NCBI GenBank assembly: GCA_029262415.1
Contig: JAJCZL010000009.1
Location: forward strand, 1-64,000
Origin: Deltaproteobacteria bacterium
GTDB taxonomy: Bacteria; Desulfobacterota; Binatia; UBA1149; JAJCZL01
Direction of reading: 5' to 3'
DNA length: 64,000 nt
Shown: in pieces, positions 1 through 64,000 of the stretch
Layout of the letters: each line of letters starts with the position of its first letter
Numbering within the stretch: position 1 is the stretch's first letter
Position numbers and translations under genes: made by a program
The notes under the pieces: generated by a model
The model's input: only the letters and a program-made list of their open reading frames with translations
Told to the model about the DNA's origin: nothing
The model's database searches: none

Positions 1-151
1 AAGCCGCAAGACAGGCCGGGTAGCGCCGGCCGGCTAGCTTCCGCGAGCTGAAACCGCGCTACATTCCGCGCGGAATGTGGATAACTCGGCGCAAAGTACA
101 CCGGCGGCACGATGATCGGTCCGCTCAGTCACTTGTGCAGAGCTTCCTTAG
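1..151 (+). mobile_element. Right end of an IS5-group element remnant (copy A1)
   Basis: Bases 6-151 match 47479-47624 with only three differences. The segment carries the last codons of a broken transposase (reading KTGRVAPAG then a stop), the palindrome ACATTCCGCGCGGAATGT at 61-78 running into GGATAAC, and ends at 131-147 in ACTTGTGCAGAGCTTCC, which is the terminal inverted repeat seen at both ends of the copy at 47 kb. The next four bases, TTAG, fit the YTAR target used by IS5-group elements, and they supply the stop codon of the reverse-strand gene that follows. The left end lies outside the window, so the size of this copy is unknown. Confidence 0.75.
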
Positions 152-1491
152 CGGCCGGCGGAGATCAGCGCAGAAACCCCAAACCAGTCGCCGTTAACCG
201 AGGTCGGCGCATCCATTCCGAGGTCGAGATACCAACCCGGCTCCTGCTGGAACGCCATCCCGGGAATCGCCACGCGTGTACTATGGCGAATCTGCATGTC
301 CGCGACTGTAAAGGCGTAGGCGAACATCCGTTCTTCGGGATAGGAGAAATCCACCTTCGGATTGGGTTTGGTGTCGACACGGAAGCTGATGTGAACGTTC
401 TTCCACAGCTCCCCGCCCCAGTCATACATATCACCGTAGGGAATAATCCAGCCTTCGGCATCGACGTAGATCACCCGCTTTGAAAACCCATAGCCCGGAA
501 AGATCGAGGAGCCCTCGACGATATAAATCTCGGGGCGCGGCTCCCAAGGCTCGCAAAACGTCATACCACCGTCGCCCGCGCATGGCTCGGGGGGCAAGCG
601 CTCACCGTGAACCGAGGCGAGCATCGGCTTCTTGCCTAGAAGTATCCATTTAAACCACGGAATCTGTCCCGCATAACCGCCGAAGCTATCGATATCAACG
701 TCTTGGCCGAACAATGCATCGCTGCGTTGGGTACTCGAGATGCGGCGTACCCGGCGCAGCAGCGGCAGGTAAAGCCAGGTATCGTCGTGCCGTTTCTGAT
801 CGATGTAGCGGAGGCTGACACCACCGACGCCCTTCAAATCGAACGGTTCAATCAGAGGATACAACCCGGCCTTGTAAAACACCTTGTCGGGATTGGGGAG
901 AATCTCCGGCGCGGGTGCGTTGCTCAGACGTCCTTGGTAGCGCAGGACGCGTAGCCACTCGGGCACAAAGTGACGCTCAACGTTGTAAAGGGGAATGCCC
1001 TTGGAATCCGTACTTTGGGTACCGGTGTCCGCGTCCATCAAATTCAAGTCCAGCGACTCGGTGTAGTAGTGCGTACGCTGGAAGTTGTACATAACCTTGG
1101 TGCCGGCCTCCGGATCGTTCAGATCGATCTCGGGGAAAGGCAGCCCGGTAACGTAGTTCAGAAGCTCACGGTCGGGTCCGAGTTCGACTTGGGCAGAGAA
1201 TTTCTCGGTCGCTTCGTCGTAGGACTTCGGGGTCGGGATCTTTCGGTAGGGCTGGATGTCCAAGCTCATACCGTTGCCGACCAGCCAATAGATGCCGGGC
1301 GAAACGAGGTCCTTGACCTTTTCCTTGTTGTTCTTGTTAACGACGTCGCCGGGCTTCAGGCCGGCGTCGGCGAGCAGCTTGGCTGCACTTGCTTCGAGTG
1401 GTTTCGACGACTCTGCCGAGACCGCTTCGATTGCCGACAGCATCCCGGTCAGCAAGGCGACCGCAACCATTCCCCTGAGCCGGGCATCCAT
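148..1491 (-). CDS. DUF1329 family exported protein
   Basis: A 447-residue protein. The chosen ATG gives a normal signal peptide (MDARLRGMVAVALLTGML...AVSA); codons further upstream add only a basic, unlikely extension. The rest matches the DUF1329 family: beta-strand rich, with a WLYLPLLRRVRRI motif and a C-terminal YPEERMFAYAFTVADMQIRH block. DUF1329 proteins resemble LolB/LolA-type lipid-binding folds and in other bacteria sit with lipid export genes; a periplasmic or outer-membrane lipid-related role is inference. The length is normal for the family. The stop codon TAA lies inside the TTAG target of the adjoining IS remnant, yet the protein does not look truncated. No operon partner is visible. 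Confidence 0.85.
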   Translation of the reverse strand: MDARLRGMVAVALLTGMLSAIEAVSAESSKPLEASAAKLLADAGLKPGDVVNKNNKEKVKDLVSPGIYWLVGNGMSLDIQPYRKIPTPKSYDEATEKFSAQVELGPDRELLNYVTGLPFPEIDLNDPEAGTKVMYNFQRTHYYTESLDLNLMDADTGTQSTDSKGIPLYNVERHFVPEWLRVLRYQGRLSNAPAPEILPNPDKVFYKAGLYPLIEPFDLKGVGGVSLRYIDQKRHDDTWLYLPLLRRVRRISSTQRSDALFGQDVDIDSFGGYAGQIPWFKWILLGKKPMLASVHGERLPPEPCAGDGGMTFCEPWEPRPEIYIVEGSSIFPGYGFSKRVIYVDAEGWIIPYGDMYDWGGELWKNVHISFRVDTKPNPKVDFSYPEERMFAYAFTVADMQIRHSTRVAIPGMAFQQEPGWYLDLGMDAPTSVNGDWFGVSALISAGR

Positions 1492-1605
1492 TGGAAAGCA
1501 CTTTGACAGGCGTGCGAACCAAAAAAAAGCGGGCTGGGCCCGAGGAATCCCCGGTGCCTGGCCCGCTGCTCGCGATAGCCGCCACAAACGGCGGCGGAGC
1601 AACAT

Positions 1606-1887
1606 CTAGTGGACGGTGTGTTGCGCCCCTTCAAGGACGCCGAGAACGGTCAAACAGTCGTAGTCTTCGGTCAGGTGATAAAGGATGTACCAGGCGTCAA
1701 CAGCCAGATAGTAGCAGCCCTTGGCGTCTTCGAGCATCACTGCGCCCTCGGGCTGCGGGTTCTCGGCCAGATCGAGGATGGCTTGGCTTACGTCTTCGGC
1801 GACGGAACAGGGGACGAGTTCCATCTCACGGTAGGCACTGTAGGTCATGGCAAGTTCAAGTTTGGTAGATGATTCTGCGACGCGCAT
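1606..1887 (-). CDS. RelE/ParE-fold toxin-like protein without an antitoxin
   Basis: A 93-residue protein. The ATG at 1887 has an AGGGGG ribosome site about 8 nt upstream, which decides the start. The pattern of helix (VAEDVSQAILDLAENPQPEGA), then LEDAKGCYYLAVDAWYILY and strand LTVLGVLEG follows the RelE/ParE fold (family consensus: LAENPRP..G...L...YRIRVGDYRIIY). The arginines normally at YR(I)xxGxYR are replaced by Y and W, so mRNA cleavage or gyrase poisoning is doubtful. No small antitoxin-like gene lies next to it. It may be a domesticated relic or a toxin acting with an unlinked partner. Confidence 0.55.
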   Translation of the reverse strand: MRVAESSTKLELAMTYSAYREMELVPCSVAEDVSQAILDLAENPQPEGAVMLEDAKGCYYLAVDAWYILYHLTEDYDCLTVLGVLEGAQHTVH

Positions 1888-2107
1888 TGCTGAGCCCCCT
1901 GACGGCACGGCCGTTCGCCGACAGGGTGTGCAAGTGTCGTGCCCGGCTGTGCTTAGGCGTTAGCCCAGCTTTTCCGGGCGCTGAGTTCGGGTTTCCTCGC
2001 TATTGTCACGACTAAATCGTACTCAACCGCACGTATCTGCACCCCCGCCAAAAACCTGACAGCCGGTCCGGTGGCAACCCGTTACTGACTCGTATAGTCA
2101 CGGTCCG

Positions 2108-4963
2108 GTGGCAGACTCGGAACCGGCGCTCCTTCAAGAAACTTTGCCGCTATGCGCCATAGGCGAATTTCGCTACACCGTCGACGTCGCTGAACTGGGA
2201 ATCGATCCGCTCATTGCCAACGGTTTGGCGCAGGCCGGGCCGATATGTTTCCTTGACTTCGAGGCGACCGGTCTTGACTCTGTGACCGAGTCGCTGATCG
2301 AAGCCGGCGCCGTGCGTCTGGATCCCGGCGAAGACCGCGCCTCGGTTTTCAACAGCTTTATCCACACCGAAAAACCGCTCACGCCGTTCATTCGTCGGCT
2401 TACCGGCATCCACGACGACGACCTCAAAGAAGCGCCACGGATCCACTCCGTCGCCACCGAACTCGATGGGTTCATCGGAGACGCGGCAGTCGTCGCCCAC
2501 AACGCAGCCTTCGAGTCGACGTGGCTGGCTACGGCTGTCAACCCAAGATTCGAGCGCCATCGTTTCCTCGACACCCTGGATCTGCTCTCCGTCGTCTACC
2601 CCGATTCGCGCAACATGAAGCTCGATACGTTCTGTCGCATGCACCTGGACAGGTGCGAGCGACACCGCGCATTGGACGACGCTTTGGATACGCTGCGGGT
2701 GGTAGCCGCGATCATCGATGAATCGCGGCGCGGAGCACCGGCACTCGGCAACGCACTGTGGGCACTGGAACGCTTTAACCCGACCTCACCATGGCGCGAG
2801 CGTATCGCGGCACTGATCCCACCGCCGTCTGCACGCCCGCGCGACCTACGCGCAGGCGGCGAGGCGCCGAAGATCATCAAGACCGGTGCAGCGACTCTGC
2901 CGCAAGTCGGATTTGCACGCGATGAAATTTGTGGGCGCCTGGCCGACGCGGAGGCCGGAGCCTCGGTTCTCCCCGATTTCGTCCCGCGCCAAGAACAAGC
3001 GATCCTCGCGGGCTATGCGTTCGATGCGTTCAACGGCACCGGCGGAAAGACTGTACGTGTGTGCGAGGCCGGCACTGGTATCGGCAAGACACTCGCCTAC
3101 CTCGCTGCGGCGATTCCTTTCGCACGAAAGACGGGCGAACAGGTCGTAATCGCAACGTCGACGAAGCTGCTGCAGACCCAGTTGATGGAGAAGGACATCC
3201 CGGCGGCCGCGAAGCTGATGGGCTACGACGACCTGCGCTTCGCCGCAGTCAAAGGACGTGCGAACTATATCTGCGGTGCGCGACTCGAGGGCTTTCTCGA
3301 TCGCGAGCAACCGATGCTGGGGAGCGACGATGCGCGTTCGCTGGCGATAGCTGGGGCTTTTGCGCGCAACGCCGTGCGCGGCGAGATCGATCGCGTGCCG
3401 ACGGTGTTGCACCAAATGAACCCGATGCTGGAGCGCCACCTGCGCGAGATCTCCAGCGCCGACTCAACCGAGTGCAGCAGACAAACCTGCGAGACCTTGC
3501 GCGGCGACTGCGTGTTTCGCAGCGCCCGGCGCGCCGTAGAAGGCGCCGAAATCATCGTAACAAACCACGACCTGTTGTTGCGTTGGCCGAACGACTACCC
3601 CGAGTTGCGACACCTGATCGTCGATGAAGTCCACGAACTCGCGGAGAAAGCCGACGAAGCGTACGGAATGCGCGCGAACGCCAATGAGATCGCGCATCGT
3701 CTCGGCGCGATGGTCACCGGACGCGAGGCCGTCTACCGGGCCGCACTCGAGCCCGAGGCTATCGACGCCGCGCATCGCGCGCTCGAGTTGCTCGCCGAGC
3801 TTGGCAAAGAAGCACGATCGGTAGCCGGAGCGGGCCAAAGCAAGCAGTTTTACCGCGACGACCTGCCGATGCCGCTCGACGGTCCAGGCCCCGACTGGAG
3901 CGAGCTCGTAATCCTTTGCGACGAGCTGTGCATCGCGCTCGATCGGGTCTCACGCGCTCTAGCCGCTATAGCTGACGACGACGAGCACGCGGACGCGGCC
4001 GGCGCGGCGAATGCACTGCGTGAGGCCGCGGAAGTTCTCGGCGCACCGTTTCCAAGACCCCCTTCACACTTGGTCGCGCGCTTTAGCGGACTCGGGCGCA
4101 ACAACCCCGCATCCTGGCAACTCGTGGTCACGCCGGTATCTCCGGCCGGTGACTTCGACAACTACGTGCTCTCAAATGTTGAAACCTTCTTCGGTACCTC
4201 TGCCACAATCGGCGTCGGTGGTGATGCGCTCGGTTCGGTGTCCGGATTGGAACTCGACCAGCGCGCGGCGGGTAGGTTTGCCGTGAGCCCTCCGCTGGAA
4301 AGCCCGTTCAACTACGCAGAGAACCTGCACCTGTTCTTCGTCTCGGATCCGATGAATGCCGACCGGCTGATCGACCGCACCACGAAGGCGATCGCTGCAA
4401 CTGCGCGCGTTCTGGAAGGCAAGACGCTCGGGTTGTTCACGGCGCGAACACGGATGGACGCCGTGGCCGAGCAGTTGGAGCCGGCACTCAGTGCGCAAGG
4501 CATCACCATCATAGCCCCGGCTACCGGAGGCGTAGATCCGCACGACCTGGTGCGCGATTTCATGGAGAACGACCATGCGGTGTTGTTGGGCGCACGTGCG
4601 TTCTGGCAAGGCGTGGATATTCCCGGCGACGCGTGCCAGGCGCTGGTAATTGAGAAGCTCCCGTTCGCTCCGCCCGGCGACCCGCTGTCCGAACGTCGCC
4701 AACAGATCATCGAAGAGAATGGCGGCAACGGCTTCATCCACTACGCGTTGCCGCGCATGCTCCTACGCCTCAAACAAATGGCCGGGCGCTTGATCCGCAC
4801 CCCGCAAGACTACGGCGTCATCGTCATCGTCGAGTCGCGTTCGAACAAGCGTTACTTCGACCGCGTCTACGACGCACTACCGCCGGGTGCGGCGCACTCG
4901 CTGCTGCCATTGTCGGATCTCGAAGCCGGTGTCGCCGACTACTTTCGACGACGAAAGCAGTAA
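2108..4963 (+). CDS. dinG: DinG-type ATP-dependent DNA helicase with N-terminal DnaQ-like exonuclease
   Basis: A 951-residue protein starting at GTG. Residues about 45-205 form a DEDDh exonuclease domain (FLDFEATGLD, then HNAAFE and HRALDDALDT). The helicase part starts near residue 290: Walker A EAGTGIGKT, a cysteine set typical of XPD/DinG 4Fe-4S domains (YICGA, then CSRQTC and GDCVFR), the Walker B box VDEVHE, and a C-terminal motif (QMAGRLIRTPQDYG). Length and order match Bacillus-type DinG, which fuses nuclease and helicase, rather than E. coli DinG. The role is 5'-3' unwinding of forked or R-loop structures in replication and repair. It converges on the next gene with an 11-bp gap. The start is not supported by a strong ribosome site. 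Confidence 0.9.
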   Translation: MADSEPALLQETLPLCAIGEFRYTVDVAELGIDPLIANGLAQAGPICFLDFEATGLDSVTESLIEAGAVRLDPGEDRASVFNSFIHTEKPLTPFIRRLTGIHDDDLKEAPRIHSVATELDGFIGDAAVVAHNAAFESTWLATAVNPRFERHRFLDTLDLLSVVYPDSRNMKLDTFCRMHLDRCERHRALDDALDTLRVVAAIIDESRRGAPALGNALWALERFNPTSPWRERIAALIPPPSARPRDLRAGGEAPKIIKTGAATLPQVGFARDEICGRLADAEAGASVLPDFVPRQEQAILAGYAFDAFNGTGGKTVRVCEAGTGIGKTLAYLAAAIPFARKTGEQVVIATSTKLLQTQLMEKDIPAAAKLMGYDDLRFAAVKGRANYICGARLEGFLDREQPMLGSDDARSLAIAGAFARNAVRGEIDRVPTVLHQMNPMLERHLREISSADSTECSRQTCETLRGDCVFRSARRAVEGAEIIVTNHDLLLRWPNDYPELRHLIVDEVHELAEKADEAYGMRANANEIAHRLGAMVTGREAVYRAALEPEAIDAAHRALELLAELGKEARSVAGAGQSKQFYRDDLPMPLDGPGPDWSELVILCDELCIALDRVSRALAAIADDDEHADAAGAANALREAAEVLGAPFPRPPSHLVARFSGLGRNNPASWQLVVTPVSPAGDFDNYVLSNVETFFGTSATIGVGGDALGSVSGLELDQRAAGRFAVSPPLESPFNYAENLHLFFVSDPMNADRLIDRTTKAIAATARVLEGKTLGLFTARTRMDAVAEQLEPALSAQGITIIAPATGGVDPHDLVRDFMENDHAVLLGARAFWQGVDIPGDACQALVIEKLPFAPPGDPLSERRQQIIEENGGNGFIHYALPRMLLRLKQMAGRLIRTPQDYGVIVIVESRSNKRYFDRVYDALPPGAAHSLLPLSDLEAGVADYFRRRKQ

Positions 4964-4974
4964 CGGCTTTCTGG

Positions 4975-6510
4975 CTATTGATGCGCTGCGCGCAAAAGAT
5001 CGTTGATTTCCTTAACCGGGTTGAAGGTCTCGATCGGAACTTCGACAAAGACCGTGTTCCACCCCGCCATAGATCCATTCCACAGGCCGGGAAGTTCGAC
5101 CGAGCGCAGCGGCCGGCCATCGTGGTAGTACTTTTCGACGATAAAGACCGCATCGCGATCGACAAAGCGCGTGAGATCGAAGAGCGTCCCGTCGCGACCA
5201 CGCGGCGCACACACGATATCTACAGGGTTAAAGTGCGTCGCTGTGCCGAGGGTTTGTTGCTGACCGGCGTCTGCAGGATCGATTTCGCTGGTCTCGACGA
5301 TCTGCGCGGCCGTTCGCCCATCGGCACCACGCACCCAAAACGGTCCGCCACCGGGCTCTCCGGTGTTCGGCACGACCCCGCACACACGCAGCGGACGTGC
5401 GAGCAGCCCGGTAACGACACCGGGATCGCTCAAATCGCTTGAAACTGTCTCGACGTCGACACCGAGTCGTGCGCGCAGAAACTCCACTGCCGGTCGCGTT
5501 GCACGCCGTGCAGCGGACGGATCCGAAACGCCGCACGCGAGCTCATCGACGTGCGCGAACGCTTCGGCCTGCAGCTCGAGCAACAGCCCCGCCAGCGCGC
5601 GTTTCCACAACAGCGTCGGCGCTGCGGCGGATTCGGGCACGACGTTGTCGATGTTCTTGATGAAGACGACATCGCTGTCGATCTCTGCAAGGTTCTCGAT
5701 CAACGCCCCGTGCCCGGCGGGTCGGAACAAGAGCCGACCGTTCTCATCGCGGAACGGCGTACCGTCGGGCGCAACCGCCGGTGAGTCGGTCGACGGCTTT
5801 TGTACGGAGAACTCGGTCGCGTAGCGAACGCCGAAGCGCTTCTCGAACTCGGGAATACTTCGCGCCAACAGCGCGCGCACCGAATCCGAATGTTCGGGGC
5901 TTAGCGTAAAGTGCAGGCGGCATACCCCGCCCGCGCCGCGCGCCATGTGTGCAGCCTCAAACAAATGCTCTTCAATCGAAGCGCGGCCGGTCGCTCCGTA
6001 GCGGTGGAATTTTATCAAGGCTTTGGGAAGCGAAGCGTAATCGAGGCCGCGCGAATCGAGCAGCGCGGTGAGAACGCGGCGAACCTGCGAGGCATCTGCG
6101 AGTTCCGGGATACCTGCGGCGGCGGCTTTGAGATCTTCGCTGAACGCGAAGCGGTCGATCGCTGCCACCAGCCCGGCAACCGGCTCGGGAACCTCTGCGC
6201 CCTCGCCCTCTTTGTCGATCGTGGCAAGATGCGCAGCGGGCACCTTGAACATGCGCGATGCGGCTCCCGAGGCCGGCACGAACTTGCAGAGCGAGAGCTC
6301 CGAGGCGCGCTCATCGTAGCTGAGCGCCAGTCGCTCGGCCTCGGTCACATCGAGCCGGATGACACCGTCGCCCGGTGTGCAGGCGCGCACCAACGGCGCA
6401 TAGCGGCGCCGGCGCGCCAGCAGGCCGAACATCCGCCGGACCTCCTCGGGGCATGAGCCACGCTGTCTAATCCATGAAAGGTCGGCTTCGTTCGGTTCTA
6501 TAGGTGCCAA
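4975..6510 (-). CDS. DUF4301 family protein
   Basis: About 511 residues. The sequence matches DUF4301 proteins along its length: FVPASGAASRMFK near the N-terminus resembles a nucleotide-binding loop of sugar nucleotidyltransferase type, followed by LIKFHRYG, HFTLSPEH, a LFRPAGHGALIENL block, FIKNIDNV and a GVVPNTGEPGGGPF block. These proteins are of unproven function; the second half resembles UDP-sugar pyrophosphorylase-like folds, so nucleotidyl transfer is a guess. A TTG at 6510 has GGAG seven bases before it; a GTG at 6579 would add 23 residues without a ribosome site. The gene is single and convergent with the helicase. Confidence 0.75.
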   Translation of the reverse strand: MAPIEPNEADLSWIRQRGSCPEEVRRMFGLLARRRRYAPLVRACTPGDGVIRLDVTEAERLALSYDERASELSLCKFVPASGAASRMFKVPAAHLATIDKEGEGAEVPEPVAGLVAAIDRFAFSEDLKAAAAGIPELADASQVRRVLTALLDSRGLDYASLPKALIKFHRYGATGRASIEEHLFEAAHMARGAGGVCRLHFTLSPEHSDSVRALLARSIPEFEKRFGVRYATEFSVQKPSTDSPAVAPDGTPFRDENGRLLFRPAGHGALIENLAEIDSDVVFIKNIDNVVPESAAAPTLLWKRALAGLLLELQAEAFAHVDELACGVSDPSAARRATRPAVEFLRARLGVDVETVSSDLSDPGVVTGLLARPLRVCGVVPNTGEPGGGPFWVRGADGRTAAQIVETSEIDPADAGQQQTLGTATHFNPVDIVCAPRGRDGTLFDLTRFVDRDAVFIVEKYYHDGRPLRSVELPGLWNGSMAGWNTVFVEVPIETFNPVKEINDLLRAAHQ

Positions 6511-6828
6511 GGGCAATCTCCGCAGAGAACAGAGTATGCCGCACTCCTGACGATCCGTCACTTTTCCTGCATTAGGCACGAGAGCGAACGCGGCCCGGCA
6601 GCGACATCCTGGTGTCGACAGATCGACACTTTGCCGACCGCTTTGGCGCAGCGCTACAGCTTTTGTCGCGTGATGCCGCGCGGAACCTCGATATCACCAG
6701 CGCGGCAGGCCCTTGCCCGTCTACGAACTCGGACGCTGGGCACCCACCGGGCGATGGCGCGGTTCGCCGATCCTACGCACGGTTCGTGGGTACGGAACTT
6801 GCTTCCTTCAAGCCAGGATGGACCAGGA
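6511..6828. other. Intergenic region between DUF4301 gene and tad genes
   Basis: About 320 bases with no convincing gene on either strand. It must hold the promoters of the two divergent flanking genes, but I see no clear sigma-70 boxes, riboswitch or repeat in it. Confidence 0.5.
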
Positions 6829-7356
6829 ATGAAGACCAAACTCGGAAAACAACACAGCAAAGAGCGCGGCAGCGTCCTTATCGAGACGGCCTTGACGACG
6901 GTCGTGTTCTCGATGCTGTTGTTCGCAATCTTCGACTTCGGACGGATGTACTACTTCCAATCCCGCCTGCAGCACGCTGTCAGTCAGTCCACGCGCTACG
7001 CGACGACCGGTAACACGATGGAGGATCCTAACGCCCCGGGCCAGCAGATGTCTCGCGAAGACTCAATAATGCACATGATCAAGGCCCTCAGCGGCATCGA
7101 AGGTTTCGGTCCTAACGATATCGTTATCCAATCGATGAACGCCGGTGGCGTGATCGTCGCAGGTGCAGGCGGCCCCGGCTCAGTAGTAACTGTACGTGCA
7201 AGCTGGCGGGTGCCGATCCTCGCGCCGTTCCTGCACGCAATGTTCGAGGGCGGCGAGTACGAGTTCTCCGCCACAACGAGTTTCCGCAACGAGGAATTCC
7301 CGACCAGTGCACTCGACTTGGCGCCATGGTACCTGCCGCAAAGCGCGGTTGCGTAA
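6829..7356 (+). CDS. TadE-like pseudopilin
   Basis: A 175-residue protein with the TadE signature: a short basic leader, then ERGSVLIETALTTVVFSMLL, one hydrophobic helix (about residues 16-40) with the conserved Glu after the G/S cleavage region, and FDFGRMYYFQ after it. The C-terminal part (residues 50-175) is a small periplasmic domain. TadE-type proteins are minor pseudopilins of Flp/Tad pili, processed by a prepilin peptidase. The start ATG follows CCAGGA; upstream codons look non-coding. It leads a three-gene run with a second TadE-like gene and a TadG-like gene, with no Tad ATPase, secretin or peptidase nearby. Confidence 0.8.
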   Translation: MKTKLGKQHSKERGSVLIETALTTVVFSMLLFAIFDFGRMYYFQSRLQHAVSQSTRYATTGNTMEDPNAPGQQMSREDSIMHMIKALSGIEGFGPNDIVIQSMNAGGVIVAGAGGPGSVVTVRASWRVPILAPFLHAMFEGGEYEFSATTSFRNEEFPTSALDLAPWYLPQSAVA

Positions 7357-7387
7357 GCGAGGAACTCATCGGCTGCAAACGACTGCT

Positions 7388-7918
7388 ATGAAAGATCCCG
7401 AGATAGAGGTGAAGAGTAAGAGTAAGGGCGAGCGCGGCATCGCGTTCGCTGAGCTTGTGATCGTACTTCCGCTGCTGCTGGTAACGATGTTCGCGGCGTT
7501 CGACGTCGGCCGTATGATTTATTTTAACCAGGTCTTGACCGACCTCACCCGCGAGGCGGGCAATCTCGTGTCGCGGGGCGCGACGCCGAATGAGACGTTC
7601 TTCGCGACCTTCGCCGCAGACGATCCGCTCGATCTGCAAAACGGAGGCGGCATCATCATCTCCAGGGTTAGCCGTCGCGACGCTATCAACGACCAACCGT
7701 GGATCTTCGAACAGGACCGCGCGGGTGCTAACACGACTTACGCAAGCCATGTCGGCATCGTCAACGGCCCGGCGAACATTCCGAACGTGACCGAGCTGGC
7801 GCCGGGCGTAACCATTATGGCCGTGGAGATCGTCCACGGATTCAATCCGGTGTTCGCGTTCAGCCGCCTCGGACTCGACATCTATCCAACCGAGATCTAC
7901 GACGCCGCGTACTTTTAA
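7388..7918 (+). CDS. Second TadE/TadF-like pseudopilin
   Basis: A 176-residue protein, 31 bp after the first TadE-like gene. It repeats the layout: KSKGERGIAFAELVIVLPLL begins a single N-terminal helix with the conserved Glu, then AAFDVGRMIYFNQVLTDLTREAG. The remainder is a periplasmic domain of about 130 residues without cysteines. TadE and TadF are paralogous minor components of Flp pili, and the order TadE-TadF-TadG is the usual one, so this is most likely the TadF equivalent. The ATG at 7388 was chosen because the upstream in-frame sequence overlaps the preceding gene and reads as a shadow. Confidence 0.78.
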   Translation: MKDPEIEVKSKSKGERGIAFAELVIVLPLLLVTMFAAFDVGRMIYFNQVLTDLTREAGNLVSRGATPNETFFATFAADDPLDLQNGGGIIISRVSRRDAINDQPWIFEQDRAGANTTYASHVGIVNGPANIPNVTELAPGVTIMAVEIVHGFNPVFAFSRLGLDIYPTEIYDAAYF

Positions 7919-7932
7919 CGGCAGTGCACGCG

Positions 7933-9195
7933 ATGGCAGCGACGGGTAAAAGGAACCGACACCAACCGTACGGTTACGACCCGCAAAGCGGCAGCACGAT
8001 CACGGTGTTCGCGATCGCTATCGTTTCGTTATTCTTCCTTCTGGGTCTGTCGATCGATCTCGGCTCGGCCTACGTGTTGAGCGAGCGTCTGTCCAAATCC
8101 GTCGACGCAGGAGCTCTGGCCGGCGCGCGCGACTCATCGCAAGGCGACGCCGCCGTGCGCCGGGCTGCAATCCAAGTCGCGAGTGCGAACTACAACGGCG
8201 AGCGACCCGCTAACTTTTCCGTACAGATAACCAACGCCGGAGCGGACACTAAACGGGTGACGGTGTCCGCCGATACTGCGATACCTACACGCTTTGCGGT
8301 CTTCATGGGGCGAACCTCTCTGAAAATCTCAACCGGTGCCGAAGCAACCCGGTATCCGCTGGATTTGAGCCTGGTGCTTGACCGCTCCGCGTCGTTGGAC
8401 CGCAACAACGTTTTCGGCGACATGCAGGACGCCGCCAAAGGGTTCTTGAACTTCTTCGACGAAACCGTCGACCAGATCGGCGTAACTAGTTACTCGACTG
8501 CGGGTGTCGAGCATGTGCCCGTACAGAAGTACTTTCAAGCACCCGGCGCTGCCGCCATCAGCGCAATGACGCCGCTGAGCGACACCAACATCCACGAAGG
8601 TCTATGTTTCGCGAAAACTCAGATGGACGCCGCTTTCGACCGCGAAGGCGCAACCCGTGCAGTGGTACTGTTCACCGACGGGCGACCGACCGCGTTCCGC
8701 GACCAACTCACTTTCGGTGACAGCGCTTGCCCGAGCTACAACGGTATCATCGCGACTTACATCAGCGGGCAGAGCTACCGCGGTTTGTTCCGCACGGCCG
8801 ACGCCCGCAAAGTCACCAACTTCCGCCCGGGTTGTGCCGTCGACACCGCAATCAACGCCTCGGGCGCACCTTCGCCGGTGCCGACCGCGATGTTCAACGG
8901 CTCGATGATCAGCGGCGACACGATCCGCGCGGGAGCGATCGCCAAATCCGAACAGGTCGCCAACAACATCCGCAGCGCCGGGTACACGATCTACACAATT
9001 GGACTCGGCAACCCGAACTCGAGCAGTCCGGCCGACAACCCAGATTTGGACTTCCTTCGCAGACTCGCGAACGAACACGGCACGAGCGACCAGAGCCAGC
9101 CACGCGGCGAGATGTTTTTCGCGCCGTCGGCCGACGAACTCGACCGCGTCTTCGCCGAACTCGCCAACCGGCTCTTGACCAGGATAACGAGGTGA
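7933..9195 (+). CDS. TadG-like protein with von Willebrand factor A domain
   Basis: A 420-residue protein. The N-terminus (SGSTITVFAIAIVSLFFLLG) is a pilin-like hydrophobic segment followed by the TadG-type stretch KSVDAGALAGAR. From residue about 140 a VWA domain follows, with an intact MIDAS start DRSAS, then TPLSDTNIHEGL and VVLFTDGRPT. TadG proteins are Tad pilus components thought to anchor or tether the pilus through the VWA domain. It lies 14 bp after the second TadE-like gene. A GTG nine bases upstream is an alternative start; neither has a clear ribosome site. Four cysteines in the second half could form disulfides in the periplasm. Confidence 0.8.
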   Translation: MAATGKRNRHQPYGYDPQSGSTITVFAIAIVSLFFLLGLSIDLGSAYVLSERLSKSVDAGALAGARDSSQGDAAVRRAAIQVASANYNGERPANFSVQITNAGADTKRVTVSADTAIPTRFAVFMGRTSLKISTGAEATRYPLDLSLVLDRSASLDRNNVFGDMQDAAKGFLNFFDETVDQIGVTSYSTAGVEHVPVQKYFQAPGAAAISAMTPLSDTNIHEGLCFAKTQMDAAFDREGATRAVVLFTDGRPTAFRDQLTFGDSACPSYNGIIATYISGQSYRGLFRTADARKVTNFRPGCAVDTAINASGAPSPVPTAMFNGSMISGDTIRAGAIAKSEQVANNIRSAGYTIYTIGLGNPNSSSPADNPDLDFLRRLANEHGTSDQSQPRGEMFFAPSADELDRVFAELANRLLTRITR

Positions 9196-9205
9196 GGCGG
9201 AGAGC

Positions 9206-9526
9206 TCAGGCAGCGGCGCTGGCGAGAACCTTCTCGAGTTCGCCCGACTCATACATCGATACAACGATGTCACAGCCACCGACAAACTCACCATCAACGT
9301 AGAGCTGAGGGACCGTCGGCCAGTTCGAGAACTGTTTGATTCCGTCGCGAAGCTCGGGATCGGTAAGGACGTTGTAGGTCGTGTAGGTCACGCCGGTCTG
9401 CTCGAGGGCACGGATGACGGTGGCTGAGAACCCACACTCGGGCATCTGCGGTGTTCCCTTCATGAAGAGAACGACTTTATCGGCTTCGACCGTCTTCTGG
9501 ATCCTCTGAAAAACGTCTTCTGGCAT
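9206..9526 (-). CDS. grxD: Monothiol glutaredoxin, CGFS type (Grx4/GrxD)
   Basis: A 106-residue protein with the CGFS active site (PECGFSA), the glutathione-contacting VLFMKGTP and [16 protein letters not shown] motifs, and the normal length for Grx4. CGFS glutaredoxins bind a bridging [2Fe-2S] cluster with glutathione and deliver it to client proteins, often as a heterodimer with BolA. GAGGAG lies about 10 nt before the ATG. The bolA gene is directly upstream and ends one base before this start, so the two are cotranscribed. Confidence 0.93.
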
Positions 9527-9527
9527 C

Positions 9528-9767
9528 TTACTCGACTCCTCGTTGCTCCGGCGTAAGCGTCTGAATCGCGAGAGCGTGAATCTCCACGCGCATCGCATCG
9601 CCAAGCGCGTCGTAGATCATACGATGCTGCTGAACCATTGAACACCCCCGAAAGCGCTCGGAAACCACCTCGATCTCGAAGTGATCGCCCCCTTTGAGGT
9701 CGACCGCCTTAACCTGCGCCCCCGGGATCGCCGAAACCACCCGCGACTCGATCTCTTGTGCCGTCAC
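9528..9767 (-). CDS. bolA: BolA family protein
   Basis: A 79-residue BolA domain: [17 protein letters not shown], then [33 protein letters not shown] with the conserved FxGxxxxxRHxxI-type region and the C-terminal [10 protein letters not shown]. BolA binds monothiol glutaredoxin and shares an Fe-S cluster with it through conserved His/Cys residues. The GTG start at 9767 has GGAGGA about 10 nt upstream; a longer reading frame upstream has no BolA similarity. It forms an operon with the CGFS glutaredoxin downstream, which supports a role in Fe-S trafficking. Confidence 0.88.
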
Positions 9768-9911
9768 CTCGGAATGGTCCTCCGATTTGCTTGAAAACTC
9801 AACCTCTTCGAGCCCACGAAGACGCGGGCCCCGAACCGCGCAAAGCACTCTACAATCGACCGGCGCGTTGCGCTGGCAATACCCGCAAGTTCGTGTTTCT
9901 AGTTTTTGAAT

Positions 9912-11681
9912 ATGAACCAAACGCTGAAGTCATGGGTGGACGAAATCGCGGCCCACACAACCCCCGATGAGATCGTGTGGTGCGACGGATCCGCAGAAGA
10001 AAACCGGCGTCTCATTAATGAGATGGTCGAACAGGGCGAGCTCACCAGGCTTAATGAAGAAAGCTATCCCAACTCGTTTTTGGCGCGCAGCGACCCCCGC
10101 GACGTAGCACGCGTCGAACACCTGACCTTCATCTGTAGCCCTACCGAGAGCGAAGCCGGCCCGACCAACAACTGGATGTCGCCGGCCGACGCCAAGAGCA
10201 AAGTTTGGCCGTTGTTCAAAGGCGCAATGAAGGGCCGCAAACTATACGTGGTCCCTTACATCATGGGACCCGCGGGCTCGGAGATCTCCGAGGTCGGCAT
10301 CGAGATCACCGACTCACCTTACGTTGTGGTCAACATGCGGATCATGACCCGCATGGGCAAGATCGCACTCGACCAACTCGGCGACAGCCCCAACTTCGTA
10401 AAGGGTTTGCACTCGCTCGGCGACCTCTCACCCGATCGCCGCTTCATCATGCACTTTCCGCAAGACCGCGAGATTTGGTCAGTCGGCTCGGGTTACGGCG
10501 GCAACGCACTGCTCGGCAAGAAGTGCTTCGCACTGCGCATCGCGTCGACGATCGCACGTGACGAGGGCTGGCTTGCCGAGCACATGCTGATCCTCGGCCT
10601 CGAAGATCCACAAGGCAACGTCACCTATATGGCTGCCGCTTTCCCGTCGGCGTGCGGAAAAACCAACCTGGCGATGCTGGTGCCGCCCGAGTCGCAAGAC
10701 GGCTGGAAAGTTTGGACAGTCGGCGATGACATCGCTTGGATGAAGTTCGGCGAGGACGGACGGCTGTACGCCGTCAACCCCGAGGCCGGTTTCTTCGGCG
10801 TTGCTCCGGGTACCAGCACCAAGACCAACCCCAACGCGATCAAATCGCTCGAGGGCAACTCGATCTTCACCAACGTCGCCCTCACCGATGACAACGAGCC
10901 CTGGTGGGAAGGGATGGACGGCCCTCCGCCCGCGCACGCCATCGACTGGAAGGGCAACGATTGGACTCCCGAGTCTGAGGGAGTCGGTGCGCACCCTAAT
11001 TCGCGCTTTACCGCGCCGGCTAAACAGTGCCCGGCGATCTCCAGCAAATGGGAAGACCCCAAAGGCGTGCCGATCTCGGCTTTCATCTTTGGAGGGCGTC
11101 GCGCCAAGACGGCGCCTTTGGTGTTCCAGAGCTTTGACTGGGAGCACGGCGTTTACGTCGGCGCATCCGTCGCCTCGGAAACCACCGCCGCACAGTCGGG
11201 ACAGAAAGTCGGCGTTATCCGCCGTGACCCGATGGCGATGATCCCTTTCTGTGGCTACAACATGGGCGACTACTTCAAGCACTGGCTGTCGATCGGCAAG
11301 AAGTCCGACAAGGTGCCGGCCATCTTCCACGTGAACTGGTTCCGTACCAACAATGACGGCAAATTCATATGGCCGGGTTTCGGCGAGAACCTGCGCGTGT
11401 TGCGCTGGATCAAGGATCGTTGCGACGGCAAGGCCGCGGCCGCCGAGACCCCGATCGGATTCGTTCCGACGCCCGAGAGTATCGACCTGTCAGGCCTTAA
11501 GGGTGTGGACCCGCAGACCATGAAGGACCTGCTCAGCGTCGATCCCGATGCGTGGCAGGACGACCTGGTGAGCCAACGCGAGTTCTTCGAGAAGTTCGGA
11601 GATCGTTTGCCGGAGAACATCTGGCAGCAATACCGAGCGTTGGAACAACGCCTCAACGCACAACGAGCCGAGTCTGCGTAA
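9912..11681 (+). CDS. pckG: Phosphoenolpyruvate carboxykinase (GTP)
   Basis: A 589-residue enzyme converting oxaloacetate and GTP to phosphoenolpyruvate, CO2 and GDP, the entry step of gluconeogenesis. The GTP-class hallmark [14 protein letters not shown] (P-loop with the mobile active-site cysteine) is at about residues 235-250, with FFGVAPGTS, the guanine-loop region [12 protein letters not shown], and [14 protein letters not shown]. The length is normal. The ATG at 9912 lacks a ribosome site. It is divergent from bolA-grxD over 144 bp, where its promoter must lie. With pyruvate:ferredoxin oxidoreductase at the end of the window it would route acetyl-CoA or pyruvate carbon upward. Confidence 0.95.
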
Positions 11682-11746
11682 AACAACGTGTGACTCGGGT
11701 GCTTCTCACCCCTCAGTGCGGTCGGCGATCCATGGGGCGACTGCCC

Positions 11747-11890
11747 ATCCACATCGGCTAAGGCCTTAAGACTTTCGTCCGGGGCATCCCCCCTTTTGAG
11801 GGCCGCCGGTACGGTATCGACCGCTGAGAGCTCACCCGCGGCGATTTTGCGGGCGGTTTCGGCGGCTGAGAGTTCAAAAAGTTCGTTCAT
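11747..11890 (-). pseudogene. N-terminal remnant of an amidase (GatA-like family)
   Basis: Reading from ATG at 11890 gives MNELFELSAAETARKIAAGE then LSAVDTV, which is the usual opening of amidase-signature enzymes (E-L-[ST]-A-x-E-L-A-x-x-I-x-x-x-E-L-S-x-V-x-x-V). The next 25 codons keep weak similarity (ESLKALADVD) and then all likeness is lost; the Ser-Ser-Lys catalytic region is absent. There is no ribosome site. The frame stays open and runs antisense into the 3' end of pckG, so it is a decayed fragment rather than a gene. The flanking bases 11682-11746 and 11891-12032 hold nothing I recognise. Confidence 0.45.
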
Positions 11891-12032
11891 TCGTGGACTA
11901 CAGGGACGCAATGCTCTAGTTGTCGTTAACAGAAGCACATAGAATCTGTCTTGCGGAGTTGGGTGCAGCCCGGACTCAGATGAGACGTGCAACGGCTCCG
12001 CGGCCGCTGCGGTCGACACCGCTTTTATACCG

Positions 12033-12386
12033 ATGCCGCCACCTAGAAGGATCAAAGCAGTATCCCCCAGCGGGCCTAAGGACGCCTCGCGCGCCGTTCT
12101 CATATTCGCCACCATCGCGTTGGTCGCGATCTTCGGCGCGGTCTTTCTGATTCGGCTCTCGGAAGTAATGCCCTTCGGAATGTGGCTGCTGGTAGCGGTC
12201 TCGACCGCAGTCGCAGTCATTGCGTGCTGCTCGGCGATCTTCGCGCGGGCCTACTCGACACCGACCGCCTACCACCCCGGACCACCGGTGCTCAAGCCGC
12301 GTCGGATGCGCCCGCTGCGATCGTCCAACGGACACCGTCCCCACCGCCCCGACCAAGACGCGAACGTCGCACGCAAAGCTTCCTGA
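12033..12386 (+). CDS. Hypothetical small membrane protein
   Basis: A 117-residue reading frame with two clear hydrophobic helices (RAVLIFATIALVAIFGAVFL at about 19-38 and MWLLVAVSTAVAVIACC at about 50-66) and a basic, Pro/Arg-rich tail (PPVLKPRRMRPLR). I recognise no family. The ATG has no good ribosome site and the gene stands alone between the amidase remnant and xthA, with which it converges over 8 bp. The membrane pattern and codon use favour a real gene, but it could be chance. Confidence 0.45.
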   Translation: MPPPRRIKAVSPSGPKDASRAVLIFATIALVAIFGAVFLIRLSEVMPFGMWLLVAVSTAVAVIACCSAIFARAYSTPTAYHPGPPVLKPRRMRPLRSSNGHRPHRPDQDANVARKAS

Positions 12387-12394
12387 GTCGGCGG

Positions 12395-14939
<2,545 letters not shown>

Positions 14940-15038
14940 GACCTACACCGCCCGGTTCGCCGCCGAGCGGCCTAGTGACTCACGACCGTCTGCGGTATAT
15001 GAAACCCTCAGTGCCCTCTCCGTCCCCGCGCGCTAAGT

Positions 15039-15770
15039 ATGAAAACCAAGATCGCCGCTGCTCTCTTACCTCTCTCGGTAGCCTTATACACTGCGAGCCT
15101 GACCATGAACGTCGCCCGCGTAACCGGCAACGTCAGCCTGGACGCCGCGGGGATCGAACAAGAATTAAAGTCGCAGATCGGCGGCGAACGAACACTCGAC
15201 GCAGTCAGCGACGAGATTACCGCCGTGATCAGCGGCGTCGTCCGCCAAGAGTTTCCGATGTTCGCCAATCAATTCATGTTCAGCAGGATCGCCAACAGCG
15301 TTGCAGCACAGGTGAAACAGCGCGGCCCGAAAATAATCGATAACCTGATGCCCGAACTCAACGTACCGCAGCCGGACGCAGAAATACGCGACATGAAGCT
15401 GTTGCAGACGATCAAAGACCTGTGGAACGACAGCGACAAGTTCCTCGCGACATGCCTGGTAATGTTCACGATCTTCTTTCCAATCAGCAAGTACATCGCC
15501 TTGACGTCGCTGTTGATTGTGCCGACGCACTCACCGATGCGTAACAGCGTGCTCCGTTGGCTAAAAAACTGGGGACAGTGGTCGATGGGCGACGTCTTTG
15601 TCGTCGCGTTCCTGGTCGTCTATATGCGCATCAACACCAGCGTGGTCAGCACCAGCAAACTGGCCGACATCTCGGTCCGGGTCGGCGTAGAGCCGGGCAT
15701 GTACCTGTTCGCGGCCTCAGTGATTCTGGCGATGATCTGCTCGATGCTACTGACCTCCGACCAGCACTGA
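15039..15770 (+). CDS. PqiA-domain membrane protein
   Basis: A 243-residue protein. An N-terminal helix (residues 4-25) is followed by a periplasmic segment of about 110 residues and then three or four helices carrying PqiA-family motifs (TIFFPISKYIAL, and WSMGDVFVVAFLVVYMRI). Classical PqiA has two such domains and zinc ribbons; here there is one domain and no CxxC pair. PqiA works with MCE proteins in lipid transport between the membranes, but no MCE (PqiB) gene is near, so function here is only suggested by family. It follows thiC by 99 bp on the same strand. Confidence 0.72.
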   Translation: MKTKIAAALLPLSVALYTASLTMNVARVTGNVSLDAAGIEQELKSQIGGERTLDAVSDEITAVISGVVRQEFPMFANQFMFSRIANSVAAQVKQRGPKIIDNLMPELNVPQPDAEIRDMKLLQTIKDLWNDSDKFLATCLVMFTIFFPISKYIALTSLLIVPTHSPMRNSVLRWLKNWGQWSMGDVFVVAFLVVYMRINTSVVSTSKLADISVRVGVEPGMYLFAASVILAMICSMLLTSDQH

Positions 15771-15847
15771 CGGGTCCGGCCCACACACCACGTACCGCGC
15801 TTCCATGCACTTTCGCGCCGGGCGGGGGGTTGGGCTAATCTGCGCCT

Positions 15848-16456
15848 ATGCCTGAAGTCCGGGCGGTATTTCACCGCAGCAAACACACTAACATTTACCC
15901 GATGGGAGGCGACCGTTTCCTGATCGAGGCGATCCTCCAAGACGAGATCCACGACGTACACGCCGAAGTCGAGGTTCTGCATCCCTCGCTGGAGATCGTC
16001 GCGGCGCGTTCAGAGGTCCGCAACGGCCCCTTCACAAACATCTGTAATCTGACCGCCCCAAATATGCAGTTGCTCGTCGGCATGAAGGTCGAGCGCGGCT
16101 TTACCATCGAAGCACGCAAAAAAGTCGGCGGAACCGGCGGCTGCCACCGCGTGTCCGAGCTTGTAGTCGAGATCGCGCAGGCCGCCTACCAGCTACATTT
16201 CGTCCGATTCTTCGGCGATGCACCGAAAGCACAGCGTGAGCAAGAGGACGTGCCTGCCGAGCGCTACGCCGCCGTTGTCAAAGCAATCCCCGGCATGCGC
16301 AACACGTGCTTCTCGTACAGCGACGTCAACGAGGAACTAATCGCACAGCGCGCTGCCCCGATGAAGATCCGCGATCAAACGATGCCGTCGCGCGATCTCC
16401 CGCAGATCATCGACGGCGACTGCGCCGGTGCCGGACGAGACGAATGGGAGTTTTGA
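15848..16456 (+). CDS. DUF2889 family protein
   Basis: A 202-residue cytoplasmic protein. It opens VFHRSKHTNIYPMGGDRFLI and keeps the DUF2889 pattern: VEVLHPSLEIVAARSEVRNGPF, then C-N-L-T, and a late NTCFSYSD segment. Family members are widespread in proteobacteria and have no proven activity. The SDR gene starts 4 bp after its stop, and the SDR ribosome site lies inside this gene, so the two are probably translationally coupled and work together. Confidence 0.72.
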   Translation: MPEVRAVFHRSKHTNIYPMGGDRFLIEAILQDEIHDVHAEVEVLHPSLEIVAARSEVRNGPFTNICNLTAPNMQLLVGMKVERGFTIEARKKVGGTGGCHRVSELVVEIAQAAYQLHFVRFFGDAPKAQREQEDVPAERYAAVVKAIPGMRNTCFSYSDVNEELIAQRAAPMKIRDQTMPSRDLPQIIDGDCAGAGRDEWEF

Positions 16457-16460
16457 GACG

Positions 16461-17216
16461 ATGGGCGCACTGACAGGGAAAAAGGCCGTCGTAACCGGAA
16501 GCTCGCGCGGAATCGGCGCCGGGATCGCCCGTTCGTTGGCCGAGGCTGGAGCTGACGTCATGATCACCTATCGACGCAAGGCCAAAGAAGCCGAAGAACT
16601 AGCGGGCGAGCTTCGCGCGCTTGGAGTGAGGGCGGGTGTAGTAGCGTGTGACGTCGGCGACCTTGAATCGACCGAACGCTGCTTCGCGGAGGCCGCGGAG
16701 TTCCTCGGTGGCATCGATAGCGTGGTCGCCAACGCAGGCATTCCCTCAGGAATCGAACCTGTTGAAGAACTCGAGCCCAAGTACTGGCACAAAGTGCTCG
16801 ATACCAACCTGACTGGCGCGTTCCACACGTTACGCACGGCGATCCCACACTTGCGACGCGCGGGCGGTGGTTCGATAACGACCATCTCATCGATCGCGGC
16901 GCAATTGCTCGCACCGCGCGGCGTCGCCTACAACGTTGCCAAGGCCGGCGTCAATGCACTCACACTGACCACCGCTCGCGAAGTCGCCAAGGATAATATC
17001 CGCGTCAATGTGGTGGCACCGGGACTGATCGACACCGAGATGGGTCAGATGGTTGTACGTATACAAGGCGACAACGCGTTCAGCTCGATCCCGCTCGGGC
17101 GTATCGGTCAGCCGCGCGATATCGGCGCGGCCGTAGCACATCTGGCATCCGACGCCGGTTCGTGGATCACCGGACAGATACTGCGGGTAGACGGCGGCGC
17201 CTGCATTCAGCCCTGA
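16461..17216 (+). CDS. Short-chain dehydrogenase/reductase (FabG-like)
   Basis: A 251-residue classical SDR: cofactor motif VTGSSRGIGAGIA, NAG in VANAGIPSG, catalytic Ser (TTISSIAA) and YNVAK, and the C-terminal WITGQILRVDGG typical of 3-ketoacyl reductase-like SDRs. NAD(P)H-dependent reduction of a ketone or oxidation of an alcohol is expected; the substrate is not evident. ATG at 16461 with GGAG ten bases before it. It is coupled to the preceding DUF2889 gene. Confidence 0.87.
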   Translation: MGALTGKKAVVTGSSRGIGAGIARSLAEAGADVMITYRRKAKEAEELAGELRALGVRAGVVACDVGDLESTERCFAEAAEFLGGIDSVVANAGIPSGIEPVEELEPKYWHKVLDTNLTGAFHTLRTAIPHLRRAGGGSITTISSIAAQLLAPRGVAYNVAKAGVNALTLTTAREVAKDNIRVNVVAPGLIDTEMGQMVVRIQGDNAFSSIPLGRIGQPRDIGAAVAHLASDAGSWITGQILRVDGGACIQP

Positions 17217-17259
17217 GTAGCGCTCAGCACAACGCAAGCGCAAGCACTTGACGGGCCCG

Positions 17260-19311
17260 TCAGTCCGGCAGTTCTGCGCTGAAGCTTTCCCAGCGGACAA
17301 TCAGCTCTTCGAGTTTTTGCTGATCGGTAGTGTAGGAAGAGAGGATGTCGTGGTAGCGGGGCTGGTTCTCGTAGATTTCGGGTTTGGTCAGCTCGGCGCT
17401 GCGCTCGGCCTGCACCTTCTCTAACTCCGCGATGCGGTGTTCGTATTCCGCAACTTTCTTGCGCACCAGCATCGGGTTCATCCGGCCTTTCTTGGATGAT
17501 TTGTCGGCGCCCTTTGCGACCTTTGCAGACGTTACCGGCTTGCCGGCAGGCGACGCTGCGGTCGGTTTCTGCACTGCTACCGTGGATGGTTTCTCCGCTG
17601 CAGCCGGCGCTAACCTACCATCGATCAAAGCCGCAGCCCCGGGCACCTGGGGCGCACCGCCGGCACCATTGGCGGATTCATCGTCGTCTTCGGCTTGATG
17701 CGTACGCTGATTGCAGTGGACGATGTAGGCGTCGAGGTTACCCGGATACTCTTCAACCCGATTGTTCTCGACGTTCCAGATGCGCGTCGCCAGGCGATTC
17801 ACGAAGCTTCGGTTGTGGCTGACAAACACCAGCGTGCCGCCGAACGTCGCCATCGCTTCGGCCAACGCCTCGGCGGACTCGAGGTCGAGATGGTTGGTCG
17901 GCTCGTCCATGAGCATCACGTTGCCGGGATCGACCAGTAGCTTGGCGAGCGCGACGCGTGCCTTCTCACCGCCGCTGAGTACGCCGATCTTCTTGTCAAC
18001 ATCGTCGCCCGAGAAGAAAAACGTACCTAGGACGCTACGCGTCCGCGAAACATCGTCGAGCTTACTGCTGCGCCATACCTCATCCAGCACCGACGAGCCG
18101 AGCGGCAAATCGTCGGCGACGTGCTGGGCGTAGTAGCCAACGGCGGTGTTGTAGCCGCGCGCTACTTTTCCTTCGGTAGGCGCGAGTCGTCCCGCCATTA
18201 TTTTCAGAAGCGTAGACTTTCCCGCGCCGTTCGACCCGACGATCGCCACACGTTGGCCACGGCGCACGTTAAGACCGACGTTACCGAGCACACGTAGATT
18301 CCCGTAACTGTGGCCGATACCGGAGAGATCGAAGACGACCTCGCCGCTACGCGCACAGGGCGGAAAGCGAAACGACAACGTCGCATCCGATTCGAGCATC
18401 GTCACGTCGTCCATCTTCTCGAGGGCCTTGATACGACTCTGTACGGCTTTGGCTTTGGTCGCCTGCGCACGGAACCGTCGGATGAATCGCTCGGCCTGGT
18501 CACGCTCACGTTCGAGGTTCTTCGAGCGCCGCCCCAAAATCGCGACCTCTTCGACGCGTGCCAATTTGTACTTCTGGTAGTTGCCGGCGTACTGGCGGAC
18601 ACCTTCTGGTTCATAGGCCACGATGCGATCGATGTGCTCGTTGAGAAACTCGCGGTCATGACAGATCAAAATAGTGGCGCCGCGGAACTTGCCGAGGAAC
18701 TCGCTCAGCCACGCGACCGACGGGATGTCGAGATGGTTGGTCGGCTCATCGAGCATCAGCAGGTCGGGTTGTTGGAACAGCAAAGAGGCAAGTTCAGCAC
18801 GCATTTTCCAACCGCCGCTGAACTCTCCGATCGGTCGCGCGAAGTCAGAGCGCTTAAAGCCGAGACCGGCGAGGATGCGACGACCCTCATGCGGCGAGAA
18901 GTGTTGGTCAAAATGCAGCAGCTCTTCGTGGAGGTCGGCAAGTTTTTGTGCAAGCGCCATCTGCTCATCTGTGTCGTCGGTAATCTCGAGCTGCTCCTCA
19001 GCGGCTTCGAGCGAGGTCTCGAGGTCGGTGCGGCCGGGAACACTCGCCAGTAGCTTCTGCTCCAACCCCACGGACTCGTCCATCTCGAGTTCTTGCGGCA
19101 GATAGCCGATTCGCATGCCCCGCGCGGTGCGGACACTGCCGGCATCAGGCTCCATGGCACCGGAGAGCACCCTGAGAAGCGTGGATTTGCCCGAACCGTT
19201 GCGGCCGATCAGGCCGATTCGGTCGCTTTCGCCGACCCGCAGGTTGAGGCCGTCGATGATCTTGCGCGCACCGAACGAGACAGTGAGGTTTTCAATGGTG
19301 GCTAGGGACAT
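17260..19311 (-). CDS. ABC-F family ATP-binding protein
   Basis: A 683-residue soluble protein with two ABC domains and no membrane part: Walker A GRNGSGKST and GSNGAGKST, signatures FSGGWKMRAELA and LSGGEKARVALA, Walker B motifs ending in DEPTNHLD, and the ABC-F linker rich in Arg/Lys between them. The C-terminus (residues about 560-683) has an Ala/Pro/Lys linker and a coiled-coil tail. ABC-F proteins act on ribosomes or translation factors, not in transport. Which subfamily (YheS, YdiF, Uup-like) cannot be set safely by eye. It is divergent from the patatin gene. Confidence 0.88.
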   Translation of the reverse strand: MSLATIENLTVSFGARKIIDGLNLRVGESDRIGLIGRNGSGKSTLLRVLSGAMEPDAGSVRTARGMRIGYLPQELEMDESVGLEQKLLASVPGRTDLETSLEAAEEQLEITDDTDEQMALAQKLADLHEELLHFDQHFSPHEGRRILAGLGFKRSDFARPIGEFSGGWKMRAELASLLFQQPDLLMLDEPTNHLDIPSVAWLSEFLGKFRGATILICHDREFLNEHIDRIVAYEPEGVRQYAGNYQKYKLARVEEVAILGRRSKNLERERDQAERFIRRFRAQATKAKAVQSRIKALEKMDDVTMLESDATLSFRFPPCARSGEVVFDLSGIGHSYGNLRVLGNVGLNVRRGQRVAIVGSNGAGKSTLLKIMAGRLAPTEGKVARGYNTAVGYYAQHVADDLPLGSSVLDEVWRSSKLDDVSRTRSVLGTFFFSGDDVDKKIGVLSGGEKARVALAKLLVDPGNVMLMDEPTNHLDLESAEALAEAMATFGGTLVFVSHNRSFVNRLATRIWNVENNRVEEYPGNLDAYIVHCNQRTHQAEDDDESANGAGGAPQVPGAAALIDGRLAPAAAEKPSTVAVQKPTAASPAGKPVTSAKVAKGADKSSKKGRMNPMLVRKKVAEYEHRIAELEKVQAERSAELTKPEIYENQPRYHDILSSYTTDQQKLEELIVRWESFSAELPD

Positions 19312-19399
19312 ATGGGCTAACCCACGCTTGTAAGACTGAGAGCGGCGATCTGCAAACGCACGTGCAGGCCGCGTGTGCTAGGCTTGCTGCTGTTCTGCC

Positions 19400-20647
19400 G
19401 TGGCCGATCAACCCCCGAATAAGAACCGCGTTGCGATCGTACTCTCCGGCGGCGGCGCTCGCGGCGCCTACGAAGCCGGCGTGCTCGCGTACTTGTTCGA
19501 GACAATCTATCCAAAGCTGCCGCCGGGATTCGAATTTGACATCTTCAGCGGCACCTCGGTCGGCGCTATCCACGCAGCTTATACGGCCGCCACCTCGGAC
19601 CTGCCGACGCCTGAACGTGCGGCGCGGCTAACGGCTATCTGGCAGAACATGACGCTCGGCAAGGTCCTCGAACTACGCCCAAGCGATCTTTTGACGGTGC
19701 CGCTGCGGCTCCTCGGCGCAAACATCTTGTCGCGCACTACTGGAACACGCGAACGGGTCGACACCATCGGTGGACTGGTCGATATCGGGCCACTCGAAGA
19801 CATCGTCGACAACGAGATCCCGTGGGCCGTCCTACGCACCACGCTCGACGAGCGTGAACAGCGCACGCTTTGTGTCGCGTGCGCCGGCATCGAGACCGGC
19901 GAGATCACGGTGTTTATCGACGGCAAGCGGGCCGACACGACGCCTTGGGAATACGACCCCTACGTGGGCGCCACGCGTACCGACATTTCCGCGTGCCACG
20001 TGCGCGCATCGGCGGCAATACCGTTTTTGTTCCCGGCCGTACGGATCGGGAACAAGTTCTTCTTCGACGGCGGACTCAGGCTCAACACGCCGCTGTCCCC
20101 CGCCCTGCGCCTCGGCGCGAACAAAGTCCTGGTCGTAAGTCTCAAGCACGAACGAACTAGCGGAGACCTGTTGCAGTCGCCGCGCGATGAGATCGTAACG
20201 CAACCGGCCTTCATGATGGGTAAACTTCTCGACGTCTTGCTCTTGGACCCAATCGAGTACGAGCTTCAACGCTTGGATCTGATCAACGGCCTACTCAAGG
20301 TCGGAACCGACTGCTACGGCGAAGAGTTCATGCCCACCATCAACAAGATGGTTCGCCAGAAGCGCGGCACGGGATTCCAACCGGTAGAGACCGTGGTCAT
20401 CAAACCGAGCGTCGATCTCGGCAAAATCGCGGCGCAGTCTTACGCAAAACACAAGTCCAAGCGGCGCAGGCGCGACTTCTTGGCGTCATGGCTGATCAGA
20501 GCCGCGACCATCGGCGTTCCGCACGACGAGGCGGACCTGCTCTCCTACCTTTTCTTCGAAAGCGAATATACCAGCGAACTGATCGAACTGGGTCGCCGCG
20601 ACGCCGCCGAACAAGAGGCAGACATTGTCGCAATGCTTACCGGGTGA
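19400..20647 (+). CDS. Patatin-like phospholipase
   Basis: A 415-residue protein starting at GTG. The oxyanion loop LSGGGARGAYEAG, nucleophile elbow GTSVG and the catalytic DGG (FFFDGGLRLNTPLSPAL) form the Ser-Asp dyad of patatin lipases. The remaining 180 residues are a C-terminal extension with a KSKRRRRDFL basic patch. No signal peptide is seen, so it is probably cytoplasmic. Lipid acyl hydrolysis is expected. It stands alone and is followed by a hairpin at 20655-20686. Confidence 0.86.
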   Translation: MADQPPNKNRVAIVLSGGGARGAYEAGVLAYLFETIYPKLPPGFEFDIFSGTSVGAIHAAYTAATSDLPTPERAARLTAIWQNMTLGKVLELRPSDLLTVPLRLLGANILSRTTGTRERVDTIGGLVDIGPLEDIVDNEIPWAVLRTTLDEREQRTLCVACAGIETGEITVFIDGKRADTTPWEYDPYVGATRTDISACHVRASAAIPFLFPAVRIGNKFFFDGGLRLNTPLSPALRLGANKVLVVSLKHERTSGDLLQSPRDEIVTQPAFMMGKLLDVLLLDPIEYELQRLDLINGLLKVGTDCYGEEFMPTINKMVRQKRGTGFQPVETVVIKPSVDLGKIAAQSYAKHKSKRRRRDFLASWLIRAATIGVPHDEADLLSYLFFESEYTSELIELGRRDAAEQEADIVAMLTG

Positions 20648-20654
20648 ACGAAAA

Positions 20655-20686
20655 ACTGGAAGCAAGCGTTCCTTCTTGCCTCCAGT
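20655..20686 (+). terminator. Stem-loop after the patatin gene
   Basis: ACTGGA-A-GCAAG pairs with CTTGC-C-TCCAGT around an 8-nt loop: 11 pairs with one mismatch, 8 bp after the stop codon. The run of T that would make it a strong intrinsic terminator is missing (TCTCTCAG follows). The rest of the 218-bp gap to the next gene shows nothing else. Confidence 0.5.
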
Positions 20687-20865
20687 CTCTCAGCCGGGTC
20701 GTCCGGCATTCTTTGTGGCCGTCTCAGTAGGGCGGCCAGTTGTGGTACGTCGTCACGCTAACAGGCTCTGTTCGAGCCCCGGGACGATGGCCACTGAGTT
20801 AACGGTCCGCCCGTCCGCCAGCCGTGTCAAGAGAAACATGCACAAGTCTCAATTCTGCCGGTGTA

Positions 20866-23028
20866 TCAATGACTTACAGATACAGGAACAGCGGTTAACA
20901 CGCCGTTACCCATGAGCCCCTCGAGGGCAGCATCGTCGGTGAGATCGTTCATCGACACGCCCGCATTCTCTGCGGCAAGTTTTGCGCGAATTCCGGGCCG
21001 CGAATGACCGAAGCCGTGCGGCAAGCTCACAACCCCGTCCATCATGTCGTCGGTGATCTCAACCGGCACGCGCACCTCGCCGACCCGACTACGCACCTGA
21101 ACGTTCTGACCGTCGCTCACGCCGAGTCGCGCAGCGTCTGCAACGTTCATCAAGAGCGTGCAACGGTTGCGACCCTTGATGAGTGTCGGGCAGTTGTGCA
21201 TCCATGAGTTGTTCGAACGCAGTTGCCTGCGACCGATCAACAAGAACCCGTCCTCGGTCGATGACGAGTTGCCGGGCGATGATGCGGGCAGACTTACACC
21301 GCGGATCTCGCCCGCCTCCAGGTCGGCACGAAGCGCAACCAGTTCGGCGTCGATCTCTTGGTGAGTCAAATGGAGCTTCTTGTCTTCGTGACCGCGCAGA
21401 CGATCCAGCCCGCCCTCTTTAAGAGCACCGAAATCCATCCCAGAAGGGTTGTCCATCAAGTCCTGCAGAGTGATGCCGTAGGGACCGGCAGCAACCAGTG
21501 CGCCGAGCATCTCCTCAAGCGGTTTTGCGAAGAACGTATCGGCCATGGTCCGCGCACGCTTGGCTCCGTCCTCGTCGCCGTCGCGCTCGCGTCGCTCGGC
21601 CACAGCGGCCGTCAACGCACCGAGGATCTCCCACTCGTTTTTGCTATCGGGTGTCGGCTCGAACACCGCCGGCGAGAACTTCGCGGTGTCGCGCACCGCT
21701 AGTTGCAACAAGACGGCCGAGTAGTTGCCGTCTTCTAGGGTTCGCCGCGGCGGTAAAATGACATCGGCGTGTCGCGTTGTCTCGTTCAAAGCCGGATCGA
21801 CCGAGACCATGAAGTCGAGGCTCGCGAATGCCGCATCAAGCCGCGTGCCGTTCGGACACGACAGCACCGGGTTGCCGGCAAGCGTGAAGATCCCGTGTAT
21901 CTGACCCTGGCCGGGGGTTTCGATCTCCTCGGCCATCGTGGCGGCCGGGATCTCACCGCCGAACTCGGGTATACCGCGTACACGCGAGTGCCACTTGGCG
22001 TAGTGACCGCGCGAGGACAGCGGAACCGCAGGCTGTGGAAACATCATGCCGCCGGGTCGATCGATGCGTCCACACAGAATGTTGACCACGTCAACGAGAT
22101 AGCTGGCCAGAGTGCCGTAAGACTGTACGCAAGTTCCGATGCGCGAATAAAACGCCGACGACTCTGCCCGCGCGAACTCGCATGCGAGACGTCGGATCGT
22201 CGCAGCGTCTATGCCGCAGGCCTCGGCCACCAACTCAGGCGCGAACCCAGCGGCTTGCTCGCGGAGACGAGCTACTCCGTCGACGCGGTGCTCACACTTG
22301 CCGAGTGAAACCAACCCTTCGGCAAACAGCACGTGAATGATCGCCAGCATCAGCAGCGCATCGGTGCCCGGACGTAGAAACACGTGTTCATCGGCGGCTT
22401 TGGCGGTCTCGGTGCGGCGCGGATCGATCACCACCACCTTACCGCCGCGCTCGCGAATCTCACGCAGACGTCGCTTCATTCCCGGCGCGGTCATCAGGCT
22501 GCCGTTGGAGACCAACGGATTCGCCCCCATAATGACCAGATGTTCGGTGCGTTCGAGGTCGGGTACTGGGACACCGAGCTGCGCGCCGAAGATGAAGTAG
22601 GCCGCAAGCATGCGCGGGAACTGATCGACCGAAGAAGCGCTGAAGCGTACCTTACTGCCGAGCGCTTTCAAGAACGTCGAACCACCGAGAATCGCCGCGA
22701 GGTGGTGCGCGCTGGGGTTGCCGAGGTAACTGGCCATCCCACTGACTCCGTGCTCGCGCTGGACGCGGTGGATGCCATCTGCCGCAAACGCGACGGCCTC
22801 GTCCCAAGCGGCTTCGTGCCACTCCCCCTCGCGCTTGATCATCGGACGCACGAGTCGATCGGGATCCTCATGGAGATCCTTCATCGCGTATGCTTTCGGA
22901 CAGATGTACCCGAGCGAGAGTGGATCGTTATCGTCACCGCGAATTGCACTGATCCGATCGTCCTCGACGTCGACCAACACCCCGCAGTTGGCTTCGCAAA
23001 GGTGACAGGTCCGATGGTGGGTCGTCAT
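20866..23028 (-). CDS. Molybdopterin-dependent oxidoreductase
   Basis: A 720-residue member of the formate dehydrogenase / DMSO reductase superfamily. The N-terminal 4Fe-4S motif is CHLCEANCG followed by a fourth Cys in YICPKA. Later come GANPLVSNG, VVIDPRRTETA, FLRPGTDALLMLA and LFTLAGNPVLSCP, and the C-terminal molybdopterin dinucleotide-binding domain with RQLRSNNSWMHNC. At the usual metal-ligand position I see SASSVDQFP rather than Cys or Sec. No Tat signal, so it is probably cytoplasmic. No electron-transfer subunit is adjacent; substrate unknown. Confidence 0.88.
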   Translation of the reverse strand: MTTHHRTCHLCEANCGVLVDVEDDRISAIRGDDNDPLSLGYICPKAYAMKDLHEDPDRLVRPMIKREGEWHEAAWDEAVAFAADGIHRVQREHGVSGMASYLGNPSAHHLAAILGGSTFLKALGSKVRFSASSVDQFPRMLAAYFIFGAQLGVPVPDLERTEHLVIMGANPLVSNGSLMTAPGMKRRLREIRERGGKVVVIDPRRTETAKAADEHVFLRPGTDALLMLAIIHVLFAEGLVSLGKCEHRVDGVARLREQAAGFAPELVAEACGIDAATIRRLACEFARAESSAFYSRIGTCVQSYGTLASYLVDVVNILCGRIDRPGGMMFPQPAVPLSSRGHYAKWHSRVRGIPEFGGEIPAATMAEEIETPGQGQIHGIFTLAGNPVLSCPNGTRLDAAFASLDFMVSVDPALNETTRHADVILPPRRTLEDGNYSAVLLQLAVRDTAKFSPAVFEPTPDSKNEWEILGALTAAVAERRERDGDEDGAKRARTMADTFFAKPLEEMLGALVAAGPYGITLQDLMDNPSGMDFGALKEGGLDRLRGHEDKKLHLTHQEIDAELVALRADLEAGEIRGVSLPASSPGNSSSTEDGFLLIGRRQLRSNNSWMHNCPTLIKGRNRCTLLMNVADAARLGVSDGQNVQVRSRVGEVRVPVEITDDMMDGVVSLPHGFGHSRPGIRAKLAAENAGVSMNDLTDDAALEGLMGNGVLTAVPVSVSH

Positions 23029-23127
23029 GGAAAGAGTCTCCCAGTTTCAAACGGCTGTTGGAAGGAATGGCCACGCACGCACCGCAGCGACTTTACCTGC
23101 ACGGCGTTTTCGGTACTACTTTCGGTC

Positions 23128-23511
23128 ATGTACTGCACCGTGACCGAAGGCATCCGGGTGGAAGTAAAGCCCGCCTACCTAAGTGAACAGTCCGATCCGA
23201 TGCGCGACCGCTACGCGTTCGCCTACCGCGTGACCATCAGTAACGACTCAAACGACGCCGTGCAACTGGTTTCGCGCCACTGGTACATCGCCGATGGCGA
23301 CAAAGACCTGCGCGAGATCCAAGGCTCGGGTGTAGTCGGCGAACAACCGTTGATCGCCCCCGGCGAGTCACACCGCTACACGAGCGGCGCTCTCCTCGAC
23401 ACGCCTACCGGCAGCATGCACGGAACCTATACAATGGTGCGGCACGATGGAACCAGCTTTGAAGCGGAGATCCCTAAGTTCGACCTAACTATGCCGCGCA
23501 CGCTGCACTAG
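23128..23511 (+). CDS. apaG: ApaG protein
   Basis: A 127-residue Ig-like beta-sandwich protein. It matches ApaG from YCTVTEGIRVEVKPAYL through SRHWYIADGD and the family motif GSGVVGEQPLIAPGESHRY to GSMHGTYTMV. ApaG is linked to Co/Mg homeostasis and to Ap4A phenotypes in enterobacteria; its biochemistry is unsettled. The ATG at 23128 is chosen because the frame, though open for 250 codons upstream, overlaps the molybdopterin gene and is not ApaG-like there. Confidence 0.92.
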   Translation: MYCTVTEGIRVEVKPAYLSEQSDPMRDRYAFAYRVTISNDSNDAVQLVSRHWYIADGDKDLREIQGSGVVGEQPLIAPGESHRYTSGALLDTPTGSMHGTYTMVRHDGTSFEAEIPKFDLTMPRTLH

Positions 23512-23517
23512 CCCTAG

Positions 23518-23735
23518 GAAACCGACTCAAGACTCACCCGCCCGGGCGAGTCGGTCAGTGATGTGGCGAAATCGAGCGCGAGACCGTCGAGCAAGGCTGC
23601 GCGGCGGATCCTGGAGGTTATCCACATTCCGCGCGGAATGTGCAGCCGAGCCTGTCATTTAACCGCTCCGCCGCGCTCATGCCGGCGAGTCTACATCAGC
23701 GCCTCTGAAACCTTGAGCAGTCTTGGGTCAATCGC
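23518..23735 (+). mobile_element. MITE-like repeat, copy B1
   Basis: A 218-bp non-coding element flanked on both sides by CTAG (23514-23517 and 23736-23739). A second copy lies at 57483-57680 in the opposite orientation, about 90 % identical by hand alignment apart from a roughly 20-bp segment present only here. The ends form an imperfect inverted repeat (CCGACTCAAGACTC against TTGACCCAAGACTG). At 23617-23641 it carries GTTATCC followed by the palindrome ACATTCCGCGCGGAATGT, which together contain the DnaA-box sequence TTATCCACA. Near the left end there is also the short palindrome CGCCCGGGCG. It fills the gap between apaG and gor without breaking either. Confidence 0.75.
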
Positions 23736-23741
23736 CTAGCC

Positions 23742-25109
23742 CTACGACATCGTAACGAATTCTTCGGCCGTCGAAGGGTGAATGCCGACGGTTGCGTCGA
23801 AGTCGGCCTTGGTCGCTCCCGCCTTGAGAGCAACTGCGAACCCCTGAATGATCTCTGCGGCATCGTGACCGATGATATGCGCGCCGATGACACGGTCGTC
23901 GGCCTCCCTGACGATCAGTTTTACGAAAGTCGCGATCTTGCGTTCGGTAAGGGTGTGAATCAACGGGTTGAAACGGCTCTTATATACCCGAACTCCATCG
24001 GCCCCGTGCTTCGCTCGCGCCTGTTCTTCGCTCAGCCCAACGCTCCCGATCGGCGGAGCCGAAAAAACAGCAGTCGGTATACCTTCGTAACTCATCAGCG
24101 TCGGCTTGCCGCCAAAAGTGCGATCGGCCCACGCACGCGCGGCCTGGATTGCCACCGGCGTAAGCTCGGCGCGGCCGGTCACGTCGCCAACCGCAAAGAT
24201 ATTCTCAACCGAGGTGTGAGCGTCGTCGTCCGCGATCACCTCACCTTTGGCACCGAGTTCCACGCCCACTTCAGCGAGCCCCAGTCCTTCGGTATTCGGA
24301 CGACGGCCGATCGCAAACACCACGACCTTATCGGTCTCGATCGCCATCTCACCCTGCCCGCCCCCGGCATCGGAGACGCAAAGGCAAACCCGTTTTCCTT
24401 TCTGGACGATTGAACGCGGAGCTCGGCCTGTCAGTAATTCGATGCCGCTCTCGCGCATCGCAGCGGCAAGCTCGATACGGATATCTTCGTCGAACCCGGC
24501 GAGCGGAAGCTCGCGCCTGATTACGACTGTAACGCGGCTACCGAGACCACGCAGGATCGACGCCAGTTCGACCGCGATGTAGCCGCCGCCAACCAAAACG
24601 ACGTGGTCCGGCTGCTCGTGTAAAGCGAAGAAGCCGTCACTCGTCAACGCGTTTTCACCACCCGGGATCTGCGGAAGCACCGGCCTGCCACCGGTGGCAA
24701 TCAAGATCTTGTCGGCGTGATACTCGCGCCCGCCGACCGTTACCGAATGGGCATCGGCGACTTGCGCACGACCGCGCAGCAACGTGACGCCGGTCTTTTC
24801 CAGGTACTCTTCGTGGGTCGTTTCAAGACGCCGCACCGCAGCGTCGCGCGCCGCCACCAAAGCCGGCCAATCCAGCCGTGCCGGGCCCACGCTCCAACCA
24901 TAGCCGCGGGCGTATTCGAACTGCTCACTAAAGTGCGCGGCGTAGACCATCAGTTTCTTGGGAATGCACCCGCGTATCACGCAGGTGCCGCCGACGCGGT
25001 CGTCCTCGACAATCGCAGTCTTGGCTCCATAGGACGCCGCACGCTTGGAGCCTGCCAGGCCGCCGCTGCCGGCGCCAAGGACAATAAGATCGTATTGGTT
25101 GTTGCTCAC
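23742..25109 (-). CDS. gor: Glutathione-disulfide reductase
   Basis: A 455-residue flavoprotein. N-terminal FAD motif GAGSGG, redox-active disulfide GGTCVIRGCIPKK (the VIRGC variant is that of glutathione reductases), second Rossmann motif VLVGGGYIAVE with arginines (VVIRRELPL) that read NADPH phosphate, FAD motif IFAVGDV, and the C-terminal HPSTAEEFVTM with the catalytic His-Glu pair. It reduces GSSG with NADPH in the cytoplasm. GTG start. The CGFS glutaredoxin and a GST-like protein elsewhere in the window agree with a glutathione-using organism. Confidence 0.93.
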   Translation of the reverse strand: MSNNQYDLIVLGAGSGGLAGSKRAASYGAKTAIVEDDRVGGTCVIRGCIPKKLMVYAAHFSEQFEYARGYGWSVGPARLDWPALVAARDAAVRRLETTHEEYLEKTGVTLLRGRAQVADAHSVTVGGREYHADKILIATGGRPVLPQIPGGENALTSDGFFALHEQPDHVVLVGGGYIAVELASILRGLGSRVTVVIRRELPLAGFDEDIRIELAAAMRESGIELLTGRAPRSIVQKGKRVCLCVSDAGGGQGEMAIETDKVVVFAIGRRPNTEGLGLAEVGVELGAKGEVIADDDAHTSVENIFAVGDVTGRAELTPVAIQAARAWADRTFGGKPTLMSYEGIPTAVFSAPPIGSVGLSEEQARAKHGADGVRVYKSRFNPLIHTLTERKIATFVKLIVREADDRVIGAHIIGHDAAEIIQGFAVALKAGATKADFDATVGIHPSTAEEFVTMS

Positions 25110-25206
25110 GCCTCACCCCTAGCACGGGGTGGGACTGCAATCACGCGAGTGAGATCGCCGACCACGCACCGGGGTACGGTAGGCGATCGGCGATCTCATG
25201 GCGGCC

Positions 25207-25752
25207 TCAGTGATGGGTTTCGTTGGTCGGCAAACAATCGATGCAGTAGTACTCGTCTCCGAGCAGCCGGTAGTCATGGTCGAGCTTGACCGTAAGCGTG
25301 ACGATACGGTCCATCTTCGGCGGCTCTCCGTCGACATAAGCCTCCGCAGGCACATCGATATGCACCAGAGCTTCGCCGGGATTGAACCCCGGCGTCACCT
25401 TGAAAATTCCGGCCTTCTCTCCGGGCCGCGACGCGGGCACACCGACGAGTGGAAATATCTGATGCCAGAGCGCTTGTACGTGTTCGTTCAACGCAAAGTC
25501 GCGGGCGGTCTTCGCGTCGGAGTCGTCGCCGACTCGATCGCCTGCGTCGTCGCATGCCTCGTCGCATGCGTTTTGGCCTGCGGTATTCGTGTCATCGCAC
25601 CCGATGCTCTCGAGGTCGAGAGACTCACGCTTATCAAATTGGTCGGCAAACGCGGCCTTCCACAAACGCTCTTTCAGCCGCTGCCACGACATCGGAGATT
25701 CCTCACGCTCTTCACCGGCTTCGACAAGTTGGGTTTCTTCGTTCGTTTTCAT
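25207..25752 (-). CDS. Hypothetical acidic protein
   Basis: A 181-residue protein of unrecognised family. GGAGGT lies 9 nt before the ATG, supporting a real gene. Residues 45-85 are highly acidic with spaced cysteines (CDDTNTAGQNACDEACDD), arising partly from a short DNA duplication of CGTCGCATGC. The C-terminal half (residues 95-181) looks like a folded domain: VTPGFNPGEALVHIDVP, MDRIVTLTVKLDHDYRL, ending with YYCIDCLP. No signal peptide or membrane helix. The CxxC ending could bind a metal; function is unknown. Confidence 0.6.
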   Translation of the reverse strand: MKTNEETQLVEAGEEREESPMSWQRLKERLWKAAFADQFDKRESLDLESIGCDDTNTAGQNACDEACDDAGDRVGDDSDAKTARDFALNEHVQALWHQIFPLVGVPASRPGEKAGIFKVTPGFNPGEALVHIDVPAEAYVDGEPPKMDRIVTLTVKLDHDYRLLGDEYYCIDCLPTNETHH

Positions 25753-26125
25753 AAGCCGACCTCCAACCTAAACACGCTTCGCCGCTGTGCAAGTAACTCA
25801 GAGTCTTCACCTTCTGTCTACGAGATGAGACGAAGTCTGGTCAACCGATATTCGTAAAGACTGCGCCGCCATCGCTAAGCATCTGGAACCGTATTCAGAA
25901 AGCGATTCAGACGGTCAGCGCAACGAACTCTGTGTAATAAAGCGGAACAACGGCACACTCCCTGCCGACTTGTGTTCAATAGAGGCGGTACATCGTAGCG
26001 TGGGTTACGGCCTGACCGTACTACAGAATGTGTCGAAGATTAAGGTAACTTAAGGGCTCACAACACGAATAACACTTGAACGAAGGTTAACAACACGCGC
26101 GGCATCAGCTGCGAACCAGACATAG
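25753..26125. other. Intergenic region without recognised gene
   Basis: 373 bases between two divergent genes, less GC-rich than the surroundings (for example AGATTAAGGTAACTTAAG near 26037). It should contain both promoters. GTCAACC occurs at about 25842, but no -10 element follows at the spacing seen for the ECF promoter, so I do not call it. No repeat or RNA structure stands out. Confidence 0.5.
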
Positions 26126-26953
26126 ATGGATGTTAAAGAGACAGTGACGGCAGTGATTATGTGCGTTCTAACCTCGACCATAGTCGCCCCCCGTGCGGTA
26201 GCGGGCGAGTTGCCCCACGCACTCACCGACCACGCCGAATGGAATGAGTTCCTCAAAGAACACGTAAAAGACGGACGTGTCGCGTACCGGGCGATAAAAG
26301 AAAATCCGGCTTCGCTTTCGCATTATCTGGATTCGATTGCCGCAACGTCGCGCGAAACTCTGGAGACGGCATCGCCGCACCAACGACTCGCGTTTTGGAT
26401 CAACGCGTACAACGCTTACACCATCGAGCTCGTCGTCGATCATTATCCGATTGCGAATATCTGGGACATCTCGCCATTCTGGAAAAGAGCCTTCGGTGGA
26501 CCGTTCGCAGATGCATTCATTCCGCTCGGACATCTTTTCCCCGGCGAGCCACGCGACGCGAAGCTGACGCTCAATGACATCGAGCACGAGATCCTGCGCA
26601 AGCATTTCAACGAGCCGCGAATTCACTTCGCGGTCGTCTGTGCATCGACCAGTTGCCCCGAGCTTGCCGCGCATGCCTACGCCGCCGAGAAACTCGGTTC
26701 ACAGCTCGACCAAGCCGTGCGTGGGTTTCTCGCCGACGAGACCAAGAACCGCTACAACCGAGAGCGGCACCGCCTGGAACTGTCGTCGATATTGAAGTGG
26801 TTCCGCGAGGACTTCGAAAAAGACGGCACTCTGGACTCCTACGTGGCGGCTCTGCTGCCCGCAGCCGACGCCCAGGCGCTCGCCGCACACGAGGCCGCAG
26901 CGGAGATGCAGTTCAACCGATACGACTGGTCGCTCAACGACCAAAACCATTGA
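26126..26953 (+). CDS. DUF547 domain exported protein
   Basis: A 275-residue protein with an N-terminal signal peptide (VTAVIMCVLTSTIVAPRAVA) and a DUF547 domain: HQRLAFWINAYNAYTIELVV, then a short insert, LTLNDIEHEILR, RIHFAVVCASTSCPEL and a late SSILKWFREDF. These are the standard conserved blocks, including the CAS..CP cysteines. DUF547 proteins are of unknown activity; the domain has been compared with papain-like or transglutaminase-type folds. It stands alone and is followed by a 488-bp gap with a strong hairpin. Confidence 0.82.
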   Translation: MDVKETVTAVIMCVLTSTIVAPRAVAGELPHALTDHAEWNEFLKEHVKDGRVAYRAIKENPASLSHYLDSIAATSRETLETASPHQRLAFWINAYNAYTIELVVDHYPIANIWDISPFWKRAFGGPFADAFIPLGHLFPGEPRDAKLTLNDIEHEILRKHFNEPRIHFAVVCASTSCPELAAHAYAAEKLGSQLDQAVRGFLADETKNRYNRERHRLELSSILKWFREDFEKDGTLDSYVAALLPAADAQALAAHEAAAEMQFNRYDWSLNDQNH

Positions 26954-27002
26954 TCCGCCGCGGGTTTTCTACTGATTTTTGTAGTTGCCGGGTTCCCGCC
27001 AA

Positions 27003-27064
27003 CCGCCGGAGTCGGCACCAAAGTGGGCTCGCGCATGAACCCGCTCAGGTGCCGCTCTCGGCGG
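27003..27064 (+). other. Long structured hairpin, possible RNA element
   Basis: CCGCCG-GAG-T-CGGCACC (27003-27019) pairs with GGTGCCG-CTC-T-CGGCGG (27048-27064): 16 pairs with two single-base bulges. An inner stem AGTGGG/CCCGCT (one G-U) extends it to about 22 pairs, with a 12-nt loop. It lies 49 bp after the DUF547 stop and is not followed by a T run. It could be a terminator, an mRNA-protecting structure or a small RNA. The rest of 26954-27441 holds another short inverted repeat at 27252 and no gene. Confidence 0.5.
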
Positions 27065-27251
27065 AGCAAAGGAGGCAGATAGCGTTCAGTTACTAGAGTG
27101 CACCCATTCCTGGTTCCGGAAAACTCCTAACGACTCTTTTCGCCGTCAGCCCGCTCCGCACGGGGGTTTCGTCATCCGACTTTCGCCCCTCGTACTCCAT
27201 CGATCCGAGGCGGCCGACGATGCCCGCCCGCAACTATGCGCCGGAGCTAGA

Positions 27252-27274
27252 GAATTCAGCCGTGTTCTGAATTC
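27252..27274. promoter_or_regulatory. Inverted repeat GAATTCAG-N7-CTGAATTC
   Basis: A perfect 8-bp inverted repeat with a 7-nt spacer in the gap upstream of the SnoaL-like gene. The symmetry suits a dimeric regulator or a small hairpin. No regulator gene adjoins it, so its role is open. Confidence 0.35.
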
Positions 27275-27441
27275 CTATATGGGACGTGCAATTTCCCATC
27301 ACCTGCCGGGTAACACCTTATTCTACAAGGATTTTCCCGACAGCCGTTTTGCGACCCCAAGAAACGTCGGGTCCGCCACCGCCACCATCCGATAAGCCCG
27401 CGTTTTGCAAAGACAACACCGATACGGCACTGAGTGTCGCT

Positions 27442-27837
27442 GTGAAAGCGTTACCCGATCCGCAGATCCAAAGGGCAATTGAAGGCTACTTTCGCGGCCT
27501 CGGTGCCGATACACCCGACGAGTGGCTCACGCTCTTCGCCGACGAGGCCGTCTCCCACGACCCGGTAGGCACCCCACCGGCCGAAGGCCCCCGTGAGATC
27601 CAGCGCCAATGGGAAGCCCTCAAATCGCAGTTCTCAAACCTTACCGTGAGCCCAAAACGGGTCTTCTACGCTGGGACCGGAGCGGCGACCCAGTGGCAGG
27701 CCGAGGGCACCGGGACCAACGGACGCAAAGTCCGCTTTGAGGGGATCCACATAATCGAACTGGCTGTCGATGGATCGATCCTGACCGTCGTGGCCTACTG
27801 GGATCCGGCCGCGATGATGATCGAATTGGCCGGCTAA
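27442..27837 (+). CDS. SnoaL-like / NTF2-fold protein
   Basis: About 131 residues. IQRAIEGYFRGLGADTPDEWLTLF begins a cone-shaped NTF2-like domain; FADEAVSHDPVGTPPAEGP and the closing strands VRFEGIHIIELAVDGSILTVVAYWD are typical of SnoaL/ketosteroid-isomerase relatives. Such proteins bind or isomerise small hydrophobic ligands; here the ligand is unknown. The start is uncertain: GTG at 27442 begins close to the domain, while the frame is open back to 27286 with non-domain sequence. Its stop codon overlaps the stop of the reverse-strand nuclease gene. Confidence 0.72.
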   Translation: MKALPDPQIQRAIEGYFRGLGADTPDEWLTLFADEAVSHDPVGTPPAEGPREIQRQWEALKSQFSNLTVSPKRVFYAGTGAATQWQAEGTGTNGRKVRFEGIHIIELAVDGSILTVVAYWDPAAMMIELAG

Positions 27838-28634
27838 GAGAACTCATAGGGGCGCTGCGGCCCTACGCCCGACGCTTCACAGAGATCGTTGTAACCACAC
27901 CAGTTACACAGCATCCCCGGCGTGGGGGGAAATACCGTCGATGATTCCACATTTGTAATTTTCGATGCGAGCACCGCATCCACGGCGTCGGCGTCGCGCC
28001 GCTGCATTCGCGCGCTCAGGCGTTCGCCCGTGCGAAGATACTCCAGGTGCAGGTTGACTTCTTCGGCATCGGTTTCGGCGAACATCGCCAGACCGTAGGT
28101 GCGCAGCTGATCTGCGTCCTTACCAGAGAACGTTCGGTTGCGCTGTTTGCCGGTTTTATAGTCGATGATGTGCAAGCCGCCGTCCTCGTCACGCGCCAAA
28201 CGGTCGATGAATCCCTGCACAGTATGTGCGCCGCCGACGCGCACGACGAAGTGCTTTTCGTTAGCGAGCGTCTCCAGCTTGTCGAGGATGAAACGTTCGC
28301 CGTAAAACCGTGAGATCATCTCAGCTCCGGTTCTGTGGTAGTCGATCAAGCTCTGGTTGCGATTGATGACTCGAATCCGCGCGCGGCTCTTGCCTGTCTC
28401 TGCGTCCCAGGTATCGCAGTAGTACTTGACGGCTTCTTCTAGTGGACGCACGCGCCCGGCGTCGCGTTCGTTATACAGCCACTCGACGGTTGCGTGGACC
28501 TGCTGGCCCATGAACGCTTCGACGCCACGAAAGCCTTCTTTGATGCCGTCCAGATAACGGTAGCGAAATCTCCGAGCGCATTGCTCGAATGTCGATATCC
28601 GCGAGAAGCTGTACTTGACCGGGTTTGCCTGCAT
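27834..28634 (-). CDS. PD-(D/E)XK nuclease family protein with Fe-S cysteines
   Basis: A 266-residue RecB/Cas4-type nuclease. After YSFSRISTFEQCARRFRYRY (first Cys) come GQQVHATVEWLYN, then the active-site strand pair VQGFIDRLAR and LHIIDYKTGK (D and D-x-K), the QLRTYGLAM helix, and the C-terminal CNWCGYNDLC that completes a four-cysteine 4Fe-4S set. No helicase or CRISPR gene is near. GAGGAGGAGAGG upstream of the ATG at 28634 fixes the start. The stop overlaps that of the SnoaL-like gene on the other strand. Confidence 0.86.
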   Translation of the reverse strand: MQANPVKYSFSRISTFEQCARRFRYRYLDGIKEGFRGVEAFMGQQVHATVEWLYNERDAGRVRPLEEAVKYYCDTWDAETGKSRARIRVINRNQSLIDYHRTGAEMISRFYGERFILDKLETLANEKHFVVRVGGAHTVQGFIDRLARDEDGGLHIIDYKTGKQRNRTFSGKDADQLRTYGLAMFAETDAEEVNLHLEYLRTGERLSARMQRRDADAVDAVLASKITNVESSTVFPPTPGMLCNWCGYNDLCEASGVGPQRPYEFS

Positions 28635-28718
28635 GCCGCCTCTCCTCCTCAACCACACCGCGCGTGGATGATCAGCCTTCGTCCTTGCGCACGGGCCGCG
28701 GCGCAGTCAAACCGCGAC

Positions 28719-29123
28719 CTAGTGGTACTCGCCCGCGTCGCGCTGCAGGTACATCAAACAAAACGTGGCGTAGGGTACCAGGAGGATGTGGAGGCTGAAA
28801 AAACCCCGCCAATCGACCGCACCGAACAGTAAGAACGCGGCGAGCTCCGCACCGAGATAGCCCATCCCCGCCAGGCGAGCCCATGCGCGACCCATCCACA
28901 ACCCGCAAAGACCGATGAGGTAGACGCACGCACGCACAGCCAGCATCGCAGCCCCGGCTGATCCGTTCATACCGAGGCCAAGCCAGCGGTGCTGGAAGTC
29001 GTCGATGCCGACATCGGACAAGACGGCGACTTGGAGTGCCACGACCAAGACCGCACCGACGGCGAGCGCAGCGATGTAGCGCGGACGGCCGAACAGTCGC
29101 TTTCGTTTACGCGGAACCGTCAT
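28719..29123 (-). CDS. Hypothetical membrane protein
   Basis: A 134-residue protein with a basic N-terminus (TVPRKRKRLFGRPRY) and four hydrophobic helices: AALAVGAVLVVALQVAVL, AAMLAVRACVYLIGLCGLWM, LGAELAAFLLFGAV and FFSLHILLVPYATFCLMYL. I recognise no family. The ATG at 29123 was preferred over an upstream frame because it places the basic cluster before the first helix. It lies 29 bp downstream of the aldehyde dehydrogenase gene on the same strand and may share its transcript. Confidence 0.6.
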   Translation of the reverse strand: MTVPRKRKRLFGRPRYIAALAVGAVLVVALQVAVLSDVGIDDFQHRWLGLGMNGSAGAAMLAVRACVYLIGLCGLWMGRAWARLAGMGYLGAELAAFLLFGAVDWRGFFSLHILLVPYATFCLMYLQRDAGEYH

Positions 29124-29152
29124 CGCAGTGCAACGAAGACAGCACTTCTCCC

Positions 29153-30607
29153 TTAGCGGACGAGAAAGGAGATCGCTTTCTTGGTTAGCCAGCCGTACGG
29201 CGGACGCAACAATACACCGGTGCTCCATCGCGACTGCTTGAATACCGGCTTCTTCACCGAGAACGTCTCGAACCCTTCGTGCCCATGATAGGCGCCCATA
29301 CCGCTGTCACCAATGCCGCCGAACGGCAGGTTCTCTTGGGCGAACTGGAACATCACGTCGTTGAAACAAACACCGCCGGAGACCGTCTCGTCCAATACCT
29401 TGTCCATCAACTCGTCGTCGTCGCTGTACATATAGAGAGCAAGCGGCCGCGGCCGGTCGTTGATATAGTCGAGAGCCTCATCGAGCGTAGAATAGGTCAA
29501 CACCGGCATCACCGGGCCGAAGATTTCCTCGTGCATACATTCCATTTCTTCGGTCGGGTCGATAATGAGCGTCAGCGGTATCTTGCGAAGCGCCGGATCG
29601 AACTCCTCGGAGGTGGGATTCAACTCTACAATCTTTGCACCTTTCTCCCGCGCATCGTTGATCAGCCCGCGCAGCCGCTTGAAGTGACGCTCATTGATAA
29701 TGCTGGTGTAGTCGGCGTTCGACGCCATCGCAGGAAACATCTTCGCTATCGCCGCGCGCGCATGGCTTACAAACTCATCGGTTTTGCCTTCGGGAAGCAG
29801 CACGTAGTCGGGCGCAATACAGGTCTGGCCGGCGTTAAACACCTTGCCGGTGACAATCGAAATTACTGCCCGCTCGAGCGCAGCATCGTCGGCAATAATC
29901 GTCGGCGATTTTCCCCCGAGTTCGAGGGTAACTGGAGTCAAAGTCTCGGCCGCGGCACGCATAACGTGGCGGCCGACCGATGTCGCACCGGTAAAGAGCA
30001 GGTGATCGAACGGCAGCGAGGTGAACGCCATGCCGACCTCGGCGTCTCCGGTAACTACGTGTACATAGGCCGGGTCAAAGACGTCCCCGATCAGTTGCGC
30101 GATGAACTCAGAAGTGGCCGGCGTGTACTCTGATGGCTTGACCAACACGCGATTGCCGGCGGCCAGGGCTGCGGCCATCGGGCCGATCGTGAGATTGAAC
30201 GGGTAGTTCCACGGCGAGACGATCCCGACTACACCCTTGGGCCCGTATACGACAAAGGCCTTCGCGGGTTTGTACAAAGCCGCCACGCGGCGACGCTCCG
30301 GTAGCATCCAAGATTTAAGATTCTTGCGGCAATAGCGGATCGCTGCGATCGAAGGGACGACGTCACCAATCTTGGAGGTCACTTCTGAGCGGCAGCCGAA
30401 ATCCCGCTGGAGCGCACCACACAGGTCGTCTTGTCGTTTACGGATCGCATCAAGCAGGGCATCGAGCGCCGTGCACCGATCTGTGTAGTCAGGAGGGCCG
30501 TAGCGCCTGTCGGCTTCACGCATTCGCGCAAGATGCGGATGCAGGTCGGTTGCGTCCGCGACACCGCTTGGATTCGCTGCTGGGTTCTTCAGTTCGACAA
30601 CGCTCAT
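29153..30607 (-). CDS. Aldehyde dehydrogenase (coniferyl-aldehyde/class 3 type)
   Basis: A 484-residue NAD(P)-dependent aldehyde dehydrogenase. Catalytic Glu in TLELGGKSP, catalytic Cys in FNAGQTCIAPDYVLLP, cofactor motif FTGATSVGRHVM, and the late ENLPFGGIGDSGMGAYHG block. The QTCIAPDY form and the C-terminal PPYGWLTKKAISFL are features of the class 3 / coniferyl aldehyde dehydrogenase group, which oxidise medium- or long-chain or aromatic aldehydes. A membrane-associating C-terminus is possible. With the fatty acyl-CoA reductase in the window, a role in fatty aldehyde handling is plausible but inferred. Confidence 0.9.
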   Translation of the reverse strand: MSVVELKNPAANPSGVADATDLHPHLARMREADRRYGPPDYTDRCTALDALLDAIRKRQDDLCGALQRDFGCRSEVTSKIGDVVPSIAAIRYCRKNLKSWMLPERRRVAALYKPAKAFVVYGPKGVVGIVSPWNYPFNLTIGPMAAALAAGNRVLVKPSEYTPATSEFIAQLIGDVFDPAYVHVVTGDAEVGMAFTSLPFDHLLFTGATSVGRHVMRAAAETLTPVTLELGGKSPTIIADDAALERAVISIVTGKVFNAGQTCIAPDYVLLPEGKTDEFVSHARAAIAKMFPAMASNADYTSIINERHFKRLRGLINDAREKGAKIVELNPTSEEFDPALRKIPLTLIIDPTEEMECMHEEIFGPVMPVLTYSTLDEALDYINDRPRPLALYMYSDDDELMDKVLDETVSGGVCFNDVMFQFAQENLPFGGIGDSGMGAYHGHEGFETFSVKKPVFKQSRWSTGVLLRPPYGWLTKKAISFLVR

Positions 30608-30694
30608 GTCCGCACTCCGTCGCGGATCCGGCAGCGCACACGAACGCTACGATCTGCGTGCGATCATTCGGCAGTAGTTTCTGCTAAAGGTCAA

Positions 30695-30712
30695 GACCGC
30701 AAGGAAGCGGTC
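30695..30712 (-). terminator. Short hairpin after the sugar dehydrogenase gene
   Basis: On the reverse strand GACCGC-TTCCTT-GCGGTC forms a perfect 6-bp stem 10 bp after the stop codon and is followed by TTGACCTTT. It is a modest intrinsic-terminator candidate. Confidence 0.45.
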
Positions 30713-30722
30713 ACCGAGAAGG

Positions 30723-32495
30723 TCAGTTCTTAGGAACGATCTTGAAGACTTCGCCGCCTTGGTGATCGACCACATAGATCTCGCCGCGCGCATCACGACC
30801 GAAGCTCGATATCGACGAGATAGTGCGGCTGCCGGGCGGGTCGAGCTCGCCGGTGCGGTCGGTGAGCTGAGTCACCGAATTGCCGCTGAAGCGGAAGGTG
30901 CGGATAACGTCAGTGCAGTAATCGGCGAAGAAGTAGGTTCCTGCCAGCGCCGGGAGCGTGCAGCCGCGGTAGACCCGGCCGCCGGTAACCGAACATCCGC
31001 CCTCGGGCGCGGGACCGTGCGTGTACTCGTAGGCAGGAGGCACGAAAACAGAAGCCAGCTCAGCGCAGGTGCTCCCCAAGGGCAACGGGTCGAAGCAGTT
31101 CGTCCCTTCCCAAACGTCCCAACCGAAGTTGTATCCGCCCGAGTTGCCCGCATCCACAACGTCGATCTCTTCGCGCTGACTCTGGCCGACGTCGCCGATG
31201 TATATCTGGCCGGTGAGATCGTCGAAGCTGAACCGCCAGGGGTTACGCAGCCCGGATGCCCAGATCAGCCGGTTCACGCCCTGCGCGTTCTGGTAAGGGT
31301 TACTGGACGGAACATTGTAGTACGGAGCACTCGCTCTGTTTACATCGAGGCGTAGAAGCTTGCCGAGAACCGTGCCCGGATTTTGCCCATTCTCCCAGGG
31401 GTCACCCCCATTGCCGCCGTCGCCGAGCGAGTAGTACAAATAACCGTCGGGACCAAAGGCGATCTGCCCGCCGTTGTGGTTGCCGGCCGGCTGCACGGTT
31501 CGCAATAAGATCTCGTGTGGATCGCGCAGTGCGCGCTCAGGACTGTTGGGGTCGCGGTGATAGCGCGCTAGGATCGAACTGCCGCCGTTCTCGGTGTAAG
31601 ACAAAAAGAAGCGGCCGTTGCTCGCATAGTTCGGGTCGAACGCAATGCTGAACAAACCGCGTTCGTTGACCGCGTGCGTGCGGTCGGAGATATCCAGAAA
31701 CGGCTGCGACTGCTTCACGCCGTCTTTAACAAGTTGAACCCGTCCGTCCTGCTCGACTATGAACACGCGTCGTGTATCCAGCGGCGGTGACGCGAGATGG
31801 ACCGGGAGCAACAAGCCCGCAACAAACAGTTCGGTGCCCAGCGCGCTCCCCGAGGCTACAGGCACGCCGGCACACAAGGCACTCTCGTCGGTCAGCCGGC
31901 AGGAGGGAGAACAACCATCACCTGGCGCTAGATTGCCGTCGTCACATCCTTCACCGGGTTCGATCACGCCGTTGCCACACCCACTGGGCAGAAGCGTCGT
32001 GGTAGTCGTCGTCGGCGGCACGGTCGTGGTGGTCGTCGCCGGCGGAAGCGTCGTAGTCGTCGTCGGCGGCAGCGTCGTCGTGGTGGTCGGCGCAGCCGTC
32101 GTCGTGGTCGTCGGCGGCGGCACCGTCGTCGTGGTGGGCGCGGCCGTCGTCGTTGTCGGCGCAACAGTGGTGGTGGTTTCCGGTTGCTCGCAACGCGGAC
32201 AAGCAAAGTCGATACCAATCCCCACCGCAGAGCGCAGGCACATCATCGCGTCGGTGGTGTCGATGCGATCGTCACCGTCAATATCGCAGACGCACAGCTC
32301 GCACTGCTCAGCACCAACCGCGGCCTGAAGCGTGAATAGACAGTCAACCACTGTCGGGCGTGGTTTATCTGCCGAAACCGGTTGTCCGCAAAGGTGCGCG
32401 TCGGCGTGGGTCGCCGTCGGCAAGGCAAACAATAAACCGGCGAGAGCCCGGTACACATGCGCGTAGGAAAACAACGGTGGTAGGGACGAACGCAT
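30723..32495 (-). CDS. Secreted PQQ-type sugar dehydrogenase with dockerin-like and Cys-rich repeat domains
   Basis: A 590-residue modular protein. Order: signal peptide (1-33); a dockerin-like calcium loop DIDGDDRIDTTDAMMC (71-86) in a Cys-rich region; a Thr/Pro linker of about 60 residues (107-168); a DUF4215-type repeat CGNGVIEPGEGCDDGN with SPSC; then a six-bladed propeller of the glucose/sorbosone dehydrogenase family (GLFSIAFDPNYASNGRFF, NHNGGQIAFGPDGYLYYSLG, ASGLRNPWRFSFD). The propeller in relatives binds PQQ and oxidises sugars; here activity is unproven. The front modules suggest an extracellular, surface-attached enzyme. Confidence 0.85.
   Translation of the reverse strand: MRSSLPPLFSYAHVYRALAGLLFALPTATHADAHLCGQPVSADKPRPTVVDCLFTLQAAVGAEQCELCVCDIDGDDRIDTTDAMMCLRSAVGIGIDFACPRCEQPETTTTVAPTTTTAAPTTTTVPPPTTTTTAAPTTTTTLPPTTTTTLPPATTTTTVPPTTTTTTLLPSGCGNGVIEPGEGCDDGNLAPGDGCSPSCRLTDESALCAGVPVASGSALGTELFVAGLLLPVHLASPPLDTRRVFIVEQDGRVQLVKDGVKQSQPFLDISDRTHAVNERGLFSIAFDPNYASNGRFFLSYTENGGSSILARYHRDPNSPERALRDPHEILLRTVQPAGNHNGGQIAFGPDGYLYYSLGDGGNGGDPWENGQNPGTVLGKLLRLDVNRASAPYYNVPSSNPYQNAQGVNRLIWASGLRNPWRFSFDDLTGQIYIGDVGQSQREEIDVVDAGNSGGYNFGWDVWEGTNCFDPLPLGSTCAELASVFVPPAYEYTHGPAPEGGCSVTGGRVYRGCTLPALAGTYFFADYCTDVIRTFRFSGNSVTQLTDRTGELDPPGSRTISSISSFGRDARGEIYVVDHQGGEVFKIVPKN
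31992..32177 (-). repeat. Thr/Pro-coding tandem repeat (linker)
   Basis: Low-complexity DNA of degenerate 3-15 bp repeats encoding TTTTVAPTTTT-like units, residues 107-168 of the sugar dehydrogenase. Such linkers separate domains in secreted proteins and may be O-glycosylated. The unit length keeps the frame, so copy number could vary between strains. Confidence 0.8.
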
Positions 32496-32944
32496 CGGTC
32501 AGGCTAGGTGCGCCGGAGGGGCTCCGAACCAGCTGCCCAGCAAGCGCGAGGTTGCGTACGTTCGTATAGCAATTGCAAGTTTTCAACGCATCCCAGTGCA
32601 CTGAAACGCGCGGATGACGGCACCCGCGCGCAGCTTCTCAAGCCCCGGCAAGCGGAACTTCGCAGGTTCGAGATTGCACCGCAGCCCCCAACCTCATTCG
32701 CAAGGCAACCGCCGGGCGTTTGCCAAAGAAACGGCGAACCTCGTGATCTAAACGCTGGATTCTCTGACGAGTTCGCCGGCATTGTCAGTTGGTAAGCTTG
32801 ACGGGATCGCAAGACCGACAGGGGAACTCGGTCAGATCCGGATCTGGACCGGGCTTGTCCGCGAACCGCTCCGCCTTTTCGCGCCAGCGCCACACGCAGC
32901 AGTGGTTTGCTACGTCGCCGTCAGCGTCTAGTCTTTCGGCTGCC
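32496..32944. other. Intergenic region upstream of the Ppx/GppA gene
   Basis: About 450 bases between divergent genes. Several frames are open on both strands but none resembles a known family, has a ribosome site, or shows a coding-like composition that I trust. No tRNA, repeat or strong hairpin was found. Confidence 0.45.
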
Positions 32945-33922
32945 GTGGGAGAGTCTGCAGACAGCAAGGTCATCGGAGCAATCGACGCCGGCTCGAACGG
33001 TATGCGCATACTGGTTGCGCGTGCAACGGCCGACGGCTTGCTCACCAAACTCGACGGATACCGCGAGCCGGTCCGCTTAGGCGCTGACGCGTTCTCAACA
33101 GGAACGTTCTCCAAAAAAACTATCGCGCTTGCGGTCAACGCCTTCGAGAAGTTCTCTGAGACTCTGGCGAAGCACAACACCGAACTGTTGCGCGCGGTCG
33201 CGACCAGCGCGACGCGGACGGCATCCAATCGCGAGCAGTTGGTTGAATCAATTGAGACCGCAACCGGCATCCAGCTCGACATCATTGGTGGTCTGGACGA
33301 GGCGCGGTTCGTCTACGACGGCGTCGCCGAAGCGGTCGCACTGTCGGGACAAACCGCGATGTTGATCGACATGGGCGGCGGCAGTGTCGAGATCACCGTC
33401 GCTGACGACGGCAAGCCGCTCGGTTGCGAAACCTTTCCGCTCGGCACCGTGCGCCTGATGGAAACGCTCGCTTCGCATGACATGAAAGAGCGAGACGTCG
33501 TCGAGTTGGTTCGACCCTACCAGCGGGCCACCGCCGAGCTACTCGAAGCGGAAATCGGAGCGCTACGTCCGGCGCTTTGCATCGCAACAGGTGGCAACCC
33601 CGAGTGCATTGGTAGGTTGCGCGCTTCAATGCTAGGCAAGGCCGACTCAAAAAAGGCAAAGCCCCGCGAGATCCGCGCGATCGCCGAACTGCTGTTGGAG
33701 ATGAGCGTCAAGAAGCGCATCGAGATCCTGGATATGCGGCCGGACCGCGCCGACGTGATCGCCATCGCATCGACGGTACTGGCAGGTGTACTTGAAGGCG
33801 TAGACGTCAAAGAGGTACTGATCCCCGGCGTGGGATTGAAGGAAGGGCTGCTGCGATCCGTCGCCGGTGACGCGTTCCCCAGACCGAAGAGCCGCAAGCG
33901 TAGCGAAAGGAACAAACCATGA
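32945..33922 (+). CDS. Ppx/GppA family phosphatase
   Basis: About 325 residues with the acetate-kinase/actin-like fold: VIGAIDAGSNGMRILVA (phosphate 1 loop), ATSATRTASNREQLVE, GLDEARFVYDGV, MLIDMGGGSVEITV (phosphate 2) and IATGGNPECIG. It should hydrolyse polyphosphate or pppGpp. Only the N-terminal two-domain core is present, without the HD-type extension of E. coli Ppx. The GTG at 32945 is next to the domain start; the frame is open to 32789 with unlikely sequence. The stop overlaps the start of the acyl-CoA dehydrogenase (ATGA), so they are coupled. Confidence 0.83.
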   Translation: MGESADSKVIGAIDAGSNGMRILVARATADGLLTKLDGYREPVRLGADAFSTGTFSKKTIALAVNAFEKFSETLAKHNTELLRAVATSATRTASNREQLVESIETATGIQLDIIGGLDEARFVYDGVAEAVALSGQTAMLIDMGGGSVEITVADDGKPLGCETFPLGTVRLMETLASHDMKERDVVELVRPYQRATAELLEAEIGALRPALCIATGGNPECIGRLRASMLGKADSKKAKPREIRAIAELLLEMSVKKRIEILDMRPDRADVIAIASTVLAGVLEGVDVKEVLIPGVGLKEGLLRSVAGDAFPRPKSRKRSERNKP

Positions 33923-35169
33923 ACTTCGAGATCCCGTCTGGAATCCACGACAAGCTAGCCGCACTCGACGCGTTCATTGAACGCGAGATCAAACCGCTCG
34001 AGCAAGCCGACGATAACCTGCGGTTCTTCGACCAGCGGCGCGAGCACGCCAGGACCGACTGGGACAACGACGGACAGCCCCGCCAAGACTGGGAGGCCTT
34101 GCTCAAGGAGATGCGGCGACGCGCGGACGCGGCGGGGCACCTTCGCTATGGTCTTCCCGAGCGATTCGGCGGCAGCGGGGCCGGTAACCTCGCGATGGCA
34201 GTGGTCCGCGAGCACCTCGCCCACAAGGGCCTCGGGTTACACAACGACCTACAAAACGAGTCATCGATTGTCGGCAACTTCCCCGGCGTGATCATGATGG
34301 ATCGGTTCGGATCCAAAGACCAAAAGCGAGAGTTTCTCGAGGGAATGATCACCGGTACCCACCGGATCGGCTTCGGACTGACCGAACCGGATCACGGAAG
34401 CGACGCGACATTTCTCGAAACGCGCGCGGTGCGCGATGGCAACGAGTGGGTGATCAACGGCACCAAGCGCTTTAATTCGGGGCTGCACTCCGCGAACTAC
34501 GACATGGTGTTCGCGCGGACCTCGGGCGAGAACGGAGCCGCAAACGGCATCACCTGCTTCCTTGTGCCGACCGAGACACTGGGGTTTAGCGTCGATTTCA
34601 TGTGGTGGACGTTCAACATGCCGAGCGACCACGCCGAGGTCACCCTAAAGGATGTCCGCGTACCCGACAGCACGGTATTCGGCGAAGAGGGCCGCGGCCT
34701 CGCGCTCGCGCAAACATTCGTACACGAGAACCGCATCCGTCAAGCCGCCTCATCGGTCGGGGCCGCGCAGTATTGCATCGATCAAAGCATCGCGTACGCC
34801 CGCGAACGCGTCGTGTTCGGAAAGCCGCTATGGAAGAATCAGGCTATCCAGTTCCCGCTAGCCGAGCTACAGACCGAAGCCGAAATGGTCCGCGGCTTGA
34901 TCTACAAAACCGCGACTCAGATGGATGCCGGCGCCCACCATATGGATCTCACCGACAAAGTCTCGATGTGCAACTACCGCGCGAACCGACTGGTGTGTGA
35001 CGCGGCCGACCGCGCCATCCAGGTTCACGGAGGAATTGGCTACACACGCCACATGCCCTTCGAACACATCTACCGCCATCACCGCCGCTACCGCATAACC
35101 GAGGGCAGCGAGGAGATTCAGATTCGCCGCATTGCCGGCATCCTGTTCGGCAAGTCGGCCAAACGTTGA
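33919..35169 (+). CDS. Acyl-CoA dehydrogenase
   Basis: A 416-residue FAD flavoprotein. FGLTEPDHGSDATFLETRAV is the FAD/substrate loop, WVINGTKRFNSGLHSANYD follows, and the C-terminal helix bundle ends QVHGGIGYTRHMPFEHIYR and RITEGSEEIQIRRIAG. It oxidises an acyl-CoA to the 2-enoyl-CoA; an electron-transfer flavoprotein is the usual acceptor. The unusual length between N-terminal helices (DWDNDGQPRQDWEALLKEMR) is common in the ACAD10/11-like group, so the substrate may be branched, long-chain or hydroxylated. ATG overlaps the preceding stop by 4 nt. Confidence 0.92.
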   Translation: MNFEIPSGIHDKLAALDAFIEREIKPLEQADDNLRFFDQRREHARTDWDNDGQPRQDWEALLKEMRRRADAAGHLRYGLPERFGGSGAGNLAMAVVREHLAHKGLGLHNDLQNESSIVGNFPGVIMMDRFGSKDQKREFLEGMITGTHRIGFGLTEPDHGSDATFLETRAVRDGNEWVINGTKRFNSGLHSANYDMVFARTSGENGAANGITCFLVPTETLGFSVDFMWWTFNMPSDHAEVTLKDVRVPDSTVFGEEGRGLALAQTFVHENRIRQAASSVGAAQYCIDQSIAYARERVVFGKPLWKNQAIQFPLAELQTEAEMVRGLIYKTATQMDAGAHHMDLTDKVSMCNYRANRLVCDAADRAIQVHGGIGYTRHMPFEHIYRHHRRYRITEGSEEIQIRRIAGILFGKSAKR

Positions 35170-35219
35170 GGAGAATGGCCGCGACCCTCGTTTTGGCGGC
35201 CGACCAGGAGGTATTGGGT

Positions 35220-36911
35220 ATGTTTATTCGTCTTGCTGCAACCGTGGCCGCACTTTCGGTCGCCGCCTGTACGGGCACCGTCCCACCCCCACTGCCGCCG
35301 ACCGACGCAGCGGTGGTCGAGAGTTCTTCACGCCGCGTAATGCCGCCTGGCGCAGAGGCGCCGTTGTTCACCGACCTGGGGGAGTACCACTATAAGATCT
35401 CGACAAACTCCGACCTCGCACAAGCGTACTTCGATCAAGCAATGATCCTCACCTACGGTTTCAACCACTCCGAGGCTGTGCGTTCGTTCCGTGAGGCCTC
35501 ACGCATCGATCCTAGTTGTGCGATGTGTTACTGGGGCGAGGCCTACGCGCTCGGCCCCAACATCAATAAGCCGATGGATCCCGCCGATGCACCGGCGGCG
35601 TGGGTCGCGCTACAGAACGCACTCAGCGTCGCGGGTGGTGCGACCAAGAAAGAACAAGACGTCATTCTAACGCTCACGAACCGCTACGCGGAAAACCCCC
35701 GCGAAGACCGGGCCTTTCTCGATCTCGCCTACGCAGATGCGATGCGCCAGCTGGCCGCAACCTATCCGGAAGACGCCGACATCCGCACACTGTTCGCCGA
35801 ATCGCTCATGGATACGATGCCGTGGAACTACTACGAAGCCGACGGCGTGCCCAAGAAGGCAACCTACGAAGTCGTCACCGCGCTCGAACTCGTGATGGAA
35901 GGTGCGCCCTATCACGCCGGCGCGGCGCACCTATACATCCACGCGGTCGAGGCATCATCCCCCGCGAAGGCCGAAGCCGCCGCCGACCGGTTACGCGGAC
36001 TGCACCCCGGAGCCGGACACCTGGTGCACATGCCTTCACACATCTACATTAGGATCGGGCGCTACCACGATGCCTCGGAGGTCAACACTGAGGCCGCACT
36101 CGCGGATGAATCCTATATCTCGCAGTGTCTCGCCCAGGGCTTCTACCCTGCGCTGTACTACCCGCATAACCTGCATTTTTTGTGGTCGGCCTCGAGCTTC
36201 GAAGGGCGTAGCAAACTCGCGTTGAACACTGCCCGACGGATCACTGCACTGCTGCCACCCGAGAACATCCGCGAGTTCACGTTCCTAGAGGAGTTCATGC
36301 CGATCGAACTGCTGACGCTTTCGCGTTTCGGACGTTGGGAGGAGACCCTAGCAGCGCCCGCGTTCGACCCCGACTTCGGTTACGCAACGGCCATACGGCA
36401 CTACACGCGTGGGCTGGCGATGATTGCCAAAGGGCAGCTCGTGACGGCCGATCTCGAGCTCACCCGGCTACAAGCTATCGCGGGCTCCGAGCGAATGGCG
36501 GACCTGGCAATGGTGTCGATAGGCTCGACGGCCGCCGACCTACTTGCGATCGCCTCTGCGGTTTTTGACGGAGAACTCGCGCTCGCCAGGGGCGACGCCG
36601 ACCGATCCGTGCGCTCACTCAAACATGCGGTCGCGCTCGAAGACAGCCTCAGCTATTCGGAACCTCCGCCGTGGTACCTTCCTGCCCGCGACGTGCTCGG
36701 GCGCGCGCTGATCCGCAAAGGCGCCGCCGCTGAGGCTGAACGTGTGTTCCGCGAACAGCTGGAGATTACCCCGCGCAGTGGTTGGACGCTTTACGGGTTG
36801 GCGGCAAGTCTACGCGCACAAGGCATGGCCACCGAGGCGAATGTAGTCGATACGCAGTTCAAAGAGGCCTGGAAGATGGCCGACGTTGAGCTGAACTCGT
36901 CGGTGTTTTGA
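35220..36911 (+). CDS. Tetratricopeptide-repeat lipoprotein
   Basis: A 563-residue protein beginning MFIRLAATVAALSVAAC, a lipoprotein signal with lipobox SVAAC; AGGAGG sits 9 nt before this ATG and decides the start. Several TPR-like helix pairs follow: AYFDQAMILTYGFNHSEAVR, FREASRIDPSCAMCYWGEAY, and later ALARGDADRSVRSLKHAVAL and ALIRKGAAAEAERVFREQL. The HMPSHIYIRIGRYHDA segment is conserved in this widespread but uncharacterised TPR family. It should be anchored in a membrane facing the periplasm as a protein-interaction scaffold. It follows the dehydrogenase by 50 bp. Confidence 0.8.
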   Translation: MFIRLAATVAALSVAACTGTVPPPLPPTDAAVVESSSRRVMPPGAEAPLFTDLGEYHYKISTNSDLAQAYFDQAMILTYGFNHSEAVRSFREASRIDPSCAMCYWGEAYALGPNINKPMDPADAPAAWVALQNALSVAGGATKKEQDVILTLTNRYAENPREDRAFLDLAYADAMRQLAATYPEDADIRTLFAESLMDTMPWNYYEADGVPKKATYEVVTALELVMEGAPYHAGAAHLYIHAVEASSPAKAEAAADRLRGLHPGAGHLVHMPSHIYIRIGRYHDASEVNTEAALADESYISQCLAQGFYPALYYPHNLHFLWSASSFEGRSKLALNTARRITALLPPENIREFTFLEEFMPIELLTLSRFGRWEETLAAPAFDPDFGYATAIRHYTRGLAMIAKGQLVTADLELTRLQAIAGSERMADLAMVSIGSTAADLLAIASAVFDGELALARGDADRSVRSLKHAVALEDSLSYSEPPPWYLPARDVLGRALIRKGAAAEAERVFREQLEITPRSGWTLYGLAASLRAQGMATEANVVDTQFKEAWKMADVELNSSVF

Positions 36912-36920
36912 GATCCTGAT

Positions 36921-36965
36921 GCCGACACCCGGGTATCCGGGGCCTTGGAGTCCCCGGATGTCGGC
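36921..36965 (+). terminator. Two-tier stem-loop between convergent genes
   Basis: GCCGACA (36921-36927) pairs with TGTCGGC (36959-36965), and TCCGGGG (36936-36942) with CCCCGGA (36952-36958), giving 14 pairs with an 8-nt bulge and a 9-nt loop. It lies 10 bp after the TPR gene stop and 38 bp before the end of the convergent Spy-like gene. No T run follows. Confidence 0.5.
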
Positions 36966-37002
36966 GGGGAGCAGCCCGGTAAAGGGCCACATCACGGGCG
37001 AC

Positions 37003-37554
37003 CTAGCGCCAGCCTTCGCCGGACCCGCCGTATAGGTCTGCCATCTCCTCGCGGAGAGCTTCCATGCGCCGCTTGGCCTTCGCCATTTTGTCGATCTGCT
37101 CAGCCGTCAAGAGCGCGCGCACTTCGAGCGCGACGGCCATCCCCTCGCGCATCAAACGCTCACGGATAGGGTTCATACGCGCGATGGCGGCGTCGACATC
37201 GTCCTGGGTCATCACGCCCGGGCCGTATACTTTCGCGCTCATGGCCTCACGTGCTTCGCGCATCTCGGCAAACAAGCCCTCGAAGCTCGGCTTGTGCGTA
37301 CGCATGATCTTGCCGACCTTCAGCTTTTGCTCAGGCGTCAGCTCAGCCTGCTTGAGCAACAGCGGGAGCATACGGCCGGGGCTAGCGCTGGAAGAACCGC
37401 TGAAGCTCGGCGCACCGGAGCCGCGCCCGAACGCTCCATGACTGCCTTCACAACCGAGTTCAGGGCCTCCGCCGAAGGCCGGCGGTGCGGCGAACAGCAA
37501 GGCTACTGCGGCGACTGCGAGCACGCGTGGTTGAATGTATTGTCTCGTATTCAT
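37003..37554 (-). CDS. Spy/CpxP-like periplasmic protein (LTXXQ)
   Basis: A 183-residue exported protein. The signal peptide (VLAVAAVALLFAAPPAFG) is followed by a Gly/Ser-rich stretch and then an all-helical domain with two LTxxQ motifs, LTPEQKLKVGKIMR and LLTAEQIDKMAKAKRRM. This is the Spy/CpxP/CnrX superfamily: periplasmic chaperones or metal sensors that regulate envelope-stress signalling. It is the third gene of the sigma / anti-sigma operon, 17 bp after the anti-sigma gene, with GGAG upstream of the ATG. By analogy with CnrX and CpxP it may feed metal or misfolding signals to the anti-sigma factor; this is inference. Confidence 0.85.
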   Translation of the reverse strand: MNTRQYIQPRVLAVAAVALLFAAPPAFGGGPELGCEGSHGAFGRGSGAPSFSGSSSASPGRMLPLLLKQAELTPEQKLKVGKIMRTHKPSFEGLFAEMREAREAMSAKVYGPGVMTQDDVDAAIARMNPIRERLMREGMAVALEVRALLTAEQIDKMAKAKRRMEALREEMADLYGGSGEGWR

Positions 37555-37571
37555 GTGATTCTCCTCGGCCC

Positions 37572-38228
37572 TCAGCCTCCGACCCCAAACAGACCGGCAA
37601 AATAGTCGGCGTCTGAGAAACCGTACCCCTCGGCGAAACCAAGGCCGTACAAGTCGTCGTAGTGGTCGCCGCCCGATAGCACCGGCATTGATACAGCGCC
37701 CCGCAGCCGCTCGGCACCGCACCCGGACTCCAACGGGTCATCCCAGCCGCAAGGCAAAGCGCCCCCAAGCGCGGCATCCAAGTAAACCGAAGCGTCGAAC
37801 TCCGGCAACGCGGCGCGTGCGATACGCGTAGCCGGTGCACCCTTCAAAGCGATCTCCCGCGGCGGTCGCGAGGGTCCGCCAGTCGCGGCCTCGCCGGCCA
37901 CCTTGGTGCCCTGTGGTTGCACGACATCAGCGAACTGTGTCCACACCATCGCGAACCCGATCACCACGGCAGCGGCGGCCGCGAGAGGCTGCCACAGACG
38001 TGGCGCTGCGGTGCGAACGCGTCGACTACTGTCACGCCTTGCTAACCGCGAAACGGCAGGCTCGGAGAGAGCGTTTCCGATCAATGTCATGTCTTGCTCG
38101 AGACGCCTGAAGCGACGCGCGCACTCAATACAGGAGAGGCGGTGTTCGTCTTCTGCGGTCGAGCCTTCGCCGTACATAACAGCGACGAGGCTTTCGTCGG
38201 ATAAACACTGTCGATTCACACTACTCAT
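37572..38228 (-). CDS. Membrane anti-sigma factor with zinc-finger (HxxxCxxC)
   Basis: A 218-residue protein. The cytoplasmic N-terminus carries HRLSCIEC (residues about 30-37), the zf-HC2/ZAS motif that grips ECF sigma factors. One transmembrane helix follows (LAAAAAVVIGFAMVWTQF, about 80-97), then a periplasmic tail ending in a Gly/Asp/Tyr-rich stretch (DHYDDLYGLGFAEGYGFS) with CGW and SGCG cysteines that might bind metal. ATGAGTAG at 38228 overlaps the stop of the sigma gene, so the two are translationally coupled; an ATG 12 bases upstream is an alternative. Confidence 0.85.
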   Translation of the reverse strand: MSSVNRQCLSDESLVAVMYGEGSTAEDEHRLSCIECARRFRRLEQDMTLIGNALSEPAVSRLARRDSSRRVRTAAPRLWQPLAAAAAVVIGFAMVWTQFADVVQPQGTKVAGEAATGGPSRPPREIALKGAPATRIARAALPEFDASVYLDAALGGALPCGWDDPLESGCGAERLRGAVSMPVLSGGDHYDDLYGLGFAEGYGFSDADYFAGLFGVGG

Positions 38229-38745
38229 TTTCGCTTTCATTCAGCACGTCGCGCAACGCGGTGATCGCACGGAACAGGTGCGTTTTGATGCTCCCAGCAC
38301 TCAAGCCGAGCTGCTCTGCAACTTCTTCGGTGCTCCATCCTTCAAAGTGACGAAGTAGGAAGACCTGGCGTTGACGTTCGGTGAGTTCGCCGAGCGCAGC
38401 GTGGATCCGTTCGCGTTGCTCGGCGTCGAGCAAGCAGCGTTCGGGGCCTCGGCTGTCATTCTCATGAAAGGACTCATCGAACTCATCGGTTCTCCGGTAT
38501 TGGGTCTTCCACCAGCGCCCGCGACGCACGTCGTGGCAAGCGTTGATCGCGACGCGCGCCAACCAGCGCCGTTCGTCAGCTCCATCGGGTGGGGGGGTCG
38601 CCGCAACCTTGATGAACACGTCCTGGCAGACGTCCTCACCAAGTTCGGCATCACCGAGCACCAGCCGACACAGCCGCGCAATCCCGTCCCGGTGGGTTGC
38701 AGCCAACGTCGCCTCGCGGGCGTGTGCTTTCGGGTCCTTCCTCAA
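38221..38745 (-). CDS. ECF-type RNA polymerase sigma factor
   Basis: A 174-residue sigma-70 of the extracytoplasmic-function group: region 2 (LCRLVLGDAELGEDVCQDVF and WLARVAINACHDVRR) and region 4 (LGELTERQRQVFLLRHFEGW, then EEVAEQLGLSAGSIKTHLFR). The start is TTG at 38745 with GAGGT about 10 nt upstream; a stop lies just before it in frame. It heads an operon with an anti-sigma factor and a Spy-like protein. A bipartite ECF-like promoter stands at 38788-38817, which would make the operon self-regulated. Confidence 0.92.
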   Translation of the reverse strand: MRKDPKAHAREATLAATHRDGIARLCRLVLGDAELGEDVCQDVFIKVAATPPPDGADERRWLARVAINACHDVRRGRWWKTQYRRTDEFDESFHENDSRGPERCLLDAEQRERIHAALGELTERQRQVFLLRHFEGWSTEEVAEQLGLSAGSIKTHLFRAITALRDVLNESENE

Positions 38746-38787
38746 GCCGACGGTCTACCTCGCCCGATCCGCGTCCCACTATAAGCG

Positions 38788-38817
38788 TAGACGAGGCGCG
38801 CGCCGAATTGGTTGACA
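38788..38817 (-). promoter_or_regulatory. Bipartite ECF promoter of the sigma operon
   Basis: On the reverse strand TGTCAACC (38817-38810), a 16-nt spacer, then CGTCTA (38793-38788). An AAC-containing -35 and a CGTC -10 at 16 nt are typical of ECF promoters. Transcription would start about 35 nt before the TTG start of the sigma gene. The same GTCAACC-N16-CGTCT occurs at 46594-46621. Confidence 0.7.
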
Positions 38818-38881
38818 CCCGCGCGATTCAGTCCCTTTTCCCTTTTATATATGGGTAGTTAGAGAATCGTGCTCCGCGCCT

Positions 38882-39427
38882 TTAGGGCGCGAGAACGCGG
38901 CGCACGTGACTGTAGTGCCGTGCCCAATAGGGGTCGTCCAAGCGGGAAACCATTACGCCTTTTTTTGTCGAGACGTGCGCGAACTCACCTGCCGAAAGAT
39001 AAATACCAACGTGCCGCGGATAGCTGTCGGGCTCGAAGAACACCAGGTCGCCCGCACGAAGAGCCGCGCGCGCGACCTCGCGACCGACGCCCCACTGGGA
39101 ATCCGTCGTGCGCGGAATCCGCACGGAGAACTCATCGTAGATGACCATCTGAACGAAGCCGGAACAGTCGAAGCCTTTCGCTCCCTGTCCGCCCATGCGA
39201 TGCGGTGTGCCGAGCCATCGAGTAACCTGCGAGCGCACCCGCTGTTCGGTTGTACCAGACCGCGCAGGCAGCGACTTGCCCGAGGAGCCGGCCGCGCTGG
39301 TCGTCGTACGGGAGGGGCCGCCGCCGGCCCCAACGCCGGCGCTGCACCCGCCCACAACCAGAGCCATCGAGATTACTGCGGCGGGTACGAAAGCAACGCC
39401 GAGCATACGAAATCGGGCCGGCAACAT
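38882..39427 (-). CDS. NlpC/P60 lipoprotein (cell-wall hydrolase)
   Basis: A 181-residue protein with a lipoprotein signal (VISMALVVGGC lipobox) and a Thr/Ser/Gly linker, then an NlpC/P60 domain: catalytic Cys in GFDCSGFVQMV, His in YPRHVGIYLS, and the third residue in FAHVSTKKGV. Such enzymes cut peptidoglycan stem peptides at the gamma-D-Glu-diaminopimelate bond; the lipid anchor places it at a membrane facing the periplasm. It lies upstream of, and on the same strand as, the ECF operon, 137 bp away. Confidence 0.9.
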   Translation of the reverse strand: MLPARFRMLGVAFVPAAVISMALVVGGCSAGVGAGGGPSRTTTSAAGSSGKSLPARSGTTEQRVRSQVTRWLGTPHRMGGQGAKGFDCSGFVQMVIYDEFSVRIPRTTDSQWGVGREVARAALRAGDLVFFEPDSYPRHVGIYLSAGEFAHVSTKKGVMVSRLDDPYWARHYSHVRRVLAP

Positions 39428-39794
39428 CCCGGCTATCTAACCACGGCAGCGCCACCGCATGTGGCGAAACCGCCACACCAGCGTCAACGGCTTCGAAGGA
39501 TCCAGCGTCGTTCAGCCCGAGCATCGCCGGCGGCCCCGCAAAATACCCGGGGTCGGTCGGGAGCAGCTCCCCACCGACCCCGTTCCGGCCCACCGCAACA
39601 GGCGCGTCCGCGCTTTCCATGTACGCGGCGCATGCGCGCCTCATCCACACCCCAAGCACACTTGACCGCCCGACTTCATCGCGCGCCCATGCGCGCCCGC
39701 CACTCCGCCACCACCGCCGTCGGTCGATAAAGTGCGCCTTGTCGAGTGGAAATATATCGGGCAACCGCCATAATACAAGAGGACTGCGCACAAG
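39428..39794. other. Intergenic region between NlpC/P60 and TetR genes
   Basis: 367 bases between divergent genes. A long reverse frame is open through it but runs into nlpC in another frame and matches nothing I know. No clear TetR operator palindrome next to the TetR start was found. Confidence 0.45.
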
Positions 39795-40445
39795 ATGCCG
39801 AGAAAAACCGACGCGCGGGAAAACGCTATCCGTACGGCCTCACGGCTGTTTCAATCGCAAGGCTTCCACGGCACCGGCCTGGCGCAGATCATCGCCGAAA
39901 GCGGTTGCCCCAAAGGGTCGTTCTATCACCACTTTCCGCGTGGCAAGGAGCAGCTGGCGCTCGAAGCGATCGCTCTGGCGAACAAGCGTCTGGCCGAGAT
40001 CTTCGACAACGCCGAACGGCGCAGCAACTCGACACGTAAGCGCACCGCGCGACCATCCAGCCAAACCGAAGACGCAAACACCGGGGGGGTCGAGAGCTAC
40101 GTTGATGCACTCATACGTGGTCTCGCCCGTTGGGCCGAAGAATCCGATTACACAGAGGGCTGCCCGATCGTGTCGCTGACCCTGGAAACGAGCGCAACCC
40201 CCTCGCCTTTGCGCAATGCATGTCGTGACTCGTACCGCTCATGGCGAGAACGTGTGGCAAACGGACTTCGCGCTTGCGGGATGGGCACCACTGCGGCCAC
40301 AGACTCGGCGTCGGCCGTCGTCAGCGCTATCAACGGCGCGATGGTGGTCGCAAGGGCAGAGCGCTCGACCCGCCCGTTTCGCGACCTCGCCGGTGTACTG
40401 CGTGCCGCGTTCACGGCGGTAGTCGCACCGCGGCGGGAAAGATAG
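39795..40445 (+). CDS. TetR family transcriptional regulator (LmrA/YxaF-like)
   Basis: A 216-residue repressor. Residues 1-50 form the TetR helix-turn-helix (ENAIRTASRLFQSQGFHGTG, then LAQIIAESGCPKGSFYHHFP). The ligand domain contains the TEGCPIVSLTLE segment that marks the LmrA/YxaF C-terminal type. It carries an Arg/Thr-rich insert (residues 74-95). It is followed 6 bp later by the malic-enzyme remnant and then the QEGLA gene, which may be its targets. Confidence 0.88.
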   Translation: MPRKTDARENAIRTASRLFQSQGFHGTGLAQIIAESGCPKGSFYHHFPRGKEQLALEAIALANKRLAEIFDNAERRSNSTRKRTARPSSQTEDANTGGVESYVDALIRGLARWAEESDYTEGCPIVSLTLETSATPSPLRNACRDSYRSWRERVANGLRACGMGTTAATDSASAVVSAINGAMVVARAERSTRPFRDLAGVLRAAFTAVVAPRRER

Positions 40446-40451
40446 GGAGAG

Positions 40452-40745
40452 ATGGGTACGAGACTCGACAGCAGCACGCACCTCTTGCATGAACCGCGCC
40501 TGAACAAAGGAACCGCGTTTACAGGGGAGCAACGCGACCGTTTGGGTCTGCACGATCGTAACGAGCGGCCGTGCTACCGCACGGGGCGGGAGAACATCGT
40601 GGGCCTTGTGCCGGTTCTCTTTGCCCCGAGCGTCGGCGAGGCCTACAAACGCTTCTCACACATACACCGCCGCCCGACCTACGCGCGGCAAGCGAGTCGG
40701 CAATCTACGACCCGTCCTATTAATAGAGGTGGCAGCTTTGGATGA
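40452..40745 (+). pseudogene. N-terminal remnant of NAD-type malic enzyme
   Basis: An open frame of 97 codons with a ribosome site (GGGAGAG) just before its ATG. HLLHEPRLNKGTAFTGEQRD and RLGL match the start of the malic enzyme N-terminal domain. Then HDRNERPCYR and VPVLFAPSVGEAYKRFSHIH followed by RRP match a later part (family form: QDRNETLFYR...[23 protein letters not shown]). About 35 residues normally lying between are deleted in frame, and everything after RRP is missing, including the NAD domain and catalytic Lys/Asp. It is enzymatically dead, but may still be translated between TetR and the QEGLA gene. Confidence 0.75.
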
Positions 40746-42021
40746 ACTCACGCAAGTCCGCACGCTCTCTGAACGGTTGGTCGAGGCACAAAGCGGAATC
40801 CGGATTCTCGATGCGATCAAGTGGGACGACGGCATCCGCGCGGCGTTCTTGGCCGACGGCTGCGCCCGCCAACCGCCAGTCGATCGTGCCTACTACGCGC
40901 GGCGCCCGCTCGGGTTCGAACCGGATGAAGTGCGTGCGCGACTTACGGGAATCGAAGCGGATCTCGGACGAACCCTTGGCCCCACACACCCGGCCGCACG
41001 ACTCATGACGCAGATGTGCACAGAGTACCGTCTAGTCCTGGACATGCTCGAAGCACGCGGAACGCCCCGCTTCGCCGCGCTGGCGGGCGGACTGTACGGA
41101 AGATCAAGCGACCCGTTCCACACCGACGGGCCGTCGGTCGCCGATCTTGGAATTCTCCTAAATGATGCTTTGATCAGCATCGACGCCGGAATGTTCCTTG
41201 AATCCGACCCCAAAAATCTCAGCGCCGACGACGGTGCGGCGCTTTTGCGCGAACGCTTACGCCCATTGTTCGCCGGAGCCGCTGCCGATATCTGCGTGCG
41301 CATCAGCGACGACATCGTCGCCGACGCCGCAGCCGGCGCCGACTACATCAAACTTCGCTCCGATGCCTTCTTTAGCGCACGTGAGCTTCGTGCTCTGGAG
41401 GTACACGAAGGCTGGGTCCACGTCGCGACCACCCTCAACGGCCGTGCACAACCCTGGTGCACGTTCCTCTCCAAAGGAACGCCGTCGACGACGGTGACCC
41501 AAGAGGGTTTGGCGTTCTTTGTCGAGATCGTCTCGTTCAGCTCGCATCCTGCGCGAATCCGCCGCGTCGCCGATAGAATCCGCTGCATCAATGCGGCCGA
41601 ACACGGGGCGACGTTCTTGGACGTATTTGTGATGCTGGTCGAGGAGGGCCGTACCAGAGAGGACGCCTACGCTACCGCGGTCCGTGTGTTCCGAGGAAGC
41701 ACCCCGGATGGCGGCCCGTTCACCAAGGACCTCGCATACGGCAAAGGCTTTGTGCAGATCTACAACTTCATGCGGCTCGCGGTTAAACGCGGTCGAATTG
41801 ACATGATACCGCTGTTGTTTTGCGGAAAACTACGACTGGAGCAGATCGGCGTACTTGCAGAACTGCGTGACCGTGGACTGCTCGGCGAGCCCAAATTGCT
41901 CCCGCCCCAGTTCGCCGACCTCAACGCACTGACCGCCTGGATGACGTTCTCCAACTTCTTCAACCGCATCGATTTGCCTCTTGTAGAGAGGGATTTAGCG
42001 GCAATTTTCGCAACGGTATAG
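40738..42021 (+). CDS. QEGLA-motif protein (DUF1704), putative zinc metallopeptidase
   Basis: About 427 residues. It contains VTQEGLAFFVEI, the motif that names bacterial flavohaemoglobin expression-modulating QEGLA proteins (DUF1704), and upstream HEGWVH, an HExxxH zinc motif, followed by WCTFLSKGTPSTTVTQEG with the third ligand Glu. The same HExxxH+E arrangement is used by the eukaryotic DUF1704 tubulin carboxypeptidases (MATCAP/TMCP), so peptidase activity is plausible. No signal peptide. TTG at 40738 has GAGGTGG upstream; GTG at 40729 is the alternative. It overlaps the malic-enzyme remnant slightly. Confidence 0.82.
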   Translation: MDELTQVRTLSERLVEAQSGIRILDAIKWDDGIRAAFLADGCARQPPVDRAYYARRPLGFEPDEVRARLTGIEADLGRTLGPTHPAARLMTQMCTEYRLVLDMLEARGTPRFAALAGGLYGRSSDPFHTDGPSVADLGILLNDALISIDAGMFLESDPKNLSADDGAALLRERLRPLFAGAAADICVRISDDIVADAAAGADYIKLRSDAFFSARELRALEVHEGWVHVATTLNGRAQPWCTFLSKGTPSTTVTQEGLAFFVEIVSFSSHPARIRRVADRIRCINAAEHGATFLDVFVMLVEEGRTREDAYATAVRVFRGSTPDGGPFTKDLAYGKGFVQIYNFMRLAVKRGRIDMIPLLFCGKLRLEQIGVLAELRDRGLLGEPKLLPPQFADLNALTAWMTFSNFFNRIDLPLVERDLAAIFATV

Positions 42022-42136
42022 CGATGGGGGTAACCCTGCACACAGTTGTTGAGAACGACACAGCAGAACGCAAAATATCCGTAGGGGCGATGTCGTAAAG
42101 TTCAGAGGAGGTCATTGTTTTTTTGTACTATAAGTG

Positions 42137-43030
42137 ATGATGCATCCTCCGGTTGCCGGCAAAGAAGAGTCCACGCACTCGACCTCTTCGTCTGCGTCGG
42201 ACAAGCCCGTTGACACCGCACTCACAGAACTTTCCGGCCGCGTTCGTTCGGCGTTTACAGAGCTCGAGACCCTGCAGAAGTCGCTCCGCGAACAGTCCGA
42301 AAGCATCACTAAAAGCGAAGAACAACTCGTACTCCTCAGTGCCGAACTAAAGACGCGCGAGGAGACACTCGCCGAGCAGTCCGCCGTGCTCAAGAGCGCG
42401 GAAGCTGAACTGCGCCGACGCGACTCGGAGCTGAACACCCGTAACGCCGTTCTCGAAGAGACGTGTGCATCCATCAAAAGCGAAGAGGATCGCGTCAAGG
42501 CTTTGGCCCAAGGCATCGAGACTTTCCAGGCCGAACTCGACGAACGTGAAGCGCAAATCACCGAGGACACCGAAAGGGTAGCCAAAGCGGAAGGCATACT
42601 CGCTCAATACCAGGGTGAACTCGACGGGCGTAGCGCCGCTCTCGATGCACGCAAATCCGAGCTCGACGACTACGAGGCCGAACTCCGCGCCCGCGAAGAA
42701 TCGGTCGCCGGCTTTGAGGAGATGCTCGATCAACTCCAAGTCAAAGTAGCCGCCCAAAAGGCCCGCGCTCCACGCGCTGCCGCCGCGGTTGAGCCGCCCC
42801 CGGTAGCGTCCGAGCCCATGGCCCCAGCGCGACAGCCCGAGACCCCGATGGAAGCGGAGGCGGCGGAATTGGTAAAGCCGGTCGAACACACAGTCGACGT
42901 TTCCGATTTCAGCAAAGACGAACTGGCGACGTACCATACCCGCTGTAACTTGAGCGACAAACCACGTTTCGAGATCGCGGAGGACATTCGCGCCGAGCGC
43001 TCCAGTCACTCTACGCGGCGCTGGCGGTAG
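42137..43030 (+). CDS. Coiled-coil protein of unknown function
   Basis: A 297-residue protein. Residues about 30-215 form an almost continuous heptad-rich coiled coil with repeating units such as KSEEQLVLLSAELKTREETL and ARKSELDDYEAELRAREESV, suggesting internal duplication. A Pro/Ala/Glu linker (EPPPVASEPMAPARQPETP) leads to a short C-terminal segment (VDVSDFSKDELATYH). No signal or membrane segment. Structural or scaffolding role is only a guess. AGAGGAGG lies unusually far (about 25 nt) from the ATG pair; a GTG at 42134 is also possible. A strong hairpin follows 8 bp after the stop. Confidence 0.7.
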   Translation: MMHPPVAGKEESTHSTSSSASDKPVDTALTELSGRVRSAFTELETLQKSLREQSESITKSEEQLVLLSAELKTREETLAEQSAVLKSAEAELRRRDSELNTRNAVLEETCASIKSEEDRVKALAQGIETFQAELDEREAQITEDTERVAKAEGILAQYQGELDGRSAALDARKSELDDYEAELRAREESVAGFEEMLDQLQVKVAAQKARAPRAAAAVEPPPVASEPMAPARQPETPMEAEAAELVKPVEHTVDVSDFSKDELATYHTRCNLSDKPRFEIAEDIRAERSSHSTRRWR

Positions 43031-43037
43031 GCCGGGG

Positions 43038-43097
43038 CGCAAGAAAGCGGGTCAGGTACTTCTCCATCGCGACAAGTGCCTGACCCGCTTTCTTGCG
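43038..43097 (+). terminator. Very long hairpin after the coiled-coil gene
   Basis: CGCAAGAAAGCGGGTCAGG (43038-43056) is perfectly complementary to 43079-43097, and the stem extends inward by five pairs (one G-U) to 24 bp with a 12-nt loop. Intrinsic terminators rarely have stems this long, and no T run follows. It probably ends or protects the upstream mRNA, or forms a small RNA. Confidence 0.55.
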
Positions 43098-43119
43098 TCC
43101 GTCATTTACGCACAGTCTG

Positions 43120-43135
43120 CGACCGTGCACGGTCG
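43120..43135. promoter_or_regulatory. 16-bp perfect palindrome CGACCGTGCACGGTCG
   Basis: A perfect palindrome 66 bp upstream of the exonuclease gene, followed at 43141-43167 by a further hairpin (GGAGG-TAGT with ACTA-C-CCTCC). The position suits an operator for a dimeric regulator. No regulator is encoded next to it. Confidence 0.4.
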
Positions 43136-43201
43136 GCTCAGGAGGTAGTTTCGCTATACTACCCTCCTACCCTCACCGTTAGACCACGTGGAGACAGACT
43201 G

Positions 43202-44101
43202 ATGGATGGCAAGGCCAAGCTCGAAGAACTCGCAGCCAAACTCGACGCCCACCCCGACTATCGTGTACTGCGAAGGCTCGATCCCCCTGAGCGCTACGCC
43301 GAAGAGCCGCGCGGACAGACCCACCGCGCGTTGTTCGTTGACTGCGAGACAACTGGTCTGGACACCGACACCGCCGCGGTTATCGAACTGGCCATGGTGC
43401 CATTCGTACACGATGCAGAAGCGCGCATCGTCGCGGTCTGCAAAAAAGAAACCTTCGTGGAACTCGCCGACCCCGGCATCGCCATCCCACCGGAAGTTAT
43501 TGCGCTGACCGGCATCACCGACGAGATGGTAAAGGGCCGTGCAATCGACGCCGACCGGGTCGTAGCACTGGTCGGGACCGCCGAATTGATCGTCGCCCAC
43601 AACGCCGGGTTCGATCGACCGGTCATGGAACGGCATTGGCCGATCTTCGCAGACTGCAATTGGGGGTGTTCGTTGCGCGATGTCGATTGGAAAGCAGCAG
43701 GGATCAATCAGGGATCGCTCGAAGCGATCGCCGCCCGCTCTGGAGTCTTCTACGATGGACACCGTGCCGACGCGGATTGTTACGCAGGCATACACATCCT
43801 TGCGCAGGATCGGCCAAACGCCGAGGGAACGTTTCTCAAAGAACTGCTTGCGACCGCCGGCGCATGTTCGTATCTGGTGCGCGCGATTGGCGCGCCGTTC
43901 GACAAGAAAGACATGCTCAAGTCGCGCGGCTACCGTTGGCACGATGGCAAAAAGGGTCTTTCCAAGCATTGGTTCGTGCAGGTTGGGACCGACCACCTCG
44001 AGGCCGAGAAAGAATTTCTGTTCGCGGAGATCTACGGACGAGAAAGGGATATTCCGATCGAACAGCAGTCCGCCGCCACTCGCTATTCAGGGCGCGTCTG
44101 A
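43202..44101 (+). CDS. DnaQ-like 3'-5' exonuclease
   Basis: A 299-residue protein with a DEDDh exonuclease domain at about residues 45-210: LFVDCETTGLDTDTA (DxE), IVAHNAGFDRPVME, and HRADADCYA (HxxxxD). The C-terminal 90 residues (APFDKKDMLKSRGYRWHDG, KGLSKHWF) form a conserved extension found in stand-alone exonucleases of this group. It probably trims DNA or RNA 3' ends; it is not tied to a polymerase gene. GGAG lies about 10 nt before the ATG at 43202; a long open frame upstream is not conserved-looking. Confidence 0.86.
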   Translation: MDGKAKLEELAAKLDAHPDYRVLRRLDPPERYAEEPRGQTHRALFVDCETTGLDTDTAAVIELAMVPFVHDAEARIVAVCKKETFVELADPGIAIPPEVIALTGITDEMVKGRAIDADRVVALVGTAELIVAHNAGFDRPVMERHWPIFADCNWGCSLRDVDWKAAGINQGSLEAIAARSGVFYDGHRADADCYAGIHILAQDRPNAEGTFLKELLATAGACSYLVRAIGAPFDKKDMLKSRGYRWHDGKKGLSKHWFVQVGTDHLEAEKEFLFAEIYGRERDIPIEQQSAATRYSGRV

Positions 44102-44131
44102 ATAGGAATCTGCGGCCCTCCGAGGTAACTC

Positions 44132-45070
44132 TTGCCGACCGTGCGTCGCGCCCTCGAACTCGCAACCAACGCCTTTCCCTTGTGGGTAATCGCGGGCGCA
44201 ATCCTCGCGCTTATCCACCCACCTGCGGTCACCTGGTTTCGCGGCCCCTTCATCGTCTGGGGCCTGGCCGTGATCATGCTCGGTATGGGCATCACCCTCA
44301 GCTTCGACCATTTCCGCAGTGCAGCGAAGATGCCGCGCGCCCTGACGGCCGGATTGGCCGCGCAGTACCTGATTATGCCGACGCTCGGGTTCAGCGTTGC
44401 GAAAGCTCTCTCACTGCCCACCCCGCTCGCTGTCGGTGTGATCCTGGTTTCGTGCTGCCCGGGGGGAACCGCATCTAATGTCGTGGCCTACCTGGCGCGA
44501 GCAAACGTCGCGCTCTCCGTACTCATGACGATGGCATCTACGTTCGCGGCAATCGCGACGACACCGCTTCTCACCAAAGCGCTGGCCGGCACCTACGTGC
44601 CCGTCGACGCCTACGGCCTGTTCTTGAGCACCGTCCAGGTCGTATTATTGCCGGTCCTCGTCGGCATTGCGCTGCACCACGCGGCACCGCGCCTTGTCAG
44701 TGCCGTGTTGCCGGTCGCGCCCCTGGTCTCGGTCGCCGCGATCGCGATGATCTGCGCGAGTATAATCGGACAAAGTGCCGACGCTTTCCGTGAATCGGGC
44801 GCGGCCTTGGTCAGCGCAGTGGTCGTACTGCATGTGGGAGGTTTCGTCATCGGCCACGCGTTCGCTCGGATATTGGGCTATGACGAACTCGTACGCCGTA
44901 CCGTCTCCATTGAAGTCGGGATGCAGAACTCGGGACTCGCCGCGGTCCTCGCGCGTCGCCACTTTGCTGACCCTCTCACCGCCCTGCCCGCAGCTATTTC
45001 GGCAACCACACACTCGGTGATCGGAAGCTTGGCAGCAGCCGTCTGGCGCGCTAAGCCGCCTGCTTCATAG
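44132..45070 (+). CDS. Bile acid:sodium symporter family protein (BASS)
   Basis: A 312-residue membrane protein with about nine helices. Signature segments are WGLAVIMLGMGITLSFDHF, the discontinuous-helix motif VGVILVSCCPGGTASNVVAY and SIEVGMQNSGLAAVLA, which line the sodium and substrate sites. Bacterial BASS proteins import organic anions or pantoate-like acids with sodium; the substrate here is unknown. The start is TTG at 44132 with CGAGGT six bases before it. The 3' end overlaps the convergent AarF gene by 6 bp. Confidence 0.9.
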   Translation: MPTVRRALELATNAFPLWVIAGAILALIHPPAVTWFRGPFIVWGLAVIMLGMGITLSFDHFRSAAKMPRALTAGLAAQYLIMPTLGFSVAKALSLPTPLAVGVILVSCCPGGTASNVVAYLARANVALSVLMTMASTFAAIATTPLLTKALAGTYVPVDAYGLFLSTVQVVLLPVLVGIALHHAAPRLVSAVLPVAPLVSVAAIAMICASIIGQSADAFRESGAALVSAVVVLHVGGFVIGHAFARILGYDELVRRTVSIEVGMQNSGLAAVLARRHFADPLTALPAAISATTHSVIGSLAAAVWRAKPPAS

Positions 45071-46426
45071 GTACGGCTCGACAAGCGCACGGGTGTTCAG
45101 CTGCGCGCGGAGGTTTTGGCACAGAAGAAATGTCCCACCGAGTTTTCGTTGTACAAACAACAGCTCGGACGGCGGAGGCCGCCTGAGTTCGCGCTCAAAT
45201 GCGAGTTTCATACCCGCCGAACGAGCCCGGCTCGGCAGATCGCTCGCCCCGTAGTCATACACACCGCGTTCAACCAGGGGCTCGATCGAAAGCACGATGA
45301 AATCGGCAAGACCGCGCGCTTGATCCTCGCTGTCACCCGGCTCCAGCCAGCCGAACTCGCGCGCCAGCCTGGCGACTAAATCACGGTCGTCCGCGATCGA
45401 GGCACGAACGATGCGTAAGTAACGCTCGGATAGTTCGCGCGGGATTCGGATGGTGGACCCGAAGTCGAGCAGCACCAGACGCCCGCTGTCCGGTTCGGTC
45501 ATGAAGTTCGCCGAGTTCGGGTCCGATTGCATCCATCCATACTCAAACAGTTCGCTAAGAACCAGAGCCTGCATGTTGCGCCCGAAATGATCACGCAACG
45601 ACTGCGAGAAATCGTTGCTCCAAAGTTCGCTCAACGGCCGGGCGTCCACGTAGTCCATCGCCAGGATCCGCGCAGTCGTGAGATCTGAGTGAACTCGAGG
45701 CACCAGATAGCGCGCATCGCCTTCAAGCAACGCAGCGAAGCGTTCCATGTTCTCACCCTCGCGCTTGTAATCCGTCTCACGACGCAGCTCCCGTTTGATC
45801 GTCTGAAGGAACGGCTTCAGATCGGTGTCTGCCGGAAAGACCCGGATCAACCTGAGCAAGGTCGCCAAGTTATCGACGTCGCTCTCGATGCTCTTGGCGA
45901 CACCCGGAAATTGGATTTTGAGGGCGAGCGTGGTGCCGTCATGCCTGCGCGCACGATGGACCTGGCCGATCGAGGCAGAAGCGACCGGATCCTCTTCGAA
46001 CTCGGCAAAACGTTCGCGCCATCGCTTGCCGTAGGCGCGCGTCAGGACGCCGTACAACTGCGCCTTGCTCATCGTGTCGCCGGACGCCCGCAGCATAGCC
46101 AGCGCCTCCGTCACCGCGGGCGGCAACAGAGCATCGCCCTCGAGCGACATGATCTGCCCCATCTTCATCGCCGCGCCGCGCATCCGCGAGAGTTGCGCAG
46201 CCAGCTGTTGCGCATTGGCGGCGCTGAGAACGGCAGCGGAAAACCCGGGCAGATCGCCTGACCACCAACGACGGACACCTTCACGCGCCGCGTTGGCCGC
46301 AATGCCTCCCGCGGTCGCACCGAGACGCAGCACGCGTTCGACCCGTCCGCTGGGGACTCGCGACGCGGCACGCGCTCGCGGTGTATGCGCAGCCGGCGGC
46401 TTCGGCGTTTCGGTGTTGCGGCTCAT
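45065..46426 (-). CDS. ABC1/AarF family atypical kinase
   Basis: A 453-residue UbiB/ADCK-type protein. KMGQIMSLEGDALLPP holds the family-specific KxGQ motif, ASIGQVHRARRHDGTTLALK the altered nucleotide loop and lysine, WMQSDPNSANFM the catalytic-loop equivalent, and VLLDFGSTIRI the DFG-like metal motif. Members are ATPases that assist ubiquinone synthesis or other isoprenoid-lipid handling. There is no C-terminal membrane helix as in E. coli UbiB. No quinone genes are adjacent. Confidence 0.9.
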   Translation of the reverse strand: MSRNTETPKPPAAHTPRARAASRVPSGRVERVLRLGATAGGIAANAAREGVRRWWSGDLPGFSAAVLSAANAQQLAAQLSRMRGAAMKMGQIMSLEGDALLPPAVTEALAMLRASGDTMSKAQLYGVLTRAYGKRWRERFAEFEEDPVASASIGQVHRARRHDGTTLALKIQFPGVAKSIESDVDNLATLLRLIRVFPADTDLKPFLQTIKRELRRETDYKREGENMERFAALLEGDARYLVPRVHSDLTTARILAMDYVDARPLSELWSNDFSQSLRDHFGRNMQALVLSELFEYGWMQSDPNSANFMTEPDSGRLVLLDFGSTIRIPRELSERYLRIVRASIADDRDLVARLAREFGWLEPGDSEDQARGLADFIVLSIEPLVERGVYDYGASDLPSRARSAGMKLAFERELRRPPPSELLFVQRKLGGTFLLCQNLRAQLNTRALVEPYL

Positions 46427-46593
46427 TGTCTATATGCGCGGCGCGGGCCAATCGGCGGCCGGATCCCGCAAGCGCGCCCGTCACTGTATCCTTAGCGAGC
46501 GCCGCAAACACCTTCTCGCGGACCCAAGACATCGCGAATAAGGCAGTCTAACAGATTGTTTTTAATTGGCTTTTTGTTTTCTCCTATTTTCAC

Positions 46594-46622
46594 GTCAACC
46601 GCCGTGAAGGGGGCTTCGTCTG
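46594..46622 (+). promoter_or_regulatory. Second bipartite ECF promoter, upstream of the His-rich protein gene
   Basis: GTCAACC (46594-46600), 16-nt spacer, CGTCTG (46617-46622). It matches the sigma-operon promoter in all seven -35 bases, the spacer length and five of six -10 bases. Transcription would start near 46630 and give a leader of about 85 nt with a small GC hairpin before the gene at 46715. Confidence 0.65.
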
Positions 46623-46714
46623 CACAGGTAGAGGGCGGAAGCGCCCGCCGGCGGTGAGCGTATGCGAAGCGTCAGCCGAGCGCGGAGACCGGACACAAGA
46701 CAGGAGGTGTCAAG

Positions 46715-47191
46715 ATGACTACAGCGAAAGCCAAACCGATTAGCGCGGCCGTGACGGCCTTTGCGTTTGCAGCCACCACGCTGATCGCCGCCCCTGGGGT
46801 TGCGATGGCCGAATCGTCGCGCAACAACCATAAGAACTACGGCTACAGCGGCGGCCATAACTCAAGGCCCCAACATGGGTCGTATAACGGCGGTCACCGA
46901 TCGGGATCGCACCACGACTCCTATCGAGGGTCACAGCACCGTCCGTGGTATCGACCGGCACCGCACTACTCCTACAACGACGCCCAGCGCAGACCCTGGA
47001 GCGGCGGACACGGGTATCGCCCGCCTGCCCACCGACCGACTCCTCGTTGTTACAGCCGCAGCCACGGGCACGCCTATGGGCAGCCGCATGGCGACTACAG
47101 ATACAGGACCTCCTCGCACCACAACCACGTCGGCGAGGTAATCGGAGCGTTTGCGCTGACAGCGGCAGCAGTTGCAATCCTCACCCACTGA
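46715..47191 (+). CDS. Secreted His/Gly/Arg/Ser-rich protein
   Basis: A 158-residue protein with a clear signal peptide (AAVTAFAFAATTLIAAPGVAMA). The mature part is low-complexity, rich in His, Gly, Ser, Arg and Tyr with repeated motifs such as SGGHNSRPQHGSYNGGHRSG and SRSHGHAYGQPHGDYRYR, and only one cysteine. It ends in a hydrophobic stretch (VGEVIGAFALTAAAVAIL) that may insert in a membrane. Roughly 20 histidines suggest metal binding. AGGAGGTG precedes the ATG. An ECF-type promoter lies upstream and a terminator follows at 47218, so it is a single-gene unit. I know no family match. Confidence 0.75.
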   Translation: MTTAKAKPISAAVTAFAFAATTLIAAPGVAMAESSRNNHKNYGYSGGHNSRPQHGSYNGGHRSGSHHDSYRGSQHRPWYRPAPHYSYNDAQRRPWSGGHGYRPPAHRPTPRCYSRSHGHAYGQPHGDYRYRTSSHHNHVGEVIGAFALTAAAVAILTH

Positions 47192-47217
47192 GGCCGGCAA
47201 GCGATCGAATGAACGAG

Positions 47218-47246
47218 AGCCGGGGCCGATGATGTCGGCCCCGGCT
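47218..47246 (+). terminator. Intrinsic terminator of the His-rich protein gene
   Basis: AGCCGGGGCCGA pairs perfectly with TCGGCCCCGGCT around the loop TGATG: a 12-bp GC-rich stem 26 bp after the stop, followed by TGTCAGTTTC. This is the clearest terminator-like structure in the window. Confidence 0.75.
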
Positions 47247-47266
47247 TGTCAGTTTCTGCCGGCGAG

Positions 47267-47620
47267 GGAAGCTCTGCACAAGTCTTTCGAAATGAGATAA
47301 GTACGTAAGCCGAGCGACTCGTGAGGAGGTTGGGCGATGGGTGAGCAGCGTAGGTTCGCGTCGGTAGCGTGCAGTCGGAAAGGAAAGGTAACGCGCCGGG
47401 AGCGATTTCTCGCCGAGATGGACGCGGTGATACCGTGGAAGCCGTTGCTGGGCATGAAGCTGCACGTGGGGACGGACTGCAAGACAGGCCGGGTAGCGCC
47501 GGCCGGCTAGGTTCCGCGAGCTGAAACCGCGCTACGTTCCGCGCGGAATGTGGATAACTCGGCGCAAAGTACACCGGCGGCACGATGATCGGTCCGCTCA
47601 GTCACTTGTGCAGAGCTTCC
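47267..47620 (+). mobile_element. Internally deleted IS5-group element (copy A2)
   Basis: A 354-bp element bounded by a perfect 17-bp inverted repeat, GGAAGCTCTGCACAAGT at the left and its complement at 47604-47620. The right flank is CTAG, the left CGAG, so a 4-bp target duplication of CTAG type has decayed by one base. It keeps the transposase start but has lost most of the gene. The last 142 bases match the remnant at the window start. At 47534-47558 it holds the 25-bp palindrome plus DnaA-box-like core. The element ends exactly where the stop codon (TAG in CTAG) of the next reverse-strand gene begins. Confidence 0.8.
47337..47510 (+). pseudogene. IS5-family transposase, collapsed to 57 codons
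   Basis: GAGGAGG precedes an ATG. The frame reads KVTRRERFLAEMDAVIPWKP, the usual N-terminus of IS5-group transposases, and is then joined to LLGMKLHVGTDCKTG, which belongs to the catalytic region far downstream (family form: GMKAHIGVDSKTG). The DDE residues beyond it are gone. Both breaks preserve the frame, leaving a short open reading frame without transposase activity. Confidence 0.75.
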
Positions 47621-48589
47621 CTAGATCCCGAGCACCAGCAAGCCGACGACGAGCGCGATGGCCATGATCACATGGATCACCGCAAAAAAGTGCGCCCATA
47701 GCGGATAGCGCAGGCTGTAAACGTTGACCCAAACCGGTAAAGGCAAGCGGCTCTTTACCATGTCGGCCCGGTGTAAGACTTGATTGAAGAACGTGGCGAA
47801 ACACAGACAGGTGCCGATCCAGATCGGAAACGACATAACGGCGAACGGCGCCTCTCCGCGAGAAAAGACGTAAGGCGCGCCGATCAGAACCGTAAGAAAC
47901 CCGGCAACCACGCCCAGGTTCTTCCAGTCTTCAAAGACCTGTACGTAGTAACGCGACGCACGCTTCACGCGCTCGTCAGTGGTAAAGCCCGGCAAAACGT
48001 CCGCGCACAGATCCACCAGGAACACGCCCAACGACAGATAGATCCCTGCGAGCAACACGCATTGAGCAACACTCGGGCCCGACGGCCGACCGAGCGCTGA
48101 CACCATAGCCGCGACGAAAACTCCAAGCGCAGCGATACAAGCAAACGAGTACAACTTCACACCCAGCTCTGCCGAGTGGAATCGGAGCGTACCGTCGGAC
48201 CGGCGTCGCTCGGCGATGCAAACACCGTCGACAGAGACTGTAGTCAGATCCCCGCTCGCAGCGACACGCTCGGCAACAGTCGCGAGCTCGGCCGCAAGCA
48301 CCGATTGAAACCAGAAGTGTGCTCCGACCAAGAAGAGAGCCAAAAGTGCAGCAGCGCTCGCGCCTGCCGTACGCGAAACTGCGAGTACCAGCCAAACGAG
48401 CATTGCCAGCAGCCAGAGCCTGTCGAGCCACCTGGTCAGCCCGAGGTACTCATGAACGGCGACGGTCGAGAAAGGACTCGGGCGGCTGCGCAGGCACAGA
48501 CTGGTCGACAAGCCCATGATCGCGGGAAAGAACATCATCGCGACGGCGTGAAGAAGCGGCGCGAAACTGTTCGGTGTAGCGGCGCCCAT
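47621..48589 (-). CDS. Hypothetical polytopic membrane protein
   Basis: A 322-residue protein with about seven to eight hydrophobic helices (for example LWLLAMLVWLVLAVSRTAG, LLALFLVGAHFWFQSVLAAE, SVAQCVLLAGIYLSLGVFLV and FAVIHVIMAIALVVGLLVLG at the end). A soluble loop of about 50 residues (AERVAASGDLTTVSVDGVCI) lies between helices. I recognise no family. The gene begins 12 bp after a ribbon-helix-helix gene and may be cotranscribed with it. Its stop TAG is part of the CTAG flanking the IS5 remnant; the protein ends in a normal-looking helix, so it is not obviously truncated. Confidence 0.65.
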   Translation of the reverse strand: MGAATPNSFAPLLHAVAMMFFPAIMGLSTSLCLRSRPSPFSTVAVHEYLGLTRWLDRLWLLAMLVWLVLAVSRTAGASAAALLALFLVGAHFWFQSVLAAELATVAERVAASGDLTTVSVDGVCIAERRRSDGTLRFHSAELGVKLYSFACIAALGVFVAAMVSALGRPSGPSVAQCVLLAGIYLSLGVFLVDLCADVLPGFTTDERVKRASRYYVQVFEDWKNLGVVAGFLTVLIGAPYVFSRGEAPFAVMSFPIWIGTCLCFATFFNQVLHRADMVKSRLPLPVWVNVYSLRYPLWAHFFAVIHVIMAIALVVGLLVLGI

Positions 48590-48601
48590 CAATTCGCGAG
48601 C

Positions 48602-48805
48602 CTACTTAGAAGTTCCTCGCTTAGCGTCGGTACGATCGTGCTCCGCGTCCGCGGGTCGGCGCGAGTCGGTATGACCCACCGCCGGCGAGCCAAGGCCGCT
48701 CCGGATCATTTCGTTAACCACGCCGGAGACAGAAATGCCCCGTTCTTCGGCGAGGCGCTTGAGTCGCTTTAGGAGTTCATCGTCAATCGCAATGGTCAGC
48801 GGCAT
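48602..48805 (-). CDS. Ribbon-helix-helix (CopG/Arc-type) protein
   Basis: A 67-residue protein whose first 40 residues form a ribbon-helix-helix: strand LTIAIDDELLKRLKRLAEER, then GISVSGVVNEMIRSGL. The tail is polar and probably disordered. Such proteins are dimeric DNA binders, often antitoxins. The gene directly downstream encodes a membrane protein rather than a toxin, so it may instead regulate that gene. No toxin-like frame is adjacent. Confidence 0.68.
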   Translation of the reverse strand: MPLTIAIDDELLKRLKRLAEERGISVSGVVNEMIRSGLGSPAVGHTDSRRPADAEHDRTDAKRGTSK

Positions 48806-48850
48806 CCGCGCATCCTAGCAACCCGGCAGACCACACCAAAGCGCGGCGGT

Positions 48851-50749
48851 TCACGCTCGTTTGGACTCGAGTTCTTCCCAGCGCGCAATGAGAATATCGG
48901 CCTCACTCTTGGCGGTCTCGAGTTCGGCGAGCAGCGACGCTACCTGCCCGCCGCCTTTCGCGTAGACCTCGGGATCGGCCAAACGCGCCTCGATCCCGCC
49001 CACCCGAGCATCGGCGGCTGCGATCTTTTCCATCAGTCCGTTCAACTCGACGCGCTCAGCATAGCTGAGCTTTCGGGCTTTCGGCTGCGCTCTAAGTAGG
49101 GACTCCGCGCCCGTGTCACCTGCGCCGACAGCCGACTCCGGCAAGCGTGCCGATTCCTCGAGCTTGTCGCGGTAATCGGAGTAGTTGCCCTCGAATCTTT
49201 CAATTTCTCCGTTGCCGGTGAAGGCCAAAATCGCGGTCGTCAGCCGGTCGAGAAACCAACGGTCGTGGCTGACGATGAGCGCGGCTCCTTTGAACTCGGA
49301 GATCATCATTTCGAGCGCACCCAGTGTCGAAACGTCGAGATCGTTGGTCGGTTCGTCGAGCACCAGCAGATTGGCCTCGCTTGCGAGTATTTTCGCGAGC
49401 GCGACCCTGGCGCGTTCGCCACCGGAAAGCGTAGCAACCAAGCGCCGCGCGGCACTTGGTTCAAAGAGAAATCGTTCAAGGTAGTTGCGCACGCTGAGCG
49501 AGCGCCCTTCAATCTGAAAGTAGCTGCGAACGCCGGCTACATTCTCTTCGATCGTCGCCCTGTCATCGAGGTGGGCGCGCGTCTGGTCGAGATAAGCGAC
49601 GCGCGTATTTGCACCGATCTGGAGGTTTCCTGCCGCGGGATCGCCGAGTCCAAGTAGGGTTCGCAACAGAACCGTTTTGCCGCAGCCGTTCGGGCCGACG
49701 ATTCCGATGCGTTCTCCAGGAGAAAGTCTCAGCGTCAAACCGCTGACCAGCGTGGTACCGGCGATCGCAACATCAAGCCCCTCGGCTTCGAGGATGGTTT
49801 TGCCGGTGCGCGAAGCCGTGGCACGCAGGTCGGCGATCTTCTCGGCCTCGGGCGCCGCGCGATCGAGAGCCGTATGGGCGCGCTGAATACGCGACTTCGA
49901 CTTCCCCGTTCGCGCCTTCGGCGACCGACGCAGCCAGGCAAGTTCCCGGCGTAGAAAGTTCTGGCGATTGGACTCGGTGCGTTCGGCCTGAGCAATACGA
50001 TCGGCCTTCGCTTCAAGGTAGCTTTCGTAGCCACCATTGTAACTGAACGCAGAACCGCGATCGATTTCGACGGTTCTCATCACCACGCGGTCGAGAACAT
50101 AGCGATCGTGGGTAATCAGGATGAGCGCGCCGCGGTAACTATCGCACAGGTACTCTTCGAGCCATTCAATTGTACCAATGTCCAGGTGATTGGTCGGTTC
50201 GTCGAGAATCGCCAAGGCGGGCGCCGACAAAAGCACTTTGGCCAACCCGACTGCGCGGCGGCGACCGCCGCTCAGCGTGTCGACCGATGCGTCGATGTCA
50301 TCGACGCCCAAGCGTCCCAAGATAGCCTCAGCCTCGTGCAGGCGGTCCCACCCGCCCGCGCGCTCGACGTCTTCTGCCGCCGCAGTCTGTTCGGCGAGCC
50401 AGCGATCTACCTCGACACCGGTGCCGAGCCCTTCGAGCGCACGTTCGTAGCGCGCATGCGCAGCGTTCCACGCGCGCAGTCCAGACAGAACGGCTTGACG
50501 AACGGTCTCCCCGGGAGCGAAGCGCGGATCCTGAGCCAGGTAGGCGACCTCTGCGCCACGTTGCACCGCAATCGTACCCGAGTCAGGCGCTTCGAGACCA
50601 CCGAGAATTCTCCCGAGGGTACTTTTTCCGCAGCCGTTGTTGCCGACTACCCCAACCCGTTCTCCCTCATCAACCGACAACGACACGCCGTCCAAGACGA
50701 TCTCGTGATCGTAGACCTTGCGAACATCGGTAGCGCTAACGACGGGCAT
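48851..50749 (-). CDS. uup: ABC-F ATPase, Uup-like
   Basis: A 632-residue soluble twin-ATPase. Walker A GNNGCGKST and GPNGCGKTVLL, signatures LSGGRRRAVGLA and LSGGERARVALA, Walker B ILDEPTNHLD and LDEPTNDLD, and an Arg-rich inter-domain linker (REARLAWLRRSPKARTGKSK-like). The last 80 residues form the coiled-coil C-terminal domain (KLSYAERVELNGLMEKIAAA, then ADILIARWEELE) that defines Uup, which binds DNA and ribosomes. Start ATG at 50749 gives PVVSATDVRKVYDHEI, the normal opening; upstream codons are not conserved. This is the second ABC-F gene in the window. Confidence 0.85.
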   Translation of the reverse strand: MPVVSATDVRKVYDHEIVLDGVSLSVDEGERVGVVGNNGCGKSTLGRILGGLEAPDSGTIAVQRGAEVAYLAQDPRFAPGETVRQAVLSGLRAWNAAHARYERALEGLGTGVEVDRWLAEQTAAAEDVERAGGWDRLHEAEAILGRLGVDDIDASVDTLSGGRRRAVGLAKVLLSAPALAILDEPTNHLDIGTIEWLEEYLCDSYRGALILITHDRYVLDRVVMRTVEIDRGSAFSYNGGYESYLEAKADRIAQAERTESNRQNFLRRELAWLRRSPKARTGKSKSRIQRAHTALDRAAPEAEKIADLRATASRTGKTILEAEGLDVAIAGTTLVSGLTLRLSPGERIGIVGPNGCGKTVLLRTLLGLGDPAAGNLQIGANTRVAYLDQTRAHLDDRATIEENVAGVRSYFQIEGRSLSVRNYLERFLFEPSAARRLVATLSGGERARVALAKILASEANLLVLDEPTNDLDVSTLGALEMMISEFKGAALIVSHDRWFLDRLTTAILAFTGNGEIERFEGNYSDYRDKLEESARLPESAVGAGDTGAESLLRAQPKARKLSYAERVELNGLMEKIAAADARVGGIEARLADPEVYAKGGGQVASLLAELETAKSEADILIARWEELESKRA

Positions 50750-50778
50750 GCGTTCGAGACCTAGGGCTTGGGCCCGAC

Positions 50779-51795
50779 CTATACACGGCCGAGCGAAGAT
50801 TCTTGATCCGAGCCGACCAAGCGATGCGCTGCCGCCAAGTACTCGGCAATCGCTCGATACGCCCAACTGGTACGCGCAAGCGGCCCATCAAAGAAACCGC
50901 AATGACTTCCGCGAGTCGTAAACGCGAGGGTCATGCGCGGCAAGGTTTGCAACGCATCACGGTGCTCATAGACGTTCTGCTTCACGCAGACCGGATCGTC
51001 TGCCGAATTGATGACCAGAACCGGAGTCTGCGCTTGTAGAGCAACTTCCATGGGATTGGACGCCGCGTAGAACGCCTCGCGGGTGGCGAAACCCGCGAGC
51101 GGAAACAACCGCTCATGAAAACCGAGCAGCGAAGTCGCGTGGGAGCACTCGTCGAAGCCGTCTATGGTAGAAAGCACGTCGGCGTGTTGATGCAGGAAGA
51201 ACGTAACTAGTTTTCGCGACAGATAGGCATCATAGCGGGGATGTATGAAGCGAAACGCGCCCGGCACATCGTAGGCAGGACAAAACACCACTGCGGCGCG
51301 AAGACGCGAAGCTCCCGCCTCCTCGCCTAGATAACGTACCAACAACCCGGATCCGGCCGAGACACCAACCCCGTATAGAGACGCACCGGGTCGGCGCGCC
51401 TGAATCGCCGCGAGCTGGTCGCGCAGGTCGGAGGTCGACCCCATGGTGTTGATCTGCGGCGCCGTCAGCGGCAGTCCTGCGTGCCCACGGCGATTGCATG
51501 CGGCCACGACCCAACCAAGTTCACGGTGCAAGTGTGCAACGAAGCGCCGGAGCGCGTCGCCGCTGCCGCAAATGGTGTGCATGACCACTACAACCGGTGC
51601 CGCCGGCGCCGCGTCCAGACCGAGCCACTGGATCGAGACTGTTCCGCCGTCAGCTGCGGTTATGCGCTCGTCAACGTCCCAGAAAACCCGTGGGGCGGTC
51701 TGGTCTCGCACCGTCGTCAGTACGTTTTGCACGTGAGGGTTGCGAGCCCACAAAGGCGGCATGCACCCGCCCTTCAGCGTAACACAAGATGCCAT
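50779..51795 (-). CDS. Alpha/beta hydrolase, YheT-like
   Basis: About 338 residues. PLWARNPHVQNVLTT is the N-terminal motif of the YheT/AB-hydrolase-4 family, followed by VVVMHTICGSGDALRRF (oxyanion loop), the nucleophile elbow GVGVSAGSG, Asp in LVINSADDPVC and the final His in RGSHCGFF. The family contains esterases and monoacylglycerol-lipase-like enzymes; substrate unknown. The start is uncertain: ATG at 51795 is used, with ATG at 51762 or 51864 possible. The His in place of Gly after VVVM is unusual. Confidence 0.82.
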   Translation of the reverse strand: MASCVTLKGGCMPPLWARNPHVQNVLTTVRDQTAPRVFWDVDERITAADGGTVSIQWLGLDAAPAAPVVVVMHTICGSGDALRRFVAHLHRELGWVVAACNRRGHAGLPLTAPQINTMGSTSDLRDQLAAIQARRPGASLYGVGVSAGSGLLVRYLGEEAGASRLRAAVVFCPAYDVPGAFRFIHPRYDAYLSRKLVTFFLHQHADVLSTIDGFDECSHATSLLGFHERLFPLAGFATREAFYAASNPMEVALQAQTPVLVINSADDPVCVKQNVYEHRDALQTLPRMTLAFTTRGSHCGFFDGPLARTSWAYRAIAEYLAAAHRLVGSDQESSLGRV

Positions 51796-51900
51796 GACCG
51801 CGCGGTTCCATTCGTCGTCGCGCCCACCGTAACAGGTTAGGGTTTTGTTCTCGGCCAGTACCATTAAGAAGCGTTGATTGGTTCCGTCGACTCCGGCAAT

Positions 51901-52638
51901 CTATGCCGCACGGTCGGCCGCACGATCGACGACACGGTTGGCGTCACGCAATGCTTGGACACGTGCATACCACGCCGCCAGTCGCGGTCGTTCCATGACC
52001 TTGGCATAAGCCGGAAAGTCTTTGATGCAGGTCAGCGCTCCATGCGCAGATACATCGCCGATAGACACTGAAGGGCCGGCAACAAAGTCGTCGTCACCGA
52101 GCCAGTTCTCAAATTTGTCGAGTTCGGCTGCAAGCATCTCGTGCGCATCACCGCCACCACGGCGCTTGACGATGCGCTTGGAGATCTGGTGCATAATGAG
52201 CGAGCCCCCGGCACGAACCATTAAGTTCTGAAGCATCCCGAAGTTCGAGGTGCGGGCAGTAACCTGCGCTGCCTTAACGGCCTCGCCCCAAGTACCGTAT
52301 ATGACGGTTGGTAAGACTTGGGCCAGGTCGTCATCAACCCACGCCTCTACCTCGCGGGCTTTGCGCTGCAACTGCTGGTCTTTCGGCAACAGCGGCGTCT
52401 TATCGGGGAAACGTTCCTCGATGAAGTCGAGGATCGCCGTCGAGTCCTGCACCGTCCGCTCGCCGTACTGCACGACCGGAACCTTGCGTGGGGTGCCCTC
52501 AGGAAGCTCGGGGAGCTCCTTTTTCCCATAGGGATTAACCTCGACCTTCTGGTAGGCCAAACCCTTAACCTCGGCCGCCGCTTTAACCTTGTGACAGAAG
52601 GGACAGAGTTCGAACTGGTAGAGAGTAAGTGCCTGCAT
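51901..52638 (-). CDS. Glutathione S-transferase-like protein
   Basis: A 245-residue protein. The N-terminal thioredoxin-fold domain starts LTLYQFELCPFCHKVKAAAE with a CPFC motif as in glutaredoxin-2 and membrane prostaglandin E synthase-2 relatives, followed by KVPVVQYGERTVQDSTAILD with the cis-Pro and glutathione-binding Ser. The C-terminal helical domain (residues 90-245) contains WLGDDDFVAGPSVSIGDV. Glutathione-dependent transfer or reduction is likely. It is divergent from the sulfatase-fold gene. The upstream open frame lacks similarity, so ATG 52638 is chosen. Confidence 0.85.
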   Translation of the reverse strand: MQALTLYQFELCPFCHKVKAAAEVKGLAYQKVEVNPYGKKELPELPEGTPRKVPVVQYGERTVQDSTAILDFIEERFPDKTPLLPKDQQLQRKAREVEAWVDDDLAQVLPTVIYGTWGEAVKAAQVTARTSNFGMLQNLMVRAGGSLIMHQISKRIVKRRGGGDAHEMLAAELDKFENWLGDDDFVAGPSVSIGDVSAHGALTCIKDFPAYAKVMERPRLAAWYARVQALRDANRVVDRAADRAA

Positions 52639-52801
52639 AGCCGACCTGTATGCCACTAGAGAGGTGAGCTTGCCAACCGCTACCACCCGCGACCAGGCAA
52701 TGCCCCCCTTGAGAGACGCTCGGGAATACCGTATCCACATAGTCCGCCGGGCGCGCAACCGCACCGGCAAGTCGGCTTACGCTTCGTATTGGACGCAGAG
52801 A

Positions 52802-54718
52802 ATGCAAACCAACCCTTCGAGCCGATACTTCCGCTTTGTTACCCCTTTCCTTGTACTCGGCCTCGCCGACGGACTTATCAACGCGGTTTCACGCATCGCC
52901 GAAAACCACTATTTCGAACAAAGCCTCGGCTACCTGGCGGTCGAACTCGCACGTTCGCAGATCAATGCAGGACTGTTGTTCGCGCTGCTCTGTTCGACTG
53001 CTCTCTACGGGTTGGTCGCGGTTTCCCCTCTGCGAAGTCGCAAGGGAGCGGCCGCGCGGTTCGCGGTGTGGCTGTGCATTTCGGTTGGGTTCCTGCTGAT
53101 CGCAAGCCGTATTTTCGACGGCCACGATTGGTCGGCGAAAATGGTCTCGATCGGGATCTGGCGCGGATGGTACAGCGAAACCATGGTGTTGAAACTGCCG
53201 CTGCCGCTGATCGCGTGGCGGTGGATCGACGGTGCCTATCATCAGCCGCTCGCCACGGCGGCGACCGCCCTGCTGCTGCCCTCGCTGGTGGCGACACTGG
53301 TCGCACTTGCCGGCAGGCGACCTCGCACGATGAATGCGCGCTGGTGGCTACAGACCGGCCTTGACCGTTTGTTCGTCGCGGCACTGGCTGTGGTCGTCGC
53401 CGTTGGCGCCATAGCCAACTTGGCGGCCGCGTTAAAGGCTCCGCAAGTCGCGGCACGTCCGGCCAACGTGATCTGGATCAGCTGGGACTCAACCCGCGCC
53501 GATCATTTGTCGTGCTACGGCTATGCAAAACCGACCACACCATCACTGGATGGGTTCGCCGAACAAGCCGTTTTGTTTGAGTCTGCCTTCGCCCAGCACA
53601 ACTGGACCCGCCCTTCGTACGCCTCGATGTTCACCGGTCTCTATAAATGGGACATTCCCGGCACCCGGCTGGATCCCGGCCAACCTACACTGACCGAAAT
53701 CCTCAAGAACCACGGCTACAAAACCATCGGCTTCAGCCAGAACCCCAACCTAGACGCCGAACTCGGTTTTGACCAAGGTTTCGATTCCTACGTTCAACTT
53801 CCCGGCCGCTCCACGGCCGGGCTCATGAATCATTTCGCGTTAAAGGCCGTGAGAGACCTTGCCGGCAGTCAAGAACCGTTTTTCCTTTTCATCCAGTATC
53901 AGGAGCCGCATTGGCCCTATCGACTCGACAGCGGTTACGTCAACCAATTCGCCGGATCGCAAGAAGTCGTAGGTCAAGACGAAATCCAGGATCTGATGTG
54001 GCATCACGGCGCTGGATGGGACCCGGCCCAGCCCGGGGTCGAGCGCAAACTCGCCTACATTAGCGGCCTGTACGACGCCGACTTGCGCGCCACCGACGAA
54101 GCCTTGGGAGAACTTCTACGTGCCTTACGCGCCGATCAAGACCTCTGGGCCAATTCGCTGGTCATCTTCAACGCTGACCATGGCGACGAGTTGGGCGAAC
54201 GCGGCGGCTTCGGCCACGGCCACATGAATCTGTACGCGGAACTCACGCGGGTACCTCTGCTGATTCGCTTTCCCGACGCGATGGGCATCCAGCCGCGCCG
54301 CTACCGCCGGCCGGTGCAAGGCGTCGATCTGTTCCCCACGGTACTCGACGTAGCCGGGATCGAGTTGCCGCAGCATCTGCGCGGAAGAAGCCTCGTCGAG
54401 CTTGCCGACGCTGAGGCCCGCGAAGGCTATGCCGTCAGTTTCCAAGCCGAATTGGTAAGCGTGCGCGACGCGATGCGAACAGTAGTTGTTGACGGCCGTA
54501 GCGGCCGGGTTGAGCGTTACCACCGCGGCAAAGATCCGGCCGAAATGGTCGCGCTTGCCGCAACTGCGGCCGACGCCGGTTTCGCCGAACTCGAAGACGA
54601 GGCAAAACGGTTGTCCGCGCAGTCTCTGCGCCGCCTTGCCGAACAAGCCGGCGAGGCCGATCCGGCGATGAGAGAGGACCTGGTACGTCGCCTACGTGCG
54701 CTCGGTTACCTTCAATAA
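52802..54718 (+). CDS. Membrane-anchored sulfatase-fold protein with Thr at the nucleophile site
   Basis: About 638 residues. The first 210 hold five or six membrane helices (FLVLGLADGLINAVSRI, GLLFALLCSTALYGLVAV, FVAALAVVVAVGAIANLAAA). The rest is an alkaline-phosphatase/sulfatase domain facing the periplasm: metal motif WISWDSTRADHLSCYGY, later FNADHGDELGERGGFGHGH and LYAELTRVPLLIRFPD. The nucleophile segment reads NWTRPSYASMFTGLY; sulfatases have C/S-x-P-x-R there, so the formylglycine precursor is replaced by Thr and the Arg by Tyr. This pattern is nearer to phosphoglycerol or phosphoethanolamine transferases. Start uncertain; the frame is open to GTG 52664. Confidence 0.8.
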   Translation: MQTNPSSRYFRFVTPFLVLGLADGLINAVSRIAENHYFEQSLGYLAVELARSQINAGLLFALLCSTALYGLVAVSPLRSRKGAAARFAVWLCISVGFLLIASRIFDGHDWSAKMVSIGIWRGWYSETMVLKLPLPLIAWRWIDGAYHQPLATAATALLLPSLVATLVALAGRRPRTMNARWWLQTGLDRLFVAALAVVVAVGAIANLAAALKAPQVAARPANVIWISWDSTRADHLSCYGYAKPTTPSLDGFAEQAVLFESAFAQHNWTRPSYASMFTGLYKWDIPGTRLDPGQPTLTEILKNHGYKTIGFSQNPNLDAELGFDQGFDSYVQLPGRSTAGLMNHFALKAVRDLAGSQEPFFLFIQYQEPHWPYRLDSGYVNQFAGSQEVVGQDEIQDLMWHHGAGWDPAQPGVERKLAYISGLYDADLRATDEALGELLRALRADQDLWANSLVIFNADHGDELGERGGFGHGHMNLYAELTRVPLLIRFPDAMGIQPRRYRRPVQGVDLFPTVLDVAGIELPQHLRGRSLVELADAEAREGYAVSFQAELVSVRDAMRTVVVDGRSGRVERYHRGKDPAEMVALAATAADAGFAELEDEAKRLSAQSLRRLAEQAGEADPAMREDLVRRLRALGYLQ

Positions 54719-54741
54719 CGCGATCGCGTCGGCACCACCGG

Positions 54742-56733
54742 CTACCAATGCACCCCGCTCATCAAATGGGCGAAGGCGAGCGCCTCGTCGGGGAGTTCGC
54801 CGCTCTCGCCCGGCCCCGCTCCCTCTTTGCCCCGTGCGGCGGCGGAATCCGGGAAGATCTTGTATGCAGTGTTGAGCACCACATCGACAGCCTTGGGCGC
54901 GGTGGCGTAGGCGATCTGTCCGAACACGCCGAGCTTTGTCGAGACACGCTTGGGCCGATCAATCATCGCGGTGGCGATCATACCCGCAGCCTCGTCGGCG
55001 GTGATAGTCGGGAAGGCGCGGTAGATAGTCGTCGGCGCGATCATCTCAGTGCGTACCAACGGCATGTACACGGTGGTGATGCGCACCCCGTCCTCGACGA
55101 GCTCCGAGGCTGCCACCCGAGAAAAGGCGTCAAGTGCCGCCTTAGAAGCAACGTAGGCCGAGAAGCGCGGCGGGTTCGTCTGCACGCCGATCGAGCTGAC
55201 GTTGATGATGTGTCCGTGGCCGCGCTCACTCATGCCGGGGAGAAAACCGAGGATTAGCTTGATAGCTCCGAAGTAGTTGAGGCGCATCGTGCGCTCGAAA
55301 TCGTGAAATCGGTCGAGCGACAGTCTGAGCGAACGACGAATCGAGCGGCCCGCGTTGTTCACCAGAATGTCGACGCCGCCGCGCTCGCGCACCACTTCAG
55401 CGACAAGGCGGTCGCAATCGGCAAGGTCGGAGAGGTCGGCGGTGTGAATGTGTGCCGTTCCGCCGGCCTCCGCGATTTCGCCGCGCACCGTCTCGAGCTT
55501 TTCGACAGAGCGCGCCACCAACAACACCACACCGCCGGCCGCGCCCACCGCAAGCGCCGTGGCGCGTCCGATCCCGGCCGAGGCGCCGGTGATCAGCACA
55601 CGCTTTCCCGCAACCGCGCCGGCCAGCGAACGGTCGCGAAAAAGATCGGGGTCGAGGCGGCGCTCCCAGTAGTCCCAAAGACGCCATGCATACGACTCAA
55701 GCGGAGGCACCTCGATACCGCTCCCCTCCAGGGCCGCGCTTGCCTCGCGGGCGTCGAAGCGCGTCGGGTAGTCGAGAAAGCCCAGCACCCGGCGCGGAAT
55801 GCCCAACTCTTCGAGTACACCGTCGGTGATGCGTCGTATCGGAGTCATGCCGAGTAGTGCCGTGCGCAACGGACGTGGCACTATACCGCCGGCTTTCATA
55901 TCGACACGCAGGCCGAATTCCGGCGCATGCGCGGCGCGGGCAAAGACGTTCATGGTCTTGCCGAGGGTGGTAGGTTTAGGATCGGTCAAGTGGAAGCAGC
56001 GTCCGTCCAAGCCGTCGGCATGCGCGAGATGGTCCATGGCGGCAGCGACGTAGTCGACGGGTACGAGATTGATCTCTCCGCCCTCTATCCCAACCAACGG
56101 AACCCATTGCGGCAATGCCGCGCGCAGCTTCTGCAGCATCTTGAACAGATAATAAGGGCCGTCGACCTTATCTATCTCACCGGTGCGCGAGTGGCCGACG
56201 ACGATTCCCGGTCGGTAGATGCGCCAAGGCCGCTTGCACGTGGTGCGAACGAGTCCTTCCGAGTCGTGCTTGGTCGCAAAGTAGGGGTCATCGAGCCCCT
56301 CGGCCTCCTCGAACATGTCTTCGCGCCAAAGACCGCGGAAGCGGCCGGCCGCCGCGATCGAACTCGTGTGATGAACGCACCCGGCCGCCATCGCCGCGGC
56401 CGCTTGCAAAGCGTTGCGCGTGCCGTCGATGTTGGCGCGCGCCATCGCGTCGGCGTCGGCGGTCATGTCGTAGAGGGCTGCGAGGTGAAAGAAGTGGTCG
56501 ACACCGGTCAAGCGCGCGACGGCTGCGTCGTCGAGTCCGAGCCGCGGCGCAGTCAGGTCCCCCGCCTCCGCAAGCACACGGTCGGCGTGCGAACCCCAGT
56601 TACGCTTGATTTCGTCGAGTTTGCCTCGCGAGCCCTCGCGCACCAGCACATGCACGGTGCCCCCGCGTGTAAGCAGCAATGGCACCAGGTGTCGCCCGAT
56701 GAATCCCGTGGCTCCGGTGACGAAGTAGCGCAT
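54742..56733 (-). CDS. Two-domain fatty acyl-CoA reductase (SDR-SDR fusion)
   Basis: A 663-residue protein with two Rossmann domains. The N-terminal extended SDR (1-370) has VTGATGFIGRHL, the HHTSSIAA serine and DPYFATK (YxxxK). The C-terminal classical SDR (about 385-620) has LITGASAGIGRATA, NNAG, NVSSIG and YVASK. This length and order are those of bacterial fatty acyl-CoA reductases such as the Marinobacter and mycobacterial proteins, which reduce acyl-CoA to fatty alcohol through the aldehyde with NADPH. The product could feed wax ester or ether-lipid synthesis. No wax synthase gene is in the window. Confidence 0.82.
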   Translation of the reverse strand: MRYFVTGATGFIGRHLVPLLLTRGGTVHVLVREGSRGKLDEIKRNWGSHADRVLAEAGDLTAPRLGLDDAAVARLTGVDHFFHLAALYDMTADADAMARANIDGTRNALQAAAAMAAGCVHHTSSIAAAGRFRGLWREDMFEEAEGLDDPYFATKHDSEGLVRTTCKRPWRIYRPGIVVGHSRTGEIDKVDGPYYLFKMLQKLRAALPQWVPLVGIEGGEINLVPVDYVAAAMDHLAHADGLDGRCFHLTDPKPTTLGKTMNVFARAAHAPEFGLRVDMKAGGIVPRPLRTALLGMTPIRRITDGVLEELGIPRRVLGFLDYPTRFDAREASAALEGSGIEVPPLESYAWRLWDYWERRLDPDLFRDRSLAGAVAGKRVLITGASAGIGRATALAVGAAGGVVLLVARSVEKLETVRGEIAEAGGTAHIHTADLSDLADCDRLVAEVVRERGGVDILVNNAGRSIRRSLRLSLDRFHDFERTMRLNYFGAIKLILGFLPGMSERGHGHIINVSSIGVQTNPPRFSAYVASKAALDAFSRVAASELVEDGVRITTVYMPLVRTEMIAPTTIYRAFPTITADEAAGMIATAMIDRPKRVSTKLGVFGQIAYATAPKAVDVVLNTAYKIFPDSAAARGKEGAGPGESGELPDEALAFAHLMSGVHW

Positions 56734-56932
56734 GTTGTGAGTACTCCTTGGGCATCACCACAACCCTTTTCCGGGAGCACCCCTGTCGGCAACGGTAGTG
56801 GATCGGCGTGGCGCGGACGCTAGCCGATTCGACAGTCGATTCCAACGCTCGGTCGGCGGCGATCCGCTGTGTGCGATCGACGCCGAGTTTGTTCGACGGG
56901 CGCTTGAGGGCCCCCGCGCGTCATTGCCCTTT

Positions 56933-57295
56933 CTAGGGCTTTTTGGGCTTCTTGGGCTTCTTGGGCTTTTTGGGCTTCTTCGGTTTCTTCGGTTTCTTGG
57001 GCTTCTTGGGTTTCTTGGGTTTCTTCGCCTTCTTAGGCTTCTTGGGCTTCGGGGCTGGGTCGACTGTGCCGGGTGCGCTGGTACCGCCGGTGTCAGCGGC
57101 AGCGGCAACGTCGGTTTGTGCGTCGCCTTTTAAAGCCGCCACGTTTTGCGCAAGGACACTGCTGAGAGAAGAACCAAAGGTCGAGGTCACCGTAATCAAG
57201 GCGACGGCGATCATGGCTAGAATAATCGCGTATTCCGCCATCGTAGCTCCGGCGGGATCCACCCACAGTTGCTTCAGTCGCTTGGAAATCCTCAT
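56933..57295 (-). CDS. Flp-family pilin with a polycationic (PKK)n tail
   Basis: A 120-residue protein. MRISKRLKQLWVDPAGATMA followed by EYAIILAMIAVALIT is a classic Flp/Fap pilin: basic leader, G before the cleavage site, Glu and Tyr at mature +5/+6 and a single hydrophobic helix. A Thr/Ala/Pro linker (residues 57-82) leads to twelve tandem (P/A)KK units and a final Pro (84-120), adding about 25 lysines. Flp pilins normally stop soon after the helix at 50-70 residues, so the tail is the oddity. GGAGG lies 7 nt before the ATG. The other Tad-type genes are 48 kb away in this window. Confidence 0.82.
   Translation of the reverse strand: MRISKRLKQLWVDPAGATMAEYAIILAMIAVALITVTSTFGSSLSSVLAQNVAALKGDAQTDVAAAADTGGTSAPGTVDPAPKPKKPKKAKKPKKPKKPKKPKKPKKPKKPKKPKKPKKP
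56936..57046 (-). repeat. 9-bp tandem repeat coding PKK units
   Basis: Twelve 9-bp units (reverse strand CCC-AAG-AAG with synonymous changes; one unit begins GCG for Ala) plus one codon. The unit is a multiple of three, so changes in copy number would lengthen or shorten the pilin tail without breaking the frame. Synonymous variation shows it is selected as protein, not a very recent slippage product. Confidence 0.85.
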
Positions 57296-57482
57296 CCGTC
57301 CGCCTCCGTTGTAACCCGCAACCCCCGGAATGGGCTCCGACACTACACAATAGCCGTTTACGCTCGTCAGGACGGCAAAACTTACCGCGCACAGCGGTTG
57401 CGCAATAGTGTGGGCTGTCGGCGGGTCTTGTTCAGGCGGGGAGTAGCGACACCGTCCGCCCTCGGCTCCCGGGCTTTTCTGG

Positions 57483-57680
57483 GAGACTGACCCAAGACTG
57501 CTCAAAGTTTCAGAGGCGCTGATGTAGACTCGTCGGCATGAGCGAGGCCCGGCTGCACATTCCGCGCGGAATGCGGATAACCTCCATGACCCGCCGCACA
57601 GCCTCGCGCGACGATCTCTTGCTCGATTTCGCCACATCACTGACCAACTCGCCCGGGCGGGTGAGTCTTGAGTCGGTCTC
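57483..57680 (-). mobile_element. MITE-like repeat, copy B2
   Basis: A 198-bp element, about 90 % identical to 23518-23735 but in the opposite orientation and lacking a segment of about 20 bp. Its flanks are CTGG and CTGA, decayed from the CTAG seen around B1. The 25-bp core lies at 57557-57581 with one change that spoils the DnaA-box match (TTATCCGCA). It sits in the 413-bp gap between the Flp pilin gene and the APH-ATPase gene; the remainder of that gap (57296-57482) must hold the pilin promoter. Confidence 0.75.
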
Positions 57681-57708
57681 CTGACTGGCTTGTACCCGGC
57701 TTGCTGCC

Positions 57709-59295
57709 GTGAACGCTACTGAAGAACTGCTGCTGATCCTGGCCGACCCGGCCTGCTACCCCAATCGCCCTGGGTCGGTGGAGATCGTGCAGACCCACAT
57801 CTCGATCGTCAGCATCGCCGGCGAGTTGGTCTACAAGTTCAAGAAACCGGTGCGGCTACCGTTTCTCGACTTCTCGACGATCGAGCTACGGCGCCACTAC
57901 TGCCGCGAAGAAGTGCGGTTGAACCGGCGGTTGTGCCCCGACGTCTACCTCGGCACAACCGCACTCGCGCGCACCGCCGACGGACCGCGGCTGGGCACTC
58001 CCGGCGCCGACGACGTTACCAACACGATCGACACCGCAGTGGTCATGCGGCGACTGCCGGCCGATCGGATGCTCGACCAGTTGTTGGTCGAAGGTGCAGT
58101 CTCCGCAGTCGAGATCGCAGCACTGGCGCGGATGGTCGCCCGTTTCCACGCCGAGGCCGCGCGCGGTGCCGCAGTGCGAGCGGCCGGCGCACCCGAGCGG
58201 CTGTTGCAGTCGGCACGCGAAAACTTCACCGAGATTGCCGCGCTAGCCGTACACGGCATGTCGTCCGAACTGCTCAGGGTAATGCAGCAGTTGACCGACG
58301 ACGATTTCGCGTGGCTGCTGCCGGTGTTGCACGAACGCGCCGACGCCGACCGCGTCATCGACGGACACGGCGACCTGCATACGCGTAACGTCTGCATGAC
58401 CGAGCCGCCCGCGATCTACGACTGCATCGAATTCTCGGCCGTATTCCGTTGCGGCGACGTCGCCACCGACATTGCGTTCCTCGACATGGATCTGCGCTAT
58501 CGCGGCGCGCCTGAGTTGGCGACAGCGTTCGTCGACGCCTACGTCGCGCACAGCGGTGACAAGGATGTGCTCGGGCTGCTGCCGCCGCTGTCACGCTACC
58601 GCGCGATGGTGCGCGCCAAGGTCGCAGCAATGACCGCCTCTGAAGCGGAAATCGACTGCGCCGATCGCGACGGCGCACGAAGTAGCGCCGCACGGCACCT
58701 GCAACTGGCCGCGGCATCTGCGCTGGAGTCAAAGCTGCGGCGTAAGCAAACTCCACTGTGGCTGTTGCTGTGCGGACCACCGGGAAGCGGTAAAAGTTCG
58801 CTTGCTGCGCGGCTCCGCTACGGAACGAACTGGCCCTGCTTGGCAACCGACGCGATACGCAAGGAACTGGCCGGCAAAGCGCTGAACGAGCGCCTCAATG
58901 CGTCTCACTACAGTGCTGCGTTCTCGGAGCGCACCTACGCAGAACTGCTGCGGCGCGCAGCCGCGGCACTACGCGGCGGAGTGCCGGTGGTGGTGCTCGA
59001 CGGCAACTTCCCGACGCCTGATCATCGCTGCACGGCCGCCGCTGCTGCGCGCGCCGCCGGCGCCGAGTTCGTTTGTCTCTATGTTGACGTCGATGAGGAG
59101 ACCGGCCGCACTCGAGTCACTACGCGCGCCGAGGATCCACACCGCATCAGCGACGCCGGCCCCGCTCAATACGACGAACTGCGTGCCCGCTTCGTCGCAC
59201 CATCGGCGGCCGAGCACATCGCCGTGCATCGGCTCGACGCCACCGGCGCGCTGGCCGATGTCGCGGCGATAGGGTTCGCACGGCTGCTTGTCTGA
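57709..59295 (+). CDS. APH-like kinase fused to P-loop ATPase
   Basis: A 528-residue protein. The N-terminal aminoglycoside-phosphotransferase-like domain (1-340) has VYKFKKPVRLPFLDFST, the catalytic loop VIDGHGDLHTRNV and an Asp in DCIEFSAVFRCGDVATD. The C-terminal domain has Walker A LLCGPPGSGKSSLAARL, ATDAIRKEL and a late RVTTRAEDPHRISDA block, as in the AAA-33 / zeta-toxin-like kinase group. This fusion is common in bacteria and of unknown substrate; it is not evidence of antibiotic resistance. GTG start. Confidence 0.82.
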   Translation: MNATEELLLILADPACYPNRPGSVEIVQTHISIVSIAGELVYKFKKPVRLPFLDFSTIELRRHYCREEVRLNRRLCPDVYLGTTALARTADGPRLGTPGADDVTNTIDTAVVMRRLPADRMLDQLLVEGAVSAVEIAALARMVARFHAEAARGAAVRAAGAPERLLQSARENFTEIAALAVHGMSSELLRVMQQLTDDDFAWLLPVLHERADADRVIDGHGDLHTRNVCMTEPPAIYDCIEFSAVFRCGDVATDIAFLDMDLRYRGAPELATAFVDAYVAHSGDKDVLGLLPPLSRYRAMVRAKVAAMTASEAEIDCADRDGARSSAARHLQLAAASALESKLRRKQTPLWLLLCGPPGSGKSSLAARLRYGTNWPCLATDAIRKELAGKALNERLNASHYSAAFSERTYAELLRRAAAALRGGVPVVVLDGNFPTPDHRCTAAAAARAAGAEFVCLYVDVDEETGRTRVTTRAEDPHRISDAGPAQYDELRARFVAPSAAEHIAVHRLDATGALADVAAIGFARLLV

Positions 59296-59398
59296 GCCCG
59301 ATCTCACGGTTCGTAGTACGGTTTGAGACGGGCTCGAGAATGCCGTATCCAGGATGTCGTCAAATCGTCAGAAACGATTGACGCAAAGCGAGGTTTTC

Positions 59399-59971
59399 AT
59401 GGCTGCTCTCGATCGTGTACCCAGTGTAGTATTCAAGACCAGAGTCCGAGACGATTCCGTCGAAGGGCCCAACCCCTACCGCTGGCAAGACGTATCTACC
59501 GACGAGATCTTCAGCGGCAAGAAGGTCGTGGTGTTCTCGCTGCCCGGCGCTTTCACCCCGACTTGCTCGTCCAACCACTTGCCACGCTACGAGGAACTCT
59601 ACGACGAGTTCAAGGCTCATGGCGTAGATCAGGTAATCTGCGTGTCCGTCAACGACGCGTTTGTCATGTTCCAGTGGGGCAAGCAGGTCGGCGCGACCAA
59701 CGTTTCGCTCTTGCCTGACGGTAACGGCGAGTTCACGCGCAAAATGGGCATGCTCGTCGATAAATCCAACCTCGGCTTCGGCTATCGCTCGTGGCGTTAC
59801 TCAATGCTGGTCGACGACGGCCGCATCGAGAAGATCTTCATCGAGCCCAACTTCGCCGACGTCAGCCCCACCGACCCCTTCGAAGTTTCTGATGCCGATA
59901 CGATGCTGGCTTACTTAAAAGGGACGAAGTCAGCAGGCCTATCAGCACCGCGCCGAGATTTCGTCGGCTAG
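59399..59971 (+). CDS. Peroxiredoxin (Prx5 type)
   Basis: A 190-residue peroxiredoxin. The peroxidatic Cys lies in [20 protein letters not shown], followed by [18 protein letters not shown] and a Arg in [13 protein letters not shown]. It has the Prx5/AhpE-like short form without a resolving Cys of the AhpC kind, so glutathione or glutaredoxin may be the reductant, in keeping with the gor and grx genes here. GAGG precedes the ATG at 59399. It converges on the cytochrome genes with a 3-bp gap. Confidence 0.92.
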
Positions 59972-59974
59972 ACC

Positions 59975-60850
59975 TCAGGGCTTTTCTGCTCCTATCTTTG
60001 CCAGTGCCTCCTTGCGCGCCTGCTCGGCGATCGAACGGACGGCCGTCAGCTCTTTCTCGAATGCGTCGAGGTCGAAAGCATGCCAATGGCGAGACGACAA
60101 ACGCAGTTGGCGTTTGCCCTCATCGATGCGCAGCATGATACGCGCGGCGCACGAAGAGCCGTCACCCAACAGGCCGACGGCGATGACCGCTTGCTCGAGT
60201 TCTCGCTCTGTATCCAAGACATGCTCCAAGGCTTTACGCGCCGCTTCGGCGACCTCGGGCTTGACGCCCGGGTCGTCGGTGTTGTGGCACAGCGAACAGC
60301 GACCGGCGAGCTGCAGCGGATTGACTGAACCGACGTCCATTTCGAAACCGTGACAGGTGGTGCAGCTTGGCGCCAGACGATCATCCTTGAGCTCTCGGTA
60401 GTGTTTGCTGGTAGCGAACTGATCGCTCACGGCCTTGTGGCATTTGCCGCAGGTTTCGGGGAGGTTCTTGAAATACACTGGACTCTTGGTATCGCGAGAC
60501 GGCACGATGTCGCGATGGGCGCCGTTCTTGTCGGGATGCTTGGGATCGCCGCCGTGACATTTTTCGCAGGTAACGGCTTTCTGACCGTGCACGGCTCCGT
60601 ACCAATGCAAGAACTGGTCTTGCGCCCAAGGCGCGAACTCCTTAGCGGTTTCAGCGGTGCGATGGCACGCCACACAGGTGTTGCTCTTCGTCGAGGTCTT
60701 TGACGATTCCGCCCGGCAGTTACCGGCGGGTAGGATGAGCGCCACCGAGGCCGCCGCAAGCACGATGCCGCTGCGCCGCCATGCCGCGCCGACGATGTCA
60801 GTAAGGGCCTTCACCACCGTCGTGGCACATTGTGCACTCTGTGTACTCAT
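59975..60850 (-). CDS. Pentahaem cytochrome c
   Basis: A 291-residue exported protein with five CxxCH haem sites: CVACH, CEKCH, CGKCH, CTTCH and CSLCH, all between residues about 55 and 200. A hydrophobic segment (GIVLAAASVALILPAG) serves as signal or anchor. The C-terminal 90 residues are helical, without haem sites (ALEHVLDTERELEQAVIAV). The ATG at 60850 (GAGG upstream) overlaps the upstream cytochrome gene by 53 bp; GTG codons at 60817 or 60814 are alternatives. It likely accepts electrons from the membrane cytochrome encoded just upstream. Confidence 0.82.
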   Translation of the reverse strand: MSTQSAQCATTVVKALTDIVGAAWRRSGIVLAAASVALILPAGNCRAESSKTSTKSNTCVACHRTAETAKEFAPWAQDQFLHWYGAVHGQKAVTCEKCHGGDPKHPDKNGAHRDIVPSRDTKSPVYFKNLPETCGKCHKAVSDQFATSKHYRELKDDRLAPSCTTCHGFEMDVGSVNPLQLAGRCSLCHNTDDPGVKPEVAEAARKALEHVLDTERELEQAVIAVGLLGDGSSCAARIMLRIDEGKRQLRLSSRHWHAFDLDAFEKELTAVRSIAEQARKEALAKIGAEKP

Positions 60851-62321
60851 CGATTTCCGCCTCGTCGCCGCGATGAAAGAACAGCTGGCCTTTCGCAAAG
60901 TCAACGCCGTTCGACGGCGTCGATGACTGGACCAGCACCACGTGACATTTCGTGCAGGTGTGAAACACCGTCTCTCCTTCGCTGGTCACCAGGCTGTCAT
61001 TATGGCATCGAAAACATCCCTCTGTGTCACGGTGGCCGATGTTGTCGGGGTATGTATCCCAGCGTACGTCCATTTCCGGGAAGAAGTTGTGGCTATAGAT
61101 GTCTTGTAGGGTTTGGATAGCGGCACCGACAAGATCCCCAGATCCGGCAGCCGGCGGATTCTCCCTGTAATAAGACGTAAGCGCCTCATCAATCGCTCGT
61201 CGTGCGGCCGACTCATCGGCGTACTCCGCTGCCAATACGTAGACGGCCTGTTGCTTGATGGATGGCAACGCGGGGTTGAGTCGCCCACTGGAAAGGGCGC
61301 GGTTGACTGCCACCGCCGGGCTGGTGAACTGATGTGCCGGTCGGCTATGGCAATCAACGCAGCCCATCGTGTGGACCGGAAGCTGGGCTAGCTCCTCCGG
61401 CGTCGTCGAATCCCTGCGACGTTGGAATACCTTAGTTTTCCCGTCCGGTTCAGTAACCTCTATACGAAGAATTTTCGACTTGTCGTCGCCGCCGGCGACG
61501 AACTGAACCGTGCGTCCGAGCATCATGTGGTAGTGAATGCCTTCTCCCTCTTCGCCGCCCGGCTTGATGCCGCCGACGTTGACCAGAAGGCGCAGTTCTG
61601 ATGGCTCATTGCCCTCGTCGGCTCCGAAGTACTTGTAGATTTTCTCCTTGTAGCCGACCCAGCGATCGCGCCAGTGGCATGTCTGACAGGCGGTCGACGG
61701 TGTCGGCCGGCTATGGGGCGAGACCCGTACCGGGCGCTCGTATATGCCGGTCGCGACGCCCCAAAGTTGTTTGACACCGCGGAGTTTCGCTTCAGCAAAG
61801 GATCCGGCGCCCGAGCCGACGTGACACTGAACACACTTGACACGTGCGTGTGGTGAATGCTGGTGGGCCGTGTCTTGGGGCCCCATTACCGCGTGACAAG
61901 CCCCGCCGCAAAAAGAGTCCGATTCGACGTAGTGCACCGTCTTGTAGGTACCGGCGCCCAAGGTGCCGAACGCGAGTACCACGGCCGCGACAACGCCGAG
62001 AGCGATCCCACGGTCGCGCGCGCGGTGCAGATCCAGCGCTCGAACACCCCATCGCCTCGGCGGCTTGCCGGCCCGGCGGCGGCGCGCCGTAAGCGCGGCA
62101 CCTATTAAAGCAACGACAAAAGCGGAGCCTCCGATCAGCGCCAGCAGCACATAGGCGACACCGAGATAGGCGAGTTCCAGATGCGAAAAGAAGTCGAGCG
62201 CGAGCAGCGAGAGGGCAAGGCCCACCGCCAGCAGAGAAACCGCAAAACCGCCGAGGCTGGTCCAGTTGTAAAAAGCCTCTTCGAGTGGTGCCGCGTTGGG
62301 TCGTAAGGACTTCTTATCCAT
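60798..62321 (-). CDS. NapC/NirT-type heptahaem membrane cytochrome c
   Basis: A 507-residue protein. Three N-terminal helices (AVSLLAVGLALSLLALDFF, VAYVLLALIGGSAFVVALI, GIALGVVAAVVLAFGTLG) precede the haem domain. The first site is CGGACHAVM, a CxxxCH form with Met as in NapC/NrfH-like quinol dehydrogenases of this kind. Six CxxCH sites follow: CVQCH, CQTCH, CVDCH, CFRCH, CTKCH and CTMCH. It should oxidise membrane quinol and pass electrons to a periplasmic partner, probably the overlapping pentahaem gene. No terminal reductase catalytic subunit is adjacent. Confidence 0.87.
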   Translation of the reverse strand: MDKKSLRPNAAPLEEAFYNWTSLGGFAVSLLAVGLALSLLALDFFSHLELAYLGVAYVLLALIGGSAFVVALIGAALTARRRRAGKPPRRWGVRALDLHRARDRGIALGVVAAVVLAFGTLGAGTYKTVHYVESDSFCGGACHAVMGPQDTAHQHSPHARVKCVQCHVGSGAGSFAEAKLRGVKQLWGVATGIYERPVRVSPHSRPTPSTACQTCHWRDRWVGYKEKIYKYFGADEGNEPSELRLLVNVGGIKPGGEEGEGIHYHMMLGRTVQFVAGGDDKSKILRIEVTEPDGKTKVFQRRRDSTTPEELAQLPVHTMGCVDCHSRPAHQFTSPAVAVNRALSSGRLNPALPSIKQQAVYVLAAEYADESAARRAIDEALTSYYRENPPAAGSGDLVGAAIQTLQDIYSHNFFPEMDVRWDTYPDNIGHRDTEGCFRCHNDSLVTSEGETVFHTCTKCHVVLVQSSTPSNGVDFAKGQLFFHRGDEAEIDEYTECTMCHDGGEGPY

Positions 62322-62427
62322 GGTCGCGATAAGTATAGTGCAACTCTTATACCAATCCAACTTCAGCGCCGACCCCTCATAACCCAAGCGAATGCCTCAT
62401 TTGCGTGGAAAGTCTCACTGCAGGGGG

Positions 62428-64000
<1,573 letters not shown>

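Follow-up and report, generated by a model that had tools for sequence, protein, structure and literature searches.

The window, by which we mean the whole 64,000-nucleotide stretch that was analysed, holds four copies of a 25-bp core consisting of an 18-bp palindrome followed by GGATAAC. Each copy lies in a transposon remnant or MITE of one of two families, here called A and B. The features are as follows.

61-85, plus strand: core, exact match with 0 mismatches
23617-23641, minus strand: core, exact match with 0 mismatches
47534-47558, plus strand: core with one change (ACGTTCC..), 1 mismatch
57557-57581, plus strand: core with one change (..AATGCGGATAAC), 1 mismatch
1-148, plus strand: family A, right part of an IS5-group remnant truncated by the contig start, 98.6% identical to 47266-47621
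47266-47621, plus strand: family A, IS5-group remnant with terminal repeats GGGAAGCTCTGCACAAGT/ACTTGTGCAGAGCTTCCC
23518-23733, minus strand: family B, IS1182-like MITE with ends GATTGACCCAAGACT..AGTCTTGAGTCGGTTTC
57485-57680, plus strand: family B MITE, 84% identical to 23518-23733

The positions and strands of the four cores agreed with the first-pass annotation, with 0 matches expected from shuffled sequences, and so did the pairing of the two A remnants and of the two B MITEs. The 9-mer TTATCCACA, which had been taken for a DnaA box, was present in three of the four cores; the copy at 57557 has TTATCCGCA instead. The MITE at 23518-23733 is bordered on each side by an apparent 9-bp repeat, TAGGGCTAG. 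Family A combines terminal repeats with a DDE transposase remnant, which places it in the IS5 group, and in a sister copy the transposase piece matched PF01609 (DDE_Tnp_1) above the cut-off (E 2.8e-6). The B transposase matched PF13751 (DDE_Tnp_1_6) below the cut-off (E 0.0016), over a piece of just 32 residues. Within A and within B alike, the core has the transposase remnant on one side and the right end on the other. When the two families were compared by BLAST, the core was the sole common piece (96% and 92% identity), and the remaining matches were the inverted self-match of the palindrome and chance matches of 7-19 bp. Because only these 25 bp are common to them, A and B are not homologous over their full length, and the earlier description of unrelated elements sharing one motif holds.

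Across the genome (3.9 Mb in 83 contigs), the core was found at 69 places when up to 3 mismatches were allowed, most of them in A or B, and the reversed control gave 0. There were 35 A right ends of at least 48 bases at the core and 23 B right ends of at least 90 bases adjoining it. Right ends of A directly adjoin the core; those of B, save for one 29-base fragment, adjoin a palindrome or a piece of an HNH-nuclease gene. Empty A or B sites were not found in this genome; the act of capture is therefore not seen, as every intact A or B that was found carries the core. The exact 25-mer had no match in a database of other genomes' contigs, from which this genome's own records were possibly excluded, and an Rfam search gave no match. 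Copies of A and copies of B vary in the same two ways, with G or C after the palindrome (GGATAAC, GCATAAC) and with CGC or CGT, a pattern resembling the outcome of core exchange or of parallel mutation. At one locus (L046, contig C57, near 154940-154969), a 32-bp copy that is almost symmetric, GTTATCAACATGCCGCGCGGAATGTTGATAAC, lies outside A and B, and the other core of that locus belongs to a B element. At another (L012, contig C21, minus strand, about 735 onward), an A-type left part and core are followed by a reading frame resembling a phage or integron integrase (..LARKYPGASSEWRWQWI..), where the usual A right end would stand.

The palindrome alone, with no more than 1 mismatch, was present at 95 places (control 3), and outside A and B it occurred mostly at the HNH-nuclease gene. 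This association, which the first-pass annotation had missed, provides the most likely reason for the core. The gene occupies approximately 13 places, a rough count because several contigs end inside it. The palindrome, with consensus CATTCCSCGSGGAATG and often GAACATTCC...GGAATGTTC, lies upstream of the promoter region, often in tandem. Between 1 and 5 copies precede the start of the HNH genes, and the readable 5' sides in this genome have 2-3, spaced 47-51 bp apart. On the 3' side there is usually one palindrome within the ORF at its 3' end, the symmetric variant CATTCTGCGCAGAATG among them. Wherever an HNH gene end was readable here, the palindrome or a closely similar variant was present, either upstream or in the 3' end. 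Homing endonuclease genes interrupt their own target; here, intact palindromes were found on both sides of the gene.

The C-terminal domain of the encoded protein is an HNH catalytic domain, as judged by PHROGs HNH families (E 5e-6 and 2e-7) and by HNH structures aligning at residues 280-364; the Pfam HNH match was below its cut-off. The N-terminal domain (pLDDT 87, pTM 0.80) is predicted to fold like a helix-turn-helix DNA-binding domain of the ParB/KorB type. This likeness rests on VIA-align, with both the whole model and the isolated domain. Residues 19-141 of the whole model aligned with ParB/Spo0J/Noc/KorB DNA-binding domains at Z up to 9.7. With the domain alone, the top five rows were ParB/Spo0J/KorB DNA-binding domains (Z 7.3-9.5, 97-117 residues aligned), followed by Raf1 (6.3), another KorB (6.1), and others at 4.0 or below. 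Foldseek lists were weak, and the E-values for the domain were not significant. Pfam helix-turn-helix models, including ParB HTH, gave no match up to E 10 in HMMER, whose filters drop weak matches. NCBIfam and PADLOC returned no informative family. An identity as a 13E12/DUF222 protein was rejected, Pfam DUF222 failing to match. The palindrome itself has a sequence likeness to a ParB-family site, as its core ATTCCCCGGGGAAT shares 12 of 14 bases with the Noc site ATTTCCCGGGAAAT (PMC7383237), with one change per half.

Another family of the order was represented by a genome, G010, with approximately 25 HNH genes and 48 matching stretches. Its HNH proteins are 53-56% identical in alignment to those of the present genome, and the palindrome CATTCCSCGSGGAATG occurs there at 82 places (control 0). 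Nearly all complete G010 copies that were checked have palindromes on both sides, one copy (L205) having it at the 3' end only, and the 3' palindrome lies 98 bp past conserved residue 346 in most copies. It is translated as TFPGEC in G010 and HSARNV in the present genome, in different reading frames, so it is the DNA and not the peptide that is conserved. A conserved peptide as the source of the motif was ruled out by this frame shift. Palindrome variants were also found upstream of HNH genes in G002 (Deltaproteobacteria bacterium OFTM64) and G011, and the 5' site in G002 continues into TTGATAAC, which resembles the A/B core. At up to 1 mismatch, the palindrome was absent from all of eight genomes of the order in which no HNH gene was found (G003-G009 and G012). 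A sister genus (G001) is the exception: homologues of A and B retain the palindrome there, despite which no HNH gene was found at E 1e-10. No relatives were found in viral contigs and plasmids, and a profile search at phylum level, in which few candidates were scored per genome, gave no further ones. A distant HNH relative in G092 (L229) contains within its reading frame a perfect palindrome of 22 bp, TCACTCCCACCGGTGGGAGTGA, unrepeated in that genome; being present only once, it gives no test of co-evolution.

The palindrome is also a place where different DNA is joined. At one G010 locus (L257), the palindrome is the exact point at which an HNH 3' end meets an HNH 5' leader; at another (L264) the 5' flank is joined to the 3' flank. 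All 13 examined G010 palindrome loci without a full HNH gene matched the element in part, some of them over no more than the palindrome and a few neighbouring bases. The G010 palindromes are not exact element ends, because the copies share sequence beyond them. In the present genome, an HNH gene begins 7 bp past a B core on contig C37, HNH 3' ends are fused at B cores on C6 and C34, and HNH 5' sites adjoin a B right end on C73. Four of the 13 HNH places are thus beside B, which would have a probability of approximately 1.5e-8 if places were random and independent; that independence would break if B had spread a single insertion, although the joints on C37, C6, and C34 are three different ones. 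The first-pass annotation had offered the core as a functional unit taken up by both elements or as a target into or out of which elements moved; these data support the former, and they show the core as a place where other DNA, the HNH genes beside the B core, is joined.

We consider it probable that a selfish HNH gene family uses the core as its site of recognition and recombination, and that both transposon families captured this site. The same junctions could arise from repeat recombination or cruciform breakage without a nuclease. Accordingly, the palindrome might be a mere hot spot for RecA-dependent or replication-slippage recombination, spread passively between repeats, and act as an autoregulatory operator at the HNH genes. 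Any short repeat can yield junctions at palindromes, and tandem upstream palindromes before a TTGACA-like promoter would suit an operator. However, an operator does not explain the second palindrome, which lies within the ORF at its 3' end. The retention of the palindrome in a shifted reading frame between genomes at approximately 55% protein identity and the three different joints of HNH genes beside the B core also speak against this explanation, which we regard as unlikely. It is highly improbable that nested insertion of one MITE brought the core into the other family, unconnected with the HNH gene. The core is common to only two main transposon families, both of which fixed it before multiplying, as such an event would have it; yet just 25 bp are common, without any additional sequence from the other element, and the palindrome also marks every HNH gene end that was readable and recurs in genomes from other families. 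Least probable is a DnaA-binding site of palindrome and TTATCCACA, selected in both elements for replication or regulation: 18 of 48 distinct A/B copies end in GGATAAC (TTATCCACA) and another 18 in GCATAAC (TTATGCACA), both of which we take to fit the relaxed DnaA consensus, but the 9-mer varies (TTATCCACA, TTATGCACA, TTACCCACA), is missing from the majority of HNH sites, and has decayed in relatives, where TTATNCACA has given way to TTATCAACA (in the G001 A homologue and at the G002 HNH gene) and CTATCCACA (in a B homologue) while the palindrome, the conserved part, stays. The DnaA part of the first-pass reading is therefore not upheld.

With the core read as the site of a selfish HNH gene family, the HNH protein would bind the palindrome through its predicted ParB/KorB-like domain, for which ACATTCCGCGCGGAATGTGGATAAC is a candidate duplex target. 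It may then cut or nick at the palindrome, and repair would join DNA there. Such joining could spread the HNH gene to other palindromes, delete it and leave solo palindromes, or make chimeras. Two IS families would have gained the site between the transposase gene and the right end, and MITEs of both would then have multiplied it.

Parts of this arrangement are known from other systems. ParB, Noc, and KorB, with their parS, NBS, and OB sites, resemble the HNH protein in the predicted helical DNA-binding domain (approximately 110 residues aligned), and the palindromic site of the HNH gene is close to that of Noc. The HNH protein differs in that no ParB CTPase domain was seen and an HNH domain is present instead, and its palindromes flank its own gene at either end. 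A fusion of ParB-CTPase to HNH (PMC12704722) likewise has ParB-type and HNH parts in one protein. There it is the CTPase fold that is joined to HNH, whereas the present protein has the predicted DNA-binding domain, and the passages considered report no DNA site. Free-standing phage-type HNH homing endonucleases are also stand-alone HNH genes with several copies at different places, and the present gene is likewise found beside copies of its flanking palindrome. In contrast to a homing gene, which interrupts its own site, it carries intact copies of its presumed site on both sides, and it is chromosomal and multi-copy. REP/RAYT systems also combine a gene with palindromes on both sides and solo palindromes elsewhere, but they have a Y1 transposase in place of the HNH protein, and the solo copies here mostly ride on MITEs of DDE transposons.

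A more novel reading, which we put forward only tentatively, is a mobile HNH nuclease of a new kind. Its ParB/KorB-type domain would find a palindrome like the Noc site flanking its own gene, it would spread and recombine through that palindrome, and the site would have been taken up by two families of DDE transposons. The present observations suggest how a DNA-binding module of the chromosome-partition type could become a selfish nuclease, and how one selfish gene's target site can be acquired by transposons; a multi-copy HNH family that had been uncharacterised gains a concrete candidate DNA target.

Follow-up and report, generated by a model that had tools for sequence, protein, structure and literature searches.

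A conserved cassette of ECF sigma factor, anti-sigma factor and Spy-fold protein as a candidate envelope-stress switch in Binatia

Three genes on the minus strand (37003-38745) of the window, by which we mean the whole 64,000-nucleotide stretch of Binatia DNA analysed here, encode, in this order, an ECF sigma factor, an anti-sigma factor and a Spy-fold LTxxQ protein. This order persists in different genera and families of the class. We propose that this cassette may well represent a self-amplifying envelope-stress switch, in which Cpx-like logic is run on an ECF sigma factor and the Spy-fold protein would bind the anti-sigma factor. It appears to be a variant of known ECF systems, whose novelty lies in joining an ECF factor and a zinc-motif anti-sigma factor to a Spy-fold component that lacks the CnrX metal site, together with a common promoter.

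Where a Spy-like gene neighbours an ECF gene, its annotation can read periplasmic heavy metal sensor, as is the case in a Sphingobium locus (L206) and, in the excerpted text of PMC12826043, in an operon of Azospirillum brasilense. Here, a chaperone-type role is argued for because the metal site of CnrX is absent from the Spy-like family. Further, the common promoter motif offers a direct handle on both the regulon and the third gene's role as a partner. The A. brasilense operon, described in the same excerpt as comprising RpoE8, a hypothetical protein and a periplasmic heavy metal sensor and as up-regulated, has the same gene order as the cassette by annotation alone (PMC12826043). Apart from this operon, a literature search whose coverage excluded most subscription journals found no study of the cassette.

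Layout and conservation of the cassette

The ECF sigma factor (174 aa; 38745-38221, minus strand) matches Pfam Sigma70_r4_2 (7e-20) and Sigma70_r2 (1e-8), and scores 232 bits against the cassette ECF profile A3, a profile that includes the window protein itself; its start is taken as TTG and is uncertain. Its stop overlaps the start of the anti-sigma gene (218 aa; 38228-37572, minus strand) in ATGAGTAG, and an alternative upstream ATG at 38240 would give an anti-sigma factor of 222 aa. Between the anti-sigma stop and the ATG of the Spy-like gene (37554) lie exactly 17 bp, which include GAGGAG on the minus strand. The three genes, with their overlap and gap, stand as the preliminary description had drawn them. 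The genes identified next to the cassette encode a TPR protein and an NlpC/P60 protein, neither being an efflux gene. Elsewhere in the window, positions 40606-42021 (plus strand) encode a QEGLA/MATCAP family protein (TIGR02421, 351 bits, above its cut-off).

Conservation was assessed with the anti-sigma factor as bait, the loci of the class being found by anti-sigma similarity alone. A single-sequence search matched 20 of 98 relatives, and two of the matched loci (L020, L021) showed no cassette; a profile search matched 40 of 148 genomes of the class and 24 of 395 of the phylum, with the window's own genome counted each time. The class yielded 44 places, of which 33 were read as loci. All 33 have the ECF gene beside the anti-sigma gene. 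The Spy gene directly adjoins the anti-sigma gene in 31, or in 32 when a locus split over two overlapping contig ends is counted; there, the contig with the anti-sigma gene ends, and the contig with that genome's Spy gene starts with identical bases. No Spy-like frame lies downstream of the anti-sigma gene in the cassette of genome G482 (L152). Of the 11 remaining class places, coordinates put a Spy match no more than 400 nt downstream in six. Outside the class, the Spy gene accompanies the anti-sigma gene in 19 of 20 loci (L114 has no Spy gene by profile), and the ECF profile finds an ECF gene in 12 of these 20.

When 21 stretches, each some 10 to 22 kb long, were compared, only the three cassette gene families held a fixed position. 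Two other families, each present in nine of the 21, were scattered, and further clusters were frames that overlap the ECF gene. By profile, the window's own genome has just one Spy-like gene, that of the cassette. The arrangement is more than chance because this sole genomic Spy-like gene sits here and the same order is found in 32 of the 33 loci. The preliminary description had offered a Spy-like gene that is not conserved with the pair as grounds for giving up its reading; instead, the two go together in nearly every class locus that was read. The idea that the Spy-like gene is a chance neighbour, unrelated to the sigma/anti-sigma pair, is refuted by this persistence across genera and families and by the loci outside the class; nothing was found in its favour, and we regard its probability as negligible.

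A tblastn search of a plasmid collection with two Spy-like proteins gave no match. The 16S gene of the window's own genome reaches at most about 78% identity among 25 listed of 561 plasmid records. Relatives of the ECF factor occur in 26 plasmid records; of the four that were opened, three are FecR/TonB-receptor loci and one is a Sphingobium copper locus. In the latter, a copper-resistance locus (L206, Sphingobium yanoikuyae pSES220), the order is CnrYXH-like: a small hypothetical gene, then one for a periplasmic heavy metal sensor, which lies directly before the sigma gene. Within the class, L215, L216, L222, L223, L224, L226 and L228 have a Spy-like gene followed directly by another ECF gene, like the X-H order of CnrYXH.

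The Spy-fold protein and the comparison with Cnr

The third protein (183 aa; 37554-37003, minus strand) is predicted to have the four-helix fold of Spy, CpxP and CnrX. Its N-terminal hydrophobic segment reads, by eye, as a signal peptide. It carries two LTxxQ motifs in the manner of CpxP and Spy, LTPEQ (72-76) and LTAEQ (149-153), whose glutamines, Q76 and Q153, are invariant in 20 family members. PF07813 is matched at 25.2 bits in the genome scan (cut-off 24.3) versus 23.4 for the protein alone. PF13801, a family named Heavy-metal resistance, is matched at 25.3 bits by the window protein, below the 29.2 cut-off, and at E 0.01 or better by all 20 aligned family members. Searched against the PDB, the family profile also hits Spy (E 9e-8).

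The AF2 model has a mean pLDDT of 78.5, with residues 61-170 at 88-97 by block. The Foldseek search is led by CnrX, then Spy and CpxP, at E 0.02-0.1 and probability 1.0; the CnrX chains that come first (E 0.02, probability 1.0) place the protein among the Spy-type folds to which the sensor of CnrYXH belongs. VIA Z scores are 10.8 for CpxP (2.3 A over 111 residues), 10.4 for ZraP, 10.2 for CnrX and 9.6 for Spy, to be read beside unrelated bundles that reach 9.9. In distant cassettes outside the class (L112, L113, L115, L120, L121, L123, L126), the Spy-like N-terminus resembles, by eye, a membrane anchor and not a signal peptide.

Both the cassette and CnrYXH consist of an ECF sigma factor, a membrane anti-sigma factor and a Spy-fold periplasmic protein, and the window ECF factor is 30% identical to its Cnr counterpart over 148 columns. 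A Cnr-like metal sensor, in which the Spy-fold protein would bind a metal ion and free the sigma factor through the anti-sigma factor, is invited by the leading place of CnrX in Foldseek, by the PF13801 matches throughout the family, by the His-rich character of the candidate second target described below, and by the Gly/His/Met-rich N-terminal linkers of several relatives' Spy-like proteins. We nonetheless consider such a sensor improbable. Among its 33 residues, the linker of the window protein has just one His and one Cys, and it lacks Met. The identified neighbours are not efflux genes, unlike the cnrCBA genes beside cnrYXH, and the gene order is sigma, anti-sigma, Spy, where Cnr has Y-X-H.

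The ligands themselves point the same way. For this comparison, the CnrYXH sequences were taken from Cupriavidus metallidurans pMOL28. The metal ligands of CnrX, whose residues were checked in the CnrX sequence, we take to be His42, His46, Glu63, His119 and Met123. Met123 is named as a ligand in the excerpted text of PMC7689651. The profile match between CnrX and the Spy-like family is weak (E 9e-4, probability 22). Glu63, His119 and Met123 of CnrX align to M84, V141 and V145, while His42 and His46 fall beyond the alignment and are extrapolated to L63 and L67. None of the 20 family members has His or Glu in any of these five columns; Met occurs in the 63 and 84 columns. The metal-site reading was marked down on this ground.

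The anti-sigma factor likewise appears unrelated to CnrY, to which it has no significant BLASTP similarity (E 7.4). CnrY is given as a class II anti-sigma factor in an extract of PMC7406223, and its sequence lacks HxxxCxxC; the window anti-sigma factor has the Cys/His/Cys/Cys set. Judged on the sequences, the likeness to Cnr is one of parts list and not of sensor chemistry. Of the Cnr/Cpx-like signalling cassette originally suggested, the conserved unit, the Spy-fold third gene and a common promoter are retained, whereas the Cnr half finds no support in the ligands, in CnrY or in the gene order.

The anti-sigma factor and its periplasmic tail

The window anti-sigma factor has no match in Pfam. 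Its Cys8, His29, Cys33 and Cys36 are invariant across 22 aligned sequences, and His29-x3-Cys33-x2-Cys36 gives it, next to an ECF gene and in what would be its cytoplasmic domain, the HxxxCxxC of zinc-motif anti-sigma factors. It matches RsiW weakly by profile (E 0.06), and zf-HC2 is matched by two of the 22 family members. The AF2 model (mean pLDDT 66.3) has helices at 11-55 and 79-99, the second of which fits a single transmembrane segment. The putative periplasmic tail that follows is mostly unstructured in the model, with one short helix (146-154) at low confidence.

This tail had been described as rich in Gly, Asp and Tyr, with two cysteines, and as perhaps the sensing part. Its composition is borne out: the cysteines are Cys160 and Cys170, and the 48 residues after Cys170 include 12 Gly, 5 Asp, 4 Tyr and 4 Phe. 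This Gly/Asp/Tyr-rich end is absent from the relatives in the 22-sequence alignment, and is therefore unlikely to be a common sensing part, a reading that was set aside. What is conserved, according to the alignment, the cysteine counts and the low-confidence AF2 helix, is a region at 37719..37793 (minus strand) that holds the predicted helix ASVYLDAAL (146-154) and Cys160/Cys170. A short helix of the Y-L-x-A-A-L type recurs, by eye, in the tails of relatives. The conserved pieces of the tail, as aligned, are thus the short helix and, usually, a cysteine pair. The tail is acidic in 31 of the 33 loci. The Spy-like proteins have net charges of -6 to +4, with no clear positive match to it.

Tail cysteines number at least two in 24 of the 33 loci, one in two and none in seven. 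Four loci with a weak or absent adjacent Spy gene all lack the tail cysteine pair (p 0.003), an association that may reflect a single event because all four come from one family. The cysteines bring in a further possibility, less probable than the switch we propose, namely that the Spy-fold protein is an output only. The anti-sigma factor would then sense alone, through its cysteine pair (redox or a thiol-binding metal) or because proteases attack its tail; the operon would simply supply a chaperone. The 24 loci with at least two tail cysteines agree with this, and Caulobacter provides a precedent: according to the excerpted text of PMC3511200, SigF-regulated genes rise when the two periplasmic cysteines of NrsF are substituted. 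As described there, the SigF-NrsF system of Caulobacter crescentus resembles the cassette in these two conserved cysteines and in a related promoter, GTAACC-N16-CGAA, and differs in that the excerpt mentions no Spy-fold gene (PMC3511200). The seven tails that lack any cysteine speak against an anti-sigma factor that senses by itself. Moreover, a plain target need not remain in the operon, yet 32 of the 33 class loci keep Spy beside the anti-sigma gene.

A common promoter motif and a candidate second target

The cassettes of the class mostly have a common putative promoter motif. Upstream of the ECF genes, no 7-mer is more enriched than GTCAACC, found in 17 of 34 against 0.64 expected. The extended form GTCAACC-N16-CGTCTA occurs at a score of 4 or better in 28 of the 34 cassettes (0.9 expected in shuffles) and at 3 or better in 21 (0.05 in shuffles), counts that describe a common motif and provide no independent test, because scoring used the very upstream regions from which the consensus had been read.

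The strict form, GTCAACC-N15-TCGTCTR, has two sites in the 3.9-Mb genome of the window, and the reversed pattern has none. One is the cassette promoter motif itself (38788..38816, minus strand). The other (46594..46622, plus strand) lies outside long reading frames and is a candidate regulon site. Starting 92 nt after it, an orphan His/Gly/Tyr-rich, secreted-looking protein of 158 aa (46715..47191, plus strand) has 17 His, 16 Gly and 12 Tyr in its last 126 residues. This protein is probably a second target of the cassette ECF factor in its own genome. It has no Pfam match. Matches among relatives come from six other genomes of 143 at E 0.01 (best 2e-5) and are not convincing. Across 21 other genomes, the strict motif occurs four times, always inside reading frames, and the reversed pattern twice. 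A relaxed motif has 15 matches in the window's genome against six for the reversed pattern, most of the 15 without a clear gene start behind them.

A proposed mechanism

Of the known systems, Cpx appears to offer the logic that fits the cassette better than Cnr. In E. coli, CpxP is a Spy-fold protein with two LTxxQ motifs that serves as an accessory partner: as given in the excerpted text of PMC4160245, its binding partner is CpxA, a misfolded pilus subunit displaces it, and positive charges in its cavity are named as important. The Cpx system uses a sensor kinase and a response regulator, whereas the window has an ECF sigma factor and an anti-sigma factor; the cassette would work like Cpx without being a member of it.

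By analogy, the anti-sigma factor would hold the ECF factor at the membrane, with the Spy-fold protein seated on the conserved part of the acidic periplasmic tail, where the helix and cysteines lie. The Spy-fold protein may be drawn off the tail when envelope proteins misfold, or under metal or redox stress, after which the anti-sigma factor would be inactivated, perhaps by proteolysis. The freed ECF factor could then transcribe the cassette operon along with a very small regulon, and newly made Spy-fold protein would act as both chaperone and feedback brake.

A bolder extension, which we advance only tentatively and hold to be rather doubtful, is that such cassettes represent a separate class of ECF switch. 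Here, a Spy-fold chaperone without the CnrX metal site would cap a helix of the anti-sigma tail and be able to come off it; the helix would be paired with cysteines and might be gated by a disulfide. Protein misfolding and periplasmic redox state would then be read through one sigma factor. The regulon would comprise two or three transcription units, for Spy proteins and, in this genome, a lineage-specific His-rich secreted protein.

Spy genes outside the cassettes

In cassette genomes, the motif (score 3 or better) precedes 12 of 29 fetched non-cassette Spy genes, against 0.16 expected in shuffles of 30 scored regions. The 30 regions take in two cassette Spy genes (L187_10043, L025_5577) and omit L235 (score 6), giving the corrected denominator of 29; two Spy places of genome G521 were left out, and the site counted in L189 is as far as 322 nt upstream. 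Such non-cassette Spy genes carry the motif as plain targets would, which agrees with a Spy-fold protein that is an output only.

In genomes first taken as cassette-free, the motif precedes five of 16 Spy genes (Fisher p 0.75). One of these controls, G057, carries a cassette ECF gene cut by a contig end, and its reassignment gives 13 of 31 against four of 15 (p 0.35). Two control genomes are 80% and 88% complete, and two have another ECF gene, then a gene without the zinc motif, then Spy genes. A test of the exact -35 element gave 12 of 31 against one of 15 (p 0.035), but was chosen afterwards and is to be discounted. Because the difference between cassette and control genomes is not significant, the dependence of a Spy regulon on the cassette ECF factor is unproven and serves as a lead only.

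In G482, the genome without an adjacent cassette Spy gene, a Spy gene elsewhere carries the motif (L246, score 1). Extra Spy-like genes, each with its own copy of the motif, lie near the cassette in L180 (8606), L024 (7088), L187 and L247. In L225 (1-1525) and L227 (minus strand, 3316-1190), another ECF gene precedes a gene that lacks the zinc motif, and two Spy-like genes come next, with the motif GTAAACC...GTCTA.

Follow-up and report, generated by a model that had tools for sequence, protein, structure and literature searches.

The question raised by this locus is whether a pilin gene that ends in a lysine-rich tandem repeat encodes a working pilus subunit and, if so, what its tail would do. 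The gene lies in the window, the whole stretch of 64,000 nucleotides that was analysed (source genome: 3.91 Mb, 83 contigs), on the minus strand, with its ATG at 57295 and its TAG at 56935-56933, exactly the coordinates given in an earlier note on this DNA. The prepilin translates as MRISKRLKQLWVDPAG/ATMAEYAIILAMIAVALITVTSTFGSSLSSVLAQNVAALKGDAQTDVAAAADTGGTSAPGTVDPAPKPKKPKKAKK(PKK)9P, with the slash at the cleavage site, and the features of the gene are as follows:

56933..57295, minus strand: orphan flp gene for a 120-aa Flp-type prepilin with a polycationic C-terminal tail (from the translation)
57303..57307, minus strand: Shine-Dalgarno-like GGAGG, 7 nt before the ATG (upstream sequence ...ACAACGGAGGCGGACGG-ATG)
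57248..57295, minus strand: prepilin leader MRISKRLKQLWVDPAG, ending in the cleavage-site Gly of G/ATMAEY (from the sequence)
57128..57247, minus strand: mature pilin helix ATMAEYAIILAMIAVALITVTSTFGSSLSSVLAQNVAALK, residues 17-56 (from the Pfam match, 12-51, and the AlphaFold2 helices)
57053..57127, minus strand: linker GDAQTDVAAAADTGGTSAPGTVDPA, residues 57-81, uncharged to acidic, between helix and tail (from the sequence and low pLDDT)
56936..57052, minus strand: polycationic tail, residues 82-120, made up of PK, 12 xKK units (11 PKK, 1 AKK) and P

Flp prepilins are defined by the motif G/XXXXEY, which is the processing site (PMC4322843). The tailed pilin carries this motif intact, together with about 20 hydrophobic residues (G/ATMAEYAIILAMIAVALITV), and Pfam family Flp_Fap (PF04964) matched residues 12-51 of the prepilin at 38.6 bits, the curated threshold being 32.2; the match bears out the earlier description of the N-terminal half as a normal Flp pilin. 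Weak matches to Tad pilins were obtained in the PDB, to 8u1k over residues 17-56 (E = 0.007) and to 8u2b over residues 17-51 (E = 0.019). Single-sequence AlphaFold2 predicted helices at residues 19-40 and 42-66 and gave its lowest pLDDT at residues 70-77; with a mean pLDDT of 70.6 and a pTM of 0.27, this model confirms only a helix and an unstructured tail. A Tad machine and a prepilin peptidase, also expected for the family, are encoded in the same genome. The gene is an orphan on contig C9, outside the tad locus that is the usual but not obligatory position, and the prepilin of 120 aa, with a mature part of 104 aa, exceeds the 50-80 aa typical of the family. As this size is usual and not obligatory, and the protein falls within the range once linker and tail are left out, it was filed as an Flp variant; the mature part was at least 60 residues long in 15 of 146 surveyed Flp pilins. 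Identity as a TadE/TadF minor pilin was rejected: these are about 150 aa long and have a G/XXXXE[FS] site (PMC4322843), whereas the window pilin has an EY site, 120 aa and a low-complexity C-terminal part. A crude scan for the sigma-70 consensus found no promoter-like site upstream of flp.

The tail is encoded by a 9-bp array, to which Tandem Repeats Finder assigned 13.3 copies and a score of 156 at 56931-57050. What had been described as twelve PKK units are twelve xKK units, eleven of them PKK and one AKK. The estimate of about 25 lysines was accurate, 25 being present beyond mature residue 45, and the net charge beyond mature residue 38 is +22. Elsewhere in the 3.9-Mb genome (PKK)3 was not found, and the backwards control pattern also gave zero, so that the array is no product of chance. 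Comparison of the 12 units with their consensus revealed 11 base differences, of which 10 fell at third codon positions, all 10 of them silent. Under an even spread over codon positions, at least 10 of 11 third-position differences would have p = 1.3e-4, a value to be taken as a guide, given that a unit copied from another carries the same changes and the events are not fully independent. The same differences change residues in the antisense frames (F/L and others), and one other sense frame contains a stop. This bias towards silent change indicates that the array has remained PKK for long enough to diverge silently, and argues against a non-coding repeat and against a recent slippage artefact; on this basis, the tail is in all likelihood a translated sequence whose amino acids selection has retained. 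The earlier remark that a 9-bp unit allows frame-neutral changes of length is correct as arithmetic; the units do, however, differ from one another silently. Reading of the array on the opposite strand, as hydrophobic GFL repeats, was considered and rejected, the differences being silent in the pilin frame only.

The flp gene is flanked on one side by a gene for a two-domain reductase (54742-56733, minus strand; NAD_binding_4 and adh_short) and on the other by a divergent gene for a fused APH/AAA_33 kinase-like protein (57709-59295, plus strand), whose homologues within the order are just 34-39% identical. Within the portion of the window that was inspected, no Tad genes were found. A Tad locus is present on contig C21 (G000:C21) at approximately 19.3-26.7 kb, and encodes two T2SSF proteins (TadB/TadC), a T2SSE ATPase of 528 aa (TadA/CpaF), a TadZ/CpaE-like AAA protein, a secretin, RcpC/CpaB and a 199-aa A24 prepilin peptidase. 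No pilin gene was found in this stretch of C21, and three tail-less Flp genes (60, 60 and 61 aa) stand in a row on contig C1. Since all Flp pilins found in the genome are unlinked to the machine, the orphan position of the tailed flp is less odd than it first appears, and the ordinary tail-less Flp pilins are likelier bulk subunits than the tailed pilin. When homologues of the kinase and reductase neighbours were inspected in genomes of the order, with flanks of about 1.5 kb on each side, no Flp gene was found beside them. The orphan position, taken with these pilin-less flanks at the neighbours' best homologues, suggests that the tailed flp may be a lineage-specific oddity. On C21, a ComEC-family protein is encoded at 12457-13290, on the same strand as the Tad locus and about 6 kb away from it; in all, a comEC-family gene and uvrC-like and uvrB-like genes lie close to the Tad locus, on a single strand, at 12.4-26.7 kb of this contig (L205, L126).

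The comparison with relatives for tailed Flp pilins that the earlier note had proposed was made with family and protein searches of 58 relatives, of the class (148 genomes) and of the phylum (395 genomes); numerous Flp pilins were returned, all of them lacking a PKK tail. No close homologue of the whole protein was found in genome representatives or viral contigs, and no sister strain was found in which the repeat number could be compared. The survey set, 146 distinct Flp-like sequences taken from the search matches, had a median mature length of 42 residues; the window pilin, at 104, ranked second in length, after L151 (109), with L022 (79) third. Its net charge of +22 after mature residue 38 compares with at most +3 in all the others. 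Four class matches to the tail only (L053, L063, L064 and L077) were rejected as K/P-rich stretches of non-pilin proteins.

Representative genomes were then scanned for an EY[A/G] pilin motif with KKxKKxKK 47-67 codons further on, a pattern that would miss KP, AK or Arg tails and other spacings. Twenty-seven stretches were recovered, and inspection left one genuine further case, L096, an Flp pilin with a (DKK)n tail from an Actinomycetes MAG (PTATEYAVLMVLIIFGALTAIS...KDKKDKKDKKDKKDKGSKKDQKESERKGQR; contig DAOVKO010000235.1, match 1190-1378). Like the window pilin, it has an Flp signature and then a Lys-rich three-residue tandem repeat at the C-terminus; it differs in its unrelated linker and in a net tail charge of just about +6, owing to the acidic residues of (DKK)n. 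Given the distant taxon, its tail is probably of independent origin. L022 (G027:C1, about 2271091-2271222), from the same class as the window pilin, likewise has a three-residue, Pro-containing repeat tail, (PSG)n, built from 9-bp units with silent variation, but this tail is uncharged and collagen-like in composition. L151 (G225:C23, near 79267-79401), the 109-residue Flp-like pilin, has a Gly/Ser-rich extension that runs into a Lys/Gly-rich stretch (QGRGQGKGKGQGKGLGRL) with a short GKGKGQGKG end, and two Flp pilins of one genome (L009 and L027, G002) end in poly-serine (ESSSSSS and ASSSSSSS). The finding of (DKK)n, (PSG)n, Ser and Gly-rich tails implies that low-complexity Flp tails arose several times with differing chemistry; PKK is the extreme cationic case among those seen. 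No description of a lysine-repeat-tailed Flp pilin was found in the open-access literature searched, an absence that is no proof of novelty.

The reading that we favour, and hold to be moderately probable, is that the window pilin is a subunit of a Tad (type IVc) pilus, likely a minority one, that bears a polycationic brush and binds polyanions. We infer the expression, processing, incorporation and surface exposure of the tailed pilin, and its ligand likewise. The prepilin would insert with its N-terminus in the cytoplasm and would then be cut after G16 by the prepilin peptidase of the genome. The leader carries the positive residues R2, K5, R6 and K8, and residues 42-80 hold one Lys and four Asp; under the positive-inside rule of membrane protein insertion, the leader positives and the Lys-poor residues 42-80 favour an N-in/C-out orientation. 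The mature protein would co-assemble with tail-less Flp pilins, probably as a minority subunit, through the Tad machine on the other contig, its N-terminal helix packing in the fibre core and its linker of about 25 residues spanning the surface. From there the linker and the PKK tail, predicted to be disordered and stiffened by proline, should project outwards as a brush. The strong positive charge of the tail could then bind polyanions by non-specific electrostatic attraction, candidate ligands being extracellular DNA, humic matter, silicate surfaces and, on other cells, LPS or teichoic acids. Electrostatic attachment is the likely job of the tailed pilin, with DNA capture as one option.

Known pili offer several points of comparison. 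The window pilin shares G/XXXXEY, a hydrophobic N-terminal helix and genomic Tad machinery with the Caulobacter PilA-type Flp/Tad pilins (8u1k, 8u2b), and departs from the usual Flp/Tad major pilins in its 120-aa prepilin (against 50-80 aa), in the position of its gene outside the Tad locus, and in its extra linker and 39-residue polycationic tail. The solved structure of the Caulobacter Tad pilus shows the C-terminus of the pilin pointing outward, and Glu5 and Tyr6 of the mature pilin, both present in the window pilin, form inter-strand hydrogen bonds (PMC11067988). In the modelled Kil pilus of Myxococcus xanthus, the charged C-terminal region of the Tad pilin KilP unfolds and coats the fibre (PMC12075869), which likewise places C-terminal charges on the fibre surface; KilP differs in serving as major subunit of its own dedicated Kil system, and the account of it consulted here reports no PKK tandem repeat. 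The Flp competence pilus of Micrococcus luteus, which is linked to DNA uptake, tolerates addition at the C-terminus, a Strep-tagged pilin being processed and assembled (PMC4322843); it differs in that its pilin is ordinary in size, with a 77-aa prepilin and a mature form of 4.4 kDa, and is encoded inside the tad cluster.

The charge of such a fibre was estimated with the Caulobacter geometry of three strands and a 14.7 A rise, read as three pilins per 14.7 A. By this calculation, a pure tailed fibre at +22 per subunit would carry about 45 charges per nm, approximately 7-8 times B-DNA, a density that points to a minority subunit mixed with tail-less pilins, or to charge masked by bound polyanion. 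The earlier interpretation is supported by the Flp pilin identity, the intact cleavage site, the Tad machine with its prepilin peptidase and the outward C-terminus of the Caulobacter pilus, but a sparse tailed subunit is more plausible than the densely cationic fibre first envisaged. Counting against a polycationic pilus, besides the orphan gene and the negative promoter scan, the export of about 25 lysines opposes the positive-inside tendency, though the tail is far from the membrane segment, and charge repulsion would hinder a pure polymer.

It is rather unlikely that the window pilin serves in DNA uptake, the PKK tail capturing DNA specifically and Tad retraction drawing it to the ComEC channel. 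The C-terminal tails of linker histone H1 are Lys/Pro-rich and disordered, and lysine-rich tails of this kind bind DNA well. The likeness to H1 drawn in the earlier note is one of composition and does not extend to homology, Flp_Fap being the sole Pfam match of the tailed pilin, with no histone-like family detected; H1 is, moreover, intracellular, whereas the PKK tail is predicted to be extracellular. The nearness of the comEC-family gene to the Tad locus on one strand would fit with uptake, but ComEC is widespread (detected in 10 of 14 control genomes) and the uvrB-like and uvrC-like genes separate it from the Tad locus. Transformation of Micrococcus luteus and Liberibacter crescens depends on Flp/Tad pili (PMC4322843, PMC8513845); M. 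luteus, however, transforms with an Flp pilin of ordinary size, so that a tail is unnecessary for the process. Nothing singles out DNA as the ligand among polyanions.

Also unlikely is a membrane-anchored regulator, in which the pilin domain would stay in the inner membrane and out of the fibre, while the tail, on either side, would bind DNA, RNA, polyphosphate or lipids, or the protein would act as a capping or spacing pilin. An orphan gene would suit such a role, as would the extreme charge, which should disfavour polymerisation, and a pilin reservoir in the membrane is normal for Tad systems (PMC11067988). The cleavage site and helix are nevertheless intact, including the Glu5/Tyr6 pair of inter-subunit contacts, and the leader charges favour C-out insertion. 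Neutral expansion, in which slippage of a 9-bp unit at the 3' end of a redundant pilin gene would have left a tail that is functionless or unmade, is very improbable: simple repeats expand readily, and the gene is an orphan in a genome with three other Flp genes and has no tailed relative in the sets searched, but its units have diverged by differences that are silent in 10 of 11 cases in the pilin frame and residue-changing in other frames, and its start, ribosome-binding site and pilin motif are all intact.

If the tailed pilin is a polyanion-binding Tad pilus subunit, as we favour, its interest lies in what it says about surface chemistry in the simplest pili. Tad pilins rank among the smallest of the type IV pilins and have no globular head, the part from which other pili derive their binding chemistry. 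A pilin with a disordered, tunable repeat tail in place of such a head would offer evolution a simple way to new fibre surfaces, and would allow surface recognition by Tad pili to be tested directly by removing or swapping tails in laboratory strains. The pilus is of a known kind but the PKK tail is not; the tailed pilin is an unusual, apparently lineage-specific variant within a well-known family and no new system. More tentatively, and with some doubt, Flp pilins might be a platform for repeatedly evolved repeat tails that tune fibre charge, with the PKK form as a dedicated polycation-coated pilus that captures DNA or other polyanions. A natural fibre displaying polycations would be useful for the study of DNA capture and mineral adhesion.

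Two further features of the window were observed. At 59975-62387, on the minus strand, two adjacent genes encode multihaem cytochromes, one a NapC/NirT-like plus c3-type protein and the other a c7-type protein, and their position next to a peroxiredoxin gene suggests an electron-transfer module. A CGT-rich tandem repeat at 31995-32161 encodes Thr/Pro linkers (TTTTTLPPTTTTT) of an ordinary low-complexity kind, within a secreted 590-aa protein (30723-32495, minus strand) that, judged by eye, looks like a glucose/sorbosone dehydrogenase.
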